From positions 1,364,001 through 1,428,000 of the forward strand of contig NZ_OZ034999.1 in assembly GCF_964030965.1 (NCBI RefSeq): a stretch of 64,000 bases of DNA, in the 5' to 3' direction. This stretch comes from Spiroplasma endosymbiont of Amphimallon solstitiale (GTDB lineage: Bacteria > Bacillota_I > Bacilli_A > Mycoplasmatales > VBWQ01). Made by a program: the position numbers and the translations under genes. The notes below the pieces were generated by a model. That model saw only the letters and a list, made by a program, of their open reading frames with translations, was not told where the DNA came from and did no database searches. How positions within the stretch are numbered: the stretch's first letter is position 1; the number at the start of each line of letters is the position of its first letter. Positions 1 to 64,000 of the stretch are shown here, in pieces.

Positions 1-194
1 TGTAATCAAATTATATAGTAACATTTTATAAAGTGAACCATAAAATGTATTTTTTTCTAAAAAAATGATAGAATTACTTTAATTAAGTAACGTTTTTCTT
101 TTATTATTTGTTTTTATAATTTTTTATGTTAAGATTTGTTGGTTATTAAAATATATAAAATTGGTTTTTAAAACCTAGAATTGCGAAATTTTAT

Positions 195-1144
195 ATGGAT
201 ATTCAACAAGATTTTTATATTAAAAAGGTTTTTTATGCTTGTTATGTGAAAAATATAGTATTACCTATTTCATTTTTAACTAATATAGGAAATAAAAAAG
301 GTAAATGTTATGTTGGTAATAAGCAAAAATTGAGAAATAGTACTGTTCGTACTAAAATTAATTTAATTCAAAAAGCATTACATAATTTTTATAATAGTAA
401 AATGTTAAGTTTTGTTACTTTAACTTATAAAGATAATATGCAAGATATTAAAAAAGCAAAAAAAGATATTGGTTTATTTTTTATTAAATTACAAAAATTA
501 TGAAATGACCCTAAACGTTTTTCGCATTTAGGAGAATTAAAATATTTTTATGTTTATGAGTATCAGTCTCGTGGTGCTATACATTTTCATATAATTTTCA
601 ATAGAAAGATACATAAAAGTATGTTAGCAGAATGATGAACTCATGGTTTTAATGATTTAATGGTAGTTAAAAAAGGTACTAATGAATTTGTTATTAAATA
701 TTTAGGAAAGTATGTTACAAAAGCAATAGATGATATTAAGTCTTTAAATCAAACAGATGTAGGTGTAAAGGCTTATGCTTTTAGTCGTAATTGTAAAAAT
801 CCTATCGTGGTTCGTGGTATTAAGAAATTAACAATTGGAGATATAATTAAAGCAAGTTTTAATTCTACAAATGTATTTTATTTTAAAACTCAAAGAGAGA
901 TAGTAATGGTAATACTGTTATGATTGGTGGTATTATTGAAAGTACTGTTGTAAATGATTATTTTAAAGAGTATGAAGATTACGAAAGATATGTATATTTA
1001 AGTGCTTTATCGCATAAGCATTATTTACGGACTAGTGAAATAGGTTATTTAATTCAAAGAGATAAAGATGTTTTGACTTGGGTTGATAAAGTTTTTGGTA
1101 ATAAAGTTGAGAAAATAGATTTTAAGAAAAAAGTCTTACATTAG
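195..1144 (+). pseudogene. Plectrovirus-type HUH replication initiator (Rep), frameshifted
   Basis: Read with UGA as Trp, the first frame runs from 195 to a stop at 951-953. It carries the HUH nickase signature GAIHFHIIF and, downstream, a lysine/tyrosine segment YLGKYVTKA that fits the catalytic Tyr region of rolling-circle Rep proteins. Near 893-902 the tract reads caaagagagatagt; removing one GA restores QRDSNGNTV and joins the second frame (920-1144), which continues as MIGGIIESTVVND to a normal C-terminus. This suggests a 2-bp GA slippage that inactivated the gene. The arrangement, with small genes following, resembles Spiroplasma filamentous phages (SpV1/SVTS2 type). The family call rests on the motif and neighbours. 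Confidence 0.75.
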
Positions 1145-1177
1145 AAAAAAACTTAATTTTTTCTATAATTTTACTTG

Positions 1178-1201
1178 TATATATATATATATATATATAT
1201 A
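1178..1201. repeat. (TA)n microsatellite
   Basis: About twelve TA units directly after the Rep gene. A similar TA tract lies inside the propeller gene near 31098-31121. Confidence 0.9.
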
Positions 1202-1207
1202 ATGGTT

Positions 1208-1254
1208 AATGAACATTAGTAATTATCGCAATTCTTATTAATGTTCATTTTTAT
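1208..1254 (+). terminator. Hairpin terminator after Rep
   Basis: Arms AATGAACATTA and TAATGTTCATT (11 bp, perfect) are followed by a T-rich run. The loop contains the reverse of the gaattgcga word seen upstream of two plectroviral genes. Confidence 0.5.
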
Positions 1255-1264
1255 TATAGTTTTT

Positions 1265-1302
1265 AACCCATGACTTTATTTTTTAAAGTAAATGGGTTTT
1301 TA
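1265..1302 (+). terminator. Second hairpin terminator
   Basis: Arms AACCCAT and ATGGGTT with an inner ACTTTA/TAAAGT pairing, followed by a T run. It sits between Rep and the next small gene. Confidence 0.5.
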
Positions 1303-1321
1303 TTTTGAAAGGATAGTTTGT

Positions 1322-1642
1322 ATGAAAGATAAGAAGAAAAATATAATTTGAAAAAGAATTATTAATAAAAAGTTTAATAAATTAATTAATTTTATTGATA
1401 AAGAACAAGCAAAATTAAATTCTTTTGACAAGGTAAAAGAATGATTAAATAAACAAGAAAATTTAGAAAATTTAGAACTATTAGCAGATATTGCATGTCA
1501 ACAGAAAAAAATAAAAATTGAAAAATGAAAAGAAATTCATTGAAAAAAAGAAATTATTAATATAAATAAAAATTTACAAAGTAATGATATAGATTATATT
1601 GACTTGTTAAATCAACCATCAACAAATGGATATATTAATTAA
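1322..1642 (+). CDS. Small lysine-rich plectroviral protein, unknown function
   Basis: A 106-residue reading frame with in-frame TGA codons read as Trp. It starts at ATG with an aaagga ribosome-binding site about 8 nt upstream. The product is basic and probably helical, without a hydrophobic segment (motifs KEWLNKQENLENLELL, QKKIKIEKWKEIHW). Its place after Rep matches the small accessory genes of Spiroplasma filamentous phages. I do not recognise a function. Confidence 0.65.
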
Positions 1643-1749
1643 TTAAAATTACCAAAAATTTAGAAATTAATATTAAGATACTATTATCACTAAATAATAA
1701 TACAAAGTTTTTATTTTTGTTGAAATTTTATATTTTTATGATATATTAT

Positions 1750-1788
1750 TAATAAGTATAGGTTTACCCTACTATGCTTAACTTATTA
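1750..1788. repeat. Inverted repeat in plectroviral intergenic region
   Basis: Arms TAATAAGT and ACTTATTA enclose ataggtttaccctactatgctta, with a short inner pairing. It lies in the 184-nt gap before the next gene. It could be a terminator or part of a rolling-circle origin; the sequence does not decide between them. Confidence 0.4.
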
Positions 1789-1826
1789 AATTAAATTTTA
1801 ATGAATTGCGAAGGTTAAGTTTTTTT

Positions 1827-2102
1827 ATGTTTAAAGTACAGTTAGTTAATATTGAAAAAGGGCGTGTTATTCCCGATAAAAATAATAAAGGTCAAACATT
1901 GAAGTTTGATTTTTTGAAGTTTGTAGAAATAAATAAACAAACAAGCGTGCCAACTGGTCAAACACGTGATAAATGATATAATCCAGAATTTGCTAGTGAT
2001 TTTAATAATTGTTTATCTGTTGTTGATTTAAAAGTTGGTAATTTTTATTCACTTGAACTTGATTTAAGCGGTAATATTAAAAAACTTTCTAATTGAAAAT
2101 AG
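1827..2102 (+). CDS. Plectroviral small protein, unknown function
   Basis: A 91-residue protein starting MFKVQLVNIEKGRVIPDK, with two TGA-encoded Trp. The word gaattgcgaa, also found just before Rep, precedes it. The compact, mixed beta-like sequence recalls single-strand DNA-binding proteins of filamentous phages (size and position only). Function is inferred weakly. Confidence 0.65.
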
Positions 2103-2160
2103 TTATTTATTAAAAGGGTAATTTTAAATAATTATTAATATGTTAGGAGTTAATTAAATT

Positions 2161-2355
2161 ATGGCTAAAAATGATAATTGTTCATGTGAACAAGCATTTC
2201 ATTTAGCAATTTATATGTGTAAACTTTGTGACCAAGTTATTTGTCCTAAAAGAGTTTTACAAAACTTATATACTAGAAAATATTATTGTCCAAATTGTAT
2301 ATTAGATATTGCTTTAAATAAATCAATGAGACAACAAGAAAGTAAGTTAAATTAG
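2161..2355 (+). CDS. Small cysteine-rich, zinc-ribbon-like plectroviral protein
   Basis: 64 residues with four paired cysteine motifs (CSC, CKLC, CPKR, CPNC) that could bind one or two zinc ions. It begins at ATG after an aggag site (2144-2148, spacing about 12). It follows the preceding phage gene by 58 nt and ends just before IS30 copy 1, so any further phage genes have been separated or lost. Confidence 0.65.
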   Translation: MAKNDNCSCEQAFHLAIYMCKLCDQVICPKRVLQNLYTRKYYCPNCILDIALNKSMRQQESKLN

Positions 2356-2376
2356 GGTGAATAAAGTTAATAGTTA

Positions 2377-3428
2377 CCTGAATTGTAAATATAAATGGGA
2401 CAGTTTTTTAAAATAATTGTATTAAATCTATTGGTCTTTTATAAGATAGTGATTTTCTGGGTGTAGAATTAATTTGAAATGCTATAGTATTTAAATCTTT
2501 TTGTTTATATGAAGATAGATCTGTAGATTTTGGTAAATATCTTCTTAAAATACCATTATTATTTTCATTTAAACCTCTTTGACAAGGTTTACCAGGATCT
2601 GCAAAATAAATCTTAACATTACAATTTTTTTCGATTAATTTTCATTTACTAAATTCTTTACCACGATCAAAAGTAATAGTTTTAACTGTTCCTTTTTGTA
2701 ACTTTGAAATAAATTTTATTATACTTTTTGTAATATTTTCTGATTTATTATTTTTAGTTGCTAAAGGAATTGTGGTTTTTGATCATATATCAGCTAAAGT
2801 AATAATAGAACTTTTATGATCTTTACCAATGATAGTATCACCCTCTAAATGACCAAATTCTTCTATATTTTTAATATTAGGAATGATTAAATTTCTTTCA
2901 TGAATAGACTTACAATTATTAATTCTGCCCCTAGTTTCTTTTTGTTTGTGAGGTTTATTTTTTCCTTTTCTCAATAAGTTATTTTCATCAAAACCCATTC
3001 GATTTGTTTTAAACATGTTATATAAAGTTTTTGTTGAAATACTTTTTATTTTATTTTCCTTTAAAAAATTAGCAATTATATCAAGAGCATAATTTTTAGT
3101 AATTAACAAATGATTAATAGTATTAATTTCTATTAAAGTTAAAATTATTAATTTTCTACCTGCATTTTGTTTATTTTTTTGAATTTTATTCAATATTTCT
3201 AATGGTAATAAGTTTTGATTTAATAATCTACAAACTCTATGTACAGTTGATTTACTATAATCAATGGCTTTTGCTATTTTACGAATCGAAAATCCATAAC
3301 TTTTATATTCTTTTATTGATTCAATAGTCAGATACTTATACATTGTGCTAATTCCTTTCTTTTCTTAATTATAGAATTAACACAATTTAATTTTTATATA
3401 AGTGTCCTTTTTAATTTTACAATTCAGG
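2377..3428 (-). mobile_element. IS30-family insertion sequence, copy 1
   Basis: Ends are inverted: cctgaattgtaaa at the left and tttacaattcagg at the right. The bases next to both ends are tta, a likely 3-bp target duplication. One transposase gene fills the element on the minus strand. Three more copies lie at 36537, 48415 and 56276. Confidence 0.9.
2408..3343 (-). CDS. IS30 transposase, copy 1 (3-residue deletion)
   Basis: A 311-residue DDE transposase, identical in plan to the copy at 36622 (314 residues) but lacking three residues (IAI) after TIES through an in-frame 9-bp loss. It keeps the N-terminal helix-turn-helix (GFSIRKIAKAIDYSKST), the first Asp in EGDTIIG, the second Asp in TFDRGKEF and the Glu in GLNENNNG. 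The missing residues lie just before the helix-turn-helix, so activity is uncertain. Confidence 0.9.
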
Positions 3429-3485
3429 TTATAATTTAATTTTCTTTAAATAAAAGACAACTTTAAATTATTAATTGTTATAAAT

Positions 3486-3514
3486 ATTATAACCCTAAAT
3501 AGGGTTAATGTCAA
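3486..3514 (-). promoter_or_regulatory. Strong sigma-70-type promoter with palindromic operator
   Basis: Read on the minus strand: TTGACA, 17 bp, TATAAT, both boxes perfect. The spacer carries the perfect palindrome AACCCTAAATAGGGTT (8 bp per arm, AT-centred), which looks like a repressor-binding site. It now points into IS30 copy 1 some 55 bp away, so its natural target has been displaced. Confidence 0.6.
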
Positions 3515-3594
3515 GTCTTAATATAGATTTTATTAACTTTTATAAATTGAAAATTCCTAACTATTTAGGTTTAGATTTATTAAGTTTTAAAATA

Positions 3595-4459
3595 TTAAAG
3601 TAAAAGTTTTAACTTATTAATTCTTGCTGAATTAATTATAAGCATATTATCAAGTACTTTATCATTATAAATTTTAGCACCATATCCTTTTAAAGATTTA
3701 ACAAGATGTGATACATCACTTTCAGCACAAACTCCTTGATTTCAATTTTCTTTTTGATTTATAACACCATCTTTATTATTTTTAAAATATTTATATATTT
3801 CTTCATTTACATTATTTTCTTTTAAATAATCTAATAATTGATAATATTCACCATTAACAAATAAATTATATGCATTTGTTAATTTTTTATTATCTACTTT
3901 TCTATTAATAATAAATCCTTTTTTAAGTGCTTTAAATGCATGATGTCTATCAATTACATAAGGAATATTTTCTTTTTTAGCAGTAGTTTTAATTCAAGGT
4001 GCACCATCACCAATAAATACTAAACTACTTTTATTATAAAAAAATTGTAAATCAAGAAATTCATAAATTTTATCAATTAATTCTTGTCTTTTAATTCTTT
4101 GACCATTTCTAGTTTTCATATAAGTAATTTTTTTATCTTTTAAAACGTTTCTACTTTTAGTAGATTTTTCTTTTAATTTTGTAGAAAAGTAATGATACAT
4201 GATAAAGTGTTATTTTTAGAGAATTTTTACACTAAATAATGTTACTTTTAACAAATTTTTAATTAAAAATAATATTTTAAGTGTAAATTGATGAATAATT
4301 TTTGGTCATCCATACTTTTCTACATAATTAAAAGATTTTTCTAAATCTTTACCTTTATTTGCACTAATTGTACGAATACGATTTTTTTGTTTTTTATTAT
4401 TAAATAATGAAGATATAAAACAATCATCCATATTTATAAATAATTTTTCATTTGGTAAT
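3595..4459 (-). pseudogene. UPF0236/ISLre2-type transposase, C-terminal part, split by MITE
   Basis: The decoded minus strand matches the catalytic half of the intact transposase at 29003-30178, motif for motif: FINMDDCFIS (compare ICADDAFVT), GDGAPWIK (GDGALWIK), DRHHAFKALK (DKYHAYSYL) and ESDVSHLVKSL (ESDVYHFLKSL). The N-terminal half is missing; at about 4459 the frame runs into a different phage gene. A 163-bp MITE with 8-bp duplication GATTTTTC interrupts it after EKS. The downstream part reopens at an ATG inside the MITE. Probably a dead remnant of a second phage of the same type. Confidence 0.7.
4171..4333 (-). repeat. 163-bp MITE, copy in transposase remnant
   Basis: Target duplication gatttttc at 4163-4170 and 4334-4341. 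Forward orientation relative to the interrupted gene. Confidence 0.9.
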
Positions 4460-4576
4460 AACTTGACCATAATAAGCACTTGTACCTATCATTGCACAAA
4501 TTGGGCTTATACCAGTTCTTATTAATTTAGTTAAAGTATAATTACTCAATGGTGTAGTCTCAGTATATTGTGGCAT
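4400..4576 (-). pseudogene. Truncated phage membrane-protein gene fused to transposase DNA
   Basis: The first 40 residues (MPQYTETTPLSNYTLTKLIR, then TGISPICAMIGTSAYYG) match the start of the prophage gene at 15341 (MPNTETTNSNYTLLKLIR, TGISPLSAMIGISSYYG). Near 4459 the frame enters transposase sequence out of phase and stops at 4400. A recombination joint. Confidence 0.65.
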
Positions 4577-4832
4577 TTTTATTTTCTCCTTTTAATAATT
4601 GATTAGTTTTTTTAATTTGAATTCTAACTGTTCCTTGACAATTTATATTATTACCAACACATATAGCAAAATTATCATGTACATCACTTACTATAAAATA
4701 ATCATTTCTTAATTTAGGAAATTCATCTAATAAAATTGCTCTAATATCATTACTTGTAGTTAAATCTTCTGGTTTTGGTGAATAAATAGTAATATGTGCT
4801 TTTTCATCAAAATATTTATAAATATATTCCAT
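4542..4832 (-). CDS. Phage protein of unknown function
   Basis: 96 residues when a TGA near the end is read as Trp (final residues ATIYWDYTIE). Soluble, mixed charge, no recognisable motif. It starts 2 nt after the capsid gene stop and overlaps the next truncated gene by 35 nt, so it was probably translated from the capsid operon. It could be a head-completion or connector protein by position, but nothing in the sequence proves this. Confidence 0.6.
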
Positions 4833-4834
4833 AA

Positions 4835-6166
4835 TTATTTTTTAGAAAATTTTAATTCTATTTCTTCAATATAATCTTTATCATTACCAGTCATAGTAGC
4901 ACTTGTTTTTGTAATATTACTAAATGTTGCTTTACCTTTTTCATAACCATTATTACCAGCATTTATTATTGCAGTTTCTAATTCATCATTAGTAGGAGTT
5001 GCTCCAGCCATGGTAATTTTTCCTAAATTTTTAAAATAAATTAAATCATTTAAACTAATTCTAAAATCATCAAAATCAGCAATTTTAAATGTTACTGGTG
5101 ATTTTTCTCTTTCTGCTGGAGTTAATTTAATTCAATTAGTTCAACAACGTTTTTGTGCTTCTTTAATTTCATCAGCAGTTGGCATTTTTTCCATAATAAA
5201 TGATAATCAACCACGAATTGCTGTTGTTATACCATAAAGTGCTTTACCTAATGTTTTTTGATTTAATGTATTATTATCAATTAAATTTACTATTTTTTGA
5301 AAACTATTAGGTTGTGCAAATGCATTTCTATGTACAAAAACTCCTAATACTTTTTTTAAATCAAATGTTTTTTCTAAATGTAAACCAGTTTTAGTATCTT
5401 TAACCATATCTTTATTTAAAAACATATGTTTATATAAAAACATACCAAATACTGATTGTTTATATAATTGACCACTTGCTACAGTATCAGCAGCAATTTG
5501 ACCATAATTTAATCTTAAATATGCTTTTGTTAATTGTAACATTGGAGTAAATCCTAATGCACCAATAAAATCACTTACATTTGTACCAATTTCAGTTTCA
5601 GTTATATTTCCTAATAATTCATTCATTTTATCTCCAATTTGATAAAATGCTGCTTTTGCTGTATCTTCTGTCATTTCTAACATATTAATAGGAATTACTT
5701 GTGATTTAGCAATACAATAATCTTTAATACCTTGTAAAAAAATACATTCTTGTATAAATAAATAATTTCTTAATGCACTTTCTGCTCATATTGATAACAT
5801 ATTTGCTTTTAAAGGAATTGGACTTGACATAAATCTATTCATATCAAAATCTTCAGTTCTTCAATCAATAACTAATATTTTGTCTAAAATAACACTAGTT
5901 GTTCTTAATGTTGTTCATTGTTTAATTGTTCCATTCATAACATCATATTTTGAACCCCAACGTAAACGTTCACCAATACGATAATATGCTTCTACTGCTC
6001 CTGGTATTTCACTTATTTGTTCTGCAACTGCACTTGCTTTTAAAAACATCATACTTTCATCATTATAAAGTATACCTTTTACTTGTGCTTCCATAGCAGT
6101 TAACATTGCTTTATTTCCATTATTACCACCAGTAATTAAACCAGTTGGAACTTGTGGAATAGCCAT
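4835..6166 (-). CDS. Phage major capsid-like protein (element A)
   Basis: 443 residues, starting MAIPQVPTGLITGGNNGNKA after a GGAGAGATATT site. It follows a scaffold-like gene, the usual order for capsid proteins. Most of the chain is unlike the capsid of the prophage at 20637, but the last 65 residues or so share a pattern with it: NLGKITMAG, PTNDELE, YEKGKATFSN and TKTSATMTG here, against NLGKITMAG, PTADEVE, YRKGNANFSD and TATSANVEG there. This suggests a shared C-terminal domain. The capsid call rests on gene order and this domain. Confidence 0.6.
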
Positions 6167-6194
6167 AATATCTCTCCTTTTGAGAAATATTTAA

Positions 6195-6710
6195 TTATTT
6201 ACTAAATAAAAATTCTAAAAATTTAATCATTTCTTGTTTAGTTTTTGCTCCTACAACTTCTGTATTTTTTAATAATTCTTCATTTTTAGATGTAATATTA
6301 TTATCTAATTCAAAAAGTGTTTTTGGATTAAAAAACTCTTGTTTAGGTTCTTCATTTTTAATAATTTCTTGTTTTTTAATTTCTTTATTATGTAAATTAT
6401 TATTAAATATTTCTGCATAATCTTCTTTTATTTTATTTAAAGCTTCTGCTTTTGATAAATTATTATATTTAGAAGTCATTAATAATTTTGACATTTCTTT
6501 TTGTTTATCTGTAAAACCATTAAATAATTTTTCTTCTTCATATATATTTACTTTATTTTCATATTCTTTTATTTTTGTTTCATATTCACTTAATTTAGGT
6601 TCTAATTCAGTCTTAGTATTTTTATAAACAAAATTTCGGTGTTGTTCTAATAAATTTTCTAATTCTTCATTAGTATAATTTTTATTTTTATCTCAGTTAA
6701 AGTTTTCCAT
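6195..6710 (-). CDS. Phage scaffold-like protein (element A)
   Basis: 171 residues (MENFNWDKNKNYTNEELENL at the start), highly charged and rich in Glu, Lys and Asn, with predicted long helices and no membrane segment. This composition and the position directly upstream of the capsid gene (28 nt gap) fit an internal scaffolding protein. It starts at ATG after TTAGGAG. It appears to have its own promoter (see 6757-6765). Confidence 0.55.
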
Positions 6711-6756
6711 ATTTAACTCCTAAACTCACAGAATGGCTACTGTTTCCTTAATATTA

Positions 6757-6765
6757 ATTATATCA
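6757..6765 (-). promoter_or_regulatory. Extended -10 promoter for scaffold-capsid operon
   Basis: The minus strand reads TGATATAAT (TGn extended -10) about 45 nt upstream of the scaffold start, just after the terS terminator. No good -35 box is seen. Confidence 0.4.
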
Positions 6766-6784
6766 TTTTTATCCTTTAAAATAA

Positions 6785-6812
6785 AGAAAAAAACCTATAT
6801 TTATTATAGGTT
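6785..6812 (-). terminator. Intrinsic terminator after terS-like gene
   Basis: On the minus strand AACCTATA, a short loop, then TATAGGTT and seven T. It directly follows the stop codon at 6814. Confidence 0.7.
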
Positions 6813-6813
6813 T

Positions 6814-7509
6814 CTAATCATCATTTTCTATTTTTCTAGGTTCACTAATATTAATAATTATATTACTTTTTTCGTTATTTTCTTCTACTTCTTGTGGAAA
6901 TGCTAATCTTCAATAATCAAATTTTAATTGTGGAGTTGCTAATGCTCCTTTTAATAGTTCAACTTCTATTTTTTGACATGCTTTATCGTATTCAATGATA
7001 AATTTTTTTGCTCATTTTGGGCTTCTGTGTCGCCAATGAAATATGTTTTTTCTATCAATTCCTAATGCTAAGTTTAATCCTTGCTTAGTATATGGCTGAT
7101 TTTCTTTAGAAAAATACTTTAATTTTGTAGAAAAGTAATGATACATGATAAAGTGTTATTTTTAGAGAATTTTTACACTAAATAATGTTACTTTTAACAA
7201 ATTTTTAATTAAAAATAATATTTTAAGTGTAAATTGATGAATAATTTTTGGTCATCCATACTTTTCCTTTAATTTTGTAGAAAAGTAATGATACATGATA
7301 AAGTGTTATTTTTAGAGAATTTTTACACTAAATAATGTTACTTTTAACAAATTTTTAATTAAAAATAATATTTTAAGTGTAAATTGATGAATAATTTTTG
7401 GTCATCCATACTTTTCTACATAATTAAAATACTTTTCTACATAATTAAAAGAAAAATATTTTCTTATTTTTAATTTATAATTTCCTAATTCTTTTCTTTT
7501 TGTTGGCAT
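6814..7509 (-). pseudogene. Terminase small subunit-like gene (element A), split by nested MITEs
   Basis: After removing 342 bp (two nested MITEs and duplications), the product is about 117 residues: MPTKRKELGNYKLKIRKYFS joined to KENQPYTKQGLNLALGIDRK. The pattern (short helix, then TKQGLNLALGIDRKNIFHWRH as a helix-turn-helix, then helices ending LKFDYWRLAFPQE) resembles DNA-packaging small subunits, which recognise phage DNA. Unlike the prophage terS, no large terminase or portal gene follows; scaffold and capsid come next after a terminator and a new promoter. The split is after residues KYFS with duplication GAAAAATA. Confidence 0.55.
7117..7450 (-). repeat. MITE with a second MITE nested in its end
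   Basis: The outer copy has duplication gaaaaata (7109-7116, 7451-7458). The inner copy is 7267-7429, inserted in the outer copy's terminal repeat with duplication tacttttc (7259-7266, 7430-7437). Both are in the same orientation. Confidence 0.9.
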
Positions 7510-7635
7510 ATTATATCACCTATATTCAATATTTATATATTAATTATATCATTTTAACTAAATCATTTTCCAACACTCACCAGTTAATTATTGTTATACT
7601 CAAAGTCATGTATTTAGAAAGGTAATATTATTATT

Positions 7636-8115
7636 ATGAATTTTCTAGAAAATGAACTTAATTATGATGAACTTGATATTACAATTAAAGATAATGGTAT
7701 TAATTATGTAACAAATCTATTAAAAACATATGATGATTTTTGATATCAAAATATATATGATAAAACTAAACATAAATATGTTAAAACTGCTCCAAGAAGT
7801 CCAAATAATCAATATGGTAAAATAAATAATTTTTATCGTAGAGGTTATTTAATATTAGAAACTAATAAATATTATTATCCTTTAGATGATTATATAAAAC
7901 TTAAAAAAAGAAAAAGAACACTTACTAGTTTAGAACATACAATAATAAAAAATTCAGGTAATGGTAAAAGACAATCTGATGTTCAAGATATATTAAAAAA
8001 TAGTAATTTTTCTAAAACATATATGACTAATGTAATGAAAAATGCAGTAATAAATGTTGAAAAAGTAAAAGAAAAGAAAGTAGAGAAAGATGAGACAAAT
8101 GTCTTTATAATCTAA
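7636..8115 (+). CDS. N-terminal half of UPF0236/ISLre2-type transposase
   Basis: 159 residues, divergent from the terS-like gene. It aligns in layout with the first 40 percent of the transposase at 29003: a line of small aromatic motifs (YGKINNFYRRGYLILETNKY, then YYPLDDYIKLKKRKR) matching GIGTFRQRVYWDKINKKHYY, then PIYEEFGIKKRAR, and a helical stretch (LKNSNFSKTYMTNVMKNAVI) matching SFSKNLISRIFKNAKI. It stops exactly where the catalytic DDE region would start (ends NVFII). It may be a truncated remnant or an independent DNA-binding protein. It begins at ATG after gaaaggtaatatt. Confidence 0.55.
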
Positions 8116-8130
8116 AAAGGAGATAAAGTT

Positions 8131-8316
8131 ATGAATAAAGTAGAAAAAGAAAAAGTAGAAAAAGAACTTAATAAATCAGCAAAACGAAGAGTTGCAAATA
8201 TGGAAAAAAGATTAACACGTGAAGATATAGAAAAAGCTAATAAAGAAAAAGTAGAAAATGAAAATTCTGAAAAACAAAATAAGACTTCAAAAAGTCGTAG
8301 TTGATTTTCAAAATAA
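8131..8316 (+). CDS. Small charged coiled-coil-like protein
   Basis: 61 residues, very rich in Lys and Glu (MNKVEKEKVEKELNKSAKRR), likely one long helix. An aaaaaggagataaagtt site gives the start. It lies 15 nt after the transposase-half gene, probably in one transcript, and is followed by a terminator. Function unknown. Confidence 0.55.
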
Positions 8317-8344
8317 ATAGTTTTTTAAAAGTCTACTGATAAAT

Positions 8345-8394
8345 AAAAAAAGTTAGGTAATACTTATTTTAAAAATATTACCTAACTTTTTTTA
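8345..8394. terminator. Bidirectional terminator
   Basis: Arms AAAAAAGTTAGGTAATA and TATTACCTAACTTTTTTT form a near-perfect stem with A and T runs on both sides. It serves the plus-strand small gene and the minus-strand peroxidase gene that meet here. Confidence 0.8.
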
Positions 8395-8898
8395 TGTTAA
8401 AGTTTTAATAAATTTTAGAACTTCATCATAGTTTGGTTCTAATGTTACTTCTTTAACAATTTGTAAATATATAACTTTATTATTTTTATCAACAATGATA
8501 ATAGTACGCGCTAATAATTGGATTTCATCAATTAATAAATTAGTAGTATTACTAAAATTATTTTCATTATTTCGATAATCACTTCAAATATGAAAATTAT
8601 TATTCATTTTTAGTTTTTCACAAAAGCGACTTTGAGCAAATGGTAAATCTTTGGAAATAGTAATGATAACTAAATCTTTTAATTTAGTAGCCTCTTTATT
8701 AAAGTGTATAGTTTGTAAAGCACAAGTTTTAGTATCAATGCTTGGTACACTAGAAATAATTTTAAATTTATTAGTGAATTGTTCTAAATTCATATTATCC
8801 ATTTTTTTATTAACTGCAGAAAATGATAAAGTATCTCCAACTTTGATTATTTCATTTTTAATATGAACGGGTTTACCTTTAATTGTTAATTGCAACAT
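8392..8898 (-). CDS. tpx: Thiol peroxidase (Tpx, atypical 2-Cys peroxiredoxin)
   Basis: 168 residues, the usual Tpx length. The peroxidatic cysteine lies in SVPSIDTKTC (Cys59) and the resolving cysteine in SKDLPFAQSRFCE (Cys93), the two signatures of this family. It reduces hydrogen peroxide and organic peroxides in the cytoplasm using thioredoxin. ATG follows an AAAAAGGGAGAAAAAATATT site. It is divergent from the broken membrane-protein gene at 8988. It looks intact, in contrast with many neighbours. Confidence 0.9.
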
Positions 8899-9688
8899 AA
8901 TATTTTTTCTCCCTTTTTATCAAATGTATTTATATTATTATTATTATAACTAAATTTATTAAAGATAATCTATTAAGGAGTAACAAAGTGTTGAAAATTT
9001 TAAATAAATTTAAAATTGCTATTCAAGAATTTAAAATGGTTTTTAAAGCAGTGGGGACTAAACACATTTATAAAAATAAAAGAACAATTATTAAAAGTAT
9101 TGCACTATGTTTTATTCCATTTTTATATGCTTTTATTGCTTTATGAGCTTTTTTTAATCCATTGGGAAATATTAATCGTTTACCAATTGCTTTAGTTAAT
9201 AACGATAGTTCTGCAGTAGGAATTAATCGTGTTATTAATCGACATAATTTAAATTTGGATAATGAAAATCCTAATAGTAGTGGTGCTTATGAATTTAAAA
9301 TTAATGATTTACAAATTAACAATGAGAAAAAAACATTTACTGTTTATTATTATGATGATTGAAAAAGTTATTATCAACATCAAAATGACAAAACTTTTTT
9401 AACTGAAATTATTATTGATACTTGTTTTACTAAGGATTTTAATGATTTTTTTAAAAAAGCTTTTAAAGTAGTTATTGAAAATATTAAAACTCCAGAAAGA
9501 ATTTGGAATCTTATTAATCAAATTACTATTAGACCAAAAATTAGTTTACAAGCTTCATATAAAGTTAGTCCGATTTTAGGTGAAATTAATGATTTTGCTT
9601 TAAATGCATTAAAAGATAATATTTTTAGTAAGTTTTTACCTGTTGTTATTAGTGATCAAGTATTTGATTATTGAGATAAAGATGCTTC

Positions 9689-9851
9689 TTTTAATTATGT
9701 AGAAAAGTATGGATGACCAAAAATTATTCATCAATTTACACTTAAAATATTATTTTTAATTAAAAATTTGTTAAAAATAACATTATTTAGTGTAAAAATT
9801 CTCTAAAAATAACACTTTATCATGTATCATTACTTTTCTACAAAATTAAAG
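9689..9851 (+). repeat. 163-bp MITE in YhgE-like gene
   Basis: Duplication gatgcttc at 9681-9688 and 9852-9859. Forward orientation relative to the gene. Confidence 0.95.
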
Positions 9852-10099
9852 GATGCTTCTGATTCAGGTTATCAGCATTTACAACCAATTTTAAAAGAAA
9901 TTTATGGTATTCTTTCAATTGCTGTTCCTGGTTTAGGTCCTCATGCTGAACAATTTAATACTAATATTGATAGTGTAACAAGCAATGGAGATATTAAACA
10001 TATTAAAGTTTTAGAACATGATTATTGAATGAATCATACTTTATTGGCACCTATTAACTTTATTAATTTTAATATTAATATTGAAGGTCAAGATAAATC

Positions 10100-10262
10100 C
10101 TTTAATTTTGTAGAAAAGTAATGATACATGATAAAGTGTTATTTTTAGAGAATTTTTACACTAAATAATGTTATTTTTAACAAATTTTTAATTAAAAATA
10201 ATATTTTAAGTGTAAATTGATGAATAATTTTTGGTCATCCATACTTTTCTACATAATTAAAA
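10100..10262 (-). repeat. 163-bp MITE in YhgE-like gene (reverse)
   Basis: Duplication gataaatc at 10092-10099 and 10263-10270. Opposite orientation to the previous copy, 248 bp away in the same gene. Confidence 0.95.
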
Positions 10263-11033
10263 GATAAATCTCCTTATGGATTTGGTTTAGGTCCATATTT
10301 CATGTGTATTGGAATGTGAGTAGGTACTTTATTATTAACTTTTACTTTTATTAGAAATAAAGATATTCCAAAAACTAAATTTTGATCAAACTATTTAGCT
10401 AAATCAGCATGAATGATTATTTTTGGTTTAATTCAGTCAACAATTTTAGTAACTTCATTATTACTATTATTTAATAATATTGATTTATGACAACGATTTT
10501 GACAAATGTTTTTATACATGTGATTAATAACAATTATTTTTGATTTGGTTGTTCAATCAATTGCTCACATGTTTCGTAATCATGATTTGGGTAGATTTTT
10601 AATTGTTATTCTTTTAATACTACAACTTTCTTCATCAAGTGGTACTTTTCCTGTTGAATTAGAACCCAAGTTTTTTCAAGTAATGTATAATTTTTACCAT
10701 TTAGTTATGCAATAAAAGGATTAAGAGAAATTCTTATTAATCCTAATCCAATGACTATTTTATGAAGTATTGGTTGTTTATTAATATTTATTATTATTTT
10801 AGTACCATTATCATTGTTACTTAATTGATGACATGATCATAAAGATGCAAAAAATGAAGTTGGAAATAAAAAAATTAAATTAGTTGTTAATAATTCTTCA
10901 TCATTAAAAAATAAAACTACTACTGATGAGAACTAAACATTATATTTTAGGTGTCCTTTTTTATTAATACTTTCTAATAAAAATAGAACACTTAAAAGAA
11001 TGTTGTATATTAATTTTTTCAATTATAAACTTA

Positions 11034-11074
11034 AATTAATATCTACAAAAGATATATTTTTGTAGATATTAATT
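11034..11074 (+). terminator. Hairpin terminator
   Basis: Arms TTAATATCTACAAAA and TTTTTGTAGATATTAA around a short loop, downstream of the YhgE-like gene. Confidence 0.6.
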
Positions 11075-11138
11075 TATAAAATAAAAAACATAAATATTTA
11101 AAAAAAATAATAAAAAAGTAAAAGAGGAAAAATAACTT

Positions 11139-11434
11139 ATGCATTTTAAAAAATTATTAACAATGTTTACTATAACATTTTTTGCTAGTTCAGGGACTAT
11201 GCTTTTAATTAATACTAATGTTTCTAATAACAAATTAATTAAAAATTGTTTGGTTAATAACCATGAAACATTTTCAAAATTGGAAGGAACTAGTGGTCTA
11301 ATTCAATCAATAACTAGTGATCAAAAAGGCAATGTTTATGCCGCTAATAATGAAGGTATTATTTATTATATTAGTGAAAATAATAAAGATATTAAACCAA
11401 TATTTAAAAGTGAAGGTATTATTCAAGCAATAGC
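11139..11434 (+). pseudogene. Beta-propeller surface protein, N-terminal part, cut by prophage
   Basis: Starts MHFKKLLTMFTITFFASSGT, a signal peptide without a clear lipobox cysteine. Repeats of the type ITSDQKGNVYAANNEGIIYY follow, as in propeller repeats. Reading continues to IIQAIA at 11434, where the prophage begins. The rest of the gene resumes at 30375; across the 8-bp duplication the joined sequence reads IIQAIAITKKIKNCGG in frame. The paralogue at 59386 has the same signal-plus-repeat design. Confidence 0.75.
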
Positions 11435-11471
11435 GGGCGCATCACTTTAACCCTTAGATTCATAATTGGAT
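11435..11471. repeat. Prophage left terminal inverted repeat
   Basis: Pairs with the right end at 30325-30366: about 26 of the first 32 positions agree on inspection (core TTAACCCTTAGA). A close copy of this end occurs alone at 49617. Confidence 0.7.
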
Positions 11472-11504
11472 AACAAAGAACGATATAACTATCGTTCTTT
11501 TTTT
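11472..11504. terminator. Hairpin at prophage left end
   Basis: Arms AAAGAACGATA and TATCGTTCTTT with a 4-nt loop, then a T run. It probably blocks transcription between host and phage. The lone end at 49617 has a longer, perfect 14-bp version (AACAAAGAACGATA). Confidence 0.7.
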
Positions 11505-11634
11505 GTTAAAAGATTAAAACTTCATAAAACTGTCGTAGAAGTCTAATAGTGAGTACTTTATGTAAATACTTCTATATCAGAATAAAAGAGCATTTAATGT
11601 TAAGCAAGTTAAAATGTTACACTGTATCGCTTAA

Positions 11635-11707
11635 TGTAATTATAGATTAATTTGAATAGCCTTATTATGGCTCAGTAAAGAACCCATTAATCTAATTAAC
11701 AATTACA
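11635..11707 (+). promoter_or_regulatory. Structured leader upstream of early operon
   Basis: The 290-nt stretch 11508-11799 has no gene. Within it TGTAATTATAGATTAAT (11635) can pair with ATTAATCTA plus AATTACA (11686-11707), enclosing a hairpin AGCC/GGCT (11658-11672). An upstream TTAAGC/GCTTAA pair encloses 11600-11634. It may be a regulatory RNA or early promoter region; I recognise no known riboswitch. Confidence 0.35.
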
Positions 11708-11799
11708 TTTGTATTATTTAAGAAAATAGGGGGTTTTTTATATATATACATACTCTATCAAATATATATTAACATATTAAAGTTAAAGAAGGAAAAAAT

Positions 11800-11988
11800 A
11801 TGAAACATAATTTTAAAGAACAAAGATATTTTTGTAGTTATTGTGAAAAATTTAGAATGAAACATTTATTTTATTTTAAAAATATATTTTTACAAGATAA
11901 AAATAATAAAGTTATTTGTATTTATTGTTGAAAATTAGGATTACATTTAAAAGAAATTTGATATGAAAAAAAAGAAAGGAAATATTAA
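11800..11988 (+). CDS. Small zinc-ribbon phage protein
   Basis: 62 residues with CSYC and CIYC motifs, likely one zinc ribbon (MKHNFKEQRYFCSYCEKF at the start). First gene of the early operon, with an agaaggaaaaaat site. A DNA- or RNA-binding role is plausible but unproven. Confidence 0.65.
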
Positions 11989-11990
11989 AA

Positions 11991-12167
11991 ATGGAAGAAG
12001 AAAAAGAAAATGAAAAATTACAAAATAAATTATTAAAAGAACAAATTGAATTAATTGAAGAGCAAAAAGAATTTTATAAAAAATCATGAAAAAGTAGAAT
12101 TATATTTTTAACAATTGGAATTATTATTATGATTTTAACATTAATAATTATTGCTTCTAAACATTAA
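11991..12167 (+). CDS. Small phage membrane protein
   Basis: 58 residues: a charged, helical N-terminus (EEEKENEKLQNKLLKEQIEL) and a C-terminal membrane helix (IIFLTIGIIIMILTLIIIA). It starts 2 nt after the previous stop. Tail-anchored topology. Function unknown. Confidence 0.6.
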
Positions 12168-12185
12168 TTGAAAGGATTAATATTT

Positions 12186-12308
12186 ATGGAATATAGAGAA
12201 TATAGAATGATTGGTTCTTGTGATAAATGTAGAAAACAATCTTCTTTTGGTAATAGATTATGTAATAAATGTTTTTGATTATTAATAGGTAGAAATAAAT
12301 ATGAGTAA
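12186..12308 (+). CDS. Very small zinc-binding phage protein
   Basis: 40 residues with CDKC and CNKC, one probable zinc site. An aaagga site precedes it. It overlaps the next start by 8 nt. Confidence 0.55.
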
Positions 12309-12951
12309 ATTAATTTTTAAAAAAGAAACTCATCAATATTTTTTAGAAGATAAAGAATTAATATCAGTTTCTAGAATTATTGATAATTATTTAGGTTTTG
12401 GATATAGTCATATAGCACCAGAAGTATTAAAAAATGCTTCAGTTCGTGGTAAATGAGTTCATAAACTTAATGAATTATATTTACAAAATATTAATGAAGA
12501 AAATATAATTAATAATTTATTAAAAAAATTAAAACCAGTAACTAATAATATAAATTATTCTTATTGTAAAAAATCACTTATGTTTTTAAAAGAAAAATTT
12601 AAAGATAAAAATAATTATGAATTTATTATTGAAAAACCTATTAATGATAATGTAATTGCTGGAACACCCGATTTAGTTTATTTAAATAAAAAAGAAAATA
12701 AATATTATTTAGTAGATTATAAAACTTATGCTTGTATTGATGAAGATAAATTAAAAAGAATTAAATTACAATTAACTGCTTATTATTGTATGTTACTTGC
12801 TAATGATATAAGTCCATGTAATAAAACTTATGTTTATTTAACTAATAAAAATAATCAAGAAACAATAGAAATTGAAATAACCAGTGAATTATTAATTGAA
12901 TGATTTAATGCAAAAACAAAATATTTTAAAGGAGAAAATAAAAATGATTAA
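12301..12951 (+). CDS. PD-(D/E)XK-type phage nuclease (RecE/Cas4-like exonuclease)
   Basis: 216 residues with the catalytic pattern of this superfamily: AGTPDLVYL, then YYLVDYKT, where GTPD supplies the Asp and DYK the Asp-x-Lys, and QLTAYYCML as the usual following Gln/Tyr helix. Such enzymes resect double-stranded DNA ends. Its partner is the RecT-like annealing protein at 13646, giving a recombination pair of RecET type for replication and repair of phage DNA. Overlapping starts show tight coupling. It is one of two genes in the early operon with a confident function. Confidence 0.75.
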
Positions 12952-13117
12952 AAAAGAAACAAATGAAATTAAAGAAAATATTAAATATTTAACTGAATTA
13001 ATAGAAGAAGTATATGATGAAGAAATAAAAATTGAAATTAGAAATCAAATTAAACATGAATTATTTTTATTAAAAACAAGAATTTTTACAGATTTAGGAG
13101 AATTAAAGAATGAATAG
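12944..13117 (+). CDS. Small coiled-coil phage protein
   Basis: 57 residues, probably one long helix (MIKKETNEIKENIKYLTELI). I chose ATG at 12944 because aaaggag lies 8 nt upstream; an upstream ATG at 12896 lacks a site. It overlaps both neighbours. Function unknown. Confidence 0.6.
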   Translation: MIKKETNEIKENIKYLTELIEEVYDEEIKIEIRNQIKHELFLLKTRIFTDLGELKNE

Positions 13118-13331
13118 AAAAGTAAAAAAAATTGTTTGTGCTACATCAGTAATTACAGATGAACAATGAAATTATGAAGAAGTAAAAAATAACTTATTAA
13201 GTATATTATTAAGTTTTAAAAATGAAATTCAATATAAAAATTGAAATAAAATTGTAAAAAAAGAATTTGAAGAAAATGATATAGATTTTATTTTTAAATT
13301 TAGATTAGAAAAGAATGATAAAAATGATTAA
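13110..13331 (+). CDS. Phage protein of unknown function
   Basis: 73 residues with two TGA-encoded Trp. Start overlaps the previous gene by 8 nt and has a taggag site. Charged, soluble, no motif recognised. Confidence 0.55.
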
Positions 13332-13515
13332 TGAAAAATCAATTAAAGAAAAAATTATTTATTCTTGTAATTCAATTGAATTTGATAAATTACCTAAAAA
13401 ATTAGATAGTAATGTAAATAATTGAATTGTTATTAATAGTCATTTAATAGTTAATCCTAATAAAAATATTGAAGTACATTTAGATAATAGATTTAAAACA
13501 ATTAAAAAATGATAG
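13324..13515 (+). CDS. Phage protein of unknown function
   Basis: 63 residues, overlapping the previous stop by 8 nt. Mixed beta-like C-terminus (WIVINSHLIVNPNKNIEVHL). No recognisable family. Confidence 0.55.
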
Positions 13516-13524
13516 GAGCAACTT

Positions 13525-13653
13525 ATGGATAAAAAAAGTTCTGGTATGGATAAATCAATTTTAATTTTATTAAAACATTTAGGAAAAATTAATAAAAAAT
13601 TAGATGAAATTTTAGAATTATTAAATAAAAAAGGAGAATCAACTAATGAGTAA
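13525..13653 (+). CDS. Small phage protein, helical
   Basis: 42 residues with a leucine-rich helix (ILILLKHLGKINKKLDEILE). Preceded by ataggagcaactt; overlaps the recT-like start by 8 nt. Confidence 0.5.
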   Translation: MDKKSSGMDKSILILLKHLGKINKKLDEILELLNKKGESTNE

Positions 13654-14488
13654 TAATAAAAATGAATTAAAAATTCCTAATTTTATTAAAAGTAATAAAG
13701 AAGAATATGTAAAATTTAGAAATTATTATGAAATGATTATAAATTCTAGTAAAGATTTAAAAAATATGAATACACAAAGTTTAATTAATGCATTAATTAA
13801 TTTATATAAATTAAATCTTTCAATTAATCCAATTAAAAAAGAATTAGCATTAATTCCTTATGGTGATGAATTACAAGTTCAAATTCAAGAAGATGGTTGA
13901 TTAACATTATTACAAAGAACTGGATTAGTTGTTGATTTTCAAAGAGAAAAAATAACAACTGCACATAAATTTAATAAAGAAAATAATAAATGAGAAATTA
14001 ATCCAGCATTAATTTTTGAAAGAAAAACAATTAATACTATTGGTTATTATTGTTATATTTCACTTTTAGATAAAAATGGTAAAATTAATAATTTTTATAA
14101 AGGAATGACTGTTGAAGAAATTAATCAACATAAAGATAAATATGGAAAAACTTATAATAAAAAAAGTCAAGAATGAAAATTAAATCATATATGAACTTCT
14201 GCATTTGACCAAATGGCTTTAAAAACAGTAGTTAAAGCATTAATTCGTGAAATTAATAAAACACCAATTATAGTATTAAATAATCAAGATGATATTAATT
14301 TGGCACTTCAATTAGACCAAGGTGTAGTAATTGATGAAGAAACTATTGCATATAAGGATAATACTGGTGATGAAGTTAAAATTATTAATTCAAATAATAA
14401 TATTGATAATACTGATATAAATTCTACTTTATCTAAATTAAAAGAATTAGAAAAAGAAGAAGAAATTATAGAAAATTTTGAAGTTTAG
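13646..14488 (+). CDS. RecT-family single-strand annealing protein
   Basis: 280 residues. The core matches RecT: LNLSINPIKKELALIPYG, then LQVQIQEDGWLTLLQRTG, later TINTIGYYCYISLLDKNGK, and the closing helix FDQMALKTVVKALIRE. It binds single-stranded DNA and anneals complementary strands, working with the nuclease encoded at 12301. The last 60 residues are acidic and Asn-rich and probably disordered. aaaaaggagaatcaact gives the start. Confidence 0.8.
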
Positions 14489-14505
14489 TGAAAGGTAAAT
14501 TCATT

Positions 14506-14664
14506 ATGAATAAAGAAAAATTAAATAATTATTTAATAAATGAGATTAATAAATATTATAAATTACCAATAGAAGAAGCATTAAAAAATTATAATTTATC
14601 AGCACAACATACTTTAAAAATAATTTATGAAAAAATTAAAAATGGTGAATTTGATAATGACTAA
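14506..14664 (+). CDS. Small phage protein
   Basis: 52 residues with a possible helix-turn-helix-like pattern (YYKLPIEEALKNYNLSAQHT). Preceded by gaaagg; overlaps the next gene by 8 nt. Function unknown. Confidence 0.5.
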   Translation: MNKEKLNNYLINEINKYYKLPIEEALKNYNLSAQHTLKIIYEKIKNGEFDND

Positions 14665-14767
14665 ACAAGATATTTTAGAAATAATAGATAAATTAAAAGA
14701 ATTAAAAAATTTAGTTGGAATAACTATCAATATAAATATTGATGATATTAATATTGAAAATAATTAA
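14657..14767 (+). CDS. Very small phage protein
   Basis: 36 residues, helical N-terminus and a short alternating C-terminus (VGITININIDDINIEN). Last gene before the ribozyme. Low but consistent support from the 8-nt overlapping start. Confidence 0.45.
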   Translation: MTKQDILEIIDKLKELKNLVGITININIDDINIENN

Positions 14768-14867
14768 TATTTAGGCATTTGACATATATCCTTTCTAACT
14801 CCTATTCCCTATTTTTTATTCTTGCTTAAAATATGTCAATGTAAGTCCTAAATTTTATATCTATACA

Positions 14868-14948
14868 GAACGAAACTATAGAATTATTAAAAATTTGGAT
14901 AACATTATAATTCTATAGTCCACCGTTTATTACGGTGCTGATGAGTTC
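14868..14948 (+). ncRNA. Type II hammerhead ribozyme, copy 1
   Basis: All conserved parts are in the type II order. Stem II strand GAAC (14868-14871), core GAAA (14872-14875), stem III CTATAGAATTAT pairing perfectly over 12 bp with ATAATTCTATAG (14907-14918), U16.1 and C17 (14919-14920), stem I CACCGT/ACGGTG with loop TTATT (14921-14937), core CTGATGA (14938-14944), and closing stem II strand GTTC (14945-14948). Predicted cleavage is after C at 14920. It lies between the early gene ending at 14767 and the gene at 14967, whose ribosome-binding site follows at once, so it probably trims a phage transcript and leaves a hairpin at the new 5' end. Confidence 0.9.
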
Positions 14949-14966
14949 ATAAAAGGATGTGAAATA

Positions 14967-15224
14967 ATGAGAAATATTAGAACTGAATGATTTTATAATG
15001 ACAAAAGTCCAAAAGAAATAAAATGTCCAACAGTAAGTTTATTAAAAAATAAAGAAGATGCTTTATGTTATTTATTAGCATTAAATTTATATCCAAAATT
15101 ATATCCACAAGATATTTTTTATTCATGAATATTAGAAAATAATCAAACTGGATATTTAATTATAGTTGGTAATAATAGAGATACTATTGGAAATATGCAA
15201 TTTAAATTTATAAAAGAAAGTTAA
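14967..15224 (+). CDS. Phage protein downstream of ribozyme, unknown function
   Basis: 85 residues (MRNIRTEWFYNDKSPKEIKC at the start), soluble, with Trp read from TGA twice. aaaaggatgtgaaata precedes it. The hammerhead cleavage point is 46 nt upstream of the start, so this gene begins the processed transcript. An identical copy lies at 63642. Confidence 0.65.
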
Positions 15225-15226
15225 TC

Positions 15227-15337
15227 ATGAATAATATGGAGTTATTAATATATTTAACAGAAGATTATAAAGAATGTAATTTTTATAACAATTATTTAAT
15301 TTATAAACTTATGAACATTATTATAAAAGGAGAATAG
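15227..15337 (+). CDS. Very small phage protein
   Basis: 36 residues (MNNMELLIYLTEDYKECNFY). Starts 2 nt after the preceding stop; the aaaaggag that closes it serves the next gene. Repeated at 63529, which supports it as a conserved part of the phage. Confidence 0.5.
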   Translation: MNNMELLIYLTEDYKECNFYNNYLIYKLMNIIIKGE

Positions 15338-16101
15338 AAAATGCCAAATACAGAAACTACAAATTCAAATTATACTTTATTAAAATTAATAAGAACGGGA
15401 ATATCACCATTATCAGCAATGATAGGTATAAGTTCATATTATGGACATTTATTAAATTATCCAATATTAGGAAGTATTAATGCTTTATTTTTTAGTAAAA
15501 AATTAGGAATTGATATTTGAAATATTAATCAACATCCAACACCTAAAAATAAATTAATTAATATATTTAAAAAAATAACAATTGGTTTAAGTACAACTTT
15601 TATAACAAATTATATTAAATGAAACGAAAATAATATTAATCCTATTATTCCAACAACACCAATTCCTACAACTACTGTTGACCCATTTCCACCAGATTTA
15701 TTATTTAATATTAATACTAATAATGATAATAATTTCATGGATTGAGATACTTATATTTCATTAAATGCTTTTGCTTTTGCAAATCTTATTAGTGCTTTTA
15801 CTGAATTAATACCGAATAGATTTGAAAATATAAGAAAGATATGTAATATGGCAACTGGTGGTTGTTTAATTTCAAGTGGTGTTGCAATGGGGATAAATAA
15901 TGATTTTAATAATGCTTATGCAGTTCCGACAATAGTTGCTGGAGCAAGTGAAATTATTCATAATTTATTACCAATGGAAACTACAAATCATATTCAAGAA
16001 ATGCAAGAAACAGCATTTAATAATGAAACAAGAAGATTAATAAATGATAATAGATTTACCATTGGCAATGTTTAGTAATCTGTGTAACTTACAAAAATAA
16101 C

Positions 16102-16263
16102 CTTTAATTTTGTAGAAAAGTAATGATACATGATAAAGTGTTATTTTTAGAGAATTTTTACACTAAATAATGTTACTTTTAACAAATTTTTAATTAAAAA
16201 TAATATTTTAAGTGTAAATTGATGAATAATTTTTGGTCATCCATACTTTTCTACATAATTAAA
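16102..16263 (-). repeat. MITE in IS256 leader
   Basis: Duplication aaaataac at 16094-16101 and 16264-16271, with one A fewer at the right end. Copies 2 and 3 of IS256 lack it. Confidence 0.9.
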
Positions 16264-16304
16264 AAAAATAACTATGTTTAATTAATTCTAGTAAATATAA
16301 TTAA

Positions 16305-17567
16305 ATGACTAGAAAGAGTGAGTTACAGATGGCTAAAAAACAAAATATTAATAATAATGATCCAATATCAAAAGCAGTAGATTTATTATTAGAAAATACT
16401 GAAGATTTAACAACAGTTTTTAAAGAAGGGGGTTTATATAAAGAATTAACAAAACGTTTAGTTGAAAAAATGTTGAATTCTGAAATGCAAAATTATTTAG
16501 GATATGAAAAAAATCAACATAGTAATACTGAAAATGCTCGTAATGGTACAAGTTCAAAAAAATTAATAACTCAACAAGGTAAAATTGAGATTGATGTACC
16601 AAGAGATCGCAATAGTGATTTTACTCCTGTAATAGTTGCAAAAAGACAGCGAAGATTTGATGGTTTTGATCAACAAGTGCTTTCACTATATGCAAAAGGT
16701 ATGACTCTATCTGACATTAGAATGCAGTTACAAGAGTTATATCATGGTGCTGATATTAGTGAAAGTGTTATTAGTCAAATTACTGATGATGTTATTGATG
16801 ATGTCAAAGCATGACAAAATCGACCATTAGAAAGCATTTATCCGATTGTTTATTTTGATTGTATAGTAGTTAAAGTTCGACAAGATAAACGGATTATTAA
16901 TAAATCAGTTTATATAGCATTAGGAGTTGATTTAGAAGGTAAAAAAGATGTTTTAGGCTTATGAATTAGTGAAAATGAAGGTGCTAAATTTTGATTAGCT
17001 AATTTCACAGAAATGAAAAATCGAGGCTTAAATGATATTTTGATTGCTTGTAGTGATAATTTAACAGGCATGTCAGAAGCAATACAAGCAGTTTATCCTA
17101 AAACAGAACATCAATTATGCATTGTTCATCAAATTCGAAATAGTTTAAAATATGTTTCATACAAACATCGAAAAACTCTAGTTACAGATTTAAAACCAAT
17201 TTATAGTGCATGTAGTGAAGAACAAGCAATGCAAGCTTTAGAATCATTTGAAAGTAAATGAAATAAACAATATCCCCAAATTGCTAAATCTTGATATAAA
17301 AATTGAGAAAATTTGATGATTTTTATTAGTTATCCTGCAGAAATCAAAAGAGTAATTTATACAACAAATGCTATTGAATCTGTTAATAGTCAATTACGAA
17401 AAGTTATTAGAAACAAAAAAGCTTTTCCTAATGATATGTCAGTTTTTAAAATATTTTATTTAGCAATTGAAAATATAACAAAAAAATGAACATTGCCTAT
17501 TCAAAATTGAAATACAGCAATTGCTCATTTTATGATAAAATTTGAAGACAGAATTAATCTGAACTAG
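16305..17567 (+). CDS. IS256 (mutator-type) transposase, copy 1
   Basis: 420 residues with five or more TGA Trp codons. The catalytic residues are visible: Asp in [16 protein letters not shown], Asp in [12 protein letters not shown] and Glu in [32 protein letters not shown] is the usual Cys-x2-His region. A start at the inner ATG 16329 (MAKKQN) is also possible. Differs from copies 2 and 3 at residue 33 (E for G). Confidence 0.9.
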
Positions 17568-17718
17568 TACTTTGTAAAACAAAGATACACAGATTTCTAA
17601 AAAGCCTCTTACCATTAATAGTGAAACAAGTAGTCAATATGGCGCTAATATGAGTGATGTACTTTTAGATAATGCTTCATTAAATTGAGATTATAATCAT
17701 ATGAGTTTATAAATAAGT

Positions 17719-17745
17719 AAAAATGCCTTTAATAGGCATTTTTTA
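17719..17745. terminator. Bidirectional terminator between early and late operons
   Basis: AAAAATGCC, loop, GGCATTTTT. It is placed exactly where the converging operons meet. A copy lies at 62674. Confidence 0.85.
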
Positions 17746-17952
17746 TTAATAAATACTTTTTACTTCTGTTTGTTTATTAATAGAATTTAATTTACTTTGT
17801 AATTTATTAATTTTATTTTGTTTTTTAAGTGCTTTTTTATTAGGGTCTTTTAATGATTTTCCAAAAGAAATTAAAGCACTTCCTAATTTTACTAATACAT
17901 AACCACCACTAATACAAGCATTAGCAATAATTATAATTAAACTTGTATCCAT
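17746..17952 (-). CDS. Small phage membrane protein, holin-like
   Basis: 68 residues from ATG at 17952, chosen because AAGGTGGTGATTA lies just upstream; an ATG at 18000 would overlap the previous gene and lacks a site. One or two hydrophobic stretches (SLIIIIANACISGGYVLVKL) are followed by a basic tail, the layout of small holins. Last gene of the late operon. Function inferred from size, topology and place. Confidence 0.55.
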   Translation of the reverse strand: MDTSLIIIIANACISGGYVLVKLGSALISFGKSLKDPNKKALKKQNKINKLQSKLNSINKQTEVKSIY

Positions 17953-17971
17953 TATATTAATCACCACCTTT

Positions 17972-18094
17972 CTAAAATATTTGATTAATTTTAAATACAA
18001 TTTTTACAATAACAAAAATAATTAAACCAGCAACAGCAGAAGATAATATAACTCCAATTAAACCTAAAATAATCTTTATAATTTTAAAAATCAT
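17972..18094 (-). CDS. Very small phage membrane protein
   Basis: 40 residues, almost all hydrophobic (IIKIILGLIGVILSSAVAGL). It lies 19 nt before the holin-like gene and 10 nt after the fibre gene. Could be an antiholin or a lysis partner. Confidence 0.5.
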   Translation of the reverse strand: MIFKIIKIILGLIGVILSSAVAGLIIFVIVKIVFKINQIF

Positions 18095-18104
18095 AATTTT
18101 ATTC

Positions 18105-19865
18105 CTACAATTCTTCTAATTTTCATATATTACCTTTTAAATTACCTTTTCCACTATAAATAGTAATTAATTTTGCATGTTGAACTGATAAAATTACTAT
18201 ATTAACACTATCATTAAAGGTTTGTATTGGTACACCAGCAATTTTGTTATCCGTTATAATAAATTCTTGAATAGTATAAACTGGATTATATATACTTCAA
18301 GAATAATAAACTCTATAATGTTTATTAACTATAAAATCATAAGTAATTTGTCAATTATCTCATTTATTTTTTTCTCTTGTTCCTACATCTTTTCATTGTT
18401 GATTATTTGGACTTGGTGTTGGATTATTTGGTAATTCAATATCTCAACAATTTTCTTCAACTTCATTTGTTTCTAAACTTTTTGAATTAATTTTTATTTT
18501 TGGTGTAACATCAACTTTAATTGTATTTTGTAATTCTTCTAATGAAAGAATAGCACCATAATTAATATCTCCACCTTTTAAATATAAACTACAATTAAAA
18601 CTACTTTCTCTAACAGTTAAAGTTAATATTACATCTTCATCTTTAATTTTAAATTTTGCAAGTAAATAATCTCCACCTAAATAATTACCAGTTTTAAATT
18701 CTACTTTATGCTTTATATTTGCTTGATTTACTGGTAATTCATCTAATGTTATAATTACTCTATATACAGTATTAAAATTAATTTCAAACGTATCTCATTC
18801 ACGATTATTTTTACTTTTACTTATTACTTTTCATATTTCTTTATCTTGTTTAGTATTTACTTTATCATCAACATATTTTTTTGTAGTTGCATCTTTATCT
18901 TGTTCTGGTTCACCTATATTAACAATTCTTTTATTATTAGCAGTAATTAATCTTTTTTCTTTAGGTTGAATAATATTTGAACTATTTGGGTCTATTTCTC
19001 ATAATGATTCACCATTAGCACTAATAGTATTAGTTTTTTCATCAATCTTAATATTTTCACCAGCAATTAATTTATCTTGCTTTTGTTCTATTAAATTATC
19101 AACATATTCTTTATTTGTACCATCAGTTTCAAAAGTAGGTGTACCAACATCAATTATTCTTTTACTATTAGCAATAATACCTTTATTATCTTTTGAATTA
19201 ATAAAATTAGGATTATCTTTATTAACTTCTCATAATGAATCAATATTACTATCAACATGAATTTTTAATTTAGGTATAGTATCACTAACATCATCTATTT
19301 TTATACCAGTACCTTCAATTAATCCCATTTTTTGTAAAAATGTTTTATTTCCAGAATCTCAAGTAATAACTCTTCTATCACTTTCATCAAAAATACTAGG
19401 AGTATTAAAATTATCTGTATTACATGAAATACTATTATTAATTGCTTTTCTTGGTATATGTAAATTTGCTTGTTGTAATAAATTATACACTTCCATTAAT
19501 ACATAATCTGGTTCACTTGGTGGACTAATACTACTTGATAAACCATTACCACTAATAGATACACTACTTCTTATAAATGCCATTCCATCAGTTAAATAAT
19601 ATATAGTCATTCTTGCTGTTGCTCTTTTAACTAATTGTTGTTGAGTTTCATTAAGATTTTTAAATTCTATTACTTCAATTTGATTACCAGTAATAGTATT
19701 AATTCTTTCACTTGATATAGCAATTGCCATAATTGTTAAATCAGTTTTAGTATTATCAGTAGTAGTTTGGTCAGCATCTGGTATAAAACCATATATAGTT
19801 TTTAAATCATCTTTTGTAATATAATTTAAATTTACATTTCAATCAATATTATTTTTGTTTTCCAT
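18105..19865 (-). CDS. Phage fibre or receptor-binding protein
   Basis: 586 residues. After an N-terminal region (about 150 residues) come at least two repeats of 75-80 residues, each ending in a conserved motif: RIIDVGTPTFETDGTNKEYV then DNLIEQKQD, and RIVNIGEPEQDKDATTKKYV then DDKVNTKQD. The pattern G-x-P-x6-T-K-x-YVD is typical of tail fibres and host-interaction proteins. The C-terminus is rich in beta-like, aromatic sequence. It overlaps the previous gene by 17 nt. Confidence 0.65.
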
Positions 19866-20631
19866 AATCTTTATACCTTCCATATCCTTGTACTGCTTGT
19901 GATTTATTAACTACACCAATAACTGATTTATATTTCTTTTGTTGAATTACTTTTTTACCTATATTTTTAGAATTTCTACGTGCTAAGTATTCTTTATCTT
20001 CTTTATCTAATCCACCATGATAATACTGTCTTATAAGTACTGAATTAGCACCGGTACCGTAAGCACCAGTTGCTTTACACATATCAATTCACATTTCTTT
20101 TGATATCATAAAGTAATCATATGATTTACTTAAATTAGTTCTATATGTTAATGTAGCAATACCATAAGTACCAGATTGTTGTTGTATTACTGGAGTTCAC
20201 ATACCACCCGCTAATGCACTACTAGAAAGATTTACATAAACTCCAATCAAAGAATCATAATTTTCTTGTGTTAAAGCATTCATAATAATTTCTTTACCTT
20301 GTGCCATTAATCCTTTACCAGTTAAATATTGTTTTTGAATATGTTGTAATTTTGCAATATTATTATTAGTAATATGTGTCATTATTTTTTTATGTATAAC
20401 TGGTAAATTAGTTAATTTTTGTAAAACTTGTTGAAATTCAGATAATTCTTTTTGAGATTTACCTTGTCCTAATACTTTTGACATTAATTGATTTTTTAAT
20501 ATTCCTGCTGGATTTTTTAAAAAACTATTAAATAATGAATTACTTTTTTTAAATTTTTCTATTAATTCAGCAGTTTGTATATCAGTAACAGCAGTTTCTA
20601 ATATCATTCTTAAAAGTAATATAATAGGCAT
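19849..20631 (-). CDS. Phage structural protein, unknown
   Basis: 260 residues, next after the capsid gene (5 nt gap). The N-terminal half is helical (LILETAVTDIQTAELIEKF); the C-terminus is Gly/Tyr-rich and basic (YKSVIGVVNKSQAVQGYGRY). Its place suggests a connector, minor capsid or tail component; I cannot place it in a family. Confidence 0.6.
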
Positions 20632-20636
20632 TTAAA

Positions 20637-21827
20637 TTACTTCTTTGTAAAAGTTACTTGTAAAGAACCATCATATAAAGATTTACCTTCAACATTAGCA
20701 CTTGTTGCTGTTAAATCTGAAAAATTAGCATTACCTTTTCGATAATTAGGATTTTTAGCAATAACTGCTTTTTCAACTTCATCTGCAGTTGGAGCATCAC
20801 CAGCCATAGTTATTTTTCCTAAATTCGTAAACTCAATTGCTGTTGCAATATCAATACTTGAAGTAACTGTAAATCCTTTAACTAAATCTGGTCTTAATGC
20901 TTTGCCTTCTGAAACTAAAAACTTATGAAAATTTTTAACATTACCATTCGTTTGTAAAACAAAAGTATTATCTTGACCACGATTAAATGGAAATGCTAAT
21001 GCTTCTTTATGTACTAATACAGCATCACATCCTAAAAAATTAAATGATTCTTGTTTATCAATAACTCCAGCAGGATAATTTCTACCTAATCATGGACATT
21101 CTATAATTTTAATACCACCAATTTCTACAATTTTCCCATCTTTTAATGCTTGTGAAGCACTATCACTACCTAATGTTGTAGTTGATAATAATACTAATGG
21201 TTTAAAAAAACTAGATACTCATAATACATAATCTTCTTCATCTGTACCAATATATTCATCAGTAATTCTTGCTTTTAATGTTGCTAATGTATTTGATATT
21301 TTTAATCATAAAAGCATACGATAATCATCTATTTTAGGATTACTTGGTAATGCAATATTAATAATTCCATTATCTTTAGCTGTTTTAACTGCTAAAGATA
21401 ATAATTTAGCAACTAAATATATTTCTACTGATTTTGCTTTTGCATCAATTCAACTAGATGCTAAACTATCTGATACTATAACATTACCATCTTCATATCT
21501 TGCACCTAATCTTTTTAAATCAAGTGTTTCTTCTTCAAAATTAATTTCTTTTTTCTTATCTAAAAGAATTTGTATTGTATTCACTGCTGTTAGATTATTG
21601 GCACCAGCACCTGCTGTATAATCTTCAGTAGGATTTCTTTTAGTAATATTATAAATAGCAGTACCAGCATCTAATTGTTCTCTATTTTCTACTGTTGCAT
21701 TAATTAATGCTACTCTTTTTGATAATAAAACTTTTAAATTTTTAATATATTTTACTGATAAATCTAATTTACCAGTTGGATTACTAGGGTCATTAATTGT
21801 TGTTGATTGTGTTGTAATAATTGCCAT
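20637..21827 (-). CDS. Phage major capsid protein
   Basis: 396 residues directly after the scaffold-like gene. It starts MAIITTQSTTINDPSNPTGK; long conserved-looking helices (KNLKVLLSKRVALINATVEN) and the segment WIDAKAKSVEIYLVAKLLSL are those of phage coat proteins. The C-terminal segment with NLGKITMAG is shared with the otherwise different capsid at 4835. Identification rests on order (portal, internal protein, scaffold, capsid) and size. Confidence 0.65.
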
Positions 21828-21831
21828 ATTT

Positions 21832-22488
21832 TTAACCTACCATTCCTATTTTTCTAGTATCTACTTCATCTTCTTTTTCTTCTTTAAATTTATCTTTTAC
21901 ATCTAAAGAAGAACTAATATTTGTATCTTTATTTTTATTAAATAAATGCGGAAAATCTTTATTTAATAATGATAATTCTTCTTCAATATCTTCTTTATCT
22001 CCAAGATATCTTTTTAATAAATTAATATTTTCTTCTGATAAATCATATTTTTTATAACTTTCTGAATGTCTAATTTCTCTATCTTTATCAGTTTTTTCTT
22101 TTAATTATGTAGAAAAGTATGGATGATCAAAAATTATTCATCAATTTACACTTAAAATATTATTTTTAATTAAAAATTTGTTAAAAGTAACATTATTTAG
22201 TGTAAAAATTCTCTAAAAATAACACTTTATCATGTATCATTACTTTTCTACAAAATTAAAGGTTTTTTCTTTATATAAAGCATTATATTTTTCTTCTAAT
22301 TCTTTATATTTTTCTTCTAAAGTTGGTTCTTTAGATTCTTCTTTTTCTGGTTCTTTTTTATCTTCAGATTCAGATTCTTTTTCAGTATTTTCTTCTGATT
22401 TTACTTCTTCTTCCTTAGTTTCTTCTTGTTCATCTTTTTCTTTTTCTTCCATAGTATTACCTTCTTTCATTTCATTTTCATTTAACAT
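21832..22488 (-). pseudogene. Phage scaffold-like gene interrupted by MITE
   Basis: From ATG at 22488, after AAAGGTGGTGATAATT. Without the MITE the product is 161 residues, extremely acidic (EEKEKDEQEETKEEEVKSEE), with probable coiled coils, as in scaffolding proteins. The MITE, reverse to the gene, stops reading after TFNFVEK. Duplication gttttttc (GAAAAAAC on the gene strand). If this protein is essential the prophage is defective. Confidence 0.65.
22099..22261 (+). repeat. 163-bp MITE in phage scaffold gene
   Basis: Duplication gttttttc at 22091-22098 and 22262-22269. Reverse relative to the gene. One base differs from consensus (gatgatc for gatgacc). Confidence 0.95.
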
Positions 22489-22504
22489 AATTATCACCAC
22501 CTTT

Positions 22505-25336
22505 CTATGTTGCACTTTTAGGATTAATCACCAATGATGCAGTTTGAAGATTTCAATTAGCATTAGCATTAATATATCTATAGGGTGCATCATCTATAAG
22601 TGATGGAAAAGTAACTATAAATTGATATCTTAATATAATAGAGTTATTATCAATATATGCAACGATTTTAAATCAAACTGAACTTCAAATTGCTTTACCA
22701 CTACTTGGAGTATCATTTGTTCATAATAAGTCATTAACGTAAGTATTATTAATATTTTTTGCTGAGTTTAAAGTTGCTTTTTGAATAGGAGGTGATTCAT
22801 TACCAACGTTAAAAATTCAATTATTATAATTATCATTATGAGAATTTCAATATTCATAACTAATATCATTAACTAAAAATTGTGAATTACTATTATTAAA
22901 AATAGTTTTTACATCAGATAAATTAATTTTTATAGGATTGAGTCAATTTTTTAAGTTATCAAAACTACCAGTAGGACCAATGCTATAATCTAGATGAGCC
23001 TTCATATTAAAATTAAAATTAAATGTCATACTTTCATAATCTTCTTTAAATTTATCAAAACTATCATAACCATAATCTTTAAATGAAAATATTATTTCTT
23101 TGGAATATCCATTTAAATTTTCATTAATATTTGGTCTCATTTGATAGCCACTTGAATTATAAAGAGTACCTTTAATACTATTATTAATCCCATATTGACT
23201 TTGATTACTTAAATCAATAAATATAGGATGTGCTCTTTCTATTAATGGTGGTGGTTGTATTACTTGTGGATAATTAAATGGTTGGTCAAATTTAAAAGTA
23301 TTATTTGCTAAAATAAATGTATTTTGAATTAATCTACTATTATTACTTGCTTTACCAACTGTTTGATAAGTACCACTTCAAATACTAAAATTATCATTAA
23401 CAGCACCACTTCTATTATCTGACATACTATAAAATGTTATTTTAAAATTACTTTTACCTACAACTTTAATATCAATCATATCAATTGCTCATTTTATTAT
23501 ATTAGTATTAGTAAAATCTGGTGCTTTTAATAAACTATTAACATCATTATCATCTGGTAATAAAAATATTTTTGAGTTATCTGTTGGGTCTATTTGACCT
23601 AAATTTTCACTAGTTTTATTATAACCATTTGTAACAGTATTATCATTAATATCAAACCTTGCCATTCCTAGACTATCAGTTAAATTAAATGTAAATGATG
23701 TCATATGACTTGCTGTACCTAATACAGATTGAATAGTATCTGGTGTTTCATTTCTAAATACATCTAATGGAATTAATGCTGGATTAGTACTTTGTGAACT
23801 ATATAATAATGTTGTATAAAAATTATATAATTCAGCAGATATTAAGCCATTTATAAAAGGAAATTGTGGTATTAATAAATTACTTGATAATTTAGCACCA
23901 ATATCTAAACCACCAACAAAAGCATTCATAAATGAGCCAAATATAGGTATAGTATTAAGATTAATTTTAATAGTTTCTCTTACTGTTAAAGGTATTTCAC
24001 TAATAGGATTATAAATAAAATAATGTAATGCATTTATAGTATTTAATTGCTTAAATTTATTATTATTCATATTATAATGATTATTACCAATAAATTTTTT
24101 ATTATTTTTATTATAATATTGAAAATATGGATTACCAGCAGTTGCATAATTATAATCTTCTATTTCAGCACCATTTAAAAAATTATTATCTCAATAATTT
24201 ACTAATCTATTTGAAACATCAACTTTATTAGTATTTTTAGTTTTTTCAACATTAGTTCTTAAATGACCTTCATAATGTTTTGTTGCTCCATCATCATAAT
24301 TTGGAGAAATTACTTTTTGTCAATCTTGATAACTATCCATTGTACTTTCACCACGTACAGTTAATACATAATTAGTTTCTGGTAATGCTTGAAAACTTAC
24401 TGGGTCATAAGTTGAACATTGATATTGTCATGGAAATAATAATTTACTTGGGTATTGTCGATATTTATGTTGTTTAGTATTAATAGGATTATTATCAATA
24501 TCTCTACCTCATAATGCTATTGAAATAGGTTTTACTGAACCATAAAAAGATATTTGACAATGAGTTACTGGTAATGGTGTTAAATAATTATCATCTAAAA
24601 CAATATTATTATTTTCATCCAATGTTGGTAATGCTACTGGGTCGCCCGGCGCCCCTAATTGTACATATTGATTAATTGCTAATCCACTATGTGCTAATTT
24701 ATCATTTAATGAACTAAAAGTACATTGAATAAAAGCCAATTCTTTATTTTCTGGATTATAAGTTTTAGTTGCAACTTCAAGAATATATCATTGTCTATCA
24801 ACTTTAATTGATTTATCAGTATTTATAACTTTATTAATTTCTGGAATCATATATAACTTATATAAATTTGAAACAATATTATTAATAAAATCAAAATTCT
24901 TTTTTTCATTTGGAATATTAATAACTACATTTTTAATTGCTTGTTCTTGAATAAAAGCATTATTTGCTGGTGTTGCTGAATAAGTAATACCTAATTGGTC
25001 ACTTATAATATTTCCATAAAATACATCACCAATTTGTAATTGTTTATATGCTAAATCTGGATTATCTTTATCTTGAATAGGATAATAAGAATGGTCTCAT
25101 ACTGCTTGTATTGCTTCTCTACCAGTAAAGATTTTACTAAAACTAGTATAATCATTAGGAATTGAAGTTGGTGGTTTATAACCAGTTTCTGTTGAATTTA
25201 TAGCACCTAAAATAATAGTAAAAGGACATACACGAAATTGTAAATCTTTATTTTGTGTAAAATCTTTTTCAATTTCACCTGTACTTTTTCATACAGTTTT
25301 AATTAATTGATGATTCTGTTTTGGTGTCATTCCCAT
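22505..25336 (-). CDS. Large phage structural protein (943 residues)
   Basis: The biggest phage gene. No membrane helix; mostly beta-like and Asn-rich sequence. It overlaps the portal gene by 38 nt with its own TAGGAGAAACTAATA site, so it is made with the portal. In small tailed phages a protein of this size next to the portal is often a tail or connector protein. A central segment (about residues 500-560) with weakly hydrophobic stretches (IPIFGSFMNAFVGGLDIGAK) recalls membrane-active tail proteins. I recognise no specific family. Confidence 0.65.
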
Positions 25337-26600
25337 TATTAGTTTCTCCTAAAAAAGTATTATTAAATTCAATTTCTTCTTTTTGATATTTTCTATTTTC
25401 ATTAATAATCTGTTCTGCTTCTTCTTCACTTACACCATATCTTTTAACTATAATTCGTTTAATATTAGTAATTCCTAATCTTAATTCTGCTTCATCAATT
25501 TCTAATGATTTTAATCTATCTGTAATAGTATTTTCTTTAATTTCAAATGTTCATTTAGATTTATCACCATCTAATCCCATTAATATAAAACATCTTTGAA
25601 ATATTTCATTTCAATCACTTTGATTTAAAGTTCTTTTAATTCTTGTAGTTTCCATATCACGAGAATTAGTAATTAATACTTCTGCTTCTGTTTTTTGACT
25701 AGTAGTATCATTTACTGGACTATAGCCACTACCTTCAAATGCTTTATCAATAATAAATTGTATAAATTCTGCATATTTATCTAATATTGGACTACCTTGT
25801 AATATTGCAATTGGTGGTGTTCCACTAGTACTTCCTAAACTTCTTAAATTTGCTTGTAAAATAAATTTACCTATTAATTTTTTTAAATCAAAAGCAGTTT
25901 TAGATTGATTTATTTCTTGTTCAGTAATATCTAAAAATACACGAGTAACATTATATTCAAGTTCATGTTCAATTGATTCAAATGTTTTATTTAATAATTT
26001 TTGTAATTTTTTAATTGGAGTCATATCTGGATAATAATCACCAATAACTCCACCAAAGAAATTCTTTTTAGGTAAATTTTGCATAAATTTAACTGGAATA
26101 ATACCTAAATTATGATTTTCTATTAATGGTAATTGTAAATCTTTACTTATTTTTTCTTGTAAACCATCTAAAGTAATAAAATCACTAGTAAAATATCTAA
26201 TTATTTGATTTGGAGTATATGTTGTTTTAACATAAATACTTTGGTCATCATATTGTAATCTTGACCATGTTGAAGCACCTTGTTCAGTATCTAATACTCT
26301 AGCTACTCTTGATTGAGCATAAGGTTGAGCAAAATTTAAAGATATTCTACCAGTTTTACTTTTATCAATTTGAACAATACTATAACCATAACCAGACTTA
26401 ATATGACAATCTTGATAAAATAATGAATCTAAATTATTTCATTCTTTTAATTTTTCAATTGCTCTTTTATATTCTTCATGTTCACTTGTTAAAGTATAAC
26501 CATTACCCCATAATAATTTACTTGCATGATTTGCTATAATTTCTTGAAGATTTATCATGCATCAATTAGGAGTTAATATTTCAGTATTATGATTATTCAT
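25299..26600 (-). CDS. Phage portal protein
   Basis: 433 residues, directly after terL (3 nt gap), the usual place. Helical, with a central hinge (FDLKKLIGKFILQANLRSLG) and an acidic C-terminus. The N-terminus starts MNNHNTEILTPNWCM with LQEIIANHASKLLWGNGYTL, of SPP1 portal style. The portal forms the DNA gate in the capsid. GAAAGGAAGTAACAT gives the start. It overlaps the following gene by 38 nt. Confidence 0.7.
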
Positions 26601-26603
26601 ATG

Positions 26604-27956
26604 TTACTTCCTTTCAAAATAAGGATTTATATTTGCACTTAAATTTCTAATATATGGTTCTATAGCATAATCAAATGCATCACGTAAATGGTCATTACCT
26701 GCTAATGGTATTTGTTTAATGCTCTTAGGGTCTCATACAGCCAATCTAAATTCATCTAATAATGCTTGTGCATTCATACTAATATTTAAGCGTTCTGATG
26801 CCATTAAAGCCACATTCTTACCTATCCTAAACTCAAGTCTTAACTTCACACAATCTTTAAAATATAACCATGAATTAACCCTATATTTAATTGCTGTATC
26901 ATTAAGCATTTCAATAAATGTATAATTACTAAAATCACAATATACAGTTAAACCATATTCATATAACAAATTATTTTCTTTTGCTAATTTAATATAAAAC
27001 TCAACTACTAATCTTGCTAATTGTTTATTATCATAACGTATTAATTTATTTTCTATTTTTAAACAATCAATAACATTAACAAATTTAAAATTATAATCAA
27101 AACCTATTAATAAACATGCTAAAGCATCATCTTTAAACCCATAATCTAATCCAGCACTAAATCTATAACTTGGTTGTAATAATCTACTAATCTTATGAAT
27201 AAGATGTGAATATATTCCACCAGATTCATAACCTACTAAACCATGACTTCTTACTCTTGCAGATATTGGGTCTAGAACTTCTATTTCTAATAATTGATTT
27301 TTGTCACTATCTTTTAAGTAACTATTAAGTTTTCAATTTTGATAATGATAAATAGTATTATCAATAATAGTAAATTGTTCATATTCATTAATAATTTGTT
27401 TTTCATTTTGTGGACAAACATTTATAGTTTTCTTAATAAATTCATTAAGAATTGACCAAGGATTACAACTTTCAATTTCTAATAATTGATTTGCTCCACG
27501 AATAGCATCTTTTAAATCTTGATAATCATTTTCAGTAATTTCATATCTTTCATCACTTCATATAATTACATAATCATATAAATAATTACTTGCTAATCCA
27601 GTTAATTTAACATTACTATTATCTTGTGCATGTAAATATTTACAAGTGATTTTACTACCATTAAATTCAATAGTTTTTTTAGTTTCACTAATAATAAAAT
27701 TAATACTAGGATAAGTTGCTCTAATAATTTGTTTTAATTCTTGTCAACTATCATTTAATTGTTTTGACATATTACGAATTAAATAAGCATGAATATTAAT
27801 GTTTTCTAACATTAATAAAATTCCAAGAAATTCAATATCACTAAATGTTTTACCAGATTTACGACTACCTAATTGTTTAATTTTAGTAATATTTAAAGGT
27901 TGTTTTAAATACATTCTTTTAGCAATATCTAATAAATAGCCAAAATTACTTAACAT
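26604..27956 (-). CDS. terL: Phage terminase large subunit
   Basis: 450 residues. The Walker A motif is GSRKSGKT (residues 30-37), followed by an ATPase core with YDYVIIWSDERYEI (about residue 132) as the likely Walker B/catalytic region. The nuclease half has FSAGLDYGFKDDALACLLI, where Asp residues bind metal, and later HLRDAFDYAIEPY, the closing nuclease Asp motif. It packages DNA into the prohead. Overlaps terS by 7 nt. Confidence 0.9.
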
Positions 27957-28345
27957 TTATTTTTCCCTTTATTTTCTAGATTAACTTGTATAAGGGCTGT
28001 ATTATCATTACTTTTTATATCAATTTTTGTAGATAAATGATATTCTTTAACAAATGCTCTTTCTAAATATCATGCAGTATTATTTGCATTTACTTTTAAA
28101 TATCTTTGTGTATTAATATGGCGTATTTGTAAATATGCTCAATTAATTTGTTGTAAAAAAGTATTTCTCTTTTTTTGTTTTCAACTATAAAGAGTATTTT
28201 CAGTAATATCTAAATAAATTAGCATACCAACTTTCGTAGGTATTTCATCAAACTCTTTACAATGAATAAAATAATTTTCTAATGCTTCTCTTAATTTTGT
28301 AGCATCATTAAAAATTGTTCTTATTTTTATTTTTTCTTCTTGCAC
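27950..28345 (-). CDS. terS: Phage terminase small subunit
   Basis: 131 residues from GTG at 28345, preferred because AAAGGAG lies 8 nt upstream; an ATG at 28363 would contain that site. The motif YFIHCKEFDEIPTKVGMLIY with LDITENTLYSWK is a helix-turn-helix as in many small terminases; then helices (NWAYLQIRHINTQRYLK) and a C-terminal region contacting TerL. First gene of the late operon. Confidence 0.75.
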
Positions 28346-28495
28346 ATAAAAATCTCCTTTCATATGCTTTAAAAAACGAAAAATTTATGATATAATTAAT
28401 ATAATCTTTAAGTTAGACTTCGCTAGTAATAACTTATTAACTTTATTAATTACTTCATATATATTTTTATTTAATTTTTATAATATAATTATAAC

Positions 28496-28524
28496 AAAAA
28501 ATAGCATTTATTTTGCTATTTTTA
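28496..28524. terminator. Hairpin terminator
   Basis: AAAAATAGCA and TGCTATTTTT around a short loop, overlapping the stop of the gene at 28508. Confidence 0.7.
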
Positions 28525-28783
28525 TTTTTTTATTTCTTTTTTTAAATATTTTTTTTATTTTATTTTCTAAACTTTTTCAAAATTTAAATTCTGGATGCTG
28601 TTTTTTATATATAATCATACAACCTATAAAAGTTCCAATAATATTAAATATCAGAGTTAACAATAAAACACCAAAAATATTACCACTAGAACATAATTCT
28701 AAGGCTCAAGAATATAAGTGCATCATCATTACTATTACAACTACAAGTAATGGAACCAACATAACAGTTAATAATAAAATCAT
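28508..28783 (-). CDS. Small phage membrane protein
   Basis: 91 residues with two membrane helices (LLLTVMLVPLLVVVIVMM and VLLLTLIFNIIGTFIGCMI) and a basic C-terminal tail. AGAAAAGGAAAAT precedes it. Its position between the late operon and the transposase gene suggests a lysogeny or exclusion role, but nothing proves it. Confidence 0.55.
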
Positions 28784-28840
28784 TTTTATTTTCCTTTTCT
28801 ATTTACATTTTTCTTTATTGTACATTATTTTATTAAAAAA

Positions 28841-28871
28841 GAAAAGATAACTAATAAAAGTTATCTTTTAA
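28841..28871. terminator. Hairpin upstream of transposase gene
   Basis: AAAAGATAACT, loop, AGTTATCTTTT. It separates the divergent small membrane gene and transposase gene. Confidence 0.5.
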
Positions 28872-28877
28872 ACGTAA

Positions 28878-28892
28878 ATAGAATTTGCAGTT
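28878..28892 (+). repeat. Direct repeat atagaatttgcagtt, left
   Basis: An identical 15-mer lies at 30305-30319, so the two flank the transposase gene. They may be protein-binding sites. Confidence 0.4.
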
Positions 28893-29002
28893 TATTTTAT
28901 CGTTCTTTAATATTATACTCTAAAACTAAACATTTTTCAACAATATTTTAATAAATTTGCTAAAATTGAGCGTGAAATATATAACTAGAAAGGTGTTAAA
29001 AA

Positions 29003-30178
29003 ATGTTTAGTTTTAAAGAATTTCTAAAATCTGAAATCACTAATATTTTAGCAAAATATTTTCAAAAAATCCATGATTTTGATGAATATTTTTTTCAAAA
29101 TAGAGATAAAAATCAATATAAAGTTGCTTGAACATGTAATAGAACAGTAAATACTCCAATTGGAATAGGAACTTTTAGACAAAGAGTTTATTGAGATAAA
29201 ATTAATAAAAAACATTATTATCCAATTTATGAAGAATTTGGTATTAAAAAAAGAGCAAGAATTACTAATGATTTATATTTTGATATATTAGATAATTTAA
29301 TTGAAAATTTAATAAGTAAAAAAGGTTATTTTAATATTCAATCAGAATTTAAATATACTTCTTTTTCTAAAAATCTTATTTCAAGAATTTTTAAAAATGC
29401 AAAAATTGAAAAATGAATACCAGAACAAAAACATAAAGTATTAGATAATCAAAAATTAAATATATGTGCAGATGATGCTTTTGTTACTTGTTGAGATGAA
29501 AATGGTTTAAAAAAACAATATTGTTGTAGACTTTTAACTTTTAATTTAGGAAGAGAAGAAATTTATTCATATAGAAATAAATTACAAAAGAAAATAACTT
29601 CATTTATGTTATTTAAAGTTAATCATGGTCCAAAACAAGATGAATTATATAATTTTACAACACAAACTATTTTTAATTATTATGATATTAAATTAAATAT
29701 ATTAGGTGTTCAATGAGAATATCATAATTATAATTTAGTAGTTGCTGGTGATGGTGCATTATGAATTAAAGCAATGGCAAGTTGATTGGGATGTTATTAT
29801 ATTTTAGATAAATATCATGCTTATAGTTATTTATGAAAATCTTTTGTTGGAGTTCGTGGTAAGAAAAAAGAATCTCATGATTGAACTAAATATATTGATG
29901 GTGCTACTACTTTTTCAAGTGGTGATTGTAATCAATTACTTTCTTTTTTAAAACCTAATGTTAATGAAAAAACTTATAATTATTTTAAAAATAATGCTCA
30001 TGGTATTGTAAATCAAAATGCTATTTGAAATATTGGTTGTAGTGCTGAAAGTGATGTTTATCATTTTTTAAAATCTTTAACTAATGGAGCAAAAATATAT
30101 AATTATCAAACATTAAATAATATGTTAATAGCAAAAGCAAATTATTTAAATGCTAGAAGTTATATAAATAGTACTTAA
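29003..30178 (+). CDS. UPF0236/ISLre2-type transposase encoded by the prophage
   Basis: 391 residues with eight or more TGA Trp codons. Family motifs are in order: GIGTFRQRVYWDKINKKHYY, then PIYEEFGIKKRAR, and the catalytic series ICADDAFVTC, VAGDGALWIKAMA, DKYHAYSYLWK and GCSAESDVYHFLKSL. In ISLre2 elements such proteins are DDE transposases. Here it is the last gene before the right phage end and no other recombinase is present, so it is the likely integration enzyme. Remnant A carries relatives (7636, 3595). Starts after gaaaggtgttaaaaa. Confidence 0.75.
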
Positions 30179-30202
30179 TAAGTTGAAACTTAATATTTTT
30201 AA

Positions 30203-30232
30203 AACCTAATTTTAAGATTAGAATTTTTGTTT
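30203..30232 (+). terminator. Weak hairpin after transposase gene
   Basis: CTAATTTTAAGATTAG, a near-perfect 16-bp palindrome without a loop, followed by a T-rich run. Confidence 0.35.
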
Positions 30233-30304
30233 TGTTTAAATGTAATTTTGTAATTATATTTTTTAATATTTTTAAAATATATGGTATAATTTAATTAACA
30301 AATC

Positions 30305-30319
30305 ATAGAATTTGCAGTT
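30305..30319 (+). repeat. Direct repeat atagaatttgcagtt, right
   Basis: Second copy of the 15-mer found at 28878; it lies 47 bp from the phage end. Confidence 0.4.
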
Positions 30320-30324
30320 ATATT

Positions 30325-30366
30325 GTTAATGTTACTCATAATTCTAAGGGTTAATCTCATACGTCC
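30325..30366. repeat. Prophage right terminal inverted repeat
   Basis: The complement reads ggacgtatgag then attaacccttagaatt, matching the left end at 11435. Followed by the duplicated gcaatagc. Confidence 0.7.
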
Positions 30367-30647
30367 GCAATAGCAATCACTAAGAAAATAAAGAACTGTG
30401 GTGGTATACCAAAGAAATGACCATTAGAACCAAAAAATGAAACAAAAATTTATATAAAAAATAATGATAGTAATAATTTTAAACTACTTGAAAAATTTGA
30501 TTTTAACTTATTATCAATGATAGTCTATACTTCTAATGATGGTGAAGAATATCTTTATATGGGTACAGATAATGATGTTAAAGCATATTATCAATCATTT
30601 GGACAAGAATGATTGCAAACTATTCCTGGAACTAAAGGAAAAATTTC

Positions 30648-30810
30648 TTTTAATTATGTAGAAAAGTATGGATGACCAAAAATTATTCATCAATTTACAC
30701 TTAAAATATTATTTTTAATTAAAAATTTGTTAAAAGTAACATTATTTAGTGTAAAAATTATCTAAAAATAACACTTTATCATGTATCATTACTTTTCTAC
30801 AAAATTAAAG
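30648..30810 (+). repeat. 163-bp MITE in propeller gene
   Basis: Duplication aaaatttc at 30640-30647 and 30811-30818. Forward relative to the gene. One base differs (attatctaa for attctctaa). Confidence 0.95.
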
Positions 30811-31097
30811 AAAATTTCTGCAATAATTAAAGATAATAACAATGATAAATGTATTTACGCTGCTACTACTGATGGTCAAATTTATAAAACTATTGGTGGT
30901 GATCAAAAATTTGAGGAACTTCTTACTACTGGTAGTAAAATTACTGATTTAACATTTGATAATTTAGGTAATGTTTATGCTACTGACATGTCAGGGCAAG
31001 TTTGAAAAAAAGATAATAATAAGAATTATTTTTTTAGATTTCAATTACATCCATTATCAAATTGTTTAACATCTATTGTCATTAATAATGATAACTG

Positions 31098-31121
31098 TAT
31101 ATATATATATATATATATATT
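31098..31121. repeat. (TA)n tract inside propeller gene
   Basis: About eleven TA units between the codons for Cys and Gly in NCIYI...GDNTG. Change by one unit would switch the reading frame. Confidence 0.8.
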
Positions 31122-31277
31122 GGTGATAATACTGGTAATCTTTGAAAAAGTTATGGATCATCAACCTTTGATAAACTTCAATTTAAAGTTAATATTAGTA
31201 TTAAAAAATTAATATTCAATGGTGCAACTAAAAAAATATATATTGGAAGTAGTAATGGTGTTTATTATTCAGATTAA

Positions 31278-31716
31278 GTAAATTAGATATTTTTATTATT
31301 ACTATTATTTTTGCAAAAAATAAAAGAAATAAGTTATAGATGAAGAAAAATTATTAATTAAAAAAGAATACTAACATTAATATTAGTATTCTTTTTTAAT
31401 TAATATATAGTTTTCTAGTATTTTATTTATTAATTAATAATATATTCATCATTTCTATATTATTTTAGAAAAAGTAATAAATAAAGTTTAATATAATTTT
31501 TACTAAAAGTTTTTAAAAAAGAATAACTTTAATATGTGTAGAAATATATGATATATTCATATAGTTTAAAGATAATTTTATGATGTATTGTTAATTGTTT
31601 AATAGTAAAAATAAAAGTACTTTAATTATTAATCAAAGTGGAAAATTTTCTTAGCCCACACTTTATATATAATTTGATAAAATAGACTTAGAAAATATTA
31701 GAGTTAGGAGTAGAAA
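31278..31716. other. Non-coding stretch
   Basis: No gene seen on either strand. Contains the terminator at 31360 and an AT-rich region likely holding the promoter of the gene at 31717 (ttagaaaat...gttaggagtag is its binding site). Confidence 0.6.
31360..31398 (+). terminator. Intrinsic terminator
   Basis: AAAAAAGAATACTAA, loop, TTAGTATTCTTTTTT: 15-bp perfect arms. Confidence 0.85.
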
Positions 31717-32532
31717 ATGAAGAAAATTATTTTAAATCCAAATATTTGTGCTGATGAGATTGAACTTACTATTAAAAAACAAGGATGAGAAATTATTGAT
31801 AAAAAATATGATTTTTATCAACCATACGTTAGTATTTTTGATAATTTAAATTATGAAGCAAAAGTAGATTTATATATTGCTTTTAAAACTGCAGGTAACT
31901 TTGTTCATAAGGTATATTGCTATTTTTTAGAATTTGATACAAATAATATTTTTAAAATATCAGAAATTAAATCACCAGAACATCCTAAGGGACAAATGAC
32001 AACACGAGTTGCTGATTTTAAGTATTATAAAACTACTGGTAATCTAGGTTTTACTCCTTATAAAAGTCCAATATCTGGTCAACCATATAACTTAAGTCAT
32101 AATTATCACAGTTTTTTTAATTCATTAATTGAATCAGAAGCAAGAAATGAATTAAACTATGTTTGCATTTTATTAAAATATGATAATCATGCTCGAAGCA
32201 AGAAAAGACTTCGATATTTTGTTAATTCGTATAAAAAGTTTATTAAATCATTTCTTTTTAAATTTGAAAAATTTGAAATTAGAAAAACACGTGCTTTATT
32301 AAGAGCAGAAATATTAAAAGGACAAAAAAAGCGAAAAGTTAGCAAGCCCGCAAAGCGAAACGTTATTAAACCTAATAATACTGAAACTGTTATTATTGAA
32401 GGTAATTTAAAAACTATTTTTGATCATAAAAATATGACTGTTAAAGTTATTAAAGAAACAGATAATATAGAAAAATCTACTTTAGAATCTAAAAATAAAC
32501 TTAAAAATAGTAATCAAAAAAATAAAAAATAA
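31717..32532 (+). CDS. Conserved-looking protein of unknown function, 271 residues
   Basis: Starts after gttaggag (spacing 7). The N-terminal 150 residues have a mixed soluble fold (MKKIILNPNICADEIELTIK, KVDLYIAFKTAGNFVHKVYC, EIKSPEHPKGQMTT). The last 110 are strongly basic (KGQKKRKVSKPAKRN), as in a nucleic-acid binding tail. The pattern EIKSPEHPKG could hint at a nuclease-like fold, but I would not assign it. It stands alone upstream of the glycosyltransferase gene. Confidence 0.65.
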
Positions 32533-32605
32533 ATGTTGATAAACCTTCACTTAAAATTGTTAAAGAAGTGTTATAATTATTTATAAAAGGGAGGAAATAT
32601 TTATT

Positions 32606-33604
32606 ATGCTACTAAGTTTTATTTTATATACAACTTCATTTGAATCCGAGCACTTAGATTCTTTTTTAGCAAAGATTTTTGTAAATAAAAAAACTAATTT
32701 TGAAGTTGTTGTTGTTGATGACGGCATTAACAATGAAAATTTGGAGATATTTAGTAAATATTTTAAATTATATCCACAAAATTTAAAAATGATTACTAAT
32801 TATCAAGTATCAGGTATTGCCATTAGTCGTAATCTTGGCCTTAAATATATTTCCGGACAATATGTAGTTATTTTAAATCCAACTGAAATTCTTAGCGTTA
32901 ATTTTGTTGAAACAGTTAATAAAATTTTAGATAATAATAAAGATTTAGATTGTATTGAATATTGTGTTCGTTATGAATTTGATATAAATAATGTTTTTCA
33001 TTCAACAATTAGAACTGAAGTTAATAAAATATATAATTTAAATACAACACAAGGAAAAATAGTCTTTGCTTTAACAACACCAGTTTTAACAACAAAAATC
33101 ATGAAAGTTAGTATTATTAATGAATATAATTTACAATTTCGTAAAGAAATCCAATTTGATAGTTTATTTTTATACTCATTTTTAGCACATTGTAAAACAT
33201 ATTATGCAATTAATGAAACATTATTAACGTCTAAAAATAACACATTGGAAAATGATAATATTTTTGAACTAATGCATCAATGAATACATATTTTAAACTA
33301 TTATAATAATTATAAAATTAAAAAAGTTTTATATGAAGAGTTGGAATATGCTTTTGTTAGATACTATCTATATACTCTTTTAAGATTTATTAGTATTTCT
33401 AAAAAACCTGCATTAATTGAAAAAACATATAATCGTGTCAAAGAAATTATTGAATTTAAATTTAAAAATTTTAAAAAAAATTCTTATTTTAATACTATTA
33501 ATCCAAATGATAAATTTACCACTTATGCTCCTGATCTAAGTACTTATTTTAAGAAATATTTTAAAGATAATAATATTAGAGATGATTCAAAATATTGAGA
33601 GTAA
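32606..33604 (+). CDS. Glycosyltransferase family 2 protein
   Basis: 332 residues. The GT-A donor-binding start is FEVVVVDDGINNENLEIF, followed by GIAISRNLGLKYISGQYVV, the usual SxARN-G region, and LNPTEIL in place of the DxD. The replacement of DxD by a N-P-T motif is unusual and may lower activity. It would transfer a sugar from a nucleotide sugar, perhaps to a lipid. agggaggaaat gives the start. The next gene starts 4 nt after. Confidence 0.7.
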
Positions 33605-33608
33605 AAAA

Positions 33609-34304
33609 ATGAATATTAAAAAATTAGATACAACCGAAACATATATAATAGCTAAAACATGAAAACGTATTATTGCACGTATTTTTGACGTGATTTTTGT
33701 TAGTTTAATCCCATTAATAATTGGATTAATAATCCGTTATTTAGATAATAAAGATAATCAAGAATCATGACAATTAATAATTATTTTTATTATTAATATA
33801 ATTGTTGTCATTATATATTTTGTTATTATCCCATGAAAATGTAAGAGTCAAACTTTGGGAAAATTAATTTTTCAAATAAGATTAGTAAATGAAAAAAATC
33901 AAGATTTAAAGTTAAAACATTTTTTTTATCGTGAACTATTTTTAGTTTTTATTCCTCTATTATTAACCACTTCAATAATTCTTTTTATGAAATTGACTTT
34001 TAATGAAAACATTGCTACTATTAATAGTAATAGTACTTTAAATTCTTGATTAAATATTCTTATTCGTTCTGTAGTTAGTTTTGATTTTGCTTGGTATTGT
34101 GGGATTATGATCGTCACTAAAATTGATAAATATCATCAGCTATTCTTTGATCGTTATCATAAAACTTTTGTCATTAACAAGAAACCACTTGCAACTAATA
34201 AAAGGAAGATATCAACTAACGTTAATGATCCACATATTCATTTAGTTTATTCTCAACCGGGAAATATTAATGATGACGAATTAGAAAATATAAATAGTCT
34301 TTAA
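33609..34304 (+). CDS. RDD family membrane protein
   Basis: 231 residues. The name-giving residues are in RIIARIFDVIFVSLIP (Arg and Asp) and TLGKLIFQIRLV, the usual G-K-x6-R end motif. Four or so membrane helices (FVSLIPLIIGLIIRYL; LIIIFIINIIVVIIYFVIIP; VFIPLLLTTSIILFMKL). Possible transport or ion-related role. The C-terminal 60 residues are soluble. Translationally coupled to the glycosyltransferase. Confidence 0.75.
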
Positions 34305-34339
34305 TAGTATATACTCTTACTAACTTAAGGATAAATAAC

Positions 34340-36526
34340 ATGGATAAAACAAAACTTTTAGAAAATCTAAATGAACAACAACTACAAGCAATTATTAATG
34401 TTGATGGCCCATGTCGTATTATTGCGGGGGCTGGAGTTGGAAAGACGCGGGTTATAACATATAAGATTGCTTACTTAATTAATGTAATTAAAATTGATAG
34501 TGAAAAAATATTGGCATTAACTTTTACTAATAAAGCAGCACGCGAAATGAAAGAACGAATAATGCAACTTTTAAATGATAATAACATTAATGTTAATATT
34601 GTTACTTATCATGCATTATGTGCCAAAATATTAAGAAGAGATATTCATCATTTAAATATTAATAATAATTTTAATATTATTGATCAAGAAGATCAACGAA
34701 AAATATTAAAAGATATTTTTCAAAAAGAATTTTCACATAAAGCTGAATTGCAGGAGTTAAGATTATTAAGTTCTAATATTTCTAACTGAAAAAATAATTA
34801 TCTTTCTCAAGATGAATTATTAGCTGATTATCAAAATCAAGATGAGTGAATTTTACGTATCAAAGTTTTTGAATCGTATAAAAAATATCAATTTATTAAT
34901 TCATGTTTAGATTTTGATGATTTATTATTATTAGTTGAACGTCTATTTAAAGAATTTCCACATATTTTAACAAAATGAGAAAAGAAATTTGATTTTATTT
35001 TAGTTGATGAATTTCAAGACACTAATGATATTCAATATAATATTTTATTGTCACTTGCTAAAAATCATAAAAATATTACTGTAGTTGGTGATCCTGATCA
35101 AACTATTTATAGTTGAAGAGGAGCAAATATTAATTTAATATTGAATTTTACTAAACAATTTCCTAATACACAAACATTTATTTTAAATCAAAATTATCGT
35201 TCAACAACTAAGATTTTAAATACAGCTAATAGTTTAATTAAAAATAATGTTCAACGTATTGAAAAAGAACTGTTTACTAAAAATGATCTTGGTAATGATA
35301 TTGTTATGTATCATGCTAGTAGTAGTGATCAAGAAGCACATTGAGTTGCAACAACTGTTAAAAAAATTCATTTAAAATATCATTTAGATTTGAATAAAAT
35401 TGCTATTCTTTATCGTAATAATTATTTATCAAAAGATTTAGAACAAGCTTTGATTAATAATAATATAAATTATAAAATTTTTGGTGGTTATAAATTTTTT
35501 GAACGTAAAGAGATTAAAGACATTTTGGCATATTTAAAAATTATTGTTTGAAATGATAATATATCAATGATTAGAATTTTAAATGCAACACCTAAAATTG
35601 GACCAAAAGCTATTGATAACTTATTATTACTTGCTAATGAACAATCACTAACTTTAAATGAATACTTATTTAAATTTCAGTATGGATTACCAAAAAATTA
35701 TCGTCAACATTTACAACCTTTAATTAATTTAATTAATGAGATGCAAACTAATATCAAAGATGTTACTTCTTTACATAACATGGTTGAAAATTTATTAAAT
35801 AAAACTAATTATTTAAAAAAACTAGAAGATAATCTTGAAAAAGAAAGAATTGAAAATATTCAACAATTATTAGAACAATTGCTTGAATATGATAGTAGTA
35901 ATAATGAATTACAAGGCAAAGAATTATTAACGTCATTTTTACAAGAAGTAAGTTTATATACTGATTTAGATGAAAATAGTACTAATAAAGCCGTTAATTT
36001 AATGACAATTCACAGTGCTAAAGGTCTAGAATTTGATGTTGTTTTTATAGTTGGCATTAATGAAGGTATTTTACCTGGAATAGGTAAATTTAGTATAGAA
36101 AACTTAGATAAAATCGAAGAAGAACGACGACTTTTTTATGTTTCAATTACTAGGGCAAAAAAATGATTATTTTTATCTAGTGCCAGTGGATATTCATATA
36201 TCTTGGATCGTATGAAACAACCATCTCGTTTCTTAAAAGATTTAGATCTTAAATATTTAAAAATCATTAATAACGAACACCAAGAAATGGCAGCAACTTA
36301 TCAAAATCGTAATCATTCTAAATTTAATTACTATAAAGCTGATAATAAAGATAAGGTTGAAATAACTAATAATTGAAATGTTGGAGATATAATTATTCAT
36401 GAAATTTTTGGGAAAGGTATTATTACTAAATTAATTGGTGATAAAATTCAAGTTGCTTTTCATAAAAATCATGGTGGTATTAGAATTATTAGTTCTAATC
36501 ATAGTGCTATTAAAAAATTTGTATAA
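34340..36526 (+). CDS. pcrA: UvrD/PcrA-type superfamily 1 DNA helicase
   Basis: 728 residues, full family length. Motif I AGAGVGKT (residues 29-36), Ia ALTFTNKAAREM, II ILVDEFQDTND, III GDPDQTIYSWRGA, IV QNYRST, V TIHSAKGLEFDVVFI, VI RRLFYVSITRAKK. It unwinds DNA in repair and replication. A C-terminal Tudor-like segment (WNVGDIIIHEIFGKGIITKL) is typical of PcrA and contacts RNA polymerase. aaggataaataac precedes the start. IS30 copy 2 sits 11 nt after the stop; the gene is intact. Confidence 0.93.
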
Positions 36527-36536
36527 ATTTATTTTT

Positions 36537-37597
36537 CCTGAATTGTAAAATTAAAAAGGACACTTATATAAAAATTAAATTGTGTTAATTCTATAATTAA
36601 GAAAAGAAAGGAATTAGCACAATGTATAAGTATCTGACTATTGAATCAATAATAGCAATAAAAGAATATAAAAGTTATGGATTTTCGATTCGTAAAATAG
36701 CAAAAGCCATTGATTATAGTAAATCAACTGTACATAGAGTTTGTAGATTATTAAATCAAAACTTATTACCATTAGAAATATTGAATAAAATTCAAAAAAA
36801 TAAACAAAATGCAGGTAGAAAATTAATAATTTTAACTTTAATAGAAATTAATACTATTAATCATTTGTTAATTACTAAAAATTATGCTCTTGATATAATT
36901 GCTAATTTTTTAAAGGAAAATAAAATAAAAAGTATTTCAACAAAAACTTTATATAACATGTTTAAAACAAATCGAATGGGTTTTGATGAAAATAACTTAT
37001 TGAGAAAAGGAAAAAATAAACCTCACAAACAAAAAGAAACTAGGGGCAGAATTAATAATTGTAAGTCTATTCATGAAAGAAATTTAATCATTCCTAATAT
37101 TAAAAATATAGAAGAATTTGGTCATTTAGAAGGTGATACTATCATTGGTAAAGATCATAAAAGTTCTATTATTACTTTAGCTGATATATGATCAAAAACC
37201 ACAATTCCTTTAGCAACTAAAAATAATAAATCAGAAAATATTACAAAAAGTATAATAAAATTTATTTCAAAGTTACAAAAAGGAACAGTTAAAACTATTA
37301 CTTTTGATCGTGGTAAAGAATTTAGTAAATGAAAATTAATCGAAAAAAATTGTAATGTTAAGATTTATTTTGCAGATCCTGGTAAACCTTGTCAAAGAGG
37401 TTTAAATGAAAATAATAATGGTATTTTAAGAAGATATTTACCAAAATCTACAGATCTATCTTCATATAAACAAAAAGATTTAAATACTATAGCATTTCAA
37501 ATTAATTCTACACCCAGAAAATCACTATCTTATAAAAGACCAATAGATTTAATACAATTATTTTAAAAAACTGTCCCATTTATATTTACAATTCAGG
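36537..37597 (+). mobile_element. IS30-family insertion sequence, copy 2
   Basis: 1061 bp with ends cctgaattgtaaaa and caattcagg. No clear target duplication (ttt left, aag right). Confidence 0.9.
36622..37566 (+). CDS. IS30 transposase, copy 2 (full length)
   Basis: 314 residues. Helix-turn-helix GFSIRKIAKAIDYSKSTVHR at about 20-39. DDE triad: Asp172 in EGDTIIG, Asp229 in TFDRGKE, Glu263 in GLNENNNG, spaced D-57-D-33-E as expected for IS30. Trp190 and Trp237 are TGA-encoded. aagaaaggaattagcaca gives the start. This is the reference copy here; it looks functional. Confidence 0.93.
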
Positions 37598-37755
37598 AAG
37601 TATAAAATTAGAATTAAGATTTATTTTAATTTAATTTTTCTAATAACATTTTAAAATTGGTGCTAAATTGCCAATTATTTTTTATTTTGAAATAACTTTA
37701 GAAAAATTAATATTTTAATAAATCTTATTATTTTAATGAAAGGAAAAAAGTAATT

Positions 37756-39177
37756 ATGATAAAAATAAATTTAGAAGCGTGAAAAGGTTTAATTCGTAAT
37801 TGAATTGAAGTTAACCCCAATCGTGATGGTCAATCAGTTACTAATAAAGTTAAACAACATGCTAACTATTTATTCCAACCTTATTATGATGGAGGATTAT
37901 GAATAGGAACAACTCCTAGAGACTTAATTAATGGTAAAGAAATTATATTACATTATGGTAAAAAAGTTTTTAATAAAATAAAAGATTTAAAATCTATTAC
38001 TTTGGCTTTTGTTCAGCAAGCAATTGCAATTAAAGATAAGTTAGAATTAACCTTTAATTTTGTAGAAAAGTAATGATACATGATAAAATGTTATTTTTAG
38101 AGAATTTTTACACTAAATAATGTTACTTTTAACAAATTTTTAATTAAAAATAATATTTTAAGTGTAAATTGATGAATAATTTTTGGTCATCCATACTTTT
38201 CTACATAATTAAAAGAATTAACTATTGCTGGACAGTCTTTGGGCGCTGGATATGATTATTGAGTAGAAAATAAATTAAAACAAGAAGTGCTTAAACCTTT
38301 AGTAAAGAATGATGGCTTTAATAATATTGTTGTTGCATATGGTGGTGCTACTTCAGCGGTTGGATATAATCCATGAGATGTTGCATATGGGCTATCTAAT
38401 AAAGATATTAATAAAGCAGTAGCAATGTTACAACCAGCTTTGATTGAGTATCAAGAACGCATTACTAAATTTGCAGGTTTTGAAACTAAAGATATGCCGT
38501 TAAATTTAGACTTAGATATTGAAGGTATAAACTTTGATAGTGATCATATTAATGGAATGAAGGTTTTATTTACTACATTAACAAAAATGAAAAGAAATAA
38601 TCAAAATTGAAACCTTAGTGTTACATTACCAGTAATGCCAACAGGGCTAGTTGGTAGAGATATTGAGAATGTTATTAAAATAGCTTTAGAAATATATCAA
38701 AAAGCAGATTTAAAAGTTGAAGATTTATTTACAATTAACATTATGGCTATGGATTATGGTGAAATTGTTGGACAAGAAGTAATTGATAAAGGTTTAACTT
38801 TTTTTGATATTGCTAAACAAGCAATTAAAAGTACTGCTAACCAATATTTTGAATTAATAAAACAATATTTTCCAAAGTCTAATTTATTACTTACTGATGT
38901 TTATCAAAAACTAGGTATTACACCAATGATTGGTATTAATGATGTAAATAATAACTATTTTACTTTAGAAGATGCTAAAGATTTATATAATTGAGCACAA
39001 ACAAATAAATTAGCAAACATTAGAATATGATCATTAAATCGTGATAGTAATGGTAAGATAGATGAAGTTTGAGGAACAAATAATCACGGATTAAAATATT
39101 TAAATGAAGGTGATTTTTCAAATGTTTTTACTGGTAATTGAACTTATTGAGTAAAAAGTCCAGTTCGTAAAGTTTAA
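37756..39177 (+). pseudogene. GH18-like chitinase/glucosaminidase gene split by MITE
   Basis: Without the MITE the protein has 416 residues. The active-site strand is PLNLDLDIEGINFD, a variant of the DxxDxDxE motif of glycoside hydrolase family 18; FTINIMAMDYGEIVG and LANIRIWSLNRDSNG are the other family barrel strands. No signal peptide is clear. The MITE (38052-38214, duplication gaattaac, reverse orientation) stops reading at residue 106 or so. Without a new start in this orientation the barrel is probably lost. aaaggaaaaaagtaatt precedes the start. Confidence 0.7.
38052..38214 (-). repeat. 163-bp MITE in chitinase-like gene
   Basis: Duplication gaattaac at 38044-38051 and 38215-38222. 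Reverse relative to the gene. Confidence 0.95.
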
Positions 39178-39477
39178 TGTTTTTTTGATAATTATTATAA
39201 AAAATATCAAAATTTAAATAAGAAGAAATTAAGATTTTTTTACTCATTATTTAGGGAAAATTAAAAGTAAAATAATTAGTAATTATTTATATAACAAATT
39301 ATATTATTATAATTTGTTATATTTTATTGTTTAATTTGCTAATCACTTTAAAACTACTTTTGTTCTAATATCATAAAATTTTGATAATTAAAAAATAAAA
39401 ATATTTTTTATCATAAAAATATTTTTTTTAAGTTATAATTAAAAATAATTTATTTTTTGAAAGGAATTACTAATTGA
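39178..39477. other. Non-coding stretch
   Basis: About 300 bases between the broken chitinase gene and the permease gene. Beyond the terminator at 39290 nothing else is seen; the permease promoter must lie in 39330-39460. Confidence 0.5.
39290..39325 (+). terminator. Intrinsic terminator
   Basis: TATAACAAATTATA, loop, TATAATTTGTTATA and a T-rich tail, after the chitinase-like gene. Confidence 0.7.
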
Positions 39478-41109
39478 ATGTTTAATTTAAAAAAATTAAA
39501 ATTTTGAGCAAAATCATCTCGTGCTAATAATGAAAAAATTAGTCTTAATGAATTAATATGAATTGGTTTTAACTATACTTGTGGTATTGCATTTCCAATG
39601 GCATTAATTGGCATTTATTATTGAAATAATGGTGGCGTTGGTTTACATATGCTATGAGTTATTTTATTATGTGCTTTAATTGCTGCGGGAACTGCACTTG
39701 CTTTTACTAAATGTAGTCGTGTTTATCATGACACTAATGGTGGCGCTTATGTTTATGTTCGTGGAGTTTTTGGCCGTTTTTGAGGATGAATAATTGGTTT
39801 TATTCAATATATTACTTTACCTTCAACAATTATTGTAACTATTATTTCTATGTTTCGAGTGAATTTAGATCAATTATCAATTTTTAATTGAGTTCCTGAA
39901 CGATGATCGAGTTTAATTATTGATAGTATTGGTATTTTTATTTATGCTGCTGTTGCTAGTTGCATGTATTTTGGAATGAAGGGATTTCGTTGATTTGTTA
40001 ATATTTCTGGTATTATTAAATGAGGTTCTGCTTTGTTTTTAATTGTTTGTGCTATTATTTTGGTAGTAACTAATAAAGGTTTAGCATTTTCACAAGCGGC
40101 TGAAGGAACAAAAAACATTAATTTAACTTTACCAAAAATTAATAATGCATTTAGTGGATTCTTCTATTTCTTTATTGGTTTTGAAACTTTTATTGTTGTT
40201 GGAAAAAATGTTAAAAATCCAACTAAAAACTTTGGTAAAGGTATTTTAATAGTTTTATTATTATCAACTATTTTTTATTTAGCTGTATCAGTATTAGTAT
40301 TTGGTGCCATTACTATTGACGGTACAAATGGCCAAAATGGTTGATCTGGAGCTACTAATGAATATAATCCAAATAATGTTATATCAGGAATTGCTGGTAT
40401 TACTGGTATGATTGTACTAGTTATTTCTACTTTATCATTGAAATTAAATGGTGCTATGCAAAATTCTTTATATTCTGGTGGTATGATTCAACCATTAGCC
40501 AAAGAAGGATATATTACTGAAAAATTAGCCAAATTAAATAAAGAAAATATTGCAATGCGTGCTAGTACAGCTAATTTAATTATTACTATTATTGCTTGTA
40601 TTATTATGTTAATAATCCCAGATTTAATTGGTGCACCTTTTGATTTTAATACAGTACTAGGATTTTCTACTAACATTACTATTGCTGTATATATTTTTGT
40701 GTTAGCTGCCACGTGTGTTATGGGTTATCGTAAACAAATTAAAATTAAAATTTGAGAATGAATTGTTTTTGTTGCTTGTGGTTTATTTTTACTTAGTCAG
40801 TTTGTTGTTTTTAACTATGGTATGATTAATGACATGATTAATAAAAGAGGGGAAGTATTAATAGCTGTTATTATTGAATTCTTAATGTTTTGAATGTTTA
40901 TTGCAATTGCTGTTATTTGATATTTTATTTATTATCAACCAAAATTAAAAATGCGTTTAGCATCAAATTTAGATTATCAAAATCAATTAGATCAAGAATT
41001 CATACCAATGACTGAAGAAGAAGCAATAAAATATTTACTTAATGAACCCGAAACAGAATTAGAACGAATTAAAATTCATGAAAATGAAGCCAGATCAGTT
41101 ACAACTTAA
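39478..41109 (+). CDS. Amino acid permease (APC superfamily)
   Basis: 543 residues, twelve or so membrane helices. The first helix carries the unwound substrate motif (FNYTCGIAFPMALIGIYYW) and a second conserved loop is NGGAYVYVRGVFGRFWGWI. FYFFIGFETFIVVGKNVKNP is the usual helix 6 F-x-G-x-E motif. Substrate not clear. A charged C-terminal tail follows (MTEEEAIKYLLNEPETELER). A second, broken paralogue is at 55861. aaaggaattactaattga precedes ATG. Confidence 0.85.
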
Positions 41110-41133
41110 TTTCTTTAAATTATATTTTAACTT

Positions 41134-41170
41134 TTAAGAGTAATCATTAATAAATGATTACTCTTTTTCA
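41134..41170 (+). terminator. Intrinsic terminator after permease
   Basis: AAGAGTAATCAT, loop, ATGATTACTCTTTTT. Confidence 0.85.
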
Positions 41171-41309
41171 TATGCTCTTATCATTAATATCAATATTTTT
41201 AATTATATTTTAAAGAAATTAAAATCTATCATAAAATAATTATTACTGTAATCTATTTTATTTTTTGTCAAAAAATGATTTAATTACTATTATATTTGGA
41301 GGAAAAAAA

Positions 41310-43018
41310 ATGATAAATACACAAGTATTGATTTTAGATTTTGGAAGTCAATATACACAATTATTAGCAAGAAGAGTAAGAGAAGCAAATGTTTATACTG
41401 AAGTTTTATGTTTTTTAGTTATCAAAAAATAAAAACATATCCCAACTTAAAAGCAATTATTTTATCTGGTGGACCATCAAGTGTTTATTTACAAAATGCT
41501 TATAAAATTGATCAAGCAATTTTTAATTTACCAGTTGCCATTTTAGGCGTTTGTTATGGCATGCAATTATTGACAAATCATTTTAAAGGGAAAGTAGAAT
41601 TGGCAGATGAACAAGAATTTGGAAAATCAATTTTATATCTTGATCAACCAAATAATAAATTATTTAAAAAAGTTGCTAATCAATCAAAAGTATGAATGAG
41701 TCATGCTGATCATGTAACAAAAATTCCAAAAGATTTTATACAAATAGCTCATTCTGATTCTTCAATTTCAGCAATTGCACATTTGACTAAACCAATTTAT
41801 GGTATCCAATTTCATGCTGAAGTTACCCATTCAGAATTTGGTAAGCAAATAATCGAAAAATTTTTATTTACAATAGCAAGTTGTACGAAAGATTGAAGTT
41901 TAGATGATTTTATTAGTAATCAAATTTCAGAAATTAAAAATAAAGTCCAAGATAAACAAGTTATTTTAGGTTTAAGTGGTGGAGTTGATTCTTCAGTTGC
42001 CGCTGCCATTATTTCTAAGGCAATTGGTAAACAGTTAACTTGCATTTTTGTTGATACAGGTTTATTGAGAAAAAATGAAGCAATTGATGTCATGGAAATT
42101 TATAAACAAAATTTTAAACTTAATCTTGAAATGATTGATGCAAGTAAACATTTTTTTATTGCTTTAAAAGGTGTTAAAAATGCTGAAGAAAAAAGAAAAA
42201 TTATTGGTAAACAATTTATTGATGTATTTACAACAGCAGCAAGAAAATTTAAAACGGCTGATTTTTTAGCACAAGGAACAATTTATCCAGATATTATTGA
42301 ATCTTCAAGTAAACATGCAAGTTCAAAAACAATTAAAACTCATCATAATGTTGGTGGTTTACCTGATGATTTACAATTTAAATTGTTAGAACCATTAAAA
42401 ACCTTATTTAAAGATGAAGTAAGAGAAATTGGTTTAAAACTTGGGTTACCTGAAACATTAATTAATCGTCATCCTTTCCCTGGTCCTGGATTAGGAGTTA
42501 GAGTTATAGAAGAAGTAACAAAAGAAAAATGTTTAATTTTACAAGAAGTTGATCATATTTTTATTACCAAATTGAAAGAAAAAAATATATATAATCAAGT
42601 ATCACAAGCATTTGCCACTTTGCTACCAGTTAAAACTTTTAATTATGTAGAAAAGTATGGATGACCAAAAATTATTCATCAATTTACACTTAAAATATTA
42701 TTTTTAATTAAAAATTTGTTAAAAGTAACATTATTTAGTGTAAAAATTCTCTAAAAATAACACTTTATCATGTATCATTACTTTTCTACAAAATTAAAGG
42801 TTAAAACTGTGGGCGTAATGGGTGATAATCGCACTTATGATTATGTTGTTAGTTTAAGAAGTGTTAATACAATTGACTTTATGACAGCAACAAGTTCACA
42901 TTTACCATGAGAATTTCTAGATGAAGTTGCAAATGAGATTATTAATAAAGTAGATGGTGTTAATAGAGTAGTTTATGATATTACATCAAAGCCACCAGGT
43001 ACTATAGAATGGGAGTAA
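41310..43018 (+). pseudogene. guaA: GMP synthase, broken by frameshift and MITE
   Basis: Converts XMP to GMP using glutamine. Domains are clear: class I amidotransferase with the Cys in ILGVCYGMQLL and His/Glu in QFHAEVTHSEFG; PP-loop LGLSGGVDSSVAAAI; and the C-terminal dimer domain with HPFPGPGLGVR and KPPGTIEWE. Reading breaks near 41400 (EVL then [11 protein letters not shown] in another frame), a 1-bp loss or 2-bp gain. The MITE at 42637 splits the gene after LLPVKT; its ATG restarts as [10 protein letters not shown] plus [10 protein letters not shown] in frame. ttggaggaaaaaaa starts the gene. guaB follows 3 nt later. Confidence 0.9.
42637..42799 (+). repeat. 163-bp MITE in guaA
   Basis: Duplication gttaaaac at 42629-42636 and 42800-42807. 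Forward relative to the gene; frame is preserved across 171 nt. Confidence 0.97.
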
Positions 43019-43869
43019 ACTATGAATAAAGATTTAAATCAAAAAATAATATGTGAAGGAATTACTTTTGATGATGTATTATTAGTTCCAGGATATTCAG
43101 AAGTTTTACCAAATCAAGTTTCTTTAAAAACTAAATTAACAAATAAAATTGAATTAAATATTCCAATTTTATCTGCTGCTATGGATACAGTTACTGAATC
43201 TGATCTAGCAATTGCCATGGCAAGAGTTGGTGGTATTGGCATTATTCATAAAAATTTATCAATTGCTGAACAAGCTTTAGAAGTACAAAAAGTGAAAAGA
43301 AATGAGTCAGGTTTTATTACTGATCCAATTACTATTGGTGTTCAAACTTTAATTAGTGAAGCAAAATCAATTATGAGTACTTATCGAATTTCTGGATTGC
43401 CTGTTGTAAATGAAGAAAATTAACTAATTGGAATTGTTACTAATCGTGATTTGAAATATCTTGATAATGATAATGCATTAGTTAAAAATATTATGACTAC
43501 CAAAAATTTAATTGTTGGTGATAAAACAACAACAATCGAACAAGCAAAACAAGTTATGTTAAAAAATAAAATTGAAAAACTACCAATTGTTGGTTCAAAT
43601 AATAAATTGATTGGTTTAATTACAACAAAAGATATTGATAAAGCTATTGATTATCCAAATGCTTGTAAAGATGATCAAGGACGATTAAGAGTTGGTGCTG
43701 CTGTTGGTGTTGGTGAAGATACTTTAGCAAGAGTTGAGGCATTAGTTAAAGCAAAAGTTGATGTATTAGTTGTTGATTCAGCACATGGTCATAGTTTAGG
43801 GATTTTAAAAACAGTTAAAATAATTCGTAAAACTTATCCAAAATTAGATATTATTGCTGGAAATATTTG

Positions 43870-45299
<1,430 letters not shown>

Positions 45300-45332
45300 C
45301 AAATTACTGCTATTAATGATGTTTATAATTGA

Positions 45333-46951
<1,619 letters not shown>

Positions 46952-46970
46952 TAAAAAATTTGTATATTTA

Positions 46971-47003
46971 AAAAAACTAAGTTTTATTAAAACTTAGTTT
47001 TTA
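46971..47003. terminator. Bidirectional terminator
   Basis: AAAAACTAAGTTTT, loop, AAAACTTAGTTTTT between guaB and the minus-strand phosphoesterase gene. Confidence 0.85.
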
Positions 47004-47010
47004 ATTTTAA

Positions 47011-47960
47011 TTAATATTTAATTTTTTTATTAATAACAATTTCATCATTTTGTTGTACGTTATGACGTTTAATTGTAATTTCTTTGTTAGTTTTATTTAT
47101 AGAAATTTCAGAATAACCACCAAAAAGTGCAGTACCACTTAAAACATCATAAATTGTTTTTTTACCAACATTAACTGCAATTATTTTTTCATCATATTTG
47201 ATTGGTATAAAGTGTTGATGTCCAGTTAACATTAAAATAACATTATATTTTGCTAAAATTGCATTTTCAAATTCAGTTCTTTGTTCTTTACTTCATCATT
47301 CTTGATCAATTGAAAAATCATCATATCCATAATGAAAAGCTAAAACAATTGGCATATTACTTAAACCAACATTTATTTCTAAATCTTTTTGTAATTCAGT
47401 TAATGCTGGCCTAGGATCACTTCTTTCAAAATTTCAACCTGAAGTATCTTTATTATTGGGGCTAAACTTCATTGAACAAAATGTATACCTAATCAATTTC
47501 AAGAATATACAGGAACTTCATTTTTTGAAGTATAATAGAGTAAGTGAGCTGCTGTCATAGCATTTTGTTTAACAATATTTTGGTTAAGTCAAGTTTAATT
47601 AACTTTACAAGTAGTATCAGAATCATGGTTACCAAAACCTGCTAAAAGATGATTAGAGATTGATGCTAACATTAATTTATAAGAAAATAAATTCCCTGTA
47701 TATTTAACATAACCTGTTAAATCACCAGAAATAATAACACCTCTATTATTATTTTCTGGTAAATGTTTAGCAAGGGCACTAATTGTTTTGTCACTAACTG
47801 ATTGAGGATATCCAGCATGAATATCTGCTGTTGCTAAAAAATTAATTTCATGATTACTTTTTATTGTGCTTGTTAAATTTGAATTAATATTATAAGAAAA
47901 ATTACTATTGATCATTGATAAAGTATTACTTATTGCAAGTAGTAATAATATTTTTTTCAT
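47011..47960 (-). pseudogene. Secreted calcineurin-like metallophosphoesterase, broken
   Basis: Begins with a signal peptide (MKKILLLLAISNTLSMINSN). Metal-binding motifs in order: TADIHAG, ISGDLTG, FGNHDSD and, after the damage, LTGHQHF. Reading stops at TAA after TTCKVN (near 47597), and a frameshift near 47465 precedes FSPNNKDTSGWNFERSD. Both are simple changes, so the gene was lost recently. It would have hydrolysed phosphate esters outside the cell. Confidence 0.8.
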
Positions 47961-47981
47961 ATCTTTTCCGCTCCATATTAA

Positions 47982-48389
47982 TTATAAAATTGCAGTTATT
48001 GCTGGATTTAATACTAATGGTGGTTCTACTTCATTATTATTTATTGAATTTATTTGTGTTTGTGATAGTAAAGGTGTTGTTTCATCAATTTCTCTACTAT
48101 TTGTTTGTCTTCTATTTTCATAAAGTACTTTTACATATTCAACAGTTTTTACACTAACAGTTGAAGTTATTGCCATTGTTACTGCTGAAATTAAACCTCA
48201 TATTAAAACACCTTTAACTGTAGAACGATATGGATTAAAATCATTGTTTATATAATTATCAATAAAATCATATTCCATAATATCTAATCATTCAGCAATC
48301 ATTGTTGGGATTGAATATCATCCAGCAATATTTCCTATAACTTCACCGAAAATGGTTGAACTTAGTATAATTTTATTTTGTATTTTCAT
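47982..48389 (-). CDS. Membrane protein of unknown function
   Basis: 135 residues with two hydrophobic helices (IILSSTIFGEVIGNIAGWY; GVLIWGLISAVTMAITSTV) and a soluble, Asn-rich tail. AAAAAGGAGATAAAAAG gives the start. The phosphoesterase gene follows after 21 nt with GGAGCGG, so they form an operon. IS30 copy 3 lies 26 bp upstream and may have cut it off from its promoter. Confidence 0.6.
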
Positions 48390-48414
48390 TTTTCTTTTTA
48401 TCTCCTTTTTAAAA

Positions 48415-49474
48415 CCTGAATTGTAAAATTAAAAAGGACACTTATATAAAAATTAAATTGTGTTAATTCTATAATTAAGAAAAGAAAGGAATTAGCACAA
48501 TGTATAAGTATCTGACTATTGAATCAATAATAGCAATAAAAGAATATAAAAGTTATGGATTTTCGATTCGTAAAATAGCAAAAGCCATTGATTATAGTAA
48601 ATCAACTGTACATAGAGTTTGTAGATTATTAAATCAAAACTTATTACCATTAGAAATATTGAATAAAATTCAAAAAAATAAACAAAATGCAGGTAGAAAA
48701 TTAATAATTTTAACTTTAATAGAAATTAATACTATTAATCATTTGTTAATTACTAAAAATTATGCTCTTGATATAATTGCTAATTTTTTAAAGGAAAATA
48801 AAATAAAAAGTATTTCAACAAAAACTTTATATAACATGTTTAAAACAAATCGAATGGGTTTTGATGAAAATAACTTATTGAGAAAAGGAAAAAATAAACC
48901 TCACAAACAAAAAGAAACTAGGGGCAGAATTAATAATTGTAAGTCTATTCATGAAAGAAATTTAATCATTCCTAATATTAAAATATAGAAGAATTTGGTC
49001 ATTTAGAGGGTGATACTATCATTGGTAAAGATCATAAAAGTTCTATTATTACTTTAGCTGATATATGATCAAAAACCACAATTCCTTTAGCAACTAAAAA
49101 TAATAAATCAGAAAATATTACAAAAAGTATAATAAAATTTATTTCAAAGTTACAAAAAGGAACAGTTAAAACTATTACTTTTGATCGTGGTAAAGAATTT
49201 AGTAAATGAAAATTAATCGAAAAAAATTGTAATGTTAAGATTTATTTTGCAGATCCTGGTAAACCTTGTCAAAGAGGTTTAAATGAAAATAATAATGGTA
49301 TTTTAAGAAGATATTTACCAAAATCTACAGATCTATCTTCATATAAACAAAAAGATTTAAATACTATAGCATTTCAAATTAATTCTACACCCAGAAAATC
49401 ACTATCTTATAAAAGACCAATAGATTTAATACAATTATTTTAAAAAACTGTCCCATTTATATTTACAATTCAGG
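48415..49474 (+). mobile_element. IS30-family insertion sequence, copy 3
   Basis: 1060 bp; flanked by aaa on both sides, a possible 3-bp duplication. Confidence 0.9.
48500..49443 (+). pseudogene. IS30 transposase, copy 3, frameshifted
   Basis: Loss of one A (five to four) after PNIK near 48984 changes NIEEFGH to a stop, before the first catalytic Asp. The rest of the sequence matches copy 2. Confidence 0.92.
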
Positions 49475-49484
49475 AAATATAAAA

Positions 49485-49516
49485 AACCATTTACTTTTAA
49501 ACTAAAGTAATGGTTA
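49485..49516 (+). terminator. Hairpin terminator
   Basis: AACCATTTACTTT, loop, AAAGTAATGGTT. Confidence 0.6.
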
Positions 49517-49616
49517 AAAATTAAAACTTATATTAAGTTTACAATTAAGTACTATATCAGAAAAAATAAAAGATATAAGAAATTAGATATATGTGTAATA
49601 AATTAATAAAATTGGT

Positions 49617-49688
49617 GGGCGCATCAGTTTAACCCTTAGATTCATAATTGGATAACAAAGAACGATAGTTATATCGTTCTTTGTTATT
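49617..49688 (+). repeat. Lone prophage terminal repeat
   Basis: gggcgcatca then gtttaacccttagattcata, nearly identical over 50 bp or so to the prophage left end at 11435. It includes the AACAAAGAACGATA hairpin in perfect 14-bp form. No phage genes follow. Confidence 0.75.
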
Positions 49689-49981
49689 TCTAAATCTATC
49701 TATTAAATTAATACGCCCTTTAAATTAATATTTATTTAATTTATGAAAAATATCTATTGTCAGTAAGTATTATTAAACATAATAACTAAGCTTTTAATTA
49801 TTTTAATTTATGGATATTTTTTGAATTTATAAATGTTATTTAATTTTTCTGAATAACCTTTAATTTCAATATATTTCTTTTTAAAATAAAATAATAAATT
49901 TAGAACTATATTAAAACTATATAAAATTACAATTTTATTACATGAGTTTTTATCTAAAATTAAATAATGAGATTTAAATTT

Positions 49982-51355
49982 GGCAATGTTTAGTAATCTG
50001 TGTAACTTACAAAAATAACTATGTTTAATTAATTCTAGTAAATATAATTAAATGACTAGAAAGAGTGAGTTACAGATGGCTAAAAAACAAAATATTAATA
50101 ATAATGATCCAATATCAAAAGCAGTAGATTTATTATTAGAAAATACTGGAGATTTAACAACAGTTTTTAAAGAAGGGGGTTTATATAAAGAATTAACAAA
50201 ACGTTTAGTTGAAAAAATGTTGAATTCTGAAATGCAAAATTATTTAGGATATGAAAAAAATCAACATAGTAATACTGAAAATGCTCGTAATGGTACAAGT
50301 TCAAAAAAATTAATAACTCAACAAGGTAAAATTGAGATTGATGTACCAAGAGATCGCAATAGTGATTTTACTCCTGTAATAGTTGCAAAAAGACAGCGAA
50401 GATTTGATGGTTTTGATCAACAAGTGCTTTCACTATATGCAAAAGGTATGACTCTATCTGACATTAGAATGCAGTTACAAGAGTTATATCATGGTGCTGA
50501 TATTAGTGAAAGTGTTATTAGTCAAATTACTGATGATGTTATTGATGATGTCAAAGCATGACAAAATCGACCATTAGAAAGCGTTTATCCGATTGTTTAT
50601 TTTGATTGTATAGTAGTTAAAGTTCGACAAGATAAACGGATTATTAATAAATCAGTTTATATAGCATTAGGAGTTGATTTAGAAGGTAAAAAAGATGTTT
50701 TAGGCTTATGAATTAGTGAAAATGAAGGTGCTAAATTTTGATTAGCTAATTTCACAGAAATGAAAAATCGAGGCTTAAATGATATTTTGATTGCTTGTAG
50801 TGATAATTTAACAGGCATGTCAGAAGCAATACAAGCAGTTTATCCTAAAACAGAACATCAATTATGCATTGTTCATCAAATTCGAAATAGTTTAAAATAT
50901 GTTTCATACAAACATCGAAAAACTCTAGTTACAGATTTAAAACCAATTTATAGTGCATGTAGTGAAGAACAAGCAATGCAAGCTTTAGAATCATTTGAAA
51001 GTAAATGAAATAAACAATATCCCCAAATTGCTAAATCTTGATATAAAAATTGAGAAAATTTGATGATTTTTATTAGTTATCCTGCAGAAATCAAAAGAGT
51101 AATTTATACAACAAATGCTATTGAATCTGTTAATAGTCAATTACGAAAAGTTATTAGAAACAAAAAAGCTTTTCCTAATGATATGTCAGTTTTTAAAATA
51201 TTTTATTTAGCAATTGAAAATATAACAAAAAAATGAACATTGCCTATTCAAAATTGAAATACAGCAATTGCTCATTTTATGATAAAATTTGAAGACAGAA
51301 TTAATCTGAACTAGTACTTTGTAAAACAAAGATACACAGATTTCTAAAAAGCCTC
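49982..51355 (+). mobile_element. IS256-family element, copy 2
   Basis: 1374 bp; duplication ttaaattt at 49974-49981 and 51356-51363. Confidence 0.92.
50052..51314 (+). CDS. IS256 transposase, copy 2
   Basis: 420 residues, same as copy 3 (G at residue 33). All catalytic residues present (FDCIVV, ACSDNL, NAIESVN). Likely active. Confidence 0.92.
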
Positions 51356-51691
51356 TTAAATTTTCGGATTTCTTGATTTATGTTTGTTTATTTGTTTTTC
51401 TTCTTCAATTTTTTTTAATGTCTCTTCTTGTTTCTTAGCTTTTGCAAGTAATAAATTTTTAATTATGTAGAAAAGTATGGATGACCAAAAATTATTCATC
51501 AATTTACACTTAAAATATTATTTTTAATTAAAAATTTGTTAAAAGTAACATTATTTAGTTTAAAAATTCTCTAAAAATAACACTTTATAATGTATCATTA
51601 CTTTTCTACAAAATTAAAGTAATAAATCAAGTTTTCTACGTTCTTGTTCTGCATCATGTAATAATTTTGCTGCTTTTTCTTTTTCATTCAT
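51356..51691 (-). pseudogene. Small charged protein gene split by MITE
   Basis: From ATG at 51691 (GAAAGGGAGAAAAAATATT upstream). Without the MITE: 54 residues, a coiled-coil-like Lys/Glu chain (MNEKEKAAKLLHDAEQERRK, LLLAKAKKQEETLKKIEEEK). The MITE interrupts after KLDLL. The stop codon lies in the IS256 target duplication. Function unknown. Confidence 0.5.
51457..51619 (+). repeat. 163-bp MITE in small gene
   Basis: Duplication taataaat at 51449-51456 and 51620-51627. Reverse relative to the gene and the only genic copy in a different codon phase. Confidence 0.95.
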
Positions 51692-51906
51692 AATATTTTT
51701 TCTCCCTTTCTTTTAAATATTTATTTTTAAAAATATCCAAAATACAGTATAAAATTTTTCATAAAAATTAAAAGATAAAATAAATATTTTTAAATAAAAT
51801 TATGATTTATTAACTAAAAAGTAAGGATGTTATTTTTTTAATTATTGTGCTTAAAAATTGAAAATATGTTATACTAACATCATAATAAACTAAATTATTA
51901 AAGACC

Positions 51907-51951
51907 ATTAGGTTCGACTTATTCTTTTTTATTAGATAAGTGGAACCTAAT
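51907..51951 (+). promoter_or_regulatory. Long leader hairpin
   Basis: ATTAGGTTCGACTTAT pairs with ATAAGTGGAACCTAAT (15 of 16), loop of 13 nt, then a T-rich run. It lies 32 nt before the start of the gene at 51983. Could be an attenuator or terminator. Confidence 0.5.
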
Positions 51952-51982
51952 TATTTTTAAATAAAAAAGGATGTGAAAAATT

Positions 51983-52450
51983 ATGTCAGCACAACAACAG
52001 CAACAACCAAATAAAGAAATTTTTGATAAATTACAAGGTGAAAAAGATAAAAAAGAAAAAGCAAATACTTCTTCTGGTGGTAGTAGAAATTGAATTGTAA
52101 AATTTGCAAAAGATGTCACTTATATTTCTTTTTTTCCATACATATGACTAAAAAAACTTTTAGTTTCACTATTTAATAATCGAACTAAAAACCCTAAACT
52201 AAATCAGTCAGTTAATATTATTAAAAATAAAGATAATTTTAATCAAAACAATAATGTTTCTACAAATAGTAATGGACAAGTTAGTTTTAAAGAAGTAGAT
52301 GCACTAGATCCAGAAAATGAATCAGTAGCAGAAATACTAAAATTAAACGGTAATACTACTAATCCATTCCAAAATGTTGCACATAGTTGTAATCGTGAAG
52401 AAATTCCAGTAGTTTCAACAACAACTTCTGGAAAAAAATTAACTACTTAA
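51983..52450 (+). CDS. Protein of unknown function with a hydrophobic segment
   Basis: 155 residues. Gln-rich start (MSAQQQQQPNKEIFDKLQGE), a central hydrophobic stretch (ISFFPYIWLKKLLVSLF) that may attach it to the membrane, and an Asn-rich tail. aaaggatgtgaaaaatt gives the start. Not recognised. Confidence 0.55.
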
Positions 52451-52451
52451 A

Positions 52452-53165
52452 TTATTTAAAATATTTATTAGTTCGTTCTAAATCAATAATATTATCAACA
52501 TCCCAATGGCAATCAAATGATAAAACATAAGGTTTTAATTCAAAATTATGTTTAATACTATTACTAATTAAATACTTACCAACCATTGTTGTTTGCAATA
52601 CAAGTTCTTGTTGTGGATTTATTAAATCTTCACCAAGAACTTTTGCTCATTTTTTAGTAATATAACTTCATTCTCCCGCCAAGAAACTATCCTTTTTTTT
52701 ACTTTTAATAATATCAATAATATTACCATCCTTGTTTAATTTATAACTTCAATCTTCTTTGATATTATCATGATCACGATTAATAGCGACCATCATATTA
52801 GTTGAAAAATTATTTAAAAAAATATTTTTTGTACTAATCATATCACCACAAATAATAAAAATATCATCTTGACCATTAAAATATGATGATACTAATGTCA
52901 AAGCATAACCACTATTATAATCAAGGAAATGTTGATTATTTATTAAGATTAATTTTGAATATTTATGAGTAAGAAAATTAAATTCATCTTTTAAATGACC
53001 AGTAATGACAATAATTTTTTTTAAATCATGTATTTCAATTAAATGATTAATTATATGTTCAATTAAAGTTAAACCTTTAAATTTAATTAACGATTTATGA
53101 ACATTATTTGAGATAGGTTGTAATCTACTGCCAATTCCTGCTGCAAAAATAATAGCAACTTTCAT
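52452..53165 (-). CDS. Nucleotidyltransferase (LicC/sugar-nucleotide type)
   Basis: 237 residues. Nucleotide-binding start IIFAAGIGSRLQPISNNVHK, then the KPL-like KSLIKFKGLTLIEHII and IFIICGDMIS with the metal-binding Asp. WSYITKKWAKVLGEDL follows. It would join an NTP and a sugar- or choline-phosphate. It follows leuS by 10 nt with AAAGGAGGAATA, so the two are one operon. Confidence 0.75.
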
Positions 53166-53175
53166 TATTCCTCCT

Positions 53176-55614
53176 TTACTTAACAACAAAATTAACAATC
53201 TTATTTGGTATACAAATTGTCTTAATAATTGTTTTATCTTGCAATCAATGTTTTACTTTTTCTTCATTATTAACTACTTTTAAAAGTTCTTGATTGTTTA
53301 AATTTTCTTTTACTACTAAAGTTATTTTCGTTTTACCATTAATCTGAATAGCAATAGTAACTTCACTAGTAATCAAAAATTTTTCATCATAACTTGGAAA
53401 CTGACTTTTATTAATACTTTCTTTATTACCAAATTGAAATCATAATTCTTCAGCAATATGTGGAGCAAATGGATTTAATAATTTTAAAAAATTAACTAAA
53501 TATTGTTGATAAATAGTTGGTGCTTTATAACATGCATTGATAAAAATCATAAGTTGTGCAATAGCAGTATTAAAATTTAAATCATTAATATCATTAGTTA
53601 CTTTTTTTACAGTTTGATGATAAATTGTATCTAATGATTTATCATTCTTGGTAGTAATTTTTATTTTATACTCATCTTTATTAACAAGACGATAAATACG
53701 CATTAAAAACTTATAACAACCAACTAAACCACTATTTAATCACGGTAAAGATGCTGTTAATGGCCCCATAAACATTTCATATATTCGCAAAGTATCAGCA
53801 CCATATTCATTAATAATATCATCTGGATTAACAACATTACCGCGTGATTTAGACATTTTTTCATTATTTTCACCAAGAATCATACCCTGATTTACCAATT
53901 TTAAAAATGGCTCTTTAACATTAACTAACTTTAAATCATATAGCACTAAATGTCAGAAACGAGCATACAATAAATGTAAAACAGCATGTTCTTGACCACC
54001 AATATATAAATCAACCGGTAATCAATAGTTAAAACGTTTTTGCGCAATAGCACTATTAAAATCACAATAAGTACCATCATCATTTTTTAAAATATATGCT
54101 AAATAATATCAACAACTACCTGCTCATTGTGGCATTGTATTAATTTCTCTTTTTCCTTTTACACCATCTTTTCTAGTTACATGTAATCAGGAATTTGGTG
54201 CATTAGTTAAAGGTGCATTCCCTGAATTAGATGGCTTAATATTAGTCATTTTTGGTAATAATAGTGGTAATTGTTGTTCATCTACTGTTGACATTGTACC
54301 ATCTTCTCAATAAATTATCGGAAAAGGTTCACCTCAATAACGTTGACGAGAAAAAAGTCAATCTCGTAACTTATATGCAGTATGTACTTTTCCTTGTTTT
54401 AAAGTTAGTATTTTTTTAACAATTAAATTAGTAGCTGTTTCTAAATCCTTACCATTAATAAAATCAGAGTTAATATATTCACTAGTACCCAAAAATGGTT
54501 CATTTTTATTATTAGTTTTCATAATAAAAATGATTGGTAACTTTTTATTTTTAGCAAAAATAAAATCACGACTATCATGTGCAGGAACACCCATAATTGC
54601 TCCTGTCCCATAATGATTTAAAACATAATCACCAACTCAAATTGGTAATTTACTTTTAGTAAAAGGATGAATAGCATAACTTCCAGTAAAAACACCAGAT
54701 TTTAAAGTATCATCTCCTTGACGCATTAAATCTGTTTTAGTTTTAGCATCTAAACAGTATTGAGTAACTGCTTGCGAATATTCACTAGTTGTTAAATCAT
54801 GAATTAATGGATGTTCAGGAGCAAGTACTAAAAATGAAACACCAAAAATAGTATCAACCCTTGAAGTAAAAATAGAAACCTTACATTTATTATTTTCAAC
54901 TATAAAATCAACTAGTGTTCCAACACTTTTACCAATTCAATTACGTTGTAATTCCTTAACACTATTTGGTCAGTCTAAATCATCTAATCCTTTTAATAAT
55001 TTTTCAGCATACTTAGTAATTTTTAAAACCCATTGACGCATTGGTTTTTTAATAACTGGGAAATTACCACGTTCAGAAACCATATGACCATTAATGTTAA
55101 TTATTTCTTCATTAGCTAAAACAGTTCCTAGCTGTTCACAAAAATTAACTTCAACATCTTTAATTTCAGCTAACCCTTGTTCATAAAGTTTAATGAAAAT
55201 TCATTGTGTTCACTTATAATATTGAGGATCTGTAGTATTAACTTCTTTATTATAATCAAAACTTAGACCAATACTTTGTAATTGTTTACGAAAATTATTA
55301 ATGTTTTGTTTAGTAAATGTTTCTGGATTATTACCTGTATTTAAGGCATATTGCTCAGTTGGTAAACCAAAAGCATCTCAACCAATTGGATGCAAAACAT
55401 TAAAACCATTCATTATTTTAACTCGTGAAATAACATCAGTAGCACAATAACCTTTAGGATGGCCAACATGTAAACCTGATCCTGAAGGATAAGGGAACAT
55501 ATCAAGAATATATGATTTTGGTTTTTTATTATCATCAATGTTTGTTTTAAAAGTTTCATTTTTTAATCAATACTGCTGTCATTTTTTTTCTATTTGTTGG
55601 TGATTATAACTCAT
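53176..55614 (-). CDS. leuS: Leucyl-tRNA synthetase
   Basis: 812 residues, normal bacterial length. Class I signatures: [16 protein letters not shown] (HVGH at about 49-52) and MSKSRGNVV (KMSKS loop). The editing domain is present ([30 protein letters not shown]). WAGSCWYYLAYIL and [19 protein letters not shown] belong to the catalytic core. The gene is intact, with TGA as Trp in many places, and starts at ATG after AAAGGAG. Confidence 0.97.
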
Positions 55615-56275
55615 GTTTTTCTCCTTTAATATGTTCAGGTAAAGTAATCATAAAACCATAATATCATAATCATTTAACAAGTTGCAATGTTTACTTATTG
55701 ATTAAATTATATTTTAAATATTTTGTTAATTATCAATCAATGTTATTAAACTATTTACTAATATTTATTTTCTACAAAAAAGAAATAGTTTTTATTGTAT
55801 TTCAAATAAAATATACTATATAATTATCGTTAATATTAAATAAATTCAAAGGAGGATTCTATGAGCACACAAAAAGTTTTAAATAAGTCTTTAAAACAAA
55901 AAACAAAGCAGCAAAAAATAGGCTTAGGAGAACTGGTGTGACTTTGGATTTAATTATACTTGCACAATAGCTTTTCCTATGTCTTTTATAGGAATATATT
56001 ATTGAAATAATGGCGGAGTTGGATTACATCTAATCTGAATTATGATTTTAGGTGCTATAATGGCTAGTGTTAGTACATGTGCTTTTTTAAAATGTAGTAA
56101 AGTTTATGCTGGTAATAATGGTTGGAGCATATATTTATGTTAGAGCAACTTTTGGTCGTTTTTGAGGATGAATAATCGGCTTTATGCAATATATCATTTT
56201 ACCATCTACTGTTATTGGTGGTATTATTTCAATGTTTAGAATTAACTTAAACCAATTATCATTTTTTTCTTTTAA

Positions 56276-57336
56276 CCTGAATTGTAAATATAAATGGGAC
56301 AGTTTTTTAAAATAATTGTATTAAATCTATTGGTCTTTTATAAGATAGTGATTTTCTGGGTGTAGAATTAATTTGAAATGCTATAGTATTTAAATCTTTT
56401 TGTTTATATGAAGATAGATCTGTAGATTTTGGTAAATATCTTCTTAAAATACCATTATTATTTTCATTTAAACCTCTTTGACAAGGTTTACCAGGATCTG
56501 CAAAATAAATCTTAACATTACAATTTTTTTCGATTAATTTTCATTTACTAAATTCTTTACCACGATCAAAAGTAATAGTTTTAACTGTTCCTTTTTGTAA
56601 CTTTGAAATAAATTTTATTATACTTTTTGTAATATTTTCTGATTTATTATTTTTAGTTGCTAAAGGAATTGTGGTTTTTGATCATATATCAGCTAAAGTA
56701 ATAATAGAACTTTTATGATCTTTACCAATGATAGTATCACCTTCTAAATGACCAAATTCTTCTATATTTTTAATATTAGGAATGATTAAATTTCTTTCAT
56801 GAATAGACTTACAATTATTAATTCTGCCCCTAGTTTCTTTTTGTTTGTGAGGTTTATTTTTTCCTTTTCTCAATAAGTTATTTTCATCAAAACCCATTCG
56901 ATTTGTTTTAAACATGTTATATAAAGTTTTTGTTGAAATACTTTTTATTTTATTTTCCTTTAAAAAATTAGCAATTATATCAAGAGCATAATTTTTAGTA
57001 ATTAACAAATGATTAATAGTATTAATTTCTATTAAAGTTAAAATTATTAATTTTCTACCTGCATTTTGTTTATTTTTTTGAATTTTATTCAATATTTCTA
57101 ATGGTAATAAGTTTTGATTTAATAATCTACAAACTCTATGTACAGTTGATTTACTATAATCAATGGCTTTTGCTATTTTACGAATCGAAAATCCATAACT
57201 TTTATATTCTTTTATTGCTATTATTGATTCAATAGTCAGATACTTATACATTGTGCTAATTCCTTTCTTTTCTTAATTATAGAATTAACACAATTTAATT
57301 TTTATATAAGTGTCCTTTTTAATTTTACAATTCAGG
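56276..57336 (-). mobile_element. IS30-family insertion sequence, copy 4
   Basis: 1061 bp. Flanks aa left and aa right, no convincing duplication, in line with deletion at one side. Confidence 0.9.
56307..57251 (-). CDS. IS30 transposase, copy 4
   Basis: 314 residues, same layout as copy 2 with all three catalytic residues. Likely active. Confidence 0.92.
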
Positions 57337-57660
57337 AAAAAATAAAAATAAAAGTTATTGAATGAATTATGTTTATTATCTGTTTATTATTTTTAATTAG
57401 TCAATTCATTATTTTTAATTATAATATGATTCATGATTTAGTAAGCAACAGAGGAATCATATTAATTGCAATTGCAATTAAGTTTTTAATGTTTTGAGTA
57501 TTTATTATAATTGCTACTATTATTTATTTTACTTATTATAAACCAAAACTAAAACAAAGATTAATAACAAATCCAGAATATCAAAATCAATTAGATAAAG
57601 AATTTATTTTTAATTCTCATCTAGTAGTTAATTAAATTATTTAAAAATTATATTATCTTA

Positions 57661-57915
57661 TTATCGTCAAAAATAAACTAAATGAGTTGCTGGTTTTTTA
57701 CAAAAACAAGTACCAGTAGTAGTTGTACTTTTTAATTTAGCATATGCTTGAAAATGTTCAGATCAACCAATATCAATTGTATGTTGAGCATGTTTTCCTA
57801 ATTCAATTGCTGCTAATACAACCTTTTTCTCATTTAATGCTTTATTCATTAATTTAATATTACCATCCATAATAATAATAATAATATCTTCTTTGATTAT
57901 TTCATCATTTTTCAT
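57661..57915 (-). CDS. Small protein of unknown function
   Basis: 84 residues: Ile-rich start (EIIKEDIIIIIMDGNIKLM), helix ALNEKKVVLAAIELGKHAQH and closing TGTCFCKKPATHLVYF with two cysteines. AAAGGGTGATTATA precedes ATG. It follows thiT by 71 nt, so it may be in the same transcript. No family recognised. Confidence 0.55.
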
Positions 57916-57986
57916 TATAATCACCCTTTCTATCAATTAATATTATAACGCTATTTAAAAAAGAAATAGTAATTGGAATTACTATT

Positions 57987-59033
57987 CTAACGATATCTTT
58001 CTACATAGTGACTAACTAAACCACGATAAATAAAAGGTATTGTTAATTGCATAATTGGATAAGTAAACAAAAAAATATGAATAAAATTGTAAACTAATGA
58101 GTAAAAAAGAGGATTAAATCCTGATCAAATATTTTTACTTCCATCAGCATTAGTAATTTGTGATCAAATAAAATATCCTGCTATTGTTTGTCAAAAATAA
58201 ATAATTAAACAAACTAAAAAACAATGTAAAAAATAATTAATATAAGTAAAAATTGATTTATCAGCTTTTAAATTAAAACGTAATAATGAAATAATAGCCG
58301 GCGTTGTCATTGGCAAAAAATAATCTAATAAATAACTTCAAGTACTAATAACATAACCACCACCAATAAATAATAATGACATTAAAGCACTAATCATACC
58401 CGTTAATCATCCACTTGCAAAGCCAATAATATAACTAATAACCATTAAAGGTATATATTTAATAGCAATACCGCCGCCGTATGGCATTTTTGGTAATAAA
58501 TTTTGTTCAATAAAAGCACAAGCAATAGTTACACCAGTAAATAAAGCAATAATTGTATAATCAATAACTAATCATCGTTTAATACCAAATGCAAATTTAA
58601 AATTAGTTCATCATCTTGTTTTTAAAATGGCAAAAGTTTCTTCTTTTTGTCATTGATAATGTTTAATTAAATTAAAAATTAATGCAATGGGATTGATACT
58701 AAAAATTGATAGTAATGTAACAATAACAATATTTTTATGCATATCTTCTATTTTAACTGTTCATGTAATAACAGATAATAAAATTGATGAAATTAATAAT
58801 AAACAAAGAATTAATATTAAATAAATTTTACTGCTATAAAATTGTCAACCAGTAATAGTAGTAACTTTAAAAAAGTGATTAATACCACTAGCAGGTAAAA
58901 TACTAATAATAACTGTTAATGTTAGAAGAGTAATTAAACTAAAAATGGCTGATGCTTTAATTAACATTCCTACCCCCAGTTTGCTTTTAATTTTATTATA
59001 ATTGATAGTTGTTAATAGTTGTTCTTTAAACAT
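57987..59033 (-). CDS. thiT: ThiT-like thiamine transporter component
   Basis: 348 residues, larger than most ThiT proteins (about 190) because of an N-terminal part with three or so membrane helices (LIKASAIFSLITLLTLTVII). The C-terminal half has the ThiT look: KMPYGGGIAIKYIPLMVISY, GFASGWLTGMISALMSLLFI, YVISTWSYLLDYFLPM and NYFLHCFLVCLIIYFW. As an ECF substrate-binding unit it would import thiamine. The TPP riboswitch upstream supports this strongly. SD AAAGGAG is 13 nt from ATG and lies in a hairpin. Confidence 0.8.
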
Positions 59034-59036
59034 AAT

Positions 59037-59090
59037 AAAATGATAACTCCTTTAATTTATCTTACATAACAAAAAAGGAGTTATCATTTT
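59037..59090 (-). promoter_or_regulatory. Expression-platform hairpin hiding the thiT ribosome-binding site
   Basis: AAAATGATAACTCCTTT pairs perfectly over 17 bp with AAAGGAGTTATCATTTT, loop of 20 nt. The second arm contains the SD AAAGGAG. It lies directly between the aptamer and the start codon, so ligand binding could block translation or, since T-rich sequence follows, transcription. Confidence 0.7.
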
Positions 59091-59104
59091 TTAAAATATA
59101 AAAA

Positions 59105-59179
59105 ATAAAGTCTCCCTCCGCTAGTACTAACTAGATCAGGTTATAGGGTATTTCTCAGGCAATGCCACCCCTGCTTTAT
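59105..59179 (-). promoter_or_regulatory. TPP riboswitch (THI element)
   Basis: The minus strand carries the conserved parts in order: GGGGTG, CTGAGAAATACCC, ACCTGATC, GTTAGTACTAGCGGAGGGA. P1 is formed by ATAAAG and CTTTAT. It binds thiamine pyrophosphate and turns down the downstream thiT gene. Confidence 0.97.
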
Positions 59180-59385
59180 ATAATATATGCAAATTAATCC
59201 ATATTTACTACTATTATAACATTCAAAATATTTTTTTAAATATAAAATATAATTTTTTTACGATTTTTAGTTTAAATTAAAATTTGCTCTATTTTTATTT
59301 GAAATTTATTTGAAAAAAAATAAAATATATTCACTTCTTAAAAATAAGAAGTTATTGGGAAAAAATAAAAAGGAGTTTTTTAAAT

Positions 59386-61226
59386 ATGAAAAAGATATCA
59401 ACACTAATTGCAACAACAATTTTAGCAACAGCAAGTACAAACAGTTTAAATACCTTACTTATCAATAATATAAATAATAAAATTAAAACAAATATTAAAA
59501 ATGAAAATAATAATTGAAAAATAAATGAAATTAAGTCTTTAACAACTGATAGAAATAGAAATGTTTATGCACTTGCTAATAATACTGTTTATAAATGTTT
59601 AGCAGAACAAACAGAATTCAAACAAATGATAGTACCTAAAGAATTTGCTAATGGTAAATTTATAAAAACTGATAAAGATAAAAATACTTATGTCGCAACT
59701 AATAATAATATTTATAAATGTCTTGCAACACAAACATATTTTCAACAAATGACAGTACCTAAAGAATTAGAAAATATTAGATTTTTAAAAATTAATGAGA
59801 GAGATGGGAATGTTTTTATAATAGCTAATAATAATATTTATAAATGTTTAGCAGGACAATGAGAATTTAAAAAAATAACATTACCAACTAACATTAATTT
59901 TTTGAGTCACATAAGTATTGATAAATATGGAAATATTTATATCACTGCCAATAACAATCTTCATGTTCCTTTTGCGAATAGTATTTATAAGTGTTTAGAA
60001 AATGAAAACGAATTTAAACAATTGAATATAGATACAAATAAAGAAACATTAGAAATTTCTTTTAATTATGTAGAAAAGTATTTTAATTATGTAGAAAAGT
60101 ATGGATGACCAAAAATTATTCATCAATTTACACTTAAAATATTATTTTTAATTAAAAATTTGTTAAAAGTAACATTATTTAGTGTAAAAATTCTCTAAAA
60201 ATAACACTTTATCATGTATCATTACTTTTCTACAAAATTAAAGGAAAAGTATGGATGACCAAAAATTATTCATCAATTTACACTTAAAATATTATTTTTA
60301 ATTAAAAATTTGTTAAAAGTAACATTATTTAGTGTAAAAATTCTCTAAAAATAACACTTTATCATGTATCATTACTTTTCTACAAAATTAAAGGAAATTT
60401 CTTTTAACAACGGGCAAAGATGGACACATTTATGTAATTGCAAATAATAGTATTTATAAATGTCTAGCAGAACAAACAAAATTTATAATAATAAGTGAGC
60501 ATTGGGGAGTACCTGTTAATGCTATTTTAGTAACAGATGAAAATGGAACTATCTATATTGCAGATAATAATATTTATAAATATTCAGTAAAACAAAAAGA
60601 ATTTAAGAAAATAAATAATTCACCAATAGATGGAATAATCAAAAAAATAATAATAAATAATAAAAATATTTATATAATAACTAGTAATAACTTTGCAATA
60701 AATAAAGTTTATAAATTTGATTTTTTACAATCAAACTTTATTGAACTGAAAGTTATTGATAATGATACATATGATGTTAGTAATATTACTTTTGATAGTA
60801 ATAAAAATATTTATGTTTTAACTATTAATGGTATTTATAAATGTTCATCTGAACAAACAGAATTTAAAAAAATGACAAAAATATGATGAAAAACAACAGA
60901 ATTTCATTTTAATAACGGAAAATTAACTGATATAAGTTATTGAAAACAGACTAGAAATAATTCATTTATTCATACATTTGAATGAAATACAGAATATGGT
61001 TTACCACTTGATTATCGATATATTACTTTTTTTAATGAAAATGGTACAGAAGATTATGTAGATTCATCTTATAGTTGAGGCGATACAGGATACCCAGCTA
61101 TTAACATTAATCAAGTTATTAAAAATCTAAATTTTCAAAAAAATTTAATAAATGCAAAAGTAACAACAAATGGACCTATTAACCCAGCAAATTTTTGTAA
61201 TAGTATCATATGTAATAATAAAGAAA
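59386..61226 (+). pseudogene. Beta-propeller surface protein, broken and truncated
   Basis: Signal peptide (MKKISTLIATTILATASTNS), then seven or more repeats of 40-45 residues with the motif NVYALANNTVYKCLAEQTEF, or close variants (NIYKCLA, NSIYKCLE). Nested MITEs at 60060 interrupt after LEIS, and the sequence after them is shifted by one base (LLTTGKDGHIYVIANN in another frame). It ends at IS256 copy 3 (NNKERG). Paralogue of the gene at 11139/30375. Cell-surface adhesion or host contact is a guess from the signal peptide and repeats. Confidence 0.7.
60060..60393 (+). repeat. MITE with a second MITE nested in its end
   Basis: Outer duplication gaaatttc (60052-60059, 60394-60401). The inner copy is 60081-60243 with duplication gaaaagta (60073-60080, 60244-60251), the same terminal-repeat target as in the 7117 pair. 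Confidence 0.95.
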
Positions 61227-62600
61227 GAGGCTTTTTAGAAATCTGTGTATCTTTGTTTTACAAAGTACTAGTTCAGATTAATTCTGTCTTCAAATTTTAT
61301 CATAAAATGAGCAATTGCTGTATTTCAATTTTGAATAGGCAATGTTCATTTTTTTGTTATATTTTCAATTGCTAAATAAAATATTTTAAAAACTGACATA
61401 TCATTAGGAAAAGCTTTTTTGTTTCTAATAACTTTTCGTAATTGACTATTAACAGATTCAATAGCATTTGTTGTATAAATTACTCGTTTGATTTCTGCAG
61501 GATAACTAATAAAAATCATCAAATTTTCTCAATTTTTATATCAAGATTTAGCAATTTGGGGATATTGTTTATTTCATTTACTTTCAAATGATTCTAAAGC
61601 TTGCATTGCTTGTTCTTCACTACATGCACTATAAATTGGTTTTAAATCTGTAACTAGAGTTTTTCGATGTTTGTATGAAACATATTTTAAACTATTTCGA
61701 ATTTGATGAACAATGCATAATTGATGTTCTGTTTTAGGATAAACTGCTTGTATTGCTTCTGACATGCCTGTTAAATTATCACTACAAGCAATCAAAATAT
61801 CATTTAAGCCTCGATTTTTCATTTCTGTGAAATTAGCTAATCAAAATTTAGCACCTTCATTTTCACTAATTCATAAGCCTAAAACATCTTTTTTACCTTC
61901 TAAATCAACTCCTAATGCTATATAAACTGATTTATTAATAATCCGTTTATCTTGTCGAACTTTAACTACTATACAATCAAAATAAACAATCGGATAAACG
62001 CTTTCTAATGGTCGATTTTGTCATGCTTTGACATCATCAATAACATCATCAGTAATTTGACTAATAACACTTTCACTAATATCAGCACCATGATATAACT
62101 CTTGTAACTGCATTCTAATGTCAGATAGAGTCATACCTTTTGCATATAGTGAAAGCACTTGTTGATCAAAACCATCAAATCTTCGCTGTCTTTTTGCAAC
62201 TATTACAGGAGTAAAATCACTATTGCGATCTCTTGGTACATCAATCTCAATTTTACCTTGTTGAGTTATTAATTTTTTTGAACTTGTACCATTACGAGCA
62301 TTTTCAGTATTACTATGTTGATTTTTTTCATATCCTAAATAATTTTGCATTTCAGAATTCAACATTTTTTCAACTAAACGTTTTGTTAATTCTTTATATA
62401 AACCCCCTTCTTTAAAAACTGTTGTTAAATCTCCAGTATTTTCTAATAATAAATCTACTGCTTTTGATATTGGATCATTATTATTAATATTTTGTTTTTT
62501 AGCCATCTGTAACTCACTCTTTCTAGTCATTTAATTATATTTACTAGAATTAATTAAACATAGTTATTTTTGTAAGTTACACAGATTACTAAACATTGCC
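61227..62600 (-). mobile_element. IS256-family element, copy 3
   Basis: 1374 bp. Left flank is the propeller gene; right flank is prophage DNA. No target duplication, so flanking DNA has been deleted or recombined. Confidence 0.9.
61268..62530 (-). CDS. IS256 transposase, copy 3
   Basis: 420 residues, same as copy 2. Probably active. Confidence 0.92.
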
Positions 62601-62673
62601 AAATAAAATTAATAAATTACAAAGTAAATTAAATTCTATTAATAAACAAACAGAAGTAAAAAGTATTTATTAA
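62601..62673 (+). pseudogene. C-terminal part of the holin-like gene (second prophage)
   Basis: Reads KINKLQSKLNSINKQTEVKS and a stop, the same as 17746-17817. The start has been lost at the IS256 border. Confidence 0.8.
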
Positions 62674-62703
62674 TAAAAAATGCCTATTAAAGGCATTTTT
62701 ACT
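62674..62703. terminator. Bidirectional terminator, second prophage copy
   Basis: Same sequence as 17719-17745. Confidence 0.8.
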
Positions 62704-62706
62704 TAT

Positions 62707-63525
62707 TTATAAACTCATATGATTATAATCTCAATTTAATGAAGCATTATCTAAAAGTACATCACTCATATTAGCGCCATATTGACTACTTGTTTCACTA
62801 TTAATGGTAAATCTATTATCATTTATTAATCTTCTTGTTTCATTATTAAATGCTGTTTCTTGCATTTCTTGAATATGATTTGTAGTTTCCATTGGTAATA
62901 AATTATGAATAATTTCACTTGCTCCAGCAACTATTGTCGGAACTGCATAAGCATTATTAAAATCATTATTTATCCCCATTGCAACACCACTTGAAATTAA
63001 ACAACCACCAGTTGCCATATTACATATCTTTCTTATATTTTCAAATCTATTCGGTATTAATTCAGTAAAAGCACTAATAAGATTTGCAAAAGCAAAAGCA
63101 TTTAATGAAATATAAGTATCTCAATCCATGAAATTATTATCATTATTAGTATTAATATTAAATAATAAATCTGGTGGAAATGGGTCAACAGTAGTTGTAG
63201 GAATTGGTGTTGTTGGAATAATAGGATTAATATTATTTTCGTTTCATTTAATATAATTTGTTATAAAAGTTGTACTTAAACCAATTGTTATTTTTTTAAA
63301 TATATTAATTAATTTATTTTTAGGTGTTGGATGTTGATTAATATTTCAAATATCAATTCCTAATTTTTTACTAAAAAATAAAGCATTAATACTTCCTAAT
63401 ATTGGATAATTTAATAAATGTCCATAATATGAACTTATACCTATCATTGCTGATAATGGTGATATTCCCGTTCTTATTAATTTTAATAAAGTATAATTTG
63501 AATTTGTAGTTTCTGTATTTGGCAT
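62707..63525 (-). CDS. Phage membrane protein, uninterrupted copy
   Basis: 272 residues; the intact form of the gene split at 15341. C-terminus NSETSSQYGANMSDVLLDNA then SLNWDYNHMSL. Helices, linker and function as described for that gene. AAAAGGAGAATAGAAA gives the start. Confidence 0.75.
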
Positions 63526-63528
63526 TTT

Positions 63529-63639
63529 CTATTCTCCTTTTATAATAATGTTCATAAGTTTATAAATTAAATAATTGTTATAAAAATTACATTCTTTATA
63601 ATCTTCTGTTAAATATATTAATAACTCCATATTATTCAT
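63529..63639 (-). CDS. Very small phage protein, second copy
   Basis: 36 residues, same as at 15227. Confidence 0.5.
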   Translation of the reverse strand: MNNMELLIYLTEDYKECNFYNNYLIYKLMNIIIKGE

Positions 63640-63641
63640 GA

Positions 63642-63899
63642 TTAACTTTCTTTTATAAATTTAAATTGCATATTTCCAATAGTATCTCTATTATTACCAA
63701 CTATAATTAAATATCCAGTTTGATTATTTTCTAATATTCATGAATAAAAAATATCTTGTGGATATAATTTTGGATATAAATTTAATGCTAATAAATAACA
63801 TAAAGCATCTTCTTTATTTTTTAATAAACTTACTGTTGGACATTTTATTTCTTTTGGACTTTTGTCATTATAAAATCATTCAGTTCTAATATTTCTCAT
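63642..63899 (-). CDS. Phage protein downstream of ribozyme, second copy
   Basis: 85 residues, same as at 14967. Ribozyme copy 2 lies 19 nt upstream of its start. Confidence 0.65.
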
Positions 63900-63917
63900 T
63901 ATTTCACATCCTTTTAT

Positions 63918-63998
63918 GAACTCATCAGCACCGTAATAAACGGTGGACTATAGAATTATAATGTTATCCAAATTTTTAATAATTCTATAGTTTCGTTC
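63918..63998 (-). ncRNA. Type II hammerhead ribozyme, copy 2
   Basis: Identical to 14868-14948 by eye; all core and stem elements are complete just inside the window edge. Cleavage is predicted between 63946 and 63945. Confidence 0.9.
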
Positions 63999-64000
63999 TG

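Follow-up and report, generated by a model that had tools for sequence, protein, structure and literature searches.

What is the 81-nt stretch that lies between a RecT module and a small gene in a prophage of the insect-associated bacterium Spiroplasma, and what would it do to the RNA in which it is transcribed? At this point the window, that is, the whole 64-kb stretch of DNA analyzed, reads GAAC GAAA CTATAGAATTAT-(19 nt)-ATAATTCTATAG U C CACCGT-TTATT-ACGGTG CTGATGA GTTC. From these letters and the comparisons below, positions 14868-14948 are confirmed as a complete type II hammerhead ribozyme, for which cleavage is predicted. The kind is already known, with phages of many other bacteria carrying type II hammerheads; this one appears to be the first example in the wall-less bacterial group and extends self-cleaving phage ribozymes to Spiroplasma. 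The preliminary description of the locus knew of no such report in Spiroplasma, and we found none in the literature searched, which covers few subscription journals, so that an earlier listing is possible. The one paper found that names hammerhead, ribozyme, and Spiroplasma appears to concern rRNA engineering in Mycoplasma mycoides.

Elements of a type II hammerhead ribozyme

The core elements CUGANGA, GAAA, and UH are present in the type II order GAAA - UH - CUGANGA, together with three stems of which stem II is open-ended, as judged by folding and by covariation with phage sequences (Table 1). Stem III is formed by 14876-14887 with 14907-14918 plus the A14875-U14919 pair, and stem I by 14921-14926 with 14932-14937. 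The pairs closing the core are also present: 10.1-11.1 (G14945-C14871), 1.1-2.1 (C14921-G14937), and 15.1-16.1 (A14875-U14919). The preliminary description had claimed an 81-nt motif with all conserved elements in type II order, 46 nt from the cleavage site to the ATG at 14967. Every element is in its place and the distance is correct, while the type II class is supported by the core, the stems, and a covariance model built from Spiroplasma copies. When 14860-14960 was folded, the minimum free energy and centroid structures were both the hammerhead (z = -2.55). In a longer transcript the probability of stem II ranged from 0.01 to 0.78 on secondary-structure energies alone, and stem II was not always favored.

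Table 1. Features of the ribozyme locus and its neighbors in the window
Feature	Position	Strand	Basis or remark
Phage exonuclease, PD-(D/E)XK superfamily	12301..12951	+	phrog_298 E 1.7e-15; PF12705 E 3.3e-8
RecT-family ssDNA annealing protein	13646..14488	+	Pfam PF03837 E 7e-25; phrog_148 E 1.5e-26
Inverted repeat TAGG-CATTTGACATAT ... ATATGTCAA-TGTAAGT-CCTA	14772..14850	+	arms invariant; precedes the ribozyme in every case
Type II hammerhead ribozyme, whole motif	14868..14948	+	direct reading, fold, scanner and shuffles, covariance model, covariation
Stem II 5' strand GAAC	14868..14871	+	partner GTTC 14945-14948; reading, fold
Core GAAA	14872..14875	+	A14875 pairs with U14919; reading; no change in any copy
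Stem III hairpin, 12 bp, 19-nt loop	14876..14918	+	reading, fold, covariation
H17 = C14920 (C17), predicted cleavage 14920/14921	14920	+	expected from known hammerhead chemistry
Stem I hairpin, 6 bp, 5-nt loop	14921..14937	+	reading, fold, covariation
Core CTGATGA	14938..14944	+	reading; no change in any copy
Stem II 3' strand GTTC	14945..14948	+	reading, fold
Shine-Dalgarno AAAGGA of 85-aa gene	14952..14957	+	direct reading
85-aa gene	14967..15224	+	only seen with the ribozyme upstream; no family match
Gene after 85-aa gene	15341..16075	+	39 matches in the genome, some fragments, most without ribozyme
Second copy of ribozyme, identical	63918..63998	-	other prophage, right end of window

Chance resemblance and covariation

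A strict scanner requiring the core, U-H, and three uninterrupted stems matched the 64-kb window only at 14868-14948 (+) and 63918-63998 (-). Dinucleotide shuffles of the whole window produced 1 weak match in 300, none with stems as long. Because the scanner finds the two copies only and the shuffles give so little, we regard a chance resemblance as excluded.

A pattern search of IMG/VR returned 108 stretches, and a scan of those loci gave 134 type II hammerheads, 118 of them distinct. A covariance model (R1) made from eight Spiroplasma copies only recovered 27 type II hammerheads from phages at E < 0.01; L108 scored best (1.6e-10), and L051, L066, L040, and the AT-rich L136 were also among them. 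In an alignment derived from R1, and thus fitted to the model and biased toward the structure, standard pairs fill 96.6% of cells (30-44% once the partners are slid), and two-sided stem changes number 192 cells versus a shuffled mean of 57. The IMG/VR pattern fixed the words CGAAAC, GTCNACC, and CTGATGAG, so that pairs within them are partly forced; the remainder of stem III and the outer stem II pairs are free of this constraint. Across phages, stem II pairs in the covariance alignment are of the types GC, AU, CG, and UA. A second model, R2, scores the window copy at 64.7 bits, the Spiroplasma copies being part of its input.

The Rfam model and the short-loop subtype

A covariance search with the Rfam hammerhead type II model, proposed in the preliminary description as a check, gave no match, which in form is an outcome that it had named as refuting. 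No hammerhead in Rfam 15 matched 14868-14948 at the gathering score or at E up to 10, the window copy did not reach the RF02276 gathering threshold (37 bits), and neither the genome nor the control genomes contained a match to RF02276. Hammerhead types I and III were likewise without a match in the window's genome and in the controls. The missing Rfam match is a gap of the RF02276 model and tells nothing about the sequence, because 18 of 19 phage members of its subtype escape RF02276 too and because the Spiroplasma-built model finds phage type II hammerheads at E values of about 1e-10.

The subtype is defined by loop I and stem II. Where loop I has at least 7 nt, 80 of 87 phage hammerheads can pair it with the tail after stem II by at least four Watson-Crick pairs (mean 21 with the tails swapped), corresponding to the type II pseudoknot described by Perreault et al. 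(PMC3088659). When loop I is short, only 6 of 31 allow this pairing, and a stem II of at least 4 bp is commoner (p = 1e-4). RF02276 detects 15 of 26 and 4 of 11 of the long-loop kinds versus 1 of 19 of the kind with a short loop and a 4-bp stem II, to which the Spiroplasma ribozyme belongs. As the Rfam type II model is nearly blind to this subtype, short-loop type II ribozymes are probably undercounted.

Like the type II hammerheads of phages and prophages (PMC3088659; RF02276), the Spiroplasma ribozyme has an open stem II, closed stems I and III, and the consensus core, and it shares with them an intergenic prophage site just ahead of a gene start (PMC3088659). Unlike the published type II consensus (PMC3088659), loop I is short, stem II has 4 bp, and stem III has 12 AU-rich bp. 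It further differs in that a UUAU/AUAA pseudoknot is possible in only three of the five Spiroplasma loop variants (in one case by means of a G-U pair) and not in the other two, which leaves the cleavage speed at cellular Mg2+ uncertain. Short-loop hammerheads from IMG/VR (L108:9074-9139, L066:9738-9801, L040:2661-2725 and 3628-3694, L136:4347-4408) have in common with it the 4-bp stem II, GNNCGAAAC, a stem I hairpin with a 3-5-nt loop, and escape from Rfam; they differ in stem sequences, flanking genes, and base composition (except L136). The ardA hammerheads of Agrobacterium and Legionella (PMC3088659) also sit directly upstream of one phage-associated gene in several strains, whereas the Spiroplasma neighbor is an 85-aa gene without a match to known families. 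The phage hammerheads of that study form a series, in contrast to the one copy per prophage in Spiroplasma. Two IMG/VR phage contigs, L144 (11 in 8 kb) and L078 (12 in 13 kb), carry type II hammerheads at intervals of a few hundred bases, a spacing that would fit the release of many individual genes from one long transcript.

Copies and conservation

Three Spiroplasma genomes encode a total of 17 full copies. The window's genome has four, identical over 199 nt, and two other genomes, one from the Spiroplasma endosymbiont of Danaus chrysippus, have three and ten. No ribozyme was found in three other Spiroplasma genomes or in more than 300 further genomes of the order, the large searches being run with stricter filters. 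Among nine haplotypes, stems and core vary in 0 of 57 columns, and all changes within the ribozyme are in the loops (7 of 25 columns), including the stem I loop, which differs between Spiroplasma copies. By comparison, variable columns number 66 of 127 in the leader upstream and 35 of 256 in the adjacent 85-aa gene (stems and core versus gene, p = 8e-4). The 18-nt linker at 14949-14966, which includes the Shine-Dalgarno, has no variation in these haplotypes. As all 17 full copies share one prophage site, a self-moving ribozyme was rejected.

Truncated copies of leader and ribozyme occur at L036 (G004:C2:80319-81261) and L037 (G004:C2:21413-22007), each followed by unrelated sequence that in L036 includes a transposase-like coding sequence. 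In another genome of the same class, L216 (G452:C39:44903-44965) is clearly a type II hammerhead, each of its three stems being paired. Weak matches in other Mollicutes were rejected: the one in G286 (L215) is in coding sequence and lacks the core, that in G260 (L214) lacks the GAAA, and the strict scanner finds no hammerhead around L159-L168.

Prophage setting

The genes run in the order exonuclease, RecT, small variable ORFs, ribozyme, 85-aa gene, and second gene, with opposite-facing structural genes that weakly match portal, tail, and terminase small-subunit families. The succession of upstream module, ribozyme, 85-aa gene, and next gene is kept in 17 of 17 full copies, the exceptions being insertion sequences and single copies with RecT split, divergent, or not seen. 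Placement in a prophage between the RecT module and the next genes, as first described, is thus supported by the neighbors and by every full copy.

Five Spiroplasma genomes (G000, G001, G002, G004, G005) each contain about 24-40 matches to the gene that follows the 85-aa gene, a number pointing to many related prophages or remnants in every one of them. Of 39 other such prophage sites surveyed, none has the ribozyme and none the upstream inverted repeat. Different small ORFs occupy their slot, in many cases a 78-81-aa gene overlapping or closely following the previous ORF; in ribozyme-bearing copies the gap at the slot is 134-214 nt. The role of phage hammerheads becomes testable here, because related prophages without the ribozyme in one genome provide a natural with/without comparison. 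Homology of the 85-aa protein to the 78-81-aa protein of the same slot was rejected (8% probability), family searches gave no match to known families, and its predicted structure is of low confidence (pLDDT 54.5). No relatives of the RecT were found in IMG/VR and no similar DNA in phage records; plasmid records contained one partial DNA match, which ends short of the ribozyme.

Rfam has no match for the inverted repeat at 14772-14850. Its loop varies in length and sequence, and its arms, being invariant, offer no covariation. Use of TTGACATAT as an operator elsewhere in the window was rejected, as matches are no more frequent than by chance. On the sequences compared, the inverted repeat, ribozyme, and 85-aa gene behave as one cassette, because the other 39 sites lack both ribozyme and repeat and hold other small ORFs.

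Proposed function and rival explanations

We consider it very probable that this is a functional type II hammerhead of one tailed-phage prophage lineage that splits one transcript into two hairpin-protected mRNAs. RNA polymerase would read through from the RecT/exonuclease module, and the interval 11500-16300 showed no intrinsic terminator. The ribozyme would then fold and, following established hammerhead chemistry, cut after C14920. In the upstream product a 2',3'-cyclic phosphate would terminate the RNA, with the stem III hairpin capping that 3' end. The downstream product would carry a 5'-OH and open immediately with the stem I hairpin, 31 nt ahead of the Shine-Dalgarno of the 85-aa gene. 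Such a cut would likely serve to separate the RecT transcript from the mRNA of the 85-aa gene, leaving a hairpin at both new ends. Early transcription, cleavage, and an effect of the 5' hairpin are what we infer. Clustered prophage hammerheads flanking genes cleave in vitro, and the Agrobacterium set does so in vivo in E. coli as well (PMC3088659). The window ribozyme ends 18 nt before the start codon with the Shine-Dalgarno between. In phages, 40% of type II hammerheads lie with their end 18-30 nt ahead of a start codon, versus 4% at shifted positions.

A real hammerhead might instead regulate the 85-aa gene, with cleavage, perhaps set by the inverted repeat, switching translation on or off. 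The copies examined combine the three elements, the 39 other prophage sites never do, and the linker with the Shine-Dalgarno is invariant; even so, we consider this reading unlikely. A Shine-Dalgarno hairpin formed after cleavage is not enriched, with 11% after phage hammerheads versus 20% for other genes on the same contigs. The fold had suggested that the leader hides the Shine-Dalgarno, but this was rejected too: shuffled leaders hide it at least as well as native ones, and its predicted exposure before cleavage is not below that with shuffled upstream sequence. More doubtful still is a naturally regulated hammerhead, whose cleavage would be governed by a phage or host factor that binds the repeat and would in turn determine the output of the 85-aa gene.

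Comparably improbable, and slightly more so, is a once-active ribozyme that is now inert and kept only since the prophages are recent copies. In one genome the copies match at 100% over 199 nt, and insertion sequences disrupt some copies, but between haplotypes the leader and the gene have diverged while stems and core have not. That two AT-rich hairpins, for example terminators, resemble a hammerhead by chance has a negligible probability. The genome is AT-rich and Rfam gives no match; however, no shuffled window gave a match as strong, the unpaired core letters are invariant in all copies, and the covariance model ties the Spiroplasma motif to phage hammerheads. The split of one transcript into two mRNAs is the reading we retain.

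Downstream of the hammerheads in L108, L040, and L138 there is a repeated AAACACTGGAGGTGTTTATG, with the Shine-Dalgarno in a hairpin loop that reaches the start codon. The window also encodes a TPP riboswitch at 59095-59182 (-) (RF00059, 63.4 bits), upstream of a gene for a multi-spanning membrane protein at 57987-59033.

Follow-up and report, generated by a model that had tools for sequence, protein, structure and literature searches.

Prophage regions and the small downstream gene

The window, a 64,000-base stretch of a Spiroplasma endosymbiont genome, carries two prophage regions on opposite strands. The first, on the (+) strand, includes genes for a phage PD-(D/E)XK exonuclease (12301-12951) and a RecT recombinase (13646-14488), a conserved leader (14772-14850), a hammerhead ribozyme (14868-14948) and a phage gene encoding an 85-aa protein (14967-15224). 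The second carries an identical ribozyme at 63918-63998 (-), directly upstream of the same gene, read with code 4, at 63642-63899 (-). The 91 bases that include the ribozyme are repeated at 14866-14956 (+), and the two prophages are 100% identical across 4629 bases. The existence of a second, identical hammerhead upstream of the same phage gene, as originally predicted, is thus established with exact coordinates. The recurrence of ribozyme and gene on the other strand also stands, while the description of the second prophage as partial needs correction: it runs on past position 64000, with RecT at would-be positions 64381-65220, and its partial appearance is mostly due to the end of the window there.

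The 85-aa protein has no match in Pfam or PHROG, and its AlphaFold model (pLDDT 55) is too poor for use. The leader upstream of the ribozyme persists though the genes farther upstream differ between copies, and it contains an inverted repeat, TTGACATAT (14779-14787) and ATATGTCAA (14831-14839), conserved in every copy, with a spacer that differs in length. This TTGACATAT...ATATGTCAA repeat may represent parts of an operator or a promoter.

Structure of the ribozyme

The element at 63918-63998 (-) is complete, as seen in its sequence, by a structural descriptor and by a covariance model. From its 5' end it comprises the first strand of stem II, GAAC (63998-63995), core GAA (63994-63992), a 13-bp stem III (63991-63979 paired with 63959-63947), C17 (63946), a 6-bp stem I (63945-63940 paired with 63934-63929) closed by loop I (63935-63939, UUAUU in this copy), core CUGAUGA (63928-63922) and the second strand of stem II, GUUC (63921-63918). 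Stem II is open and stems I and III are closed by hairpin loops, which is the type II layout. The helices of 4 (II), 13 (III) and 6 (I) bp contain no mismatch, giving 23 pairs in total, and the full core is present (GAAA, CUGAUGA and the cleavage triplet GUC). In the model alignment A15.1-U16.1, C15.2-G16.2 and C17 each occupy the expected position. The core CUGANGA, GAA and the A15.1-U16.1 pair are intact in all 17 copies described below, and every copy has GUC, satisfying the NUH triplet rule (H17 not G). The hammerhead structure is also the minimum free energy fold (z -3.4). The assignment of this element as a type II hammerhead is therefore confirmed at the level of sequence, and its activity is predicted.

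Cleavage is predicted after C17 of the GUC triplet, between 63946 and 63945 (-), and in the first prophage between 14920 and 14921 (+), as judged from where H17 and A15.1-U16.1 fall in the model alignment and in line with established hammerhead chemistry. A Shine-Dalgarno-like AAAGGA (63909-63914, (-)) begins 3 nt past stem II and lies 9 nt before the ATG.

Detection and chance expectation

A descriptor covering types I, II and III found two places only in the 64-kb window, each with 6+4+13 pairs. The same descriptor gave some weaker match in seven of 100 dinucleotide shuffles, the best of them with 15 pairs. As an independent test, the covariance model R2 was trained, with loops masked and with no Spiroplasma sequence, on nine hammerheads of type II that four IMG/VR contigs supplied. 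These nine came from a search with the skeleton GAACGAAAC...CTGATGAGTTC together with a descriptor run on the same contigs, and five of them were picked by this descriptor, which demands pairing. In the window, model R2 reported 14868-14948 (+) and 63918-63998 (-) only, at 36.5 bits (E 5.8e-11), with a training set that is not blind to stem II, since the skeleton and the Spiroplasma copies have this stem in common, stems I and III being unrelated.

The Rfam scan at gathering threshold, which covered RF02276, RF00008 and other families of the clan, did not report the ribozyme. A permissive scan gave no real hammerhead match, only RF00008 at 14.2 bits with the 5' part misread, and a search of the genus with RF02276 found no match. 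The miss is a limit of the models for a long stem III and does not reflect an absent ribozyme feature; the Rfam models are thereby shown to miss type II members having such a stem.

Distribution among Spiroplasma genomes

The source genome contains four identical ribozyme copies and not two. Two other Spiroplasma genomes contain 3 and 10 copies, the latter being that of the Danaus chrysippus endosymbiont, which brings the total to 17, spread over three species of a single genus. Searching 320 genomes of the order with model R2 revealed nothing beyond these 17 copies at E 0.01, and the type II core pattern occurs at these 17 places only among nine genomes, with no match in the reversed control. 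One match to the type III pattern among the nine genomes was taken as chance. Matches outside the genus to a model built from the Spiroplasma copies were weak (20-23 bits), and by descriptor they included no credible type II hammerhead; those of the loci that were inspected resemble protein-coding sequence.

Seventeen copies of the gene retain an intact 5' end, and the ribozyme is present at all of them at constant spacing, 10 bases separating the 91-base match from the ATG. A gene copy lacking the ribozyme was looked for among these and not found. The proposal that the ribozyme belongs to the phage and is retained beside one gene thus holds across three genomes. In genome G007 an insertion interrupts one copy of the gene (contig C1) and the ribozyme is still there, and contig C2 contains, at about 80.6-80.9 kb, two truncated ribozyme remnants with no matching gene copy beside them. 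The same genome and genome G008 also hold more distant RecT-bearing relatives (about 52% identity), which have other genes following RecT and possess neither the 85-aa gene nor the hammerhead, so that gene and ribozyme come and go together.

Comparison with known hammerheads

Type II hammerheads of bacteria and phages (Perreault et al. 2011, PMC3088659; RF02276, Hammerhead_II) are likewise described with an open stem II, closed stems I and III, a full core and GUC, and the same survey places members of the class in prophages beside small genes of unknown function. The Spiroplasma element differs from the RF02276 class in its long stem III (13 bp with a 19-nt loop), in an unsupported pseudoknot with the 3' tail, in being missed by RF02276 itself, and in its mollicute host. 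The variant named HHphage, of haloviruses HF1 and HF2, is reported to precede a viral start codon too, by 13 nt, and is a core and structural variant beside a helicase gene, whereas the Spiroplasma core is canonical (PMC3088659).

The hammerheads of the IMG/VR contigs (L132, L133, L135 and L136), which are environmental viral sequences, have the same core, and five of the nine have GAAC/GUUC as stem II. As in Spiroplasma, a ribosome-binding site and a small ORF follow closely behind at least seven of the nine. However, their stems I and III and their downstream genes are unrelated to those of Spiroplasma, and each contig carries two or three, not one. Two of the six pattern matches on viral contigs (L131 and L134) have no hammerhead stems and look coding; they were rejected.

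The hammerhead class is thus known, and the Spiroplasma prophage element adds a new member to it. No earlier report linking hammerheads with Spiroplasma or Mollicutes was found in the searched literature, nor does the 2011 survey (PMC3088659) name any mollicute in its main text, though its supplements may contain an earlier listing. Within these bounds, the hosts of hammerhead ribozymes are extended to Spiroplasma prophages.

Probable processing of the leader of the 85-aa gene

Phage type II hammerheads described earlier cleave, and the processing of long phage transcripts has been proposed as their function (PMC3088659); the effect of phage hammerheads on mRNA is treated as an open question in the literature (PMC6155905). 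The most probable interpretation of the Spiroplasma element, to which we assign a probability of about 0.7, is that in a RecT-bearing prophage it acts as a self-cutting hammerhead within the leader of a small gene, splitting the transcript after GUC and probably thereby controlling how stable or abundant the 85-aa mRNA is. The RNA would fold during transcription and cleave itself 46 nt ahead of the start codon, in which case the upstream product would have the stem III hairpin (13 bp) as its 3' end. The downstream mRNA would carry a 5'-OH and a 46-nt leader, in which the 6-bp stem I hairpin comes first and AAAGGA follows nine bases before the ATG. A longer phage transcript would in this way probably be cut into units with hairpin-protected ends. 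Cleavage may either stabilise or destabilise the mRNA of the 85-aa gene. Processing of the leader is considered the most likely use because at least seven of the nine viral-contig hammerheads stand just before a ribosome-binding site. No intrinsic terminator (a G+C-rich hairpin followed by a T run) was found near the ribozyme.

A pseudoknot between loop I and the 3' tail is typical of fast type II hammerheads and is found in the majority of the type, not in all. In the Spiroplasma copies such pairing (UUUAU/AUAAA) is possible in three of the five loops and absent in two, which is no better than in shuffled loops; with the pseudoknot unsupported, the ribozyme may be modestly active at cellular magnesium levels.

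The proximity of the Shine-Dalgarno sequence, starting 3 nt after stem II, suggests another function, in which the hammerhead is regulatory and is disabled by ribosome binding or by a Shine-Dalgarno hairpin, so that a transcript would be either cleaved or translated into the 85-aa protein, never both. An alternative hairpin, formed by UUCAUA/UGUGAA pairing around AAAGGA, would hold the Shine-Dalgarno sequence in its loop, exclude stem II and compete with it once the downstream arm is transcribed; transcripts truncated before this second arm favour stem II. In context the alternative hairpin is predicted at -22.8 kcal/mol and the hammerhead fold at -21.6 kcal/mol, a gap that lies within the error of the model and ignores the tertiary stability of the core, and 2.1% of shuffles of the hairpin stretch fold equally well. 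However, the same hairpin was not seen by eye at the hammerheads of other phages, and the stretch is invariant, so that its variation says nothing on pairing. We regard this regulatory function as unlikely. A related possibility, which we hold to be rather unlikely as well, is a co-transcriptional switch between stem II and the Shine-Dalgarno hairpin, in which the speed of transcription or the binding of a ribosome would select between cleavage and translation; loop I would then drift, no tertiary contact being needed.

Conservation and covariation

Among the 17 copies, none of the 84 ribozyme columns outside loop I carries a substitution, the sole difference there being the length of an A-run, and loop I, with five of its six columns variable, is the sole part of the ribozyme with substitutions. 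In the 85-aa gene 72 of 258 columns vary, part of this variation stemming from two shifted or interrupted rows. The comparison of synonymous sites, which excludes these rows, is safer than the column count because they inflate the variation of the gene; it gives a difference of about 0.06-0.15 (about 6-15%) for most pairs of copies. The pN/pS ratio is below 1 in every gene pair having synonymous differences, and the 85-aa gene is therefore under purifying selection. The ribozyme is conserved beyond the neutral sites of this gene, and the region farther upstream is wholly replaced in several copies.

These data bear on whether the ribozyme is a dead relic that spread recently with its prophage, its identity reflecting recent copying only. 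The source-genome copies share 100% identity across 4.6 kb, and prophage and insertion-sequence copies abound in the host genomes, as such a history would predict. However, the ribozyme, loop I excepted, has not diverged between the three species, whereas its linked gene and the upstream genes have. The core is kept in all 17 full-length copies and none with a broken core was seen beside an intact gene, which makes a relic highly improbable. The least probable account is that the conserved unit is a DNA element, with the palindromes CTATAGAATTAT...ATAATTCTATAG and CACCGT...ACGGTG as operators and TATACA as a -10 box, so that the RNA would not be transcribed in full: both stems are necessarily DNA palindromes, TATACA (four of six matches to the -10 consensus) lies just before the motif and a conserved inverted repeat lies upstream, but operators do not need GAAA, CUGAUGA, A15.1-U16.1, GUC and a 4-bp stem II at exact hammerhead positions, the promoter scan had no match at TATACA, and the variation is located in an RNA hairpin loop.

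For the hammerhead itself, the caution of the original prediction that an identical pair gives no covariation support applies to the wider set of copies as well. None of the 23 pairs varies among the Spiroplasma copies, covariation within the lineage is hence absent, and the compensatory changes in stem III or stem I that the prediction had looked to in related prophages did not appear in the other genomes. Covariation is seen at the level of the class only, against the nine other phage hammerheads, and there partly by construction, owing to the pairing-demanding descriptor. Covariation from further relatives is unavailable, as the 85-aa gene has no relatives in IMG/VR or phage records and RecT has none in IMG/VR by the search used. 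The 17 natural copies, invariant except for loop I and always placed before one gene, form a compact system for testing the effect of phage hammerheads on mRNA.

Loop I of the G007 copies (e.g. L033) contains UAGUAAA, which resembles the reverse complement of UUUAUUA found elsewhere. The likeness covers six of seven positions and is A/T-rich; it fits a template switch between stem arms and may also be due to chance.

Other features of the window

A TPP riboswitch was recognised above gathering score at 59095-59182 (-), upstream of a gene encoding 348 aa (57987-59033). A repeat of about 175 bases, with ends ATCATTACTTTTCTAC, is present in both orientations at 9680-9854, 10097-10271 and 16101-16273. 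Three ORFs that otherwise differ (3595-4200, 6814-7146 and 9822-10121) take identical first residues from one of its ends, and the other end forms the common C-terminus of 8988-9806 and 59284-60198. Two phage proteins, encoded at 4835-6166 (-) and 20637-21827 (-), are different and of similar length, and have a related C-terminal stretch (NLGKITMAG...).
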